Positions 1 to 31,822 of a DNA stretch of 31,822 nt are shown here, one piece after another. The stretch lies in IMG/VR virus record IMGVR_UViG_3300022198_000611, positions 1-31,822 of that record. The stretch is one strand, 5' to 3'. The first letter of the stretch is position 1. Each line of letters begins with the position of its first letter. The stretch is from a virus. The notes under the pieces are model-generated. The model was given only the letters and a program-made list of their open reading frames with translations, had not been told where the DNA came from and did not search any database. The translations under genes were made by a program, and so were the position numbers.

Positions 1-148
1 CTTCCAAACGTATAATCTCACTTGTATTGACTTCTACCCGAGAGTCAAGCTGGGAAGTCCACCAAACAAAACCAGCAAACTGCATGATGAAGCCTACAAT
101 AATACTGATTGGTACAGACTTAGACAGGTGCCATTCTTGTTCACTCAT
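1..148 (-). CDS. Holin-like single-TM protein, partial (runs off the left edge)
   Basis: The reading frame starts with ATG at 148 and is still open at base 1, giving 49 complete codons. It begins MSEQEWHLSKSVPIS, followed by a hydrophobic stretch (about residues 12-31, IIVGFIMQFAGFVWW) and then a charged part that looks like the start of a coiled coil (LDSRVEVNTSEIIRLE). One short N-terminal membrane segment followed by a coiled coil is common in small phage membrane proteins beside endolysins, which are annotated as holins or spanin-like proteins. The start overlaps the endolysin stop as ATGA, and AAGGA sits about 11 bases upstream inside the endolysin gene. The lysis role comes from its position and topology, not from a recognised holin family. 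It could also be a spanin or virion membrane protein. Confidence 0.6.
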   Translation of the reverse strand, partial: MSEQEWHLSKSVPISIIVGFIMQFAGFVWWTSQLDSRVEVNTSEIIRLE

Positions 149-522
149 GCGGGATAGTCCTTATGTGGTAGTTGGAAATGAGGGCCATCCGGGAAGGACT
201 GCCAATCGCCACCCCACTCAAGAGGGATCTCAAGCTCTTCTGCAGCTTGCTTCATAGCATCAGCAATAGGATAGAAGTGATCCCAGTCCCAAGTAATAGG
301 CCAAGGGGATATGTCTACAGCATGGCCAGTAAGGTGACGGGAGTTCATCGTCTTACTCTTGCCAGTGTTGTATAGTTGTTGCTGTCGTTCTAAGGTACGT
401 AGACCCTCCAGAACAGTGAAGTCCTGGGTGGTGATCTCTATAGCCTTGTTGACGACAAGCACAAGGTCAGGATGAACACCATATAGCCTACGACGAGATT
501 TGTTACCTAGTGTATATCCCAT
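145..522 (-). CDS. Endolysin, M15-family L-Ala-D-Glu-type peptidase
   Basis: A 125-residue single-domain VanY/M15-type zinc peptidase that would cut peptidoglycan peptides at lysis. Residues 61-70 (SRHLTGHAVD) carry the family SxHxxGxAxD motif with presumed zinc ligands H63 and D70. Residues 112-116 (DGPHF) carry the second motif with catalytic D112 and third zinc ligand H115, as in the T5 endolysin family. No signal peptide or cell-wall-binding domain is present, so it probably needs a holin to reach the wall; the membrane protein gene that follows fits this. The start codon overlaps the upstream fibre stop as TAATG. Length is close to the usual 125-140 residues. Exact bond specificity is inferred from the family. 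Confidence 0.9.
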   Translation of the reverse strand: MGYTLGNKSRRRLYGVHPDLVLVVNKAIEITTQDFTVLEGLRTLERQQQLYNTGKSKTMNSRHLTGHAVDISPWPITWDWDHFYPIADAMKQAAEELEIPLEWGGDWQSFPDGPHFQLPHKDYPA

Positions 523-1196
523 TACCGAAGCTCTTTCATAGAAACAAGGCCATTCTCTGCATTAACTTTATAGTAATGTTGGTCTGGGACAATGAATATC
601 ACTGATGGTTGTTGATAAAAGCCGAAACCCCTTGTAACTTCTAGGTTAGCACTAGCAGTTCCCACGTAAGCATACATGCTTGTACCACCACTCACAGAAC
701 CACCCACTGCCGATACCATGATAGGCTTACCTGTGGTATTTTGATACTGGGTGTTATTAGCACGACTAGCAGACACATCCTGCCAAGTTTGATTTTGACC
801 AACACCTTCACTTACATTGGCATCAATAGCAGCTTTAATTTTAGCGGGAGATACAAGGCTTTCTGTAGTACCTGTAGCAGTTTCCCATACTGCCGTAGCT
901 TGGTCACCAATCAAACCAGTCTGAGTGCCACTGGTACTGACCACTTTGGTGTCGTCAAAGATTTGGAACTGGCTACCACCTTGGTCTAGGTAACCAATAC
1001 TAATCCAAGCACTGTCAGCTTCATTACGCATCTTTAGGATGTTATTGGCAGTGTCATACCACAGCATGTTAGCATAAGTCGTAGTAGGGGCTGTACTCCC
1101 ACTGGAACAAGATGCCAAAGCCTTTAGTGCATTGTTAATGTCGGTACGAGCAGCAGATGCTGTCTGGTTTGCAATATCGAAATCGTGTTGACTCAT
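522..1196 (-). CDS. Short tail fibre / tail tip accessory protein
   Basis: A 224-residue protein whose first 70 residues (MSQHDFDIANQTASAARTD, then NNALKALAS and an LWYDTANNILKMRN segment) resemble an N-terminal region repeated across marine phage tail fibres. The rest is rich in Gly, Ser, Thr and Asn with beta-strand character. It ends in a small domain (about residues 140-224) that could be a receptor-binding or trimerising tip. It lies directly after the tail tip J gene (9-base gap) and before lysis, the usual place for a terminal fibre. RBS AGAGGAT precedes the ATG. A virion role is well supported; receptor binding is inferred. Confidence 0.72.
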   Translation of the reverse strand: MSQHDFDIANQTASAARTDINNALKALASCSSGSTAPTTTYANMLWYDTANNILKMRNEADSAWISIGYLDQGGSQFQIFDDTKVVSTSGTQTGLIGDQATAVWETATGTTESLVSPAKIKAAIDANVSEGVGQNQTWQDVSASRANNTQYQNTTGKPIMVSAVGGSVSGGTSMYAYVGTASANLEVTRGFGFYQQPSVIFIVPDQHYYKVNAENGLVSMKELR

Positions 1197-1205
1197 GTTA
1201 TCCTC

Positions 1206-3746
1206 TTAATATTCCACATCTACACTTAGGGTCAGGATAGCGGGAGTATAGTTAGTGTTATCGCTTTCCAGAACTGCCTTAAACTTAAAGGCACGACCAG
1301 TATAATAAGACCCGTTAGCAAGTTCCCAACTACCCCAAGTAGGTGTACCTGCTGGATCATCGTTAGTAGCTGCAACATAAATTGTTACACCTACGTCACC
1401 CCAGTTGGCTGTCTCAGTAGTCCAATCGTCCCAGTTGTCAGGCCAAGTGTCCCAGTTCTGAGGGATAGCATCCCACAACAAAGTACCATTGTCATACCTA
1501 CGCTCAAAGGTTCTAAAGCCTGTCACACGGGCATTACGACTACTACCAGTATCAATATAGTTACTAAAGAAGTACTCACCAGTGGGGCTTGCAGCACTTG
1601 TGTCATCAATCTCTACAGAGCTAGAGACAACGACAGTATTACTTGTAGTACCAGCGAAAGTTGGGTCTTCTGTTTGAGTATCTGTCGTACCTAGCTGAGG
1701 CAAGTCAGAGGGTAGAACAACAACAGTAGTGAAGTTCTCACTAAAGTTATCCTCTTTGTCGTAAGCCCTGATAAGATACGTACCACTACGTGCAGGAAGA
1801 GAAGCTGTAGTAGCTGGACGTGGGATTTTCTCAACAACAGTAGTAGAGTTACCCCAAGTAGCTCCTGTAGTCTCTGAGTTATGCTTAACGACATAATGAG
1901 ACAAGTCAGGATCAGGGATGGGTGGCCAGCTTAGGAATAGAGTACCACCAGACAACTCCACAGACAAAGAGCTTACATCAGAGGGGTCACCAATGAAAGC
2001 ATTGATCTCTTGATCTACTAGGTTAGTCCACTCACTTTTAACACCAAAGGTATTGATTGACCTAGCCCTAAAGTCATAAGTGCCAGTTTCAAGGTCTACA
2101 GCTTCAAAGACGCCTACAGGGCCTGTACCCACAGCTTTCCAAACAGTGTCTCCAGACTTCTTAAACTCTACCTCAACTCTACTTATGAATACATCTGAGG
2201 TTGCTGTAATAGTAATACGAGCAAGATTAGAAACCTTCTGGTTGGTAACCTGTGCAATAGCTTCTACAGAAACACCAACAGGAGTAGTAGTAAATGGTGA
2301 AGGGAGAGTTGTGTTGTCCCTTTCATACACAGCACCATCTGCAATATCATCAAAGACACTCTCAGAGATTTCTCGTAGTGTCATATGAACTTGTAGGTCA
2401 TTATTGTCTGCAAGACCAAATGTCCACGACACAACCTCAAACTCTTTATTAGTCCAACCAAATCGACTATTAGTAAGGCGGATGTTATCACCAACTTGTA
2501 CTTGGAAGGCCCTCATACCAAATGAAGCCATAACCGTAAGCTGTTGACGATTACGTTCTAGGTATATATTAGCAATACGACGAGCCATACCCACATCAGA
2601 GGTAAACGACAAATTCAAGTCTGTGGCTAGTTCTTGGTTGTTGTCTGCAAGTACAAAGTCTTCATTAACTACTGGTGGGAAGTCTGTAGTCTGCCAATTA
2701 GATTCTGGCCCTTTCCACACACCATTTACAGTATTAAAGTTATCACGACGAGAGTGACGAGTGGCTACAGAGATAGAACTACGAAGATCATCTTCTGTAA
2801 AATCAGCTACAGTGCTAGTCCAATATGCAGGTTTAATACGCCACTTACCTTGAGCATACCAAGCAAGGCCACCCATAGAACTGAGCAAGTTTTGCATAAG
2901 ATCATAAGGTGCTGCTGCAGTAGTAAAGCTACCATTCAAAGTATAACGAGCATCACCAGTTAGTGTTGGGTAGTTGTAATAATCACAGACATTAGCTGCC
3001 GTAATAAACAAGGTATCGTCAAGGTTATCAGTGGACTCCCCAAGACCGTATGTCGTACTGGTAATATAATCTCTAATGCAGAGTGCAGGATTGTCTGACC
3101 AAGCTGTTGTATCAGTCCTTGGGTCATAGACCTTCTTACCCTTAATTACAGCAGTTACTTCAGGTACACCATTTGGGAATACGTCCTGATTAAACTCCAG
3201 CTTAACATAAAGGTAAGCAATACCACGAAGCCTATGGGATGTAGTCCACGAAGGAACAGCAGCAACAAGATCAGCATCAGCTAGTTGATCAGGAGAACCA
3301 AGGTGTTCTTTAATTGTCACATAGCCATTATAACGAGAGGGGTTAGTTACGTTACCACTACCATCAATAGTTACTAACTCGTCATTAAGATATATTTCCT
3401 CGAAGGCTTCAATCTCATGCCCAGTAAAAGCAAGAACTCTGTGTAGGGTTTTATTAGAATCACCAGTGGTAGTATCAAAGACACGAACACCAGCACTTTT
3501 AGCTCTGCCATAAATAATCTGGTGGTCAGCGACAGAACTTGTAGTTGTTACATTATAACCAGTCTGAGAGGCAGTAATTGATGGCCTAGGGGTAAGGGCA
3601 TTGATAGCTGCACCAATAGCTGTGGACACTAAAAAGTGCGCAAGCATGGCGTTAAAGCCAGTCATACCTAAGAAGGTAAATGCACCTGTTGTGGTAACAA
3701 CTGTAGAAAAAGTAGAGATAAGCGCCATACCAGCAGAAAAAGCCAT
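1206..3746 (-). CDS. Tail tip / host specificity protein J-like
   Basis: An 846-residue central tail-tip protein that should form the trimeric hub extension contacting the host. The N-terminal 40 residues are hydrophobic and Ala-rich (TTGAFTFLGMTGFNAML). Residues about 150-300 contain the segment typical of GpJ and GTA tail-tip proteins: YLYVKLEFNQDVFPNGVPEV, then VYDPR, then NPALCIRDYI. Two fibronectin-type-III-like domains follow at about residues 492-583 and 587-684; the second carries WPPIPDPDLSHYVV. The C-terminus is a beta-rich domain with tandem W-D motifs (WDTWPDNWDDW). RBS AGGAGA lies upstream of the ATG. The acetyltransferase stop ends one base before the start. Size and position after the hub gene fit the J family. 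Confidence 0.88.
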   Translation of the reverse strand: MAFSAGMALISTFSTVVTTTGAFTFLGMTGFNAMLAHFLVSTAIGAAINALTPRPSITASQTGYNVTTTSSVADHQIIYGRAKSAGVRVFDTTTGDSNKTLHRVLAFTGHEIEAFEEIYLNDELVTIDGSGNVTNPSRYNGYVTIKEHLGSPDQLADADLVAAVPSWTTSHRLRGIAYLYVKLEFNQDVFPNGVPEVTAVIKGKKVYDPRTDTTAWSDNPALCIRDYITSTTYGLGESTDNLDDTLFITAANVCDYYNYPTLTGDARYTLNGSFTTAAAPYDLMQNLLSSMGGLAWYAQGKWRIKPAYWTSTVADFTEDDLRSSISVATRHSRRDNFNTVNGVWKGPESNWQTTDFPPVVNEDFVLADNNQELATDLNLSFTSDVGMARRIANIYLERNRQQLTVMASFGMRAFQVQVGDNIRLTNSRFGWTNKEFEVVSWTFGLADNNDLQVHMTLREISESVFDDIADGAVYERDNTTLPSPFTTTPVGVSVEAIAQVTNQKVSNLARITITATSDVFISRVEVEFKKSGDTVWKAVGTGPVGVFEAVDLETGTYDFRARSINTFGVKSEWTNLVDQEINAFIGDPSDVSSLSVELSGGTLFLSWPPIPDPDLSHYVVKHNSETTGATWGNSTTVVEKIPRPATTASLPARSGTYLIRAYDKEDNFSENFTTVVVLPSDLPQLGTTDTQTEDPTFAGTTSNTVVVSSSVEIDDTSAASPTGEYFFSNYIDTGSSRNARVTGFRTFERRYDNGTLLWDAIPQNWDTWPDNWDDWTTETANWGDVGVTIYVAATNDDPAGTPTWGSWELANGSYYTGRAFKFKAVLESDNTNYTPAILTLSVDVEY

Positions 3747-3747
3747 A

Positions 3748-4203
3748 TCAATCTCCTAGATATTTAGTATATACCCTCTCAATCAAGTTGAACTTGAGAA
3801 AGGACATTAAAGTGTCAAAAGGTTGGTGTACCTTTGTGTTGACCTTGAGGATTGATACCCCATCTTCTTTCAGGCACTTCTCAGCAAACTTAATCAGCTT
3901 GATACCAGTATAGCCTTTACGATAGTCTTTGTGTAGATACAGTATGTCGTTCTCAGCAAAGATGTGGTCTTTGTAATGAAGATTACGACCAACAATAACT
4001 ACAAAATAACCTACTAATTCTTTATCAGCCCTAGCAGTGAAAATCTTAAGTGAGCCTGACTCTTCTAGAATCTCATAGGCACCCCAGTCAGGGTTTAACT
4101 TAATCTTTTCTTTATTCAAAGCTATCTCTTCCCAGTGTAGTCGGATAAGTTCTTGACAATCACTACGACAATCACTCAAGAACTCTTGCTGGTGAGTAAT
4201 CAT
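3748..4203 (-). CDS. GNAT-family N-acetyltransferase
   Basis: A 151-residue GNAT-fold enzyme predicted to transfer an acetyl group from acetyl-CoA to an unknown amine. The central strands (LKIFTARADKELVGYFVVIVG) and the acetyl-CoA-binding motif A region (ILYLHKDYRKGYTGIKLIKF) are visible, with RKGYTG at the pyrophosphate-binding turn. The start chosen is the internal ATG of the MITHQQ frame, because it overlaps the hub gene stop as TAATG and is preceded by GGGGAAGG; an upstream ATG seven codons earlier lies inside the hub gene. GNAT genes between tail-hub and tail-tip genes recur in phages, but their targets are unknown. This slot often holds an NlpC/P60 peptidase; none is seen here. Confidence 0.82.
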   Translation of the reverse strand: MITHQQEFLSDCRSDCQELIRLHWEEIALNKEKIKLNPDWGAYEILEESGSLKIFTARADKELVGYFVVIVGRNLHYKDHIFAENDILYLHKDYRKGYTGIKLIKFAEKCLKEDGVSILKVNTKVHQPFDTLMSFLKFNLIERVYTKYLGD

Positions 4204-4772
4204 TATTGAACTGACCTTCCCCAAACAATCTCTTTAGTCTGTAGGTCTTCTACAAAGTCTAAACCAAGATCACCGGGAAAGATTGATTTCTGATAAGCAG
4301 AAGTAAACCTAGCAGTACGAGGGCGTTCCAGATCAATCAACTTGTTCTCAATAGTAAGCTGTACAGTAGAACCACCCTCATCTTCCTCAATATTCATCTG
4401 ATCCATATAACCAGCAAATATTTCAGTCATACTTGCAGTGTCGGCTTGACCTTCTAGGTGCATACCAAAGTAAATCTTAGCCTGCCGCCCCTGATAAGGC
4501 TCCGTCAAAGCTAGGGTTAAAACTTCACTTGGCACACCACTAAGAGTGATGGTAGCACCTTTAGCAGCGATCTCAGAGGTTTCCTCTACAGTGTCAATCT
4601 GCAATAGCTGGCCAGTACCAAACCAATCAACACTTTGATAAGACAGGATGCCAACACCAGTCCAGAGCCTAAGAACCTCGTCCCCATCGAATAACAACTC
4701 AATAGCAAAGAACGGGTTAATTACGCTGTCATCAAGTGCGTTCTCAAGTAGTGCTGGGATATCTCTAGACAT
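4203..4772 (-). CDS. Tail hub protein, GTA/DUF2163-like
   Basis: A 189-residue beta-rich protein that begins MSRDIPALLENALDDSVINP and continues with FAIELLFDGDEVLRLWTGVG. This resembles the N-terminal half of the hub proteins of siphophages and gene transfer agents (DUF2163-type), which describe a surface, a conversion to a measured geometry and a target set of strands. A second beta repeat (LTIENKLIDLERPR, then AYQKSIFPGDLGLDFVE) closes the protein. It sits between the distal tail protein and the tail tip, as expected for a tail hub component. It overlaps the acetyltransferase start by one base. The family assignment is from pattern memory and moderate in strength. Confidence 0.68.
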   Translation of the reverse strand: MSRDIPALLENALDDSVINPFFAIELLFDGDEVLRLWTGVGILSYQSVDWFGTGQLLQIDTVEETSEIAAKGATITLSGVPSEVLTLALTEPYQGRQAKIYFGMHLEGQADTASMTEIFAGYMDQMNIEEDEGGSTVQLTIENKLIDLERPRTARFTSAYQKSIFPGDLGLDFVEDLQTKEIVWGRSVQ

Positions 4773-4781
4773 TAGCTCACC

Positions 4782-5369
4782 TTATGTGATTACTTCGACA
4801 GCCTCAAAAGCAATGCCATAAATACTAGCATTATTAATCGACCATTCAGCCATGTTTTGTTTTAGTCGGAAGACCCCTTTAGGGGAATCTATTGTCGCTG
4901 TTGCGGATGTGTAGTCAGACCGTAGTGCAGGCCAAATCTCTAAAGTACCGTCCCCAGCTTGGTCTACAAGAACTTTATGTAGCCTAGAAGCAGAGCCTGT
5001 GCCTAACTGAATGTAATCCCCAGCCTTAAGAGTACCAGTCATCACTACACTCACTGTAGCGTCCCCAGCAGAGCCTGTAACGACCACAGAGGAGGCATCA
5101 CCCCTAGGAGTAACATAGTCAGGGTCACCTAGTAGGAACGTCCCTACAGGGCCTCTCAGAGCCACTAGCATAGTAGCCCATTCAGCAGCCTTATCCCGGT
5201 GTACTGAGGGAATGGAGACAGAGGCTTCCCACCTCTGCCCACCAAAGTCTACTACCTGTTGCTTATAGGTAAAAGGAGATTGAGATGTCGTAACAGAATT
5301 AACTGCACGTAGTGTGATACTCTCAATACCAATAGTAGTAGGAGTATTCATTGGGTAACTAATCGCCAT
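4782..5369 (-). CDS. Distal tail-like minor tail protein
   Basis: A 195-residue beta-rich protein immediately after the tape measure, where siphophages encode the distal tail protein. The N-terminus (TTIGIESITLRAVNSVTTSQ, then YKQQVVDFGGQRWEA) recalls the distal tail fold, in which strands line the tail lumen. The middle (about residues 60-150) contains VALRGPVGTFLLGDPDY and an inserted small beta domain (VVTGSAGDATVSVV, then LKAGDYIQLG). The C-terminus FRLKQNMAEWSINNASIYGI completes the core sheet. RBS AGAGGAT precedes the ATG. The role is inferred mainly from position and fold style. Confidence 0.7.
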   Translation of the reverse strand: MAISYPMNTPTTIGIESITLRAVNSVTTSQSPFTYKQQVVDFGGQRWEASVSIPSVHRDKAAEWATMLVALRGPVGTFLLGDPDYVTPRGDASSVVVTGSAGDATVSVVMTGTLKAGDYIQLGTGSASRLHKVLVDQAGDGTLEIWPALRSDYTSATATIDSPKGVFRLKQNMAEWSINNASIYGIAFEAVEVIT

Positions 5370-5380
5370 AGTATCCTCTA

Positions 5381-7900
5381 TTAACTAAATGCAGCTTTCA
5401 TCTGGCCACCACGTCTACGACTATCCATAATCTGTTTCTGGGTCATTTGAGCAATCTGAGGAGCAGCCTGAGCAATGATCTTCTTGACACTCTCATCACC
5501 ATTAGCAGCGAAGTTAAACGACTGGTTAACGACAACCTGTTGACCACCAGAAGCCTCTACGCCTAGCTTACCGTTAGGGCCACGCTTGAGGGGCATAATA
5601 GCCTCTGGGCCAGCTTCACCCATGAGTCCAGTGCCATTAGACATTGGGAAGAAGGTTGGGCCACTAACTATACCACCATCAGCAAAGGCTTTAACAGAAC
5701 CATTCTGGAATACGTTGCCGTAAGCAGAGGCTGTAGTTTGACCACCACCAAAGATTGCCATCGCACCTTTTCTCAAGAGATTACCAATACCCTCAGCAGC
5801 AGGTTTAGCCACTTGTTGTTTGTAAATCTCCAGAAGGATATTACGTAGCATTCCCTTAAAGGCATCTTCTATGGACGCAGTTCCATCAACGACAGTCATA
5901 AAGAAGTTTTCAAACTGACCCTGAGAATAGTCGATAATATCACCAACTCGTTCTAGACGAACTGCCTGGTCATACAAAGTCATTGCTGCTTGTATTTCTT
6001 TCTCAGAAGCCTTCTTTTTATATTTGTCTGTCTTTTGCTGCAGTTCAAACTCAAACTCTGCACGCTTACGTTGCTCATCAGACATGAATGCAGACTTCTT
6101 ACGTAAGTCAATTTCTGGCTTAAGCACACGTTCAATGTACTCAGTACCAGACTTGATTGGGTCTGTAGTCCTAGAAGAACCCTTCTGACTTTCCTTTGTT
6201 GCAGCATTAGACTGCATTAAAGTATCAAGCTCTTTTAGCCCTTGAAGTTGCTCATTGTATATCCTCTGAGCTTGCTCCATTGCATCCAGATCACCAGCCA
6301 TCTGAGCAGCACCGGAGGCTTCAAGATACTGTGCTTGATAAGTTTCCCTTGCCTTAGCTGTATTCCTTGCCACCGACACATCCAAGCCAGCGGCAAGTGC
6401 AGCAGCCTCTGCCTTAGCCTGAGCAATCTGAACATGCAGATTAAGGCTAGAAGAAGACATACGATCCATTGCGGATGCAGAGGCATTAAGAGCTTTCTCA
6501 AGTTCTCTAGCGTCTTTTTTAATACCGTCAGTTTCATAGCCAAGGCGTACTGCTTGTTCGGCAGCATCAGCAGCAGCTATCGCAGAAGCGACAAGAGCAT
6601 TCTTACCTTCAAGGGTCGTTGCTGTAGAAAGGACTTTCTGAACGGCAGCTTCACGAGCAAGTTCCACTTCCAGTTTTTCGGCAGCAAGGAGATTTCCCTG
6701 AGCTTTTAATTTACCAACAAGTGCAGTAAGTGCTTTCTGCTCAAACTGATCTCTTTTCTCAAGACCCTTGTTGATAGCATCGGCGTAGTCTTTGGCTTCT
6801 TTAGCTGCAAGCCTAGCCTCTTCTCTAGACGCCGCCCTTGCGGCTGCTATAGCTGCTTTTTCAGCCCTATTACGTGCCTCAATAACATCCTTTTGTTTTT
6901 CATACTCGTCTGAGATTTCTTTAGTCAACTGGGCCATAAGTCCAGTTTCTTCCATCATATCTCTAAAATCTTTTTCCAGAGTTGGGGTAACTAATCCCGC
7001 ATTCTTAAGTGCTAAGAAAGCCTCATTAAGCCTCATAGCAAGACCGTCAACAGGGCCTTTTAAAGCATCTGCAAATGCTTTGTTAAGGTTTGCAGCTTCA
7101 GCAATCAGGGGATCAAACATCTCCTGTCGTTGAGCTAAACTCCCATGTACAAAAGAATATCTACCTCCATTCCACTCTTTTCTGTTTCTCTCTTCTTTCA
7201 AGGAATCTTGAATGTCGGCAACTTGAGTTACAATACCAAGTCCCACTTGGTTTATCTTTTGTCTGGCTTGCTCTTCGTCAATCTTTTTGAAGATGTCCAG
7301 CACCTCTATGGCATCACGGCGTGCCTTTTCCAAAGGGCCAGACAGAGACATAGTTATAAGGTCTGCTGTAGTTTCTTTTTTTTCGGTAAGGTAGTCAAAG
7401 AGGTTTTTAAACTCTTCGTGAACATTCTCAGTTTTTGTTTTTGTCCCAAGGAGTGCAGTTCCTAAACCACCAAGTGCAGCAATACCAAGACCAATAGCAG
7501 CCCCCCAAGGGCCAGCAAAGAAACCTGCTAATTGAGAACCCTGCTGAGAAAATGCAATTAATGGGTTAGTGCCAGCTTGAACCTGTACGATAAAGTCTTG
7601 GATTTGGTAGCCAGCTTGCTGGAAAGCTATCTCATTACGACGAGCAGCTTTGCCAGAGCCATAAAGCCCCTTTTCAAACTTATTAAAATCAGAGACGCTG
7701 CCATTAGCAACAACCTTTAATTTCTGCATACTTGCAGTGAGACGGTCAATTTCGGCTTTGGCTCGTTCTTTAGTAATAAGACCAGCTTTTTCGGCACGTT
7801 CAACCTTGCGAACCTCTGCCTCAAGGTTATCCATAACCCTAACAGCCCGCTCAACGGGTGTGGCATCGACACCAATAATGATCTTAATATCGTCAGCCAT
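5381..7900 (-). CDS. Tape measure protein
   Basis: An 839-residue protein, the second longest in the tail module, which sets tail length and is ejected ahead of DNA. The N-terminus is a charged helix region (EAEVRKVERAEKAGLITKER). A hydrophobic Gly/Ala segment lies at about residues 123-153 (GPWGAAIGLGIAALGGLG), followed by long Ala/Glu/Lys-rich coiled coils (about residues 330-620). Near the C-terminus (about 740-775) is the motif FADGGIVSGPTFFPMSNG, then GLMGEAGPEAIMPLKRG, shared by lambda-H-type tape measures. At about 0.15 nm per residue the tail would be near 125 nm. It starts inside the chaperone gene (8-base overlap), the typical arrangement after a G-T chaperone pair. Confidence 0.95.
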   Translation of the reverse strand: MADDIKIIIGVDATPVERAVRVMDNLEAEVRKVERAEKAGLITKERAKAEIDRLTASMQKLKVVANGSVSDFNKFEKGLYGSGKAARRNEIAFQQAGYQIQDFIVQVQAGTNPLIAFSQQGSQLAGFFAGPWGAAIGLGIAALGGLGTALLGTKTKTENVHEEFKNLFDYLTEKKETTADLITMSLSGPLEKARRDAIEVLDIFKKIDEEQARQKINQVGLGIVTQVADIQDSLKEERNRKEWNGGRYSFVHGSLAQRQEMFDPLIAEAANLNKAFADALKGPVDGLAMRLNEAFLALKNAGLVTPTLEKDFRDMMEETGLMAQLTKEISDEYEKQKDVIEARNRAEKAAIAAARAASREEARLAAKEAKDYADAINKGLEKRDQFEQKALTALVGKLKAQGNLLAAEKLEVELAREAAVQKVLSTATTLEGKNALVASAIAAADAAEQAVRLGYETDGIKKDARELEKALNASASAMDRMSSSSLNLHVQIAQAKAEAAALAAGLDVSVARNTAKARETYQAQYLEASGAAQMAGDLDAMEQAQRIYNEQLQGLKELDTLMQSNAATKESQKGSSRTTDPIKSGTEYIERVLKPEIDLRKKSAFMSDEQRKRAEFEFELQQKTDKYKKKASEKEIQAAMTLYDQAVRLERVGDIIDYSQGQFENFFMTVVDGTASIEDAFKGMLRNILLEIYKQQVAKPAAEGIGNLLRKGAMAIFGGGQTTASAYGNVFQNGSVKAFADGGIVSGPTFFPMSNGTGLMGEAGPEAIMPLKRGPNGKLGVEASGGQQVVVNQSFNFAANGDESVKKIIAQAAPQIAQMTQKQIMDSRRRGGQMKAAFS

Positions 7901-8246
7901 TGGCTACCCCCATATAAACTCTGTCGAGCTTCATAATTGTATTTACTTCCCACCCGGACAGAGGGGTGTCGGTCAGTTCTTTGTAGTTTTTTATATCGCT
8001 GTAGCTAATAGGATTAGGGCCACTAAAGCCCATACTACGGCTACCACTCAAACTAATAAAGGCAGACCAAACGTGTTCAAGAAGCGGTGGGAAATGTGTC
8101 GGGGGTTCCAATGCTTCAGGTCTACGTCCAGTCTGCCTTTCTACTTGTTCTAGGTGTTCTCGTTCTGTAACGCCATCCTTGTCAGGCTTATTGAGCTTAA
8201 ACTGATGTTCTGCCCAATCACATAGCTGACAAGTTAGGCTTTCATA
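7893..8246 (-). CDS. Tail assembly chaperone, C-terminal part made by -1 frameshift (T-like)
   Basis: A 117-codon frame in the -1 register of the preceding chaperone gene. It runs without a stop from the end of that gene to 7893 and has no ATG or GTG in its first 45 codons; the first possible start is a TTG at 8111. It begins YESLTCQLCDWAEHQ and continues through ERQTGRRPEA to EPPTHFPPLLEHVW and GFSGPNPISYSDIKNYKELT. That last part resembles small GTA/phage chaperone C-terminal domains. Read through by frameshift, it would give a fusion of about 246 residues. By analogy with lambda gpG-gpT, the fusion binds the tape measure and recruits tail tube protein. It overlaps the tape measure start by 8 bases. 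Confidence 0.78.
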   Translation of the reverse strand, partial: YESLTCQLCDWAEHQFKLNKPDKDGVTEREHLEQVERQTGRRPEALEPPTHFPPLLEHVWSAFISLSGSRSMGFSGPNPISYSDIKNYKELTDTPLSGWEVNTIMKLDRVYMGVANG

Positions 8247-8632
8247 AAATCCAGAGAGGACTCAATAGCCTCCTCAATCTGGGCTTTAATCCAAAACACA
8301 CTGTCGTAAATCTCTTTAGCCTTGGCGACAGTCAGCTTGGGAACCTCACCACCATAAGTGATATTCCACTCTTTGGTAGTTTTAGCTAGAGTATCAAGAG
8401 TAGCCTCTTCAATCTCTTCTGCTGTAATCTCATTCTTGCCCTTTTGTTGCATCTTCTTAAGACGCTTGTTGGTCATCTCGTGGAGTACTTTCTTGTACTC
8501 TTTAGAGTGTGGGGCATAAATGGTAACAGTCATATCGGATTTGTCTTCGTTCTTTAGAACTTCACCAGTAGCCGGGTGCTTAATGGTAACGACAATCTCA
8601 TCACTTTTGGGAGTAAGGTCTAATAGGTCCAT
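8234..8632 (-). CDS. Tail assembly chaperone (G-like)
   Basis: A 132-residue acidic and lysine-rich protein lying between the tail tube and tape measure genes, the invariant place of the tail assembly chaperone. The N-terminus (MDLLDLTPKSDEIVVTIKHP) is a small beta region that describes a tube-protein-like substrate handle. The rest is helical (YKKVLHEMTNKRLKKMQQKG, then TAEEIEEATLDTLAKTTKEW). It ends DFMKA at 8234 just as the -1 frame becomes open, so it probably makes both the short form and a longer G-T fusion. RBS AAGGAA precedes the ATG. It is not incorporated in virions in the lambda model. Confidence 0.82.
   Translation of the reverse strand: MDLLDLTPKSDEIVVTIKHPATGEVLKNEDKSDMTVTIYAPHSKEYKKVLHEMTNKRLKKMQQKGKNEITAEEIEEATLDTLAKTTKEWNITYGGEVPKLTVAKAKEIYDSVFWIKAQIEEAIESSLDFMKA
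8237..8261 (-). other. Probable programmed -1 ribosomal frameshift site
   Basis: The -1 frame is open only after its TGA at 8262-8264 and the zero frame stops with TAA at 8234-8236. A shift must therefore occur in these 25 bases. Zero-frame codons here are TCC TCT CTG GAT TTT ATG AAA GCC. The best candidate is G GAT TTT A: the TTT codon can re-pair perfectly with TTT after a -1 slip because four T residues are in a row. It is not a perfect XXXYYYZ heptamer (GAT would re-pair to GGA). No other run here supports a clean slip. Confidence 0.65.
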
Positions 8633-8660
8633 TCGGGTATTCCTTTGTTTGTCAGGGTTA

Positions 8661-8723
8661 TCGGGTTAAGTTTAAGTGGGGAGAGCTAGACCCGACACCA
8701 GCCCTCCCCTCCCTACGTAGGGA
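8661..8723 (-). other. GC-rich stem-loop region after the tail tube gene
   Basis: The gap between the tail tube gene and the chaperone gene carries a perfect 14-bp palindrome TCCCTACGTAGGGA (8710-8723), 5 bases beyond the tail tube stop. Further potential stems are GGGGAG (8678-8683) with CTCCCC (8704-8709) and TCGGG (8661-8665) with CCCGA (8691-8695). No T run follows on the minus strand, so this is not a canonical intrinsic terminator. It may protect the 3' end of the abundant tail tube message or reduce read-through. Confidence 0.4.
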
Positions 8724-8728
8724 TTCTG

Positions 8729-9637
8729 TTAAGCAGACCGAGTGATAGTCAAGTTCGACTGCTCTGTGCTGTCGTATAGTGCAACAAACGACATGCTAAT
8801 AATACGGCTAGTGGGGCCATCAACGCCAACGTCAGCCGAGTTAATCTTGATTTTGGGGAACAAGAAGGTGTAAGCATTAGTACCAGTAGGGTCGTCTACC
8901 GACACTTCCAACTCAGTTTCAGTCTCGTTCAGGAAGCGGTTGATCAGTGCTGCATCTTCAAAGTAAGCCGACAAAGTGCCTTCCACAGTAGCCATACCAT
9001 ATTCAAGGCTAGGCGCACTGTCGTCACCAATCACGAAAGTAGGTGCGAAAGAGTTGGTCAGGGTGAAGTCCATGCCAGTTACGATAGCAACAGCCGACGA
9101 TGCACCTACGTTACCGATTGCCAAGTCACCACTGTAGCTATCAAAGGGTGCAGCACCCGAAGCAGCAGCGGCAGTCTTCTCAGTGGCACCAATGGTCATG
9201 TCCTTGCCTACGATACCGAAGGTAGTAGTAACCATCTGGTTGGGGGCCAACGACACAGCCATAGTGTTTACAGCACAACCAGTGAATAGACGTGCTTGGT
9301 CGATGTCCGAAGCGTAGTCTTCAAAGGTCAAGAACTTGGGGGTCGTACCAACTTTAATCACGTTAGTCGAGAAAGTGGACAGCATTGCCGATTCAATCAG
9401 ATCATCATAGTCACCATCACGAAGGTCAACTACAATGTCACCAGCAGTCTGACGGTTACCATGACGGTCAACACGGGGCATACGGTCAGGCTGGATTTCA
9501 TTGCCAGCAACACGGTCTTTAGTCAAGTTCAACGAGTGAGTGTTGAACGGCAGGTTAGTGTAGGTGCTTGCAGCAGTACCGAAAGTAGATTCGACACCAT
9601 AAGCAAGGCGGGAGCGAGAGCCTTGTGCGAAAGCCAT
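8729..9637 (-). CDS. Major tail tube protein
   Basis: A 302-residue protein that starts MAFAQGSRSRLAYGVESTFG and continues with TAASTYTNLPFNTHSLNLTK. This is the characteristic opening of siphophage tail tube proteins of the Phage_tube_2 type. The middle holds VVDLRDGDYDDLIESAMLS and the C-terminus KIKINSADVGVDGPTSRIIS, both beta-strand elements of the tube fold. Polymerised hexamer rings would form the tail lumen around the tape measure. Its codon use is relatively GC-rich with strong SD-like sequence upstream (TAGGAGAATAACAATATG), which fits a highly expressed gene. Position upstream of the chaperones supports the call. Confidence 0.92.
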   Translation of the reverse strand: MAFAQGSRSRLAYGVESTFGTAASTYTNLPFNTHSLNLTKDRVAGNEIQPDRMPRVDRHGNRQTAGDIVVDLRDGDYDDLIESAMLSTFSTNVIKVGTTPKFLTFEDYASDIDQARLFTGCAVNTMAVSLAPNQMVTTTFGIVGKDMTIGATEKTAAAASGAAPFDSYSGDLAIGNVGASSAVAIVTGMDFTLTNSFAPTFVIGDDSAPSLEYGMATVEGTLSAYFEDAALINRFLNETETELEVSVDDPTGTNAYTFLFPKIKINSADVGVDGPTSRIISMSFVALYDSTEQSNLTITRSA

Positions 9638-9657
9638 ATTGTTATTCTCCTATAGGA

Positions 9658-10065
9658 TTACTTGTAGCAATACCAACCGATGTTGACTGGTATCATGTAA
9701 AATGCACCATCAATCTCGCCTAGCTCACGTTCAGCGTAGCGGATGGAAACAAAGGTTGTATTGTGGGATAAATCTGTCGTTGCCTCGAAGGCGTCGATTA
9801 TTTTGTCTGCTAGATCGTCACCAGCAGCAGGGCCGTTACCTTCGGGAACATAGCATTCCACACGAAAGACACCCTGATAGTACATTTGCGGGTTAGTGCC
9901 TCGTACAGCAGGCTCACGTCGAGTAGGAAGCAGTCTAGGTTTAATGTAAGACTGTCCAGTAGTGGGGGTGAAGCTAAAGTTCTCCCAAGCAATAGAAGGT
10001 ACGTCAGTGACGCTATTCAGTGCTACCTCAAAAGCAGATCGGATGTCGTCATATACTGATGCCAT
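9658..10065 (-). CDS. Tail completion / terminator protein (DUF4128-like)
   Basis: A 135-residue protein whose pattern matches small tail-terminator proteins annotated as DUF4128: MASVYDDIRSAFEVALNSV, then SIAWENFSFTPTTGQSYIKP, then YYQGVFRVECYVPEGNGP. These cap the tail at its head-proximal end and join it to the connector. It lies between the gp10-like gene and the tail tube gene, as in HK97 and lambda (U). It overlaps the neighbouring gene by one base (TAATG at 10065). Function is from family and position. Confidence 0.78.
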   Translation of the reverse strand: MASVYDDIRSAFEVALNSVTDVPSIAWENFSFTPTTGQSYIKPRLLPTRREPAVRGTNPQMYYQGVFRVECYVPEGNGPAAGDDLADKIIDAFEATTDLSHNTTFVSIRYAERELGEIDGAFYMIPVNIGWYCYK

Positions 10066-10454
10066 TATCTAAACCTATCTTTAGTTCTGAGGAACACTGC
10101 GTGTCTTGCTTCTACATCATTAGCATGTGGCGCACGGTTACGTAGGGTAAAGCCATTGCTTTCTAATGGGTCAATAGCCCGTACCTCTGCCCGTAGTCTT
10201 GCAGCTTCTTCTTGCTTCTTACCAGCCTTGTCAGCAACGAAGGGTTTATTGTCAGAGGTACGACTACGACCGCCACCAGAGCCTCTGGGAACTACAGAGA
10301 AAGATTCTACGAAAGCACCAGTCTGGACGGGACTAATAGATGCAGCATACGACACAACCTCTTCACCCTTAGTCCAAACCTTCTCTTTTACTTGGTTCTC
10401 TAGTTGTTCCATCTTTTTGTAGAAGGACTGGTTAATGGTAATCTGCTTAGCCAT
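10065..10454 (-). CDS. HK97 gp10-like neck / minor tail protein
   Basis: A 129-residue protein from the ATG at 10454, chosen because GGAGG lies 8 bases upstream and it directly follows the previous stop; a longer frame to 10496 lies inside that gene. It contains KGEEVVSYAASISPVQTGAF, a segment typical of HK97 gp10 / lambda Z-type proteins (helix, then P-V-x-T-G), and RNRAPHANDVEARHAVFLRT near the C-terminus. The region around residues 58-80 is very basic and Gly/Ser-rich. Such proteins sit at the head-tail joint. Assignment rests on this motif and synteny. Confidence 0.72.
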   Translation of the reverse strand: MAKQITINQSFYKKMEQLENQVKEKVWTKGEEVVSYAASISPVQTGAFVESFSVVPRGSGGGRSRTSDNKPFVADKAGKKQEEAARLRAEVRAIDPLESNGFTLRNRAPHANDVEARHAVFLRTKDRFR

Positions 10455-10455
10455 A

Positions 10456-10806
10456 TCAATCCTCCAAGTGACAGATGTAACAAACAGCAGTCCCATTAGA
10501 GAAAATAGTGGTTACATGGTTAATCACGTAAGTGCTGCTACCACGTACAATAGTGTCTTCATCTGTAGGCTCTACACCTAAGCCCAAGGCTGGGATAGCA
10601 CAACGGCGCATGTCTTTTACAACTTGGTCTACAGGCTCAGAGGTAGCATTGTAGATATAACCAACAAAGCTGTAGTCAGTAGTAGCTGCACCACCCACAG
10701 TCCCTGTAGCAGGATCATATGTGCCAGTGGTTGTCGTCTTCTTAAGAGTTAGAGTTTCACCGAAATCTCTTACGAGCCGAAGAAAGTCAGAGGATCGAAA
10801 GTACAT
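10456..10806 (-). CDS. Head closure / stopper-type connector protein
   Basis: A 116-residue beta-rich protein that starts MYFRSSDFLRLVRDFGETLT, continues LKKTTTTGTYDPATGTVGG and ends INHVTTIFSNGTAVCYICHL. The order (adaptor, this gene, gp10-like, terminator) and the beta-barrel style (charged loops, YDP, small barrel) fit the SPP1 gp16 / HK97 gp7-like head-closure family. It would plug the portal after DNA packaging and bind the tail terminator. The identity is inferred mainly from synteny. Confidence 0.65.
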   Translation of the reverse strand: MYFRSSDFLRLVRDFGETLTLKKTTTTGTYDPATGTVGGAATTDYSFVGYIYNATSEPVDQVVKDMRRCAIPALGLGVEPTDEDTIVRGSSTYVINHVTTIFSNGTAVCYICHLED

Positions 10807-10817
10807 GGAAGTCCCCT

Positions 10818-11273
10818 TTATTCGTATTCAGGTGTCTCGTAGCTCGGAGGATTGCGGAAGCGGTCACGACGGAAGGCACCTTCAACACGGTCAGTATTTG
10901 CCCGTACAGCAACAATGCCAGACTTGGTTAGGCCACCTGCAGCTACACCAATAACAGCACCAGCTTTCTTGCCTTGATACTCCAGTGTCTCTGCCAGAGA
11001 GGTGTACTGTTTAGCCAAGTCAGAGTAGTCAGCACTCAGAGAACCGTCTAGCTGGACATTAACACTGCGGGCATACTTGGAAGCAACTACACGAGCAAGC
11101 CACGCTGCAGCAAAATAAGTGTTGTCCCCAGTCTGCGACAGAGCAAAGGTAATCTCTTCATTCTGAGCCTGTTGATCTAGGTTGTCAGTGTCACCCAATA
11201 ACAACCGTACAGTGTTAAGACGACCAGAGGCCGTGGTGGTATCTAAATCAGATGAGTCATATGACCAAGCCAT
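10818..11273 (-). CDS. Head-tail adaptor (connector) protein
   Basis: A 151-residue protein with the helical pattern of gp6/gp15-like adaptors: MAWSYDSSDLDTTTASGRLN, then VRLLLGDTDNLDQQAQNEEI, then YFAAAWLARVVASKYARSVN. The opening asks for a length of conserved RLLLGDTD followed by E-E-I, as is usual for adaptor proteins that bind under the portal. The C-terminus is basic (RVEGAFRRDRFRNPPSY) and could insert between portal subunits. It is the first connector gene after the capsid genes. Confidence is good on family style, but I cannot name the subfamily. Confidence 0.75.
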   Translation of the reverse strand: MAWSYDSSDLDTTTASGRLNTVRLLLGDTDNLDQQAQNEEITFALSQTGDNTYFAAAWLARVVASKYARSVNVQLDGSLSADYSDLAKQYTSLAETLEYQGKKAGAVIGVAAGGLTKSGIVAVRANTDRVEGAFRRDRFRNPPSYETPEYE

Positions 11274-11291
11274 TTAGGTCGTCCTTTTAAG

Positions 11292-11705
11292 TTAGTCTAG
11301 GATACTGTCACGGACCTCAAAGAATTTCTCTTCAATCCAGCGATTATTACGAAGGAAGCTACGGAGAAGCGCACGTTGCTTGGCTTCAATCTTCGATTGC
11401 TTACACTTCTTAGCGGTGTATTCACTTGTTGAGTTAGTCCGACCTTTAACCTCATTATTGAGTAGGCGAACAAGACTTTCTAGTTGTGTACCATCCATTT
11501 CTTCTAGACGGTCACCTAGTTTAGCCTCTTTCTCTAATTCTTTGTTGTGGTAGATTTGACCAGTCGAATAAAGCTGGGCTACACGAGAAGGTTCAACACC
11601 TTTGGTTACCCAGTCAAAGTGATCCCCCTGTTGATAACCACTAAAGGGGATTTTAACGAATACTGGCCAATCAATCTGCCAACCAAGGTATGCGGGATGT
11701 GTCAT
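11292..11705 (-). CDS. Unknown protein between capsid and connector genes
   Basis: A 137-residue protein that I do not recognise. It starts MTHPAYLGWQIDWPVFVKIP with aromatic residues and ends in a basic, helical C-terminal half (AKKCKQSKIEAKQRALLRSF, then RNNRWIEEKFFEVRDSILD). Residues about 68-90 (LGDRLEEMDGTQLESLVRLL) look helical. The gene lies directly after the capsid stem-loop and has RBS AAGGAAC. Placement makes a virion or head-assembly role likely, perhaps a DNA-binding internal head protein given the basic end, but this is inference only. Confidence 0.6.
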   Translation of the reverse strand: MTHPAYLGWQIDWPVFVKIPFSGYQQGDHFDWVTKGVEPSRVAQLYSTGQIYHNKELEKEAKLGDRLEEMDGTQLESLVRLLNNEVKGRTNSTSEYTAKKCKQSKIEAKQRALLRSFLRNNRWIEEKFFEVRDSILD

Positions 11706-11722
11706 AGTCGGGGTTCCTTATG

Positions 11723-11756
11723 TCGGGGGTGGGGAGCCACCTAAGCAGCCCCCCGA
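11723..11756 (-). terminator. GC-rich stem-loop after the major capsid gene
   Basis: TCGGGGG (11723-11729) pairs with CCCCCGA (11750-11756) across a 20-base loop, 12 bases beyond the capsid stop codon. The minus-strand RNA has no U tract after the stem, so it is a weak candidate as an intrinsic terminator. It more likely stabilises the capsid message 3' end or partly attenuates transcription into the connector genes. A comparable GC-rich palindrome follows the tail tube gene. Confidence 0.45.
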
Positions 11757-11768
11757 TAGTAAACACTA

Positions 11769-12749
11769 TTAGGCGATAACAGTGTTGAAGAAGTAGCCCA
11801 GATCGGAACCAACAACTTTCATGTCGTAGGCCATCTTGGCTTGGATGTGCTCAGCAACACCCACACGACGCAGTGCATCGTCCGAGAACGATTCCACGGT
11901 CACGCCCAAGTTCTGTACGCCTTGCAGGTTGTTCCAAGCAAAGGTCAGGCCAGCGGCAGGGGTCATCAGACCAGCAGCCGAGGGGGTGTGAACCAGCAGC
12001 GCGTGCTTACCACCAATGAAGGCATTGCTTTCGGTCAGACCTTCAGCAGCCGAGTTCTGAACAGCTTCCATGACGTAGAAGTTCTCTACTTCAAAGATTT
12101 CTGCCAGTTTGGCATTGGTGATCAGCGCAGTGTTTGACACAGTAGCGCCACCGTTCAGGCGGGCCAGAATGTCAGGGTGGTTGATCAGGATGTCACGAAC
12201 TTCTTTACCAACAACCATAGTGTTGGGCTTGAAGCCACCCGATTTCAACTGCATGGTGCGACGAGCATTGGTCACATCAGCAATGGGGGTCGAGTTGGTG
12301 TAGTCCGACCACAGGTTCGAGGGAGTCGATTGCGAACCCCAAACACCAGCGGCGAAGAAAGTGTTTGCAAAGTCTACTTCACGGTCGATCAGCATGTTGT
12401 TGATCAGCGTCTGGGCACCAGCGGCACGGATTTCCAGTGCAGCATCTTCGTTGGCCAGAGTTTGCTCATCAAAATCCATACCCAGACCAAACACGTCGGC
12501 GTAGTAGCTGTCGCTCGATACCGACATGCCGATGCGCTTAACTTCGGTGCGAGGAGCCAGAGGCTTACGCTCACCACCACGGTTCATGCCCGCACGGTCG
12601 TAGATGTAGTACTTGTCCGACTGACGGTTCACACCAACGGTGGGGAACACTTTGTCAGCGATAAAGTTGGTTTGTTCTTGTACATAGGCCAGCGTCAGAT
12701 TAGTAAGCGGCTGGTCGATATGCACTGCGGAGGGAGTCAGCATAGGCAT
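11769..12749 (-). CDS. Major capsid protein
   Basis: A 326-residue protein between decoration protein and connectors. It opens MPMLTPSAVHIDQPLTNLTL, then AYVQEQTNFIADKVFPTVGV, a pattern typical of a group of HK97-fold major capsid proteins. Internal features fit that fold: RTEVKRIGMSVSSDSYYADV, an Asp-Glu helix (FDEQTLANEDAALEIRAAGA) and a late GGFKPNTMVVGKEVRDILIN strand-helix unit. Like the tail tube, its DNA is more GC-rich than neighbours, which fits high expression. RBS AAAGGA is 10 bases upstream. Scaffold and protease are separate genes upstream, so no delta domain is fused. Confidence 0.92.
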   Translation of the reverse strand: MPMLTPSAVHIDQPLTNLTLAYVQEQTNFIADKVFPTVGVNRQSDKYYIYDRAGMNRGGERKPLAPRTEVKRIGMSVSSDSYYADVFGLGMDFDEQTLANEDAALEIRAAGAQTLINNMLIDREVDFANTFFAAGVWGSQSTPSNLWSDYTNSTPIADVTNARRTMQLKSGGFKPNTMVVGKEVRDILINHPDILARLNGGATVSNTALITNAKLAEIFEVENFYVMEAVQNSAAEGLTESNAFIGGKHALLVHTPSAAGLMTPAAGLTFAWNNLQGVQNLGVTVESFSDDALRRVGVAEHIQAKMAYDMKVVGSDLGYFFNTVIA

Positions 12750-12780
12750 ATTATAAAATCCTTTTCTTTAATGCTGGTTA

Positions 12781-13152
12781 TTAGGCGACGACATTGCCAC
12801 CAGTGATCAGTTCGATCTCAATGATCTGACCGTCAACACCAGCTTCTTTTGCGTAACCCATTACAACGTCACCGCTTGCAGCGGCCAGAGCGGTACCATC
12901 AGCACCTGCCTGAACAGCAGCACCAGCAGCAATCGTGCCGCCTGCTTCAACCATAACCGAGCCACTGCGGACTACAGTTACAACTTTACCAGCAGCGGCG
13001 CCTACGATGCACACGCCATAGCACTGTTCACCTGCCGAGTTTGCCAGATCGACAAAACCATCAGATTCCAGAGTTACAAATTTGAATTGTGCGGACGACA
13101 GATCGACGCCAGCGGTTTCACTACGAGTATCACGGCTCTGCATAACAGCCAT
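12781..13152 (-). CDS. Capsid decoration protein (DUF2190-like)
   Basis: A 123-residue Ala/Gly/Val-rich small beta protein directly before the capsid gene. VRSGSVMVEAGGTIAAGAAV, then QAGADGTALAAASGDVVMGY, is the pattern of DUF2190-type proteins, which form capsid decoration trimers or bind the capsid surface. It has no signal peptide or transmembrane segment. Abundant, GC-rich codon use agrees with high expression. The family match is from pattern memory and location. Confidence 0.8.
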   Translation of the reverse strand: MAVMQSRDTRSETAGVDLSSAQFKFVTLESDGFVDLANSAGEQCYGVCIVGAAAGKVVTVVRSGSVMVEAGGTIAAGAAVQAGADGTALAAASGDVVMGYAKEAGVDGQIIEIELITGGNVVA

Positions 13153-13154
13153 TG

Positions 13155-14018
13155 TTATTCTCCTTTATAGGACTTGTTGATAAGAGCTTTGCCTTCATCG
13201 GTCTTCGCCACAGCGGCATAAGCCTTAGCATATTCACTCTTCTTAAATTGGTTGTCTTCCATGTAAGACTTGACTAGAGCATCCAGCTTGTCGGCTGCGG
13301 TAGCAAACTCACCATCAACGTCCGACTTACCAAATTCTTGCATAGCAGCCGCAAATGACTTGTCAGCAGCCAGCAGCGCAGCCATCACAGCCTCGTCGTC
13401 ACCAAACGACTTAACTAGCGACTTAGCAGCATTAACATCAAAGTGCGGCAGTACTTCACCAGCACGTTTGGTCAATTCAATATCAGCCTTCTCAATAGCG
13501 GCAACTTCGAGGGCTTTTAGTACAGGTGCAGGGATGTCACATTTGGCAACCATCTCACCTTCAACTTCAATCATCTCAACTTCAGCTTTCTTTTCGATAG
13601 CCTCAGCTTTGATAATGAAACCGTTTTCAATCAGGCCTTTGCGAAGACGCTCGTTCTCAGCTTTCAAAGTGTCTACATCAGCTTTCAGTGCTTCGATGTC
13701 GATCTCTTCTGCAGCTTGACCCTCGTCTGCTTTTTCAGTAACCTCTTCGGTAACTTCCTCAGCAGCCTTCTCCAGATCGGCTTCCTCAGCATCATCTGCC
13801 TTTTCCATGTCGTAGCCCAGAGCCTTCATAGCTTCTTCTTTGCCACAACCTTTTTCTTCCATGTAAGCCTTTACTTTGGCATCCATTTCTTCTGTCATTT
13901 TATTAACATCCTTTTGGGAGTCGTCACGCTTGAAGAGACTAACCATTGCCTGAGCATTGGCTGGACGGTCCACTAGGGACAACTCGTCAAGCATGAGGTT
14001 CTTAAGGAGTGTAGGCAT
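13155..14018 (-). CDS. Capsid scaffolding protein
   Basis: A 287-residue, strongly acidic, Ala/Glu/Lys-rich helical protein between protease and decoration genes. Residues 80-130 contain a long coiled coil (EIDIEALKADVDTLKAENER). The first 30 residues (MPTLLKNLMLDELSLVDRPA, then NAQAMVSLFKRD) match the segment that follows the protease domain in XkdF-type protease-scaffold fusions. Here that segment starts a separate gene overlapping the protease stop as TAATG. It should form the internal prohead scaffold and be removed or cleaved by the upstream protease. Confidence 0.82.
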   Translation of the reverse strand: MPTLLKNLMLDELSLVDRPANAQAMVSLFKRDDSQKDVNKMTEEMDAKVKAYMEEKGCGKEEAMKALGYDMEKADDAEEADLEKAAEEVTEEVTEKADEGQAAEEIDIEALKADVDTLKAENERLRKGLIENGFIIKAEAIEKKAEVEMIEVEGEMVAKCDIPAPVLKALEVAAIEKADIELTKRAGEVLPHFDVNAAKSLVKSFGDDEAVMAALLAADKSFAAAMQEFGKSDVDGEFATAADKLDALVKSYMEDNQFKKSEYAKAYAAVAKTDEGKALINKSYKGE

Positions 14019-14713
14019 TAGTCGATCTCCTGTTTCATAGCACGGCCCCCAATGGAGAAAGCCGCAAGTTCACCAGACTTAACCATATTCCAGACTACAT
14101 CATCGAATACTTTGTATGCGACAACCCATCCTTCACGGTCAGACTGAATACCTAGAGCATCACCAATCTCTTTAGTGACAGGCAGTGAGTGTACAACGAC
14201 ACCAACTTGTTCGCCTGTGTGCATAGCTTTGCCTACTCGCACATGCTCCATAAAATCGTTAACTGCCTTGACAAGCGTATCAGCTTCAATCATGTCACCC
14301 TGACGGTCAACCACAGGTTCACCCTTTTCAGTAATGACAGAGGCCCAGCCATATACCATACGTTGCTCATCATCGGCTTTAAGAATTTGACCTTCAATAT
14401 TTGCTTTAGTCATTTCACTCACCGAAACTTCCTTTTCCCACATACGACATGACCAATAACGAGCAGAGGTCTTATCTGTAGCGGTATCGCAAGAGTGACG
14501 ACTACGGAAATTAGCCCGTGCCTTAGGGTCATCCCTGCGAATTTCCATGTTGGGGTCACCAAAAGTTACTTTCTTGGTTTTGTCCCCATCTTTCACATAA
14601 ACGCCAAACTTCTTTGAAGAACCTGCAGGTAGACGAAACGGCTTATTAAGTGGCTTATCCGCTTTGTTGATTTCTTCTTCTGTTGGCAGATTATCTGGAT
14701 CAAATGTGCTCAT
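14018..14713 (-). CDS. Prohead protease, XkdF-like (S78_2)
   Basis: A 231-residue protein with two parts. Residues about 25-92 form a KPFRLPAGSSKKFGVYVKDG plus RSRHSCDTATDKTSARYWSC domain that recurs at the N-terminus of marine phage proteases. Residues 115-231 form a serine-protease-like domain with VVDRQGD (135-140), His at 165 (AMHTGEQVGVVVHSL) and the nucleophile-type Ser at 220 (ELAAFSIGGRAM). It would mature the capsid by cleaving scaffold. The ATG is preceded by GGAGG and the upstream gene overlaps it by 14 bases. The C-terminus stops just after SIGGRAMK, where other family members continue into scaffold sequence. Confidence 0.85.
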   Translation of the reverse strand: MSTFDPDNLPTEEEINKADKPLNKPFRLPAGSSKKFGVYVKDGDKTKKVTFGDPNMEIRRDDPKARANFRSRHSCDTATDKTSARYWSCRMWEKEVSVSEMTKANIEGQILKADDEQRMVYGWASVITEKGEPVVDRQGDMIEADTLVKAVNDFMEHVRVGKAMHTGEQVGVVVHSLPVTKEIGDALGIQSDREGWVVAYKVFDDVVWNMVKSGELAAFSIGGRAMKQEID

Positions 14714-15431
14714 ACCCGTCCTCCACTAGTATAATGTCAAAAGCTGCGGTAATACGGGCATTGTTGGAACGGACTGTAGCCCTAACGTCAATATCAGTCT
14801 TCTCGGGGATACGTAGTGGGACAGAGAACACGTAGTCATATTGCCCACCAGTACCAGATACCTCAAAACTGTGTCCAATTCGGAAACTTTGTTGACCAAA
14901 GTAACGGACATACATATCCCCAGTTGCATCAGCACCAGACTGGCAAGTTGCTACACCTTGTTTCAAATAACCAGTGTAACCTGCAGGGACTGTGTAAACA
15001 GACATTAGGGTTTGCCCCTTGCCAGCAGTAATACGGGCTACGGTAACGCCACCCTTTTGAATGTTAATGTTACCAACATTATCACCACTGGTGCAATATG
15101 CACGGAAGATGCGAGACCAAGTGTTTGTCGTGGTGATAGCAGCAGAAGAGGAAACGGTGACAGTCTCACTCTGGGGAAGATAATTGGCGTCTAGCCCACT
15201 TATAACTACAACCAAGCCATCATCTGTAGCTACAGCGGGGATAGTGACAGTGCCAGCAGTATCCCAAGAAGCCCAAGGGTAAACAGTATCGTTTATATCC
15301 CAAACAGTCCCGGTCTGGTTTTGAGACATTGCAGGAACAGCACCAAACTTGTGAATAAAACTGTGGCCTGACACTTCCCCTTGAGCAATAGAAAGGGGGC
15401 TATCTTTAAAAAGCTGTTTTGCCCAAGTCAT
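14700..15431 (-). CDS. Phage structural protein of unknown role
   Basis: A 243-residue protein, started at the ATG at 15431 that overlaps the previous stop as ATGA; a TTG one codon earlier is less likely. It begins MTWAKQLFKDSPLSIAQGEV, then HSFIHKFGAVPAMSQN, a pattern found as a conserved hypothetical next to capsid genes in marine alphaproteobacterial-type phages. The rest is all-beta, with TVTIPAVATDDGLVVVISGL and FEVSGTGGQYDYVFSVPLRI, consistent with a jelly-roll surface protein. No catalytic motif is seen. A virion location is likely; the exact role is unknown. Confidence 0.65.
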   Translation of the reverse strand: MTWAKQLFKDSPLSIAQGEVSGHSFIHKFGAVPAMSQNQTGTVWDINDTVYPWASWDTAGTVTIPAVATDDGLVVVISGLDANYLPQSETVTVSSSAAITTTNTWSRIFRAYCTSGDNVGNINIQKGGVTVARITAGKGQTLMSVYTVPAGYTGYLKQGVATCQSGADATGDMYVRYFGQQSFRIGHSFEVSGTGGQYDYVFSVPLRIPEKTDIDVRATVRSNNARITAAFDIILVEDGYEHI

Positions 15432-15751
15432 CAATTCAACTCCCGAACCACCGACACAACCTTGTTGCCATTATTTGGAAAAGTTTCTACAGCACCGTCC
15501 GTATAAGTAACTTCAAACTCTATGTAGTAAGTGCCTACAGTGTCAGTATCCCCGGTTTGCCAGTCGTATTGAACTATACCACCCTCATCGTCTACGACAG
15601 TCATCTGAGTATCTACCTTGATTGTACCGTCTATAGACTTCATGTGTAGCATGACCACAGCACCATGAAGGTTTATTGGGTTCAGTTGTGCATCCTTCAG
15701 GGTTGCCTGTAAGGAGGGGGATGTATCATTCTGTTTAATACTAAAAGCCAT
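15431..15751 (-). CDS. BppU-N-like Ig-domain structural protein
   Basis: A 106-residue beta-sandwich protein. IKQNDTSPSLQATLKDAQLN, then VVMLHMKSIDGTIKVDTQMT, and GTYYIEFEVTYTDGAVETFP match the N-terminal Ig-like domain of baseplate upper proteins (BppU_N, DUF2479-like). In other phages this domain anchors fibres to a virion. Here it stands alone as a small gene within the fibre-like block between portal and protease. It starts at the stop of the repeat protein gene (TAATG) and ends overlapping the next start, so it is translationally coupled on both sides. Confidence 0.72.
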   Translation of the reverse strand: MAFSIKQNDTSPSLQATLKDAQLNPINLHGAVVMLHMKSIDGTIKVDTQMTVVDDEGGIVQYDWQTGDTDTVGTYYIEFEVTYTDGAVETFPNNGNKVVSVVRELN

Positions 15752-17577
15752 TATGCAACCCTGTTGTATTCTCTGTTGTACTCTGCGTAGTTATTGTCCC
15801 CAATCTCTGCGCTGTTGTATTCTCTGTTGTACTCTGCGTAGTTATTGTCCCCAATCTCTGCGCCGTTATATAGCTCGTTGATTTCAACCCTTGAGCTTGT
15901 GTCCCCATCAAGAGAGATAATCCTGCGGCGGGCACCGTTTACATAAGGGCCGCTAAGAACTGGCAGACTTGTGGCGAATGATGTACCAATAAGTACGTGG
16001 TTAATTACTGCAACAGTTACACCAACAATAGGACTGTCGGCCTCAACAGGATCACCAGTAAACACATGGGTTTGTGCTATGTCAGAGCTATCTACTGTTG
16101 ACGCATCTGTGACTATTTCATCTGCGGACAGGATGTGGTTCTGGTTTATGTTGGTTTGACCAACGGAAGCAGGGGCGGTTGTAATATTGGCGGAGGTTAA
16201 TACGTGGGTCTGGTTGATAGAGGTTTCTTCAACAACAGGTGCAAGGCAAATAAAGCTAACCCCACCTAGCTTATGCTCTTGTGTTATACCAGAAGAACCA
16301 ACCTCAGAAACACCAGTTAGAATATCTACGCCAACAAAAGTCTCTCGCTCAGACATTGGTAGGTCTGGGACAACAGGCTGTCCAGTCAGAATGTCTGTGT
16401 TGATAAGCAGGTGCGTTTGGAGGAAAACGCTGTCTCCTACAACAGGAGATGCTGTGATTACGCTATTACCAGATAACTTGTGATCTTGATTAATAGAGGC
16501 CGAGCCGACAGATGGTTGGTCAGTAGTTATTGCTACACCAACAAACGTCTCCTCCTCAGACATTGGGAGGTCTGGAACGATAGGCTGTCCAGTTGCAATG
16601 TCAAACCCACCTAGGGAGTGCTCTTGAGAAAATACAGATTGAGCAACCTGTGGGCTATTAGTAACAATACTGTCACCAGTGAAGGTCTCCTCTTCCGACA
16701 TCGTAATTGATGGTACAGATGGGAAACCTGTGGTAATGCCCGCAGGGGCAATTTGGTGATCCTGAGCTATAACAGCTTGAACAACTACCGGGTTGCCAGT
16801 CGTGATAGAGTTGCCAGTGAAGGTCTCCTCTTCCGACATATTAAGGTCAGGAACGGAGGGTTGACCCGTGGTAACAATATTACCTGTAAATAGGTGTGTC
16901 TGATTGACACTAGAACTACCAACAGTCGGCTGGCCTGTCGTTATGCCTACAACATCAATCGCCGTATTGTAGATGAGGATTAGGTCTTCAACTACTGGTG
17001 CGCCAGTTACAAAAGAAGAACCTGTTGTAATATGCTCTTGAGTAATAGAGCTGGCAGTTACGGTAGGAGAACCAGTAGTGATTGAAATCCCGAGGAAAGT
17101 TTCCTCTTCCGACATCGTAATTGATGGTACGGAAGTTGGGCCAGTAGTTATACCTACAATAGATAGGTCGTGTTCTTGAGCAAAAACCGAAGCAGCTAGG
17201 ACAGGGGAACCAGTCGTAATTGAAACCCCAGTAAAGGTCTCATCTTCCGACATTGTAGTGATGCCAACAACTGGGCGATCAGTTTCAACTACATTACCAG
17301 TAAAGATATGTGTCTGAGAAACAGCGGAACTACCAATAGCAACAGGGCCAGTAGTAATGCTATTACCAACAAACGTCTCATCTTCTGCCATCGTAATTGA
17401 CGGAACAGAGGGGTTGCCAGTGGTAATCGAAGTAGAAGTAAAGTCGTGTTCTTGGTTAAGAGAGCTAGAGCCTACGACAGGTTGGCTTGTAGCAATACCA
17501 ACAATACTAAGCCGCTGCTCGACGGTCCCCCCGTCATCCCCAAGAGGTGCGGAGGCAAGGGGGGAAAATCCTAACAT
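15751..17577 (-). CDS. Virion protein built of 23 tandem 23-residue repeats
   Basis: A 608-residue protein with a short N-terminus (MLGFSPLASAPLGDDGGTVE), then 23 tandem units over about residues 22-548. Twenty units are exactly 23 residues long. Units alternate between one starting with H preceded by E, T, D or N (for example EHDLSIVGITTGPTSVPSIT) and one starting ETF (EETFTGNSITTGNPVVVQAV). The shared core is I-x-T-G-x-P-x-V. The C-terminus carries a 17-residue duplication (AEIGDNNYAEYNREYNS). Such regular Thr/Gly/Pro-rich repeats suggest an elongated beta-structured stalk or beta-helix. No enzyme motif is visible. Fibre shaft is inferred. Confidence 0.75.
   Translation of the reverse strand: MLGFSPLASAPLGDDGGTVEQRLSIVGIATSQPVVGSSSLNQEHDFTSTSITTGNPSVPSITMAEDETFVGNSITTGPVAIGSSAVSQTHIFTGNVVETDRPVVGITTMSEDETFTGVSITTGSPVLAASVFAQEHDLSIVGITTGPTSVPSITMSEEETFLGISITTGSPTVTASSITQEHITTGSSFVTGAPVVEDLILIYNTAIDVVGITTGQPTVGSSSVNQTHLFTGNIVTTGQPSVPDLNMSEEETFTGNSITTGNPVVVQAVIAQDHQIAPAGITTGFPSVPSITMSEEETFTGDSIVTNSPQVAQSVFSQEHSLGGFDIATGQPIVPDLPMSEEETFVGVAITTDQPSVGSASINQDHKLSGNSVITASPVVGDSVFLQTHLLINTDILTGQPVVPDLPMSERETFVGVDILTGVSEVGSSGITQEHKLGGVSFICLAPVVEETSINQTHVLTSANITTAPASVGQTNINQNHILSADEIVTDASTVDSSDIAQTHVFTGDPVEADSPIVGVTVAVINHVLIGTSFATSLPVLSGPYVNGARRRIISLDGDTSSRVEINELYNGAEIGDNNYAEYNREYNSAEIGDNNYAEYNREYNRVA
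15761..15862 (-). repeat. Exact 51-bp tandem duplication
   Basis: Bases 15761-15811 are repeated exactly at 15812-15862, adding 17 codons (the AEIGDNNYAEYNREYNS unit) in frame to the end of the repeat protein. Outside these bounds the copies diverge, with a third degenerate protein-level copy just upstream (ELYNGAEIGDN). Two perfect copies imply a recent duplication by replication slippage or recombination. Confidence 0.9.
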
Positions 17578-17581
17578 TTAA

Positions 17582-18004
17582 TTATTCCACCTTATCCGGC
17601 CAATTCACGTTGTAGGGGAAACCCTCTTGAGAAGTAATATCACGAAGTGCTTGACGATAAGCTGCCCAAGCAGGCGTCATAGTGTTGTCGCTTAACGCCA
17701 TCCAGTCTGTTTCTTTCAGAAGCATAGCTCGGTGACCACGTATGTTTTGCTCAGCTTGTTCTAGAGGTAGTTCAACTACGCTCCAAACTTGGGTCCATTC
17801 GTCGTCAACTAACTCAACGTCTTGTAAAACTCGGTGTGTTTTACTGTCAAAGTCAGGTGCCGCAACTGCCTTAACTGGATGTACATCGTAACTAGCTAAA
17901 GTCTCTGTGGGTATGTTCTTAGGGAAAGATGTATTGGGATTATCACGGCGTAGTTGTCCAATTGTGTATGATTCTGGACTTCCGTTTGTAAGTTTAATAA
18001 ACAC
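17582..18004 (-). CDS. Tail fibre assembly chaperone (Phage_tail_APC-like)
   Basis: A 140-residue protein with the pattern of small tail fibre assembly proteins: VELPLEQAEQNIRGHRAMLL, then KETDWMALSDNTMTPAWAAY and RQALRDITSQEGFPYNVNWP at the C-terminus (about residues 78-138). The R-x-x-L-L-x-x-T-D-W and A-L-R-D-I motifs are characteristic of Phage_tail_APC. These proteins help fold or attach fibres. Its position between the beta-propeller and the 23-residue repeat protein supports the view that those two are fibre components. The gap to the previous gene is 22 bases. Confidence 0.8.
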   Translation of the reverse strand: MFIKLTNGSPESYTIGQLRRDNPNTSFPKNIPTETLASYDVHPVKAVAAPDFDSKTHRVLQDVELVDDEWTQVWSVVELPLEQAEQNIRGHRAMLLKETDWMALSDNTMTPAWAAYRQALRDITSQEGFPYNVNWPDKVE

Positions 18005-18026
18005 AGTATTTCCTTTTGATCAGAAG

Positions 18027-19655
18027 TTATATAGCAACATCGAAGGCCCAAACAGTATCTGTAGCGCTGCCCATAACGTACATCTTACTGCCGTTTGATT
18101 TAAAGCCGACGGCAGCGGTAAATCGTTCGCCGGTGGGCGCTGAAATGTTAACAGACTTAACATATGATGCGGTCTGCACCGCCCATGCTGTCGATAGGTC
18201 GTATTGATATACATAACTGGGCGATGTAGTTTCCGTTATATACATTTTGGTGCCGTCGGGTTTGAAGAAAACACCAGAGGGACTGGTAGTTTGCGATGAT
18301 ACACTGACCTGATTGGCATACGATGCAGTGAAGATGTTCCATGCTGTCGATAGGTTGTATTGATATACCCTATCGTATTGACTACCCGCGACATACATAC
18401 TGGTACCATCGGGTTTAAAATAGAGTCCAAAGGGGCTGCTGTCCTGCGACGAGACTGACCTAGCTCGGGTGTATACTGCGGTACTAATGTCCCATGCTGT
18501 TGATAAGGTGTATTGATTTACATCAGACCCACTATTTCCAACAACATACATATAAATGCCGTCTGTACTAAAGAAGACACCACGGGGTAGGCTCTCTTGC
18601 ACAAATACACTAAAAGTTTGCACATATGATGCAGTCTCGACTGCCCAAGCTGTCGATAGGTCGTATTGATTTACGTCATTACCAGCGTCCCCAACCACAT
18701 ACATGCGCTCTCCATCAGGGCTAAAGCAGAGACCGTAGGGCTGAGTGTCTTGAGAAGCTACCGAAAAACGATCTGTTGTTGGAAATGAAAAAGACGCAGT
18801 GCTGAGATCCCAAGCTGTCGATAGGTCGTATTGCCATACATTACCTATAGTGACGGTTAATACAAACATTCTGGTGCCGTCTGACTTAAAGAATAGGCCA
18901 GTGGGAAAGGTATCTTGACCCGCGATAGAAAAGTTTTGTACATAGGATCTAGTACTAACATTCCACGCTGTAGACAGTGTGTATTCGTTTACATCAAGAC
19001 CAGTGGAGCCTACAATGTACATTTTAGTGCCATCAGATTTGAAGAAAATGTCCCGTGGATTAGTTTCTTGCGCAGATATACTGGCCACCCGAGTGTATGA
19101 TGCTGTAGTGACGCTCCATGCTGTCGATAAGGTGTATTGATTTACATCATCTCCCGAAAGGCCTACAACGTACATATAAATCCCATCTGGGCTAAAGAAG
19201 AGGCCTTGAGGGGTTAATTCTTGGCTACCGACATAGAATTGTTGCAAGTAGGACGCCGTGCTTATGTCCCATGCTGTCGATAGGTCAAATTCTTTTATAT
19301 ACCGACTAGACTGGTCTACAAAATACATCTTAGTGCCGTCTGGTTTGAAGAATTGACCAGCCGCGCCTCCAGTTACGCCACCAATATAGTATTGTTGCAA
19401 GTAGGACGCCGTGCTTATGTCCCAAGCGGTGCTTAAATCGTACTGATTCACATAGTCATATGTGAAGCCTACAACATACATCTTAGTGCCGTCTGAACTA
19501 AAAGAGAGACTTTGTGGATTGCCCCCCACAAATTGCGAGAGCCAAACATAATTTATCGGAGTCGCGTTATACGCCGCATTATCAAGATCCCATGCGCCAG
19601 TGTCAGCAACAGGGCCAGCACCAGCGGCAGATAACATTTTACGAGCTATTGACAT
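18027..19655 (-). CDS. Ten-blade-type beta-propeller virion protein
   Basis: A 542-residue protein of about 50-residue repeats. Each unit holds F-x-P/S-D-G-x-x-M-Y-V-V-G, then V-N-Q-Y-D-L-S-T-A-W-D-I-S-T-A-S-Y. Nine LSTAW motifs are present, and the S-D-G-x-M-Y motif occurs ten times. The N-terminal half-repeat (DLDNAAYNATPINYVWLSQF) matches the second half of a blade and the C-terminal one (FKSNGSKMYVMGSATDTVWA) the first half. The chain would thus close a ring of about ten blades by the usual Velcro arrangement. Sugar or receptor binding is inferred from fold; no catalytic motif is seen. Neighbouring fibre genes suggest a virion surface role. Confidence 0.82.
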   Translation of the reverse strand: MSIARKMLSAAGAGPVADTGAWDLDNAAYNATPINYVWLSQFVGGNPQSLSFSSDGTKMYVVGFTYDYVNQYDLSTAWDISTASYLQQYYIGGVTGGAAGQFFKPDGTKMYFVDQSSRYIKEFDLSTAWDISTASYLQQFYVGSQELTPQGLFFSPDGIYMYVVGLSGDDVNQYTLSTAWSVTTASYTRVASISAQETNPRDIFFKSDGTKMYIVGSTGLDVNEYTLSTAWNVSTRSYVQNFSIAGQDTFPTGLFFKSDGTRMFVLTVTIGNVWQYDLSTAWDLSTASFSFPTTDRFSVASQDTQPYGLCFSPDGERMYVVGDAGNDVNQYDLSTAWAVETASYVQTFSVFVQESLPRGVFFSTDGIYMYVVGNSGSDVNQYTLSTAWDISTAVYTRARSVSSQDSSPFGLYFKPDGTSMYVAGSQYDRVYQYNLSTAWNIFTASYANQVSVSSQTTSPSGVFFKPDGTKMYITETTSPSYVYQYDLSTAWAVQTASYVKSVNISAPTGERFTAAVGFKSNGSKMYVMGSATDTVWAFDVAI

Positions 19656-19667
19656 TAGGAACCTTTC

Positions 19668-22600
19668 TTACGCCGCTGCTGCTGATGACAATACCCCATA
19701 CCATGTTGTACCGCCATCACGGGACCAGAATACATACAAGTTTTTCTCACCAGAGGCTGGGGCATCAGGGGCGGTACCACCTGCCCAATCTACAGAAGTT
19801 GGCCATGTTATCGTGTGAGCACCACCTGCGGTAAGCTCTAAGACAAAACCACTTGACAATGCGCTAGTAAACGCAGCAAAGGTAAATGTAGTATTACCAC
19901 TTGTTGTCAAGCTGAATGCACCACCAGCATCAACGTCGATACTTGGAGTTGTACCTGACAGGGCAACATACTTTTCTTTAAGAGCACTTTGAACAGTTAC
20001 ATTAGAGTTGCTTACTTCAAAGCGTTCTACCCCGCCAGTAACAACACGCCACTGATCCGCAGCATGGAATTGCATATAGGTGTCGGTATCACCGGAGTGG
20101 TAAATTACACCTGCAATATAGGCATTGTTGAAAGTAGGGTTGCTTGTTGTATCCAACGCTTGGTCTGCTGAATACGTGGTATAACCATTAGGGTTAGACG
20201 CCGGGTAGTAATACGAACCCTCTTGTCCATCCAGCAAATCTGCGTCTAGGCCGCTGCCGGAACCGTCGTTGCCAGCGTGCCATACTTTCTCGTTATTAAC
20301 GTACAAATCTTTGTTGAAATAAAAGTTCGGTCTGTCTGTGTAAATATGCGCCCAAATAGTGTTAGCAGGGCCGAAGTCAATGTAGCCACTAGCTGTGCTA
20401 TGGCGCAAGCCACCCCAAGCATTTACAGAGCCACCGTCAATATTTCCCCATACATGGTTGTGACTGTCGTCTGCTACAGTAACACTCAGTGTAGCATCAG
20501 CACTACCGTCCCAGCTTACGCTGCCTGATGCGTCACCAGAGAGTGATAACGTACGTGCTGTAGTCCATTTGTCAGCATTTGGATGATAGTTATCGTGGAA
20601 TACTTTTTGATTCGATTGGGCGTAAAACTCTCCAGTAGTAATTACAGCAGGTGTAGTATCTGTGCTACCATTTGTAGGGCTTTCCTCAAAGATAATACCT
20701 AAGCCTTCACTACCGGGAAGATTTACATCAAGAGACTCAGCCCTAATACGAATACCCTGATCAGTTGGACTTCCACTCGTATCATTTAAAGTAATTGAAG
20801 CATCATTAGCATTAATTGCCAACGAACCACTCATAGTGTCGCCAGTGACGTTCACAAAGCGACTGTCAGCTTCTGTCTCAGTGTAGTAACGACCATCGTG
20901 CGTATGGCTATCATCAGCTACAGTTAAGGTAAGCGTAGCGTTACCCAAGTTCGTGAACGTAGCACTACCAGAAGCATCGCCATTGATGGTAAGAGTAGGG
21001 TCAGGTGCGTTTGCTGGGCTATAATAATAGCTACCTTCTTGACCGTCTAATTTATCGGAGTTACTTGCATACTGACCCCACTCACGTACTGCTCCATTTT
21101 TGTAGATATACATTGGATGGTTGGCAATAAGTCGGTAATCATCGTAGTTATCGGTCATTAGACCAATATACCAATATACCTTTCCATCCTCTGTTGTTGG
21201 AAGGTCTTGAGTTAAAAAGCTAGTATAGCTAGAGTTATCTAGTACAAAATTACCATTAGAGTTAATTGTACCAACAAGATAAATTGGGTTATAAGGGGTT
21301 GCCCAACCGGAATCACGGTTGTTCCAATATTCCATATTGCCTGTTTGAAGGCTTGTGTACAAGTAATTAGCTGTAATAATGGCGTCGGCTGCGTAATCTG
21401 TAGTATAATTGTACTTAATTATGTTACCGCCAACACGAATTTCTGCTGTAGAAACCGTGTTGGTATTGCCAGTAGAACCACCCTCAGTTACAGGATAATA
21501 CTTGCCATCTACGCCTTCTAATAAAAGCTGGTAGCCATGAATGTAAGCTCCCGCTTGTACGTCTGTTTGCCAGCGAAGCTCATAGTCAGTAGATGAGAAA
21601 TAAAAATCGTGTGCATAAAAACGATCTTGTCCTGTATCATATTGCAACATAATAAGAGCACGAGGCCCGTAATGCGTGGTTAGCTTCTCATCATTTGCAT
21701 AGTAAATAGTCTTTGCGCCAAGATTATTAATGTTTAGAGTAGTAGTTGTGGCACCAGCTATGTTATTCTGATAAAACGCAATAGTCATTCCATCAAAATA
21801 AGAAGTAATATCAGGGTGTGTACCAGTCCAAACACCAGAAGTTGTTCCAGTATTAGTGATACTGAAAAATTCTTTGTCAGAAATCTTTTGGAAAGCTGTG
21901 CTATCTAGGCCATCAAGCAAATCAGCATCTAGGCCAGAACTTGAGCCATCTACAGTCTTAATAGCTGTAAGAATTTCAGAGGCTGTCTGATCAGCAGTAG
22001 CGTTAGTCTCCCCCGTATAGCCCAAGTCAGATAGTGTCATAGTACGGGTGGAAAGACCTGTAACATGACCGTATGTGTCTAGGTTAATATCGCTTACTAC
22101 ATTAGCCCCAGTAAGAGCATCAAGGCTTGCCTGAGCAGATGTGTCGGCGTGAGCCAAGCCAGTAGGTTCTTGTACAAGACCGCCACCTGCACCAACACTA
22201 AATATATTACTATTAAGGTCAATACCATTGCCAGCACTATAAAGTGGTGCAGTTTCTGTTGCGGAGCTAATTGAAGTAACGTGACCATAGTCATCCAATT
22301 GAATACCTTGAATGTAGGTACGGCCAGTGTTAGTTACAGAAGATTGAGTAGAAGTATCAGCATGTCTAATACTGACGTTACCAGAAAGTGCGCCACCACC
22401 AGTTAAGCCATTGCTACCAGTAACCTGAGTACTTGTGTTTACTTTTAAGTTTAGGCTTGTCTGAAGACCATCAATATTGGAGATAATATGGTTGTGGCTG
22501 TCGTCAGCTACAGCTACATTCAGAGTAACATTAGAAGAGCCATTTAATGTTACACTACCGGACGCATCACCACTAAGTGAGATCGTACGTGATGTAGTCC

Positions 22601-22943
22601 ACCTATCTGCATTTGGGTGATAATTATCATTAAACACATCTTCTGCACCTGCTGTCAAAAAGACAACAGCATCGCCAGAGAGACTAATCTGTTGCCCACT
22701 ATTACTACTCTCAGTCACGCCTCGGGTAAGCGAGGGTGGGTTTGGAGCAGATGAAGGGGTATAGGTGCCCAGCCCGATTTCCCAGTTGCTGCCATCTTCA
22801 ATAACATAGCGAACTACGTCATTTTGAACTACGCCAGCATCAGCAAAAGATTGATAACCAACCGCTGTCGTGTCTAGCGTAATTGCTAAACCCGTACCAG
22901 TCGTGTTTGTTGTCATTTTTGCACGGTTCACGAGCTTGGTCAT
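19668..22943 (-). CDS. Large tail/head fibre protein
   Basis: A 1091-residue fibre. The N-terminus (MTKLVNRAKMTTNTTGTGLA, then YQSFADAGVVQNDVVRYVIE) is a recurrent phage fibre attachment domain. The shaft has repeated modules, for example YHPNADRWTTSRTISLSGDA and YHPNADKWTTARTLSLSGDA, each followed by VADDSHNH, and two LDADLLDGQEGSYY-type motifs. These are the short trimeric fibre repeats seen in many tail fibres. The C-terminus (about 960-1091) includes FAAFTSALSSGFVLELTAGG and ends GGTTWYGVLSSAAAA, a common terminal tip domain. It is probably trimeric. Receptor choice is not predictable. Confidence 0.85.
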   Translation of the reverse strand: MTKLVNRAKMTTNTTGTGLAITLDTTAVGYQSFADAGVVQNDVVRYVIEDGSNWEIGLGTYTPSSAPNPPSLTRGVTESSNSGQQISLSGDAVVFLTAGAEDVFNDNYHPNADRWTTSRTISLSGDASGSVTLNGSSNVTLNVAVADDSHNHIISNIDGLQTSLNLKVNTSTQVTGSNGLTGGGALSGNVSIRHADTSTQSSVTNTGRTYIQGIQLDDYGHVTSISSATETAPLYSAGNGIDLNSNIFSVGAGGGLVQEPTGLAHADTSAQASLDALTGANVVSDINLDTYGHVTGLSTRTMTLSDLGYTGETNATADQTASEILTAIKTVDGSSSGLDADLLDGLDSTAFQKISDKEFFSITNTGTTSGVWTGTHPDITSYFDGMTIAFYQNNIAGATTTTLNINNLGAKTIYYANDEKLTTHYGPRALIMLQYDTGQDRFYAHDFYFSSTDYELRWQTDVQAGAYIHGYQLLLEGVDGKYYPVTEGGSTGNTNTVSTAEIRVGGNIIKYNYTTDYAADAIITANYLYTSLQTGNMEYWNNRDSGWATPYNPIYLVGTINSNGNFVLDNSSYTSFLTQDLPTTEDGKVYWYIGLMTDNYDDYRLIANHPMYIYKNGAVREWGQYASNSDKLDGQEGSYYYSPANAPDPTLTINGDASGSATFTNLGNATLTLTVADDSHTHDGRYYTETEADSRFVNVTGDTMSGSLAINANDASITLNDTSGSPTDQGIRIRAESLDVNLPGSEGLGIIFEESPTNGSTDTTPAVITTGEFYAQSNQKVFHDNYHPNADKWTTARTLSLSGDASGSVSWDGSADATLSVTVADDSHNHVWGNIDGGSVNAWGGLRHSTASGYIDFGPANTIWAHIYTDRPNFYFNKDLYVNNEKVWHAGNDGSGSGLDADLLDGQEGSYYYPASNPNGYTTYSADQALDTTSNPTFNNAYIAGVIYHSGDTDTYMQFHAADQWRVVTGGVERFEVSNSNVTVQSALKEKYVALSGTTPSIDVDAGGAFSLTTSGNTTFTFAAFTSALSSGFVLELTAGGAHTITWPTSVDWAGGTAPDAPASGEKNLYVFWSRDGGTTWYGVLSSAAAA

Positions 22944-22954
22944 GCTAATTTACC

Positions 22955-23326
22955 TTATGCGGGATCTGGGATACCAATGGTCACGGAGCTAAGGGTAAAT
23001 GTGTTGCCAGATGTGACAGACTGAGAAGCTGCAAGAGAGCCAGTTGCCAAGAGGCGGCTATTTGAAGTATCTACAATAGCGTAGTGGGTAGCAGTACCAG
23101 TGCCCGATACGGAGCCATCAGAGATTGCTGCCACAACAACCTCGCGGCCACCACCAGTGCGGTTTTGAGGGGCGCCAATAGACAACGACGAGCTGCTACC
23201 AAGGGCATAGGTGCTGGTTGCGTTAGCATATGTCGTTGCTTCTTGTGAAGTAATGTAAACAGCATTTGCTTCAGTGTCCAGAACGGTCAAACCGTTGTCA
23301 AACACTCGATCATTAAGAGTAGCCAT
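22955..23326 (-). CDS. Small conserved head-module protein
   Basis: A 123-residue protein beginning MATLNDRVFDNGLTVLDTEA, then AVYITSQEATTYANATSTYA, with SISDGSVSGT-like beta strands and a C-terminus LSSVTIGIPDPA. I recognise it as a conserved hypothetical usually found after the portal in marine siphovirus-like phages, with no known function. It is beta-rich, small and lacks Cys or catalytic residues. It starts on the portal stop as TAATG and is probably a virion component. Some homologues are labelled head decoration, but I cannot support that here. Confidence 0.65.
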   Translation of the reverse strand: MATLNDRVFDNGLTVLDTEANAVYITSQEATTYANATSTYALGSSSSLSIGAPQNRTGGGREVVVAAISDGSVSGTGTATHYAIVDTSNSRLLATGSLAASQSVTSGNTFTLSSVTIGIPDPA

Positions 23327-24660
23327 TATTCAGTTTCCTGTGTTTGTCCAGTGTTTGCATCTGGATCATAGTCAAGTTCAGCAATAGCCATAAGGTCACT
23401 AATAACCTCTGGGTGGTTGCTAACATCAATATTCGCACCATTAAGATTACGAAGAAAGGCTGCAATCTCACGAAGATCGTGGGGTGCTACATCGCCAGCC
23501 TCAATAGTAGGCATCAGGTCATAGGGCAGACCGTTCAACTCCCAAAGGCGCTCTACAAGCTGTTTATTAAGCACATCTACAATGGCTTGGATGTAGCTTT
23601 CAAGCGCACGGAGGAACAGGTCTGTCTTCGACTTGGAGAGAGCATACGAACCGCCCTGCGATCCAAGCAGAAGAAACTCAGAAAGAACACTACGAGCAAT
23701 ATCGTGCTGATAACGACGAACAATGGGATCAATGTCGATGTTACGCTTACCATTGGAAGCCATCAACTCAATATCTACCAGACGAATGTTGGTAGGCGAC
23801 CCATCTTTATCCAAGTAGGTGTCAGAAGGAGTGATAATATAACCTTGTTCGTTGAACTTAACATCCCGAAGGATTTGCTTCAAGTTATTTACGAACTGTG
23901 CCTGTTCTGGACTTGCGCCAGCAGACAGATACTCAGCAGGAATACGAGCAACCGGGATACCAGCTAATTCACGTTCAACAGCGATAGCCTCGATAGCCTG
24001 CAGGTTGTTCAGGTACTCATAAGAGGTGTAAGCATTCCTTAGAATTGAACGACCAGAAGGATCACCATTAATGCTAGTTGTTCGATAGTATAGAGATTTG
24101 TTGGTAGGAATATAGGACTTGTTGTTAAACCCGCCGATAGTTTGTTCAATGCCGAGTACATCGCCAGTCTTCCTGTCTACATCAAAACGGTTAATAGTCC
24201 AAGGCGCACGAGCTGCAATCTTACGGACGCCGATACGACCATCAGTATACTTAGAACGCTTCTTATCAGACCGTTCACTAGGGCCAACACGACGCTTATA
24301 GACTACCTCGAACCAACCAAACCCATACGACAAGAACGACAAAGCCTCAGCAATGTGATCGTCTAGAGTATGATCCATATCGTGCAAGACACTCTTAACA
24401 AACTCAGCTTCACGCTTGGCTGCATCTGTGTCGTTAGCAGGCTTGACTGTCAGGGTCACATCACGTAGGATTTGCTCTACCGAATACATAACAGCACCGA
24501 TAGTGCTATCATTGTCCCGCATCTCACGGTATTTCTTAATGGCCTTACGACCACGGAGTTCAGGCAGAAACTCGTCTGCACGGATTTGACCGTTATCAGT
24601 GTTATCACCAGCTACACCTAAAGTAGCCTTAGCTTGCGCCTCAGAGAGTTTCCTAGCCAT
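23326..24660 (-). CDS. Portal protein
   Basis: A 444-residue portal directly after the large terminase. It starts with a short flexible N-terminus, then KAIKKYREMRDNDSTIGAVM and YSVEQILRDVTLTVKPANDT, a clear portal clip/wing pattern of the DUF935 / Mu gp29-related group. Further motifs are GFGWFEVVYKRRVGPSERSD, then YRTTSINGDPSGRSILRNAY and LLLGSQGGSYALSKSKTDLF. It would form the dodecameric DNA gate and bind terminase. Length is normal. The gene ends QETE and its TAA overlaps the next ATG. RBS is weak (GGAA), so translation may be coupled to terminase. Confidence 0.92.
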   Translation of the reverse strand: MARKLSEAQAKATLGVAGDNTDNGQIRADEFLPELRGRKAIKKYREMRDNDSTIGAVMYSVEQILRDVTLTVKPANDTDAAKREAEFVKSVLHDMDHTLDDHIAEALSFLSYGFGWFEVVYKRRVGPSERSDKKRSKYTDGRIGVRKIAARAPWTINRFDVDRKTGDVLGIEQTIGGFNNKSYIPTNKSLYYRTTSINGDPSGRSILRNAYTSYEYLNNLQAIEAIAVERELAGIPVARIPAEYLSAGASPEQAQFVNNLKQILRDVKFNEQGYIITPSDTYLDKDGSPTNIRLVDIELMASNGKRNIDIDPIVRRYQHDIARSVLSEFLLLGSQGGSYALSKSKTDLFLRALESYIQAIVDVLNKQLVERLWELNGLPYDLMPTIEAGDVAPHDLREIAAFLRNLNGANIDVSNHPEVISDLMAIAELDYDPDANTGQTQETE

Positions 24661-24673
24661 TATTCTTATTCCG

Positions 24674-26053
24674 TTATCGTGAAAGCCCCTTAGAATTACT
24701 GTAGGCTAGGGTAAGCTGGGGCTTACTGTACCCGTTAAGTGAGAGGTCTGTTAAAGCCCATACACAGGCATCTAATCTATCTGGGGAGCCAATCGACCCT
24801 AGTGGTTCCCACGTTCTCATTTGGGTTTCTAGTTCGTCTAACTTAGCCCCATCAGGGGGATTAGACACATGTTTAACAAGGCCACGTTCATATAGTGCAG
24901 ATATTGGTTCCGCTCGTGCATACTTGCCACGAGATGCTCTAACCATCTTTACGGGAACAGTCTCATCTTCACCATGTAACGTAGTCTTAACCATATCACC
25001 GCCTTGGTTAACCTCAGCAACGATACGGTCAGCTTCATATTTGTGATATAGGGAAATAGCTTTAGAAGCCCATCCTTGAGGCGATAGCTTCTCTGTGTAG
25101 TCACCAAGGACGTAAGCAATGCCGTTCACATCAATACCAGCAACGACAATACCTGTCATGTCACTTTCTTTGTTCGCTGTAACAGCAGGGTCAATAGCAA
25201 CAACAATACGAGCTAGATCAGGTACAGAGTCATGCTTAATCTCAGCTTTTTCTAGCATGTCTGTAGACCACAGAGCGCCCTCAGCTTCCTCTAGGACTTC
25301 TGCGTAAAGTTCTTGGCGACCAAGACGGGTACCCTCATACTGCGCTTTGACCGCTTCAAGATAGGTTCCTGCAAGGTTAGCAGCATTATCGAAAGTAGAA
25401 CCGCCAGTGACATAAGTCTTCCCATCCTTCATCAACTTCCGAACAAGTTTAGTAGGTTTGGGTGTCGTGGTGACTACAATACGGGGATGCTTCCCTAGTC
25501 GCATACAAAACTGCAACATATCCCACGTATCAATGTCTTTGTTCCAAGCTGCAAGTTCATCACACCATGCAATCTCGAACTGGGGGCCACGAAGACGTTC
25601 AGGTTCCTCAGCCGAAAAGAACTGAACGGTAGCACCATTCTCCCACGACAGTGTACGCTTAGTAGGGGACCACTCAGGAAAACCCAGCTTTTTTCCTTGG
25701 TAGGTCTTATCACCCTTCCAACAAACACTAAGGAAACCAGATTCACCCTTTACCATAACTCGTTCAATATCCGAGTTGGTAGCAGCTACAGCAGCGATAC
25801 GCTTCTTACCCTGCTTAACCTGTTCCCTTACCCACTCAACACCAGTCCTAGTCTTTCCAAAACCACGACCAGCATTGATAAACCACGTATTCCAGTCACC
25901 ATCAGGTTCTAACTGTGCATCCCTAGCCCAAAAGTGCCAGTCATGCTTTAGTTCTTCCACCTTCGCCGGGCCAAGCGCCTCAAATAGTTCTTTAACCTTA
26001 CTAGCAGGCAAACTACGAAGAGCGTCAGCCGTTATCTTCCTCTGTGCTGTCAT
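24674..26053 (-). CDS. terL: Terminase large subunit
   Basis: A 459-residue DNA-packaging motor. Walker A is AGRGFGKT (61-68), Walker B with catalytic Glu is EIAWCDE (160-166), and the coupling motif is VVTTTP (193-198). The C-terminal nuclease carries AIDPA (D288), AEVNQGGD (E347) and SPDRLDAC (D425, D428). All catalytic positions look intact. It overlaps the small subunit gene by 29 bases, and AGGAAAAG lies upstream of the chosen ATG. It belongs to the short TerL type common in siphophages. Whether packaging is by cos or headful cannot be told from this sequence alone. Confidence 0.95.
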   Translation of the reverse strand: MTAQRKITADALRSLPASKVKELFEALGPAKVEELKHDWHFWARDAQLEPDGDWNTWFINAGRGFGKTRTGVEWVREQVKQGKKRIAAVAATNSDIERVMVKGESGFLSVCWKGDKTYQGKKLGFPEWSPTKRTLSWENGATVQFFSAEEPERLRGPQFEIAWCDELAAWNKDIDTWDMLQFCMRLGKHPRIVVTTTPKPTKLVRKLMKDGKTYVTGGSTFDNAANLAGTYLEAVKAQYEGTRLGRQELYAEVLEEAEGALWSTDMLEKAEIKHDSVPDLARIVVAIDPAVTANKESDMTGIVVAGIDVNGIAYVLGDYTEKLSPQGWASKAISLYHKYEADRIVAEVNQGGDMVKTTLHGEDETVPVKMVRASRGKYARAEPISALYERGLVKHVSNPPDGAKLDELETQMRTWEPLGSIGSPDRLDACVWALTDLSLNGYSKPQLTLAYSNSKGLSR

Positions 26054-26426
26054 CGGGTTCTTTTCCTAGGAGTGCCATCAGGCTATCAATAGCTGCTTCA
26101 TCTAAGTCGGGGTCTTCAACTTGCTCTACCTCATTAACAGTAGATACCGGAGACCACCCACCCTTAGCCCGTAGATAAAGCTCAGCAGCCTTAAAATCAC
26201 CCTCTAGTGCCTTCTGCACAACCACACCACCAACAGCACCAACTACATCAGCCTTAGTCTCAGCCATGTCCTGACCATAGACCTTGTAGAAGGTAGACAT
26301 AGAGCTAGGAGCGTCCTGATACTTCTGGATAGCCGCAAGGATATCACGGACGGCTACACCATTGCGTACCATCTCCTTAACCTTGTTGGCTATAACCTTA
26401 CTGTGTTTCTTAGGGGCGTTGCTCAT
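26025..26426 (-). CDS. terS: Terminase small subunit
   Basis: A 133-residue protein with an N-terminal helix-turn-helix region (NKVKEMVRNGVAVRDILAAI) for DNA binding. A central helix region (VGGVVVQKALEGDFKAAELY) probably makes the ring oligomer, ending LRAKGGWSP, a motif that recurs in phage small terminases. The C-terminus is acidic (EPDDSTEEDNG) and likely contacts the large subunit. It is the first gene of the late operon, next to a large inverted repeat that could be its recognition site. Clear by position and pattern. Confidence 0.85.
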   Translation of the reverse strand: MSNAPKKHSKVIANKVKEMVRNGVAVRDILAAIQKYQDAPSSMSTFYKVYGQDMAETKADVVGAVGGVVVQKALEGDFKAAELYLRAKGGWSPVSTVNEVEQVEDPDLDEAAIDSLMALLGKEPDDSTEEDNG

Positions 26427-26443
26427 AACACTACTCTAATATT

Positions 26444-26525
26444 ACTCATCCCCCCTACCATCGGCATAGTCCGTCTACGCATGTACTACCGGCTAGGTTC
26501 ACTATGGTTGATAGGGGGGTGAGAT
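26444..26525. repeat. Imperfect inverted repeat upstream of terS (candidate packaging site or terminator)
   Basis: Left arm CTCA (26445-26448), CCCCCC (26450-26455), TA, CCAT (26458-26461) and AGT (26468-26470) pairs with right arm ACT (26501-26503), ATGG (26504-26507), TA, GGGGGG (26514-26519) and TGAG (26520-26523). The result is about 19 base pairs with bulges around a 30-base loop that has its own small stem (CCG/CGG). It ends 18 bases upstream of the terS start. Possible roles are cos or pac recognition, or a structured leader controlling terS. Confidence 0.55.
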
Positions 26526-26879
26526 ACCTCAGAGACATACACATGCTCTACTTAATAGATACATTAGTATATCCTATAGTCTCTATCTAGCTAGACTACC
26601 TACCTATAGTCCTACCGGAAGAGGGGTTCTAATAATATATACACACTTAAAGTGACGATATGTGACAAACTTTTTTTATTTTTTTCTTGACGACCCCAAA
26701 AGTGTTGCAAAAATATCACACCTTAGAACACACAAAGTCTTTGTAGTTACTGGGGTTACCCCCTCAGTGGAAATACGGATGCGTCAGACTGTCGCACCCT
26801 AACTTTTTTCTTCTTTCGGATATATGGGGCGTTACGCACCCCCGTTCGTATAGTCAAGAGAAATTCTGAGGGGCCCCAC

Positions 26880-26894
26880 CTCTCTTTCGTATAG
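26880..26894 (-). repeat. CTATACGAAAGAGAG motif, late-operon side
   Basis: An exact 15-base minus-strand copy of the motif repeated on the plus strand at 29651, 29812 and 29873, and with one change at 29935. A related sequence, CTTGACTATACGAACG, is at 26843-26858 on the same strand and carries the TTGAC seen in the other copies. In both regions the motif points toward the next operon downstream. Confidence 0.7.
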
Positions 26895-27025
26895 CTTGCG
26901 TATATACGAATGGATAATGCGGCAGAAATGTCACATAAGATCAAATACTTGCGCAAAATGCAAAAGAATCATTGACAGAGGATAGGCTGGCGCCTGCCAC
27001 ACAAGGGGTTTGATACAAGCATGTA

Positions 27026-27037
27026 ATGTTATAACAT
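27026..27037. promoter_or_regulatory. Perfect 12-bp palindrome, operator-like
   Basis: ATGTTATAACAT is a perfect dyad in a non-coding stretch. It has the size of a repressor half-site pair. No promoter elements could be assigned around it, so its use as an operator is speculative. Confidence 0.35.
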
Positions 27038-27114
27038 AACACCCAACAGCCATGCAAAACCGCAAAGCAAACGCTTGTCACCATTGCAGAAATGCAAAGC
27101 GCCCATAGGGCCAC

Positions 27115-27199
27115 GCTAGGGCACACTACAGGCGCGAAACAGTTTTGGGCTAGGGCTAACTACAGAACAGGCTAGGGCCAGTCTAGGGGCCACTACAGG
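27115..27199. repeat. Three-copy GCTAGGGC ... CTACAG array
   Basis: GCTAGGGC occurs at 27115-27122, 27149-27156 and 27171-27178, with CTACAG at 27126, 27160 and 27193 (spacing 34 and 33). The array ends just beyond the stop codon of the last cassette gene. Such spaced direct repeats resemble protein-binding iterons. Confidence 0.55.
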
Positions 27200-27203
27200 C
27201 GCC

Positions 27204-27377
27204 CTAATAATACATACCCGTCATATCTTGGATATCGTCAAATAGGTCTGCCAATACCTTGACGCAATGCGACTCGTCATTAGGGTTTAGCCCTAACTGT
27301 TCAATCAATTCGATTAGGTCTGCAATGCGTGAGTCAATCTTGGCCATATGCTTTGCGAATTGCGTTTGCTTATCCAT
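27204..27377 (-). CDS. Small helical protein, unknown
   Basis: A 57-residue frame starting MDKQTQFAKHMAKIDSRIAD, then LIELIEQLGLNPND, and ending in an acidic segment DLFDDIQDMTGMYY. It is probably two helices. The ATG follows the previous stop by one base, and a GGGGG run 9 bases upstream (inside the preceding gene) can serve as RBS, so it is likely translationally coupled. It is the last gene of the minus-strand cassette. No family is recognised. Confidence 0.6.
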   Translation of the reverse strand: MDKQTQFAKHMAKIDSRIADLIELIEQLGLNPNDESHCVKVLADLFDDIQDMTGMYY

Positions 27378-27378
27378 G

Positions 27379-27687
27379 TTACCAAGCCCCCATTTTAGTT
27401 AATGCTACTCTATCACGGTCAAGGTTAGGTAATACGCTGGCCCGTTCTGCAGCAAAAGCAAAGCATGCATCCTTGAAAGAGTCGTCCGCCATGCCGTGAA
27501 ATACTAGGCTAAACAGGCTTACTTTATACGGGTTTGCGTAATACATAAGGGCTTGCCACATTACCGCAGCGTCTGTGCCCATTGGTGGGCATTTTGCCTT
27601 AAGCATTCCCTTATTCTTGCCACGTTGTGCAATGGCCCCATCCAGTGCCAGCAAAAGGCGTTGTTCTAATTGATCCGAATATTCCAT
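27379..27687 (-). CDS. Unknown cassette protein
   Basis: A 102-residue mostly helical protein: MEYSDQLEQRLLLALDGAIA, a basic GKNKGMLKAKCPPMG stretch, an aromatic part (VMWQALMYYANPYKVSLFSL) and a charged C-terminus (NLDRDRVALTKMGAW). I do not recognise a family. The start is supported by the cassette-type RBS AGGAGTC, six bases, ATG. It lies between the Cys-rich protein gene and the 57-residue gene. Composition is soluble, with no signal peptide. Confidence 0.65.
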   Translation of the reverse strand: MEYSDQLEQRLLLALDGAIAQRGKNKGMLKAKCPPMGTDAAVMWQALMYYANPYKVSLFSLVFHGMADDSFKDACFAFAAERASVLPNLDRDRVALTKMGAW

Positions 27688-27708
27688 TATTCCGACTCCT
27701 TGTTTGAA

Positions 27709-28443
27709 TTAATCCACAATCGCTGCAGCGGCACGCTTGCTTGTGCCATGGGCCACAATGGCCACAGACTTGCCCTTTACACTAGCGCCACCGCAAAGCT
27801 TGCAAGCTGCACATTGAACACGTTCCCCCGCTTCCTTGCTTGCCGGGCACAATACTTCCTTGCCCTTGATCAGCGAGTCCAGTGACTTGATCACACGGAA
27901 CGTTCTTTCGCCACGTTGCCAAGCTTGTTCCGCTTGTGTGGCATTGTCAGCGCTTGTCATTACCAAATTTGGCATTGTGTTTGCTTGGTGTGTGTATGCA
28001 GTGACATATTCCGCCCCGCTTGTCAGACTAGCCCACACGTCGGCTGGCACAGCCATAGGATCGCCATAGCTACCAAGCCGCACACCCCGCAATAAACCGA
28101 TTGCCCGGATTGCGTCGTGCCCGCTTGCGACCGGATACTTGCCCGCCTTATAGGCTTTATAAATACCATTCGGGGCGAACAATAAATTGACATAGCAAGT
28201 GCGGTTTTTGGCCCAGCCTGTTGCCTTGTTAGTGGGCTGGCCTTTATGCGGGCAATCGCCGCAAATTGCCTTGTCTGCACCCGTTCGGCTTGCGGTTATA
28301 GGGTCAATGTCACGGTGAAGAATCCATGTTTGAACCATAGAACCTGTTTTCCGGTTGTCGCTTTTGACTTGGGCAATGGCCACAATGGGTGCCCCATCAA
28401 TCAGGCTTGGGCCTTCATAAATTACAAAAGATTTGCTTGCCAT
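27709..28443 (-). CDS. Cys-rich protein with two putative metal-binding clusters (DUF7227-like)
   Basis: A 244-residue protein opening MASKSFVIYEGPSLIDGAPI. The segment NRKTGSMVQTWILHRDIDPI is followed by cluster one, C61-x2-C64-P-H66 (CGDCPHKG), plus C83. Near the C-terminus is C199 in CPASKEAGERVQ, then C211-x2-C214-x2-C217 (CAACKLCGG). Seven Cys and a nearby His suggest Zn or Fe-S binding. Similar proteins occur on phages and plasmids of alphaproteobacteria without a known function; replication or nucleic-acid binding has been assumed for neighbours. RBS is the cassette type (AGGAGTC-TGAATA-ATG). It is by far the largest gene of the cassette. Function is unknown. Confidence 0.75.
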   Translation of the reverse strand: MASKSFVIYEGPSLIDGAPIVAIAQVKSDNRKTGSMVQTWILHRDIDPITASRTGADKAICGDCPHKGQPTNKATGWAKNRTCYVNLLFAPNGIYKAYKAGKYPVASGHDAIRAIGLLRGVRLGSYGDPMAVPADVWASLTSGAEYVTAYTHQANTMPNLVMTSADNATQAEQAWQRGERTFRVIKSLDSLIKGKEVLCPASKEAGERVQCAACKLCGGASVKGKSVAIVAHGTSKRAAAAIVD

Positions 28444-28628
28444 TATTCAGACTCCTTAATTTCTGTTTTTGCGTATTTTAGTGCTGTTTTAAGACAATAC
28501 ATTGCCGTATCTGGCATATCTAGCTCTAAACAGATTAAGGCGTCATAAAGAAAATATTGCCAGTCTGTTTTTAAACCTGCCGTTTTGCGCTCTTGTTGCA
28601 ATACTGAAAATTGCTCGAAAGTTAACAT
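28443..28628 (-). CDS. Small helical protein, unknown
   Basis: A 61-residue protein: MLTFEQFSVLQQERKTAGLK, then TDWQYFLYDALICLELDMPD and a Lys/Glu-rich tail (ALKYAKTEIKESE). The central part resembles a TPR-like helix pair, but too short for a firm call. It starts on the previous stop (TAATG) with RBS AGGAGTC-GGAATA. Its own last codons (AAG GAG TCT GAA TAA) form the RBS of the next gene. Hypothetical. Confidence 0.65.
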   Translation of the reverse strand: MLTFEQFSVLQQERKTAGLKTDWQYFLYDALICLELDMPDTAMYCLKTALKYAKTEIKESE

Positions 28629-28765
28629 TATTCCGACTCCTTGTTTGCGATATGATACCCAAAATTACCGAAATATAGATTTACCCCGCCTGTTTCCGAC
28701 TCATAAATTGCAAAGGTATGGGCAAAGGCGCAAGCGGCAATAATGCCAAGAAATACAGTTTTCAT
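28628..28765 (-). CDS. Small exported protein or lipoprotein
   Basis: A 45-residue frame too short for standard ORF lists. It starts MKTVFLGIIAACAFAHTFAI, a clear signal peptide: Lys at 2, hydrophobic core and an Ala-rich end. It contains IAAC at residues 9-12, which could be a lipobox, though the n-region is very short. The remaining 25 residues (ESETGGVNLYFGNFGYHIAN, then KESE) are aromatic and acidic. RBS AGGAGTC-TACACA-ATG supports translation. The stop overlaps the next start as TAATG, and codons K-E-S-E encode the next RBS. No family is recognised. Periplasmic or outer-face location is inferred. Confidence 0.6.
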   Translation of the reverse strand: MKTVFLGIIAACAFAHTFAIYESETGGVNLYFGNFGYHIANKESE

Positions 28766-28944
28766 TGTGTAGACTCCTTATTACCGTTTCTAGCGTCAAA
28801 AATTATGCGTGTTTCACTTTCTGATATTTCCTCGCAACGAGTCCGATACCCTTTATCAATTGCCCAATTTGTCGCTTTGCATGTGCCAGCATAATTTGAG
28901 CAAACATGAATTAACAAACCGTTTGCATAAACAGCGTATTTCAT
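28762..28944 (-). CDS. Small protein, unknown
   Basis: A 60-residue protein: MKYAVYANGLLIHVCSNYAG, then TCKATNWAIDKGYRTRCEEI and a polar C-terminus ending GNKESTQ. Three Cys (15, 22, 37) and a beta-alpha-beta-like pattern are visible. No family is recognised; it may be a small soluble domain. The RBS is AGGAGTC-GACAAA-ATG. Its last codons (AAG GAG TCT) form the RBS of the following gene, with the TGA stop overlapping that gene's ATG. Confidence 0.6.
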   Translation of the reverse strand: MKYAVYANGLLIHVCSNYAGTCKATNWAIDKGYRTRCEEISESETRIIFDARNGNKESTQ

Positions 28945-28956
28945 TTTGTCGACTCC

Positions 28957-29040
28957 TCATAGGTTAGAAAAGTTTTCAGTTAGGAAAGCGGCAACGGCGA
29001 TTGCCAAGATAAAAGCGCCGATAAATACGAAAAAAGACAT
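28957..29040 (-). CDS. 27-residue single-membrane-segment microprotein
   Basis: A short frame MSFFVFIGAFILAIAVAAFL followed by TENFSNL: one hydrophobic helix over nearly its full length. Translation is supported by RBS AGGAGTC and a six-base spacer before ATG at 29040; an ATG at 29045 is only 1 base from the RBS core and gives a frame with no membrane pattern. It ends 12 bases before the next start, its TGA immediately abutting the next RBS. Such microproteins can act as holin regulators or in exclusion, but no function is shown. Confidence 0.5.
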   Translation of the reverse strand: MSFFVFIGAFILAIAVAAFLTENFSNL

Positions 29041-29052
29041 TGCATTGACTCC

Positions 29053-29280
29053 TTAAACGTCAAACCGGATTGTGTATTCAATCCAATTTACAGTTTCATA
29101 AGACGCAAGGTCCAACATAAGCTTGCCCAATTCAGAAACACGGCATTCAGTAACAACAAGGCCATTGTGAACATAAGTAAAAAACCCTGTTAAATTACTG
29201 ATGGTCAAAGCCAGCTCTTTTTGTTGCCACTCTTCGCCGAAATTTGCCACGGCTAGGTATGCTTTCGTGTTGTGTGTCAT
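29053..29280 (-). CDS. First gene of the cassette, unknown 75-residue protein
   Basis: Started at ATG 29280 because AAGGAAA lies about 6 bases upstream; an earlier in-frame ATG at 29355 has no RBS and covers the putative promoter. The protein runs MTHNTKAYLAVANFGEEWQQ, then KELALTISNLTGFFTYVHNG and a C-terminal YETVNWIEYTIRFDV. It looks like a small alpha-beta protein. No family is recognised. It is the only gene here besides the last one that does not use the AGGAGTC RBS. Confidence 0.6.
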   Translation of the reverse strand: MTHNTKAYLAVANFGEEWQQKELALTISNLTGFFTYVHNGLVVTECRVSELGKLMLDLASYETVNWIEYTIRFDV

Positions 29281-29319
29281 TTTCGTTTTCCTTGTGTGTT
29301 TGTGTTGTCGTCTAAACGT

Positions 29320-29348
29320 AGCTAAGCAATGTTCGGAAATGTTGTCAA
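29320..29348 (-). promoter_or_regulatory. Candidate promoter of the minus-strand cassette
   Basis: On the minus strand TTGACA (29348-29343) matches the sigma-70 -35 exactly. Seventeen bases later lies TTAGCT (29325-29320), a weak -10. Transcription would begin about 30 bases before the first cassette ATG. The -10 is poor, so this is a tentative call. Confidence 0.4.
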
Positions 29349-29358
29349 TCCCCATTTT

Positions 29359-29374
29359 TTGATAAATTGATCAA
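29359..29374. promoter_or_regulatory. TTGAT-N6-ATCAA dyad upstream of the cassette promoter
   Basis: TTGAT (29359-29363) and ATCAA (29370-29374) form an inverted repeat with six bases between, overlapping a 10-bp palindrome ATTGATCAAT. It lies 11 bases upstream of the candidate -35 of the cassette, a place suited to an activator or repressor. Confidence 0.4.
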
Positions 29375-29562
29375 TATTTCACGTTTGAAACAATTTGTGA
29401 TATGTTAAGGGAACAAAACGTAAACAAAACAGATATGCAGAATTTGCATAGCAGCTATGACTTGACAAGTCGCTTTTGTGGTCTGGCACGCTTAACCAAA
29501 GCGAACGAATCAACGTGGGAATCGCCTTATGCGAGAACAATACCATTGCGCCTGGACCTATC

Positions 29563-29596
29563 CAAAAGTAGGGGCGGCCTGTCTCAAAAGTAGGGG
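29563..29596 (+). repeat. Two copies of CAAAAGTAGGGG, 22 bases apart
   Basis: CAAAAGTAGGGG occurs at 29563-29574 and again at 29585-29596 at the left edge of the iteron region. Spacing of 22 bases is two helical turns. The role is unknown. Confidence 0.55.
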
Positions 29597-29650
29597 GTTG
29601 ACAAACCGGGGGCGAATCGGATTTACTGAAGAGTCGAGTCGGATTCATAC

Positions 29651-29976
29651 CTATACGAAAGAGAGTTTGACATACTTTCGAGACAGAATCACTACCCGAA
29701 TCGGTAGGCTATGCGTTTGCACCTGTCAATCTATGCTCTTGCGCTCTTGCCTATACTTTCGAGACAGAATCATATCCGAATCGGTAGGTCTATACCAATG
29801 AACCTGTCAACCTATACGAAAGAGAGCTTGACAATACTTTTGATACCGAATCATACCCGAATGAACTTTGACCTATACGAAAGAGAGCTTGACACATACG
29901 AACGAGACAGAATCATACCCAAAAGAGTTCGCATTTATACGAAAGAGAGCTTGACACATACTTTTGAGACCGAATC
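29651..29976 (+). repeat. Iteron-like direct repeats carrying CTATACGAAAGAGAG and TTGACA
   Basis: The unit CTATACGAAAGAGAG plus (C/T)TTGACA occurs at 29651-29672, 29812-29833, 29873-29894 and 29935-29956 (one mismatch in the last). The last three are 61-62 bases apart. Each is followed by a second element close to TACTTTTGAGACCGAATCA, which also stands alone at 29752-29771. TTGACA is preserved in every full copy, like a -35 element, but no good -10 follows at 16-18 bases. Binding sites for a replication initiator or regulator, or tandem atypical promoters, are the two readings. Confidence 0.75.
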
Positions 29977-30016
29977 ACCTACTTTCGTATGGGTGACCCC
30001 AAACTTTCGTGTAGGT

Positions 30017-30144
30017 GACCCCCTCCAGTGGAAATATAGACCCCCCTCCAGTGGAAATTAAGGCCCCTCCGTGGGAATTTAGGGTTGACCCCACCAGTGG
30101 AAAATGCCAGACTGATTCCAAGTTGACCCCCACCGATGGAAATA
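30017..30144 (+). repeat. Five copies of a GACCCC...CCAGTGGAAA motif
   Basis: Near-repeats at 30017-30036, 30039-30059, 30062-30080 (degenerate), 30084-30105 and 30123-30144 share a run of C, then CC(A)GTGGAAA. The first four start 22-24 bases apart. The last ends directly before the RBS of the first plus-strand gene. A similar copy is at 26758-26776 by the late operon and a partial one at 31391-31408. The close spacing on one face of the helix suggests protein binding. Confidence 0.7.
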
Positions 30145-30156
30145 AGGAGAACCACA

Positions 30157-30300
30157 ATGGAAAGCAGACTGAGAGTGAAAGTGGTTTACGAAGGTGAAAT
30201 ATTGTACACTGACATGCTGACGCGCAAGCAAGCAGAGAAGCTGGTCGATGCCTTTAAGCGTAAGGGCTACGATCTAGAAGTAACCCGATTGGAGGACTGA
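30157..30300 (+). CDS. Small protein, unknown, first gene of the plus-strand operon
   Basis: A 47-residue frame: MESRLRVKVVYEGEILYTDM, then LTRKQAEKLVDAFKRKGYDL and EVTRLED. The predicted pattern is two strands, a helix and a strand, a compact small domain. RBS AAGGAG is 7 bases before the ATG, immediately after the AGTGGAAA repeat array. It is followed by the next gene after two bases. No family is recognised. Confidence 0.65.
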   Translation: MESRLRVKVVYEGEILYTDMLTRKQAEKLVDAFKRKGYDLEVTRLED

Positions 30301-30302
30301 TT

Positions 30303-30473
30303 ATGGATGTAGATGAACACGATGTGCTAGGTTGGATTGAAGACGTAAGGAAATACAGCAAGCTGGTAGAAGCTATGTGGCCAGATGCACCCAAAGAAGT
30401 AGAAGACGCTATCGTAGAGGCTATGGGTGGTCTTGATCTGTTGGAACTGAAGCTGAAGGAGTATGTAGAATGA
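30303..30473 (+). CDS. Small acidic helical protein, unknown
   Basis: A 56-residue frame: MDVDEHDVLGWIEDVRKYSK, then LVEAMWPDAPKEVEDAIVEA and a C-terminal helix LLELKLKEYVE. Strongly acidic and helical. It starts two bases after the previous stop, with GGAGGAC inside that gene as RBS, and ends overlapping the next ATG (ATGA). No family is recognised. Confidence 0.62.
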   Translation: MDVDEHDVLGWIEDVRKYSKLVEAMWPDAPKEVEDAIVEAMGGLDLLELKLKEYVE

Positions 30474-30769
30474 ACCTGATTAAAGATCTTGAATATCTAG
30501 CCTATGACCTTCGCATCTTGAGTGCTAGGCTGAGTGAAAACAAACGTGCTGCTGACCGGGCACTCAAGAATGATGAGGATGCCGCCAGTGAGGATTGCAA
30601 CAAGACAGATCGTCTAAGCTGGCTTTTAGACAACATGGCGGATGCCTACTATGATTTTGATTGTCGTCTTGATGAGGTTAAAGAGATCGAAGAGAGATTG
30701 CTTGACCTGATCGAGAGTGTAGAATACAATGAGATTCGTAATCAAGCAGTGGAGAAGAATCATGCTTAA
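30470..30769 (+). CDS. Coiled-coil protein, unknown
   Basis: A 99-residue, charged, all-helical protein: MNLIKDLEYLAYDLRILSAR, then DCNKTDRLSWLLDNMADAYY and a C-terminal coiled coil VKEIEERLLDLIESVEYN. It overlaps the upstream stop as ATGA with AAGGAG 11 bases before. Its 3' end overlaps the next start by 8 bases. It may dimerise through the coiled coil. No function can be given. Confidence 0.62.
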   Translation: MNLIKDLEYLAYDLRILSARLSENKRAADRALKNDEDAASEDCNKTDRLSWLLDNMADAYYDFDCRLDEVKEIEERLLDLIESVEYNEIRNQAVEKNHA

Positions 30770-31016
30770 CAAAGACCAAGTTCGTGAGATACTGGAAGCT
30801 AAAGGCACTAAGATCACTACAGTAACCTTCATCAAGAAGGATGGCTCTGAGCGTGTAGTTAACGGGCTGCTAAAGCCCACTAGCAAGATCGTAGGTTCTG
30901 ATCGTGGTATGGCCCAAGGTGAAGCTATGCGTGCTCGTGGTCAGGTTCCTATCTGGGAGATCAGCAGCAAGTCGTGGAAGTGCTTTTATGCTGACAAGGT
31001 AGTGGAGATCAAATGA
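30762..31016 (+). CDS. SH3/Sm-like small phage protein (WYL_2-like)
   Basis: An 84-residue protein started at ATG 30762, preceded by GGAGAAG inside the upstream gene; a longer frame from 30729 is entirely within that gene. The body (TKITTVTFIKKDGSERVVNG, then a break, then PIWEISSKSWKCFYADKVVE) matches the WYL_2 / SH3-like barrel proteins common in phages: F-x-K-K-D-G-x-x-R near the start and a strand with W-E before the final strands. Many of these are thought to bind nucleic acid or act as small regulators, but no activity is shown. It overlaps the next gene as ATGA. Confidence 0.72.
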   Translation: MLNKDQVREILEAKGTKITTVTFIKKDGSERVVNGLLKPTSKIVGSDRGMAQGEAMRARGQVPIWEISSKSWKCFYADKVVEIK

Positions 31017-31390
31017 CATCCTTGATGTGCATGGCTGTGGCGGTTTACTTCGAGGCTCGTGGTGAGCCGCTACAGGGCCAGTATGCAGTAGCTGAGGTGG
31101 TAATGAACCGAGTTGCTGACATCCGATACCCTAATGATGTTTGTGATGTAGTTTTTGAGCACAAAGCCTTTAGCTTCACCCACGATGGAAAACCTGATCG
31201 CCTACCTAAGACTGAGGCTGGTGACAAAGCACTAGAGGTGGCCACCAACGTAATGGATGGGCTGAAGATGGGCATCACGTCCACACACTACCATGCCACC
31301 TATGTCAAACCCTACTGGACAGATCACTTTGAGCTTGACGGTATGGTTGGCCAGCACGTATTCTACACCAACAATACCAAATATAAATGA
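31013..31390 (+). CDS. SleB-type cell wall hydrolase
   Basis: A 125-residue Hydrolase_2 / SleB-family protein, a lytic transglycosylase-type fold acting on peptidoglycan. The segment MAVAVYFEARGEPLQGQYAV, then VAEVVMNRVADIRYP contains the signature Y-F-E-A-R-G-E with catalytic Glu14. Downstream are CDVVFEHKAFSFTHDGKPD and a C-terminal THYHATYVKPYWTDHFELDG with His/Tyr motifs. No signal peptide is seen. It is separate from the late M15 endolysin and is encoded on the opposite, probably early or middle, operon. The start overlaps the upstream stop as ATGA. Confidence 0.85.
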   Translation: MTSLMCMAVAVYFEARGEPLQGQYAVAEVVMNRVADIRYPNDVCDVVFEHKAFSFTHDGKPDRLPKTEAGDKALEVATNVMDGLKMGITSTHYHATYVKPYWTDHFELDGMVGQHVFYTNNTKYK

Positions 31391-31400
31391 GGCCCCCGTA

Positions 31401-31574
31401 GTGGAAAACGATCCTAGACTTATCCCCGTAGACGAAATGTGCAACCAGCTACAGCGTGACATTGACGAAATGCAATGGGAAGATCCAAATGCTGACGTGA
31501 CATTCGAGGAACGGGAACTTAAATGGTTTTTGACACTCAAGCACAAAGGCATCCTCTATGACACAACATTCTAA
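31401..31574 (+). CDS. Small acidic protein, unknown (GTG start)
   Basis: A 57-residue frame from GTG at 31401, with GAGG 8 bases upstream. It runs MENDPRLIPVDEMCNQLQRD, then IDEMQWEDPNADVTFEEREL and KWFLTLKHKGILYDTTF. An ATG at 31437 is a possible later start; frames reaching 31293 lie inside the hydrolase gene. Acidic with a helical middle. The start lies inside a partial copy of the AGTGGAAA motif. No family is recognised. Confidence 0.55.
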   Translation: MENDPRLIPVDEMCNQLQRDIDEMQWEDPNADVTFEERELKWFLTLKHKGILYDTTF

Positions 31575-31692
31575 ACGCTACTGGATTAAACCTGAGTATT
31601 CACTGGAGTGGATACCTGTAGTATCTGCTGCTGCAATGGTAGCATTTCTTAACTGGACCGAATACAAGTGCGAGGTACATACGTATGATTGA
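31558..31692 (+). CDS. Small single-TM protein, unknown
   Basis: A 44-residue frame: MTQHSKRYWIKPEYSLEWIP, then VVSAAAMVAFLNW (about residues 20-33, hydrophobic) and TEYKCEVHTYD. The basic N-terminus and short hydrophobic helix suggest an inner-membrane protein. It overlaps the previous gene by 17 bases and the ThyX start by 8. No clear RBS beyond AAAGG about 11 bases upstream. Modest confidence. Confidence 0.5.
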   Translation: MTQHSKRYWIKPEYSLEWIPVVSAAAMVAFLNWTEYKCEVHTYD

Positions 31693-31822
31693 AGCAACAT
31701 ACATCGACCACATGGGCAGTGACCTGTCTGTTGTGAACGCTGCACGGGTATCCTTTGGAAAGGGGAGTTCTTTTAGTAAGAAATGCTTCAACTGCGGAGA
31801 AAGTGCTGTCAAAAAGAGTGAT
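31685..31822 (+). CDS. thyX: ThyX-type flavin-dependent thymidylate synthase, N-terminal part (runs off the right edge)
   Basis: Forty-six codons are present: MIEATYIDHMGSDLSVVNAA, then RVSFGKGSSF and a segment SKKCFNCGESAVKKSD. The I-D-x-M-G-S-D-x-x-V-V-N-A-A-R-V-S-F pattern is the well-known ThyX N-terminus. The enzyme would methylate dUMP to dTMP using FAD and methylenetetrahydrofolate, supplying thymidine for phage DNA. C36-x2-C39 lies where most family members move straight on to a charged helix, so it may be an insertion or simply local variation. The catalytic RHRxxSxNxxSxR region lies outside the window. Confidence 0.85.
   Translation, partial: MIEATYIDHMGSDLSVVNAARVSFGKGSSFSKKCFNCGESAVKKSD

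Follow-up and report, generated by a model that had tools for sequence, protein, structure and literature searches.

The stretch of virus DNA analysed here (the window, a 31.8-kb virus record and probably a fragment) was depleted in GANTC, the CcrM site, over most of its length and packed with it in an island covering early genes and their control region. The island was conserved across a group of phages, selection acted on GANTC itself, and the site lay within conserved predicted promoters. These patterns suggest that early transcription is geared to host CcrM methylation, probably via GcrA and σ70-RNA polymerase; judging from sequence, we put the probability of this reading at about 0.6. Methylation of the sites, the use of GcrA and the timing of expression are the parts that we infer.

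A leftward late operon is followed in the window by a small leftward early operon, a divergent control region and a rightward early operon, the last of which includes the cell wall hydrolase and thymidylate synthase region (Table 1). The portal protein was 83% identical to that of roseophage CRP-6, and terminase, portal, cell wall hydrolase and thymidylate synthase stood in the CRP-6 order; by these sequence marks, the window belongs to a CRP-6-type siphophage. The preliminary description of this DNA held that a host outside Alphaproteobacteria would speak against a role of CcrM; the phage instead groups with CRP-6, an isolate on the Rhodobacteraceae strain FZCC0042. CcrM and GcrA have a common conservation pattern (PMC3973325) and are conserved in most Alphaproteobacteria (PMC3973325, PMC2877005), which is the basis for expecting both in the host. 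Alphaproteobacterial genomes as a whole contain fewer GANTC than expected, and their intergenic regions more (PMC3973325).

Table 1. Features of the window, with positions counted from its first base.
Feature	Position	Strand	Details and basis
GANTC island, leftward early operon and divergent control region	26966-30118		28 sites; exact counts, shuffles, same island in relatives
Densest core, divergent intergenic control region	29507-29976		13 GANTC, mostly CGAATCR/GAATCA
Predicted rightward early promoter	30085-30118	+	TTGACC 30085-30090; 17-bp spacer with CCAGTGGAAA; CAGACT 30108-30113; abutting GATTC 30114-30118; layout common to CRP-6 and relatives
Five TTGACA units	29598-29976	+	Starts 29598, 29667, 29828, 29889, 29951; repeat families D1/D2
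Imperfect tandem repeats ACCTATACGAAAGAGAGCTTGACA / ACATACTTTCGAGACAGAATCAC	29649-29978		Spacing 62-81 bp
CCASTGGAAA repeats	30015-30149	+	One within promoter spacer
GANTC fused to Shine-Dalgarno of leftward early genes, AAGGAGTC-n-ATG	27694-29051	-	At 27694, 28450, 28635, 28772, 28951, 29047
DUF7227 protein (PF23872, phrog_2554)	27709-28443	-	Early gene within island
Late structural operon: tail, portal, large and small terminase	145-26426	-	GANTC-depleted

Exact counting returned all 13 GANTC sites listed earlier for the core, at identical starts, and the reported eleven in about 360 bases fell within 29614-29976. The density quoted for the first 10.4 kb, one site per 580 bases, was too high: 15 sites were found there, or one per ~690. 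Comparison of the window-wide count with a composition-matched null, proposed earlier as a check, put the cluster far above chance. The densest 470 bp held 13 GANTC and the maximum in 100 Markov-1 shuffles was 8, with a window total of 60 GANTC versus ~100 in such shuffles. Equal density elsewhere had been named as grounds for dropping the cluster; the remaining genome was much sparser, at about one GANTC per 896 bases. A share of the excess had been ascribed to repeats, and 7 of the 13 sites indeed fell in local repeats (29686, 29767, 29848, 29910 and 29972 in D1; 29698 and 29778 in D8). Collapsed to 8 independent sites, the cluster was still improbable (Poisson P ~1.5e-4, compared with 6e-9 uncollapsed).

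The core was thus real, but the island proved wider than first noted and included the leftward early operon, with 28 sites in 3.15 kb against 32 in the other 28.7 kb. The ratio between island and rest (7.6x) was the highest among the 24 pentamers that combine G, A, T and C with N; outside the island GANTC was the rarest of these 24 equal-composition pentamers in the window. Base composition as the cause of the cluster was ruled out by the pentamer and Markov controls. The late operon contained 25 GANTC versus 60 by synonymous-codon shuffle (z -6.4). Control-region sites were mostly CGAATCR or GAATCA, and many sites of the leftward operon were joined to Shine-Dalgarno sequences. We read the cluster as the centre of a probable methylation island over the early region.

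The same arrangement was found in CRP-6, where the last 2.5 kb, comprising the left early operon and the divergent intergenic region, held 38 GANTC, with a shuffle maximum of 23 for the densest 2.5 kb. The remaining 42 kb held 31, a density 20 times lower. Five further long records of the group had one island each (33, 30, 37, 25 and 34 sites per 2.5 kb), and in CRP-6 and these five GANTC ranked first of the 24 pentamers for island enrichment. The left genes of CRP-6 contained 21 coding GANTC versus 10.8 by synonymous-codon shuffle (z 5.3), and its late genes 11 versus 61 (z -9.1). Just ahead of the start codon, GANTC was present in 3 of the 4 genes of the CRP-6 left operon and in 0 of the 65 others. 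The window's own left early coding sequences showed no enrichment (6 GANTC versus 5.3 by synonymous shuffle). Protein-coding constraint as the cause is excluded by synonymous shuffles for CRP-6 and for phages DSS3P8 and RcXuper, discussed below, and not for the window's early genes.

The enrichment went beyond the repeats, since GANTC itself was enriched and conserved throughout the CRP-6 group. All four central bases were used, in mixture. In the shared DUF7227 gene, CRP-6 had 15 sites and its relative L016 had 8, none of them common by position, and all codon phases were used. The repeats also differed by phage: TATACGAAAGAGAGCTTGACA units in the window, GTTGCAAGAATGTCAC units in CRP-6 and tandem TGATTCGTT units in L016. 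The window's ACCTATACGAAAGAGAGCTTGACA / ACATACTTTCGAGACAGAATCAC repeats were absent from CRP-6 and L016, which carry other repeats at that place. Because sites turn over, all central bases and codon phases occur and the repeats differ, selection acts on GANTC itself; its target seems, from these comparisons, to be the pentamer and no single longer motif. An RNA motif in the Shine-Dalgarno sites (GGAGUC) was considered and would leave the intergenic sites and the coding sites with all central bases unexplained. DUF7227 was likewise rejected as the cause of the island: the island persists in relatives for which no DUF7227 was detected, and the gene also occurs in Mycobacterium and Klebsiella phages. 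The window's DUF7227 product is a cysteine-rich early protein that is also present in Mycobacterium, Gordonia and Klebsiella phages, and one cyanobacterial locus turned up in a genome-contig scan.

The start sites of CRP-6-type promoters discussed here are predicted ones. The consensus of the predicted rightward early promoter was TTGACC-N17-(T/C)AGA(G/C)T, with GATTC immediately after it and a CCASTGGAAA-like repeat in the spacer. This layout was kept in the window, in CRP-6 (44853) and in records L003, L004, L011, L013, L014, L016, L017 and L035; L015 had a TTGACA variant. The CCASTGGAAA / CCGATGGAAA repeats, which precede the first rightward early gene in the window as in CRP-6 (L001, 44769-44878), were conserved in the group and are likely, by their sequence and placement, an operator or iteron. 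The abutting GATTC places GANTC in the core promoter, and among non-redundant σ70-like matches 26 of 37 in islands had it between -34 and +6, versus 15 of 102 outside; the GANTC density of the islands alone would give ~39% of such matches a site.

Each of the five TTGACA units had GAATC 16-21 nt downstream and a poor -10 match, and the units may be tandem promoters with weak -10 elements. The preliminary description had called such units iterons; the repeats are present, yet they resemble tandem TTGACA promoter units at least as much. GcrA is reported to activate through the motif YGAKTCG/TGATTCG (PMC7987155). YGAKTCG fitted only about one-fifth to one-third of island sites, and the promoter-abutting site of the window, TGATTCC, does not fit it. 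The offset histogram from TTGAC in the CRP-6 group had only modest peaks at the promoter registers. We must also note that many island sites lay in coding sequence or Shine-Dalgarno sites, for which a promoter-only model does not account. A separate strong and conserved TTGACA-N17-TATAAT-like promoter pointed towards the terminase genes in several records (L081 3933, L008 3871, L011 7197, L113 381, L131 7647), with GATTCGG at about +2 to +5; it was not seen at the matching place in the window.

GANTC-rich early regions also occurred in an unrelated group of ~147-kb phages, DSS3P8 (Ruegeria), RcXuper (Rhodobacter) and MD18 (Phaeobacter). Many early genes of this group were preceded by a repeated promoter, TTG(C/A)NN-N17-(N)ACAAA-like and ending in TTACCGAAACG. 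In DSS3P8 and RcXuper, 28 of 31 non-redundant promoters carried GANTC (11/14 and 17/17), mostly as YGATTCG and almost only at registers of about -31 to -29, -22 to -20 and -5, where +1 is assumed to be the A of ACCGAAACG, an assumption that sets the absolute numbering only. The MD18 promoters used the same registers. In Caulobacter, GANTC between -35 and -10 defines a timed promoter class, with positions of -29 in ctrA P1 and -24 in podJ P2 (PMC4287350). The DUF7227 genes of DSS3P8 and RcXuper exceeded synonymous shuffles in GANTC (z 4.3 and 5.0). In most early promoters of these two phages (L052-L054), a palindromic GCTTSAAGC element lay upstream of the -35; from its position, it is likely the operator of some regulator.

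In MD18 (MT270409), positions 108,218-108,592 encode a GcrA-family protein (E=9.5e-19) that the record lists as hypothetical; the adjacent gene is labelled DNA polymerase III epsilon subunit. Searches for the GcrA, N6_N4_Mtase and D12 methylase families gave no match in DSS3P8, RcXuper or CRP-6-type records. A phage-encoded methylase or GcrA was thus set aside for the CRP-6-type group, and with no CcrM-type/D12 methylase or GcrA in these phages, host factors would be needed. GcrA binds both σ region 2 and methylated promoters (review PMC7403470).

An infection that used the island in this way might run as follows. With GANTC purged from most of the phage genome, and kept and added at early transcription starts and neighbouring early genes, the island sites would be methylated by host CcrM. 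Host σ70-RNA polymerase, aided by host GcrA, would then read early promoters that combine a good -35 with a weak -10 and have GANTC beside the -10, within the spacer or at the edge of the -35. Early expression could track the methylation state of the host, and so could its shut-off when replication leaves the sites hemimethylated. As a sequence pattern, the promoter part of this scheme has good support. Coding DNA and ribosome-binding sites are also dense in GANTC, which is real in most relatives and may reflect a region-wide methylation state, such as a replication-coupled switch. Tentatively, and with somewhat less than even confidence, we extend the model to at least two unrelated Rhodobacteraceae phage groups, whose immediate-early transcription would depend on cell-cycle methylation by the host: early promoters would need CcrM-methylated GANTC and GcrA, and GANTC-packed early DNA would form a methylation-state domain acting as a replication-coupled early switch.

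The preliminary description proposed that the phage senses methylation to time transcription or replication. Transcription fits better than replication because conserved promoter elements carry GANTC, and because the unrelated group sets GANTC at fixed promoter registers and MD18 encodes GcrA. The island could nonetheless be mainly a replication or hemimethylation device, that is, an origin or initiation control region in which GANTC reports the replication state and promoter sites are incidental. Dense sites with shifting positions in coding DNA, short direct repeats resembling iterons, the sign change of the cumulative GC skew of CRP-6 at the control region, and the enrichment of GANTC around the chromosomal origin in Rhodobacterales (PMC9836097) all speak for such a device. 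The skew, however, is confounded by divergent transcription, no initiator protein was found among the early genes scanned in the window, and the sites of DSS3P8, RcXuper and MD18 stand at fixed registers before many separate genes; we regard this explanation as unlikely. It is also hard to treat the excess as a by-product of one repeated protein-binding motif, an iteron or operator containing GAATC. The repeat-borne sites of the core and the tandem units of L016 would agree with that, but GANTC persists while the repeats change between relatives, its central base varies, and Shine-Dalgarno sequences, coding DNA and terminators all contain sites, so this explanation is rejected as scarcely credible.

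An absence of any positive role, with GANTC purged through restriction or methylation and the early region merely escaping, would agree with the clear depletion in all roseophages tested except the N4-like DSS3phi2. RDJL Phi 1 (NC_015466, L175-L178) gave the extreme case, a near-complete purge with 1 GANTC in 62.7 kb versus ~353 expected. The island nevertheless exceeds random expectation, and in CRP-6 also the synonymous shuffles. No island was found in CRP-4, CRP-7, CRP-118, CRP-212, CRP-403, SIO1, RDJL1 or DSS3phi2, nor in Caulobacter phages S2B and Cr30 or Bradyrhizobium phage BDU-MI-1, and most of these island-free phages were GANTC-depleted. Since depletion is common and many depleted phages are without an island, depletion alone leaves none and the island is a separate, positive feature, which makes mere escape quite improbable. 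A general trait of phages in CcrM hosts was ruled out as well, as most other alphaproteobacterial phages sampled had no island. HTVC019P (NC_020483, L183-L185) carried six GANTC over its 42 kb, and a stretch of ~1 kb (35754-36782) accounted for five. A methylation-dependent packaging signal adjoining the terminase genes, like the Dam sites in P1 pac, would suit CRP-6-type phages, whose island is at most a few kb away from the small terminase gene; in DSS3P8 and RcXuper the island lies 4-7 kb from terminase, on early promoters, and we hold such a signal to be highly unlikely. Least probable of all is a decoy that titrates host CcrM or GcrA and disturbs the host cell cycle. The density of the sites and their lack of a preferred position or central base would fit it, and phage copy number could raise the effective number of sites, but 30-40 extra sites are few compared with the thousands per host chromosome (7,800 in Brevundimonas subvibrioides, PMC7987155).

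A previous survey of alphaproteobacterial phages (PMC9437464) found CtrA sites to be asymmetrically placed and reported no positional asymmetry for GcrA sites. By a measure of this kind, the positional entropy of YGAKTCG was 0.42 in CRP-6 (random 0.94), 0.69 in DSS3P8 (0.89) and 0.77 in RcXuper (0.92). Phage use of the CcrM/GcrA system has so far been speculated upon from phage-encoded GcrA and CcrM. The position of the island of these marine CRP-6-type phages over the switch region of the earliest genes suggests that the phage reads the host methylation or cell-cycle system to start infection. The islands provide a signal that is both strong and conserved, and they give exact promoter sites for direct tests in cultured pairs: CRP-6 and its host, DSS3P8/Ruegeria pomeroyi, RcXuper/Rhodobacter capsulatus and MD18/Phaeobacter. 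Early control regions of alphaproteobacterial phages could also be located in sequence data through this contrast, in which GANTC is purged from the genome and packed into the early region.

The predicted phage promoters resemble the GcrA/CcrM σ70 promoters of Caulobacter (ctrA P1, podJ P2, mipZ), in which the core promoter contains or adjoins GANTC, in many cases as YGAKTCG, and as here the host class is known to have CcrM and GcrA. They differ in belonging to phage early regions with many sites per region, and in the additional Shine-Dalgarno and coding sites; their methylation and GcrA dependence are presumed. The CtrA-site clusters of alphaproteobacterial phages (PMC9437464) likewise concentrate sites of a host cell-cycle regulator in part of the genome, although here it is the CcrM site that is concentrated, and in other phage groups. 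Phage phiCbK encodes a GcrA homologue, as does MD18 of the DSS3P8 group; unlike phiCbK, the CRP-6-type phages, in which as in the window no GcrA was found, would rely on that of the host. Sites of host methylation also control a phage process in the Dam-site clusters of phage P1 (pac, oriR) and in the mom promoter of Mu. The islands described here are distinguished from these by the methylase and its site, CcrM and GANTC, by their location in the early region, and by the purge of the site elsewhere in the genome.
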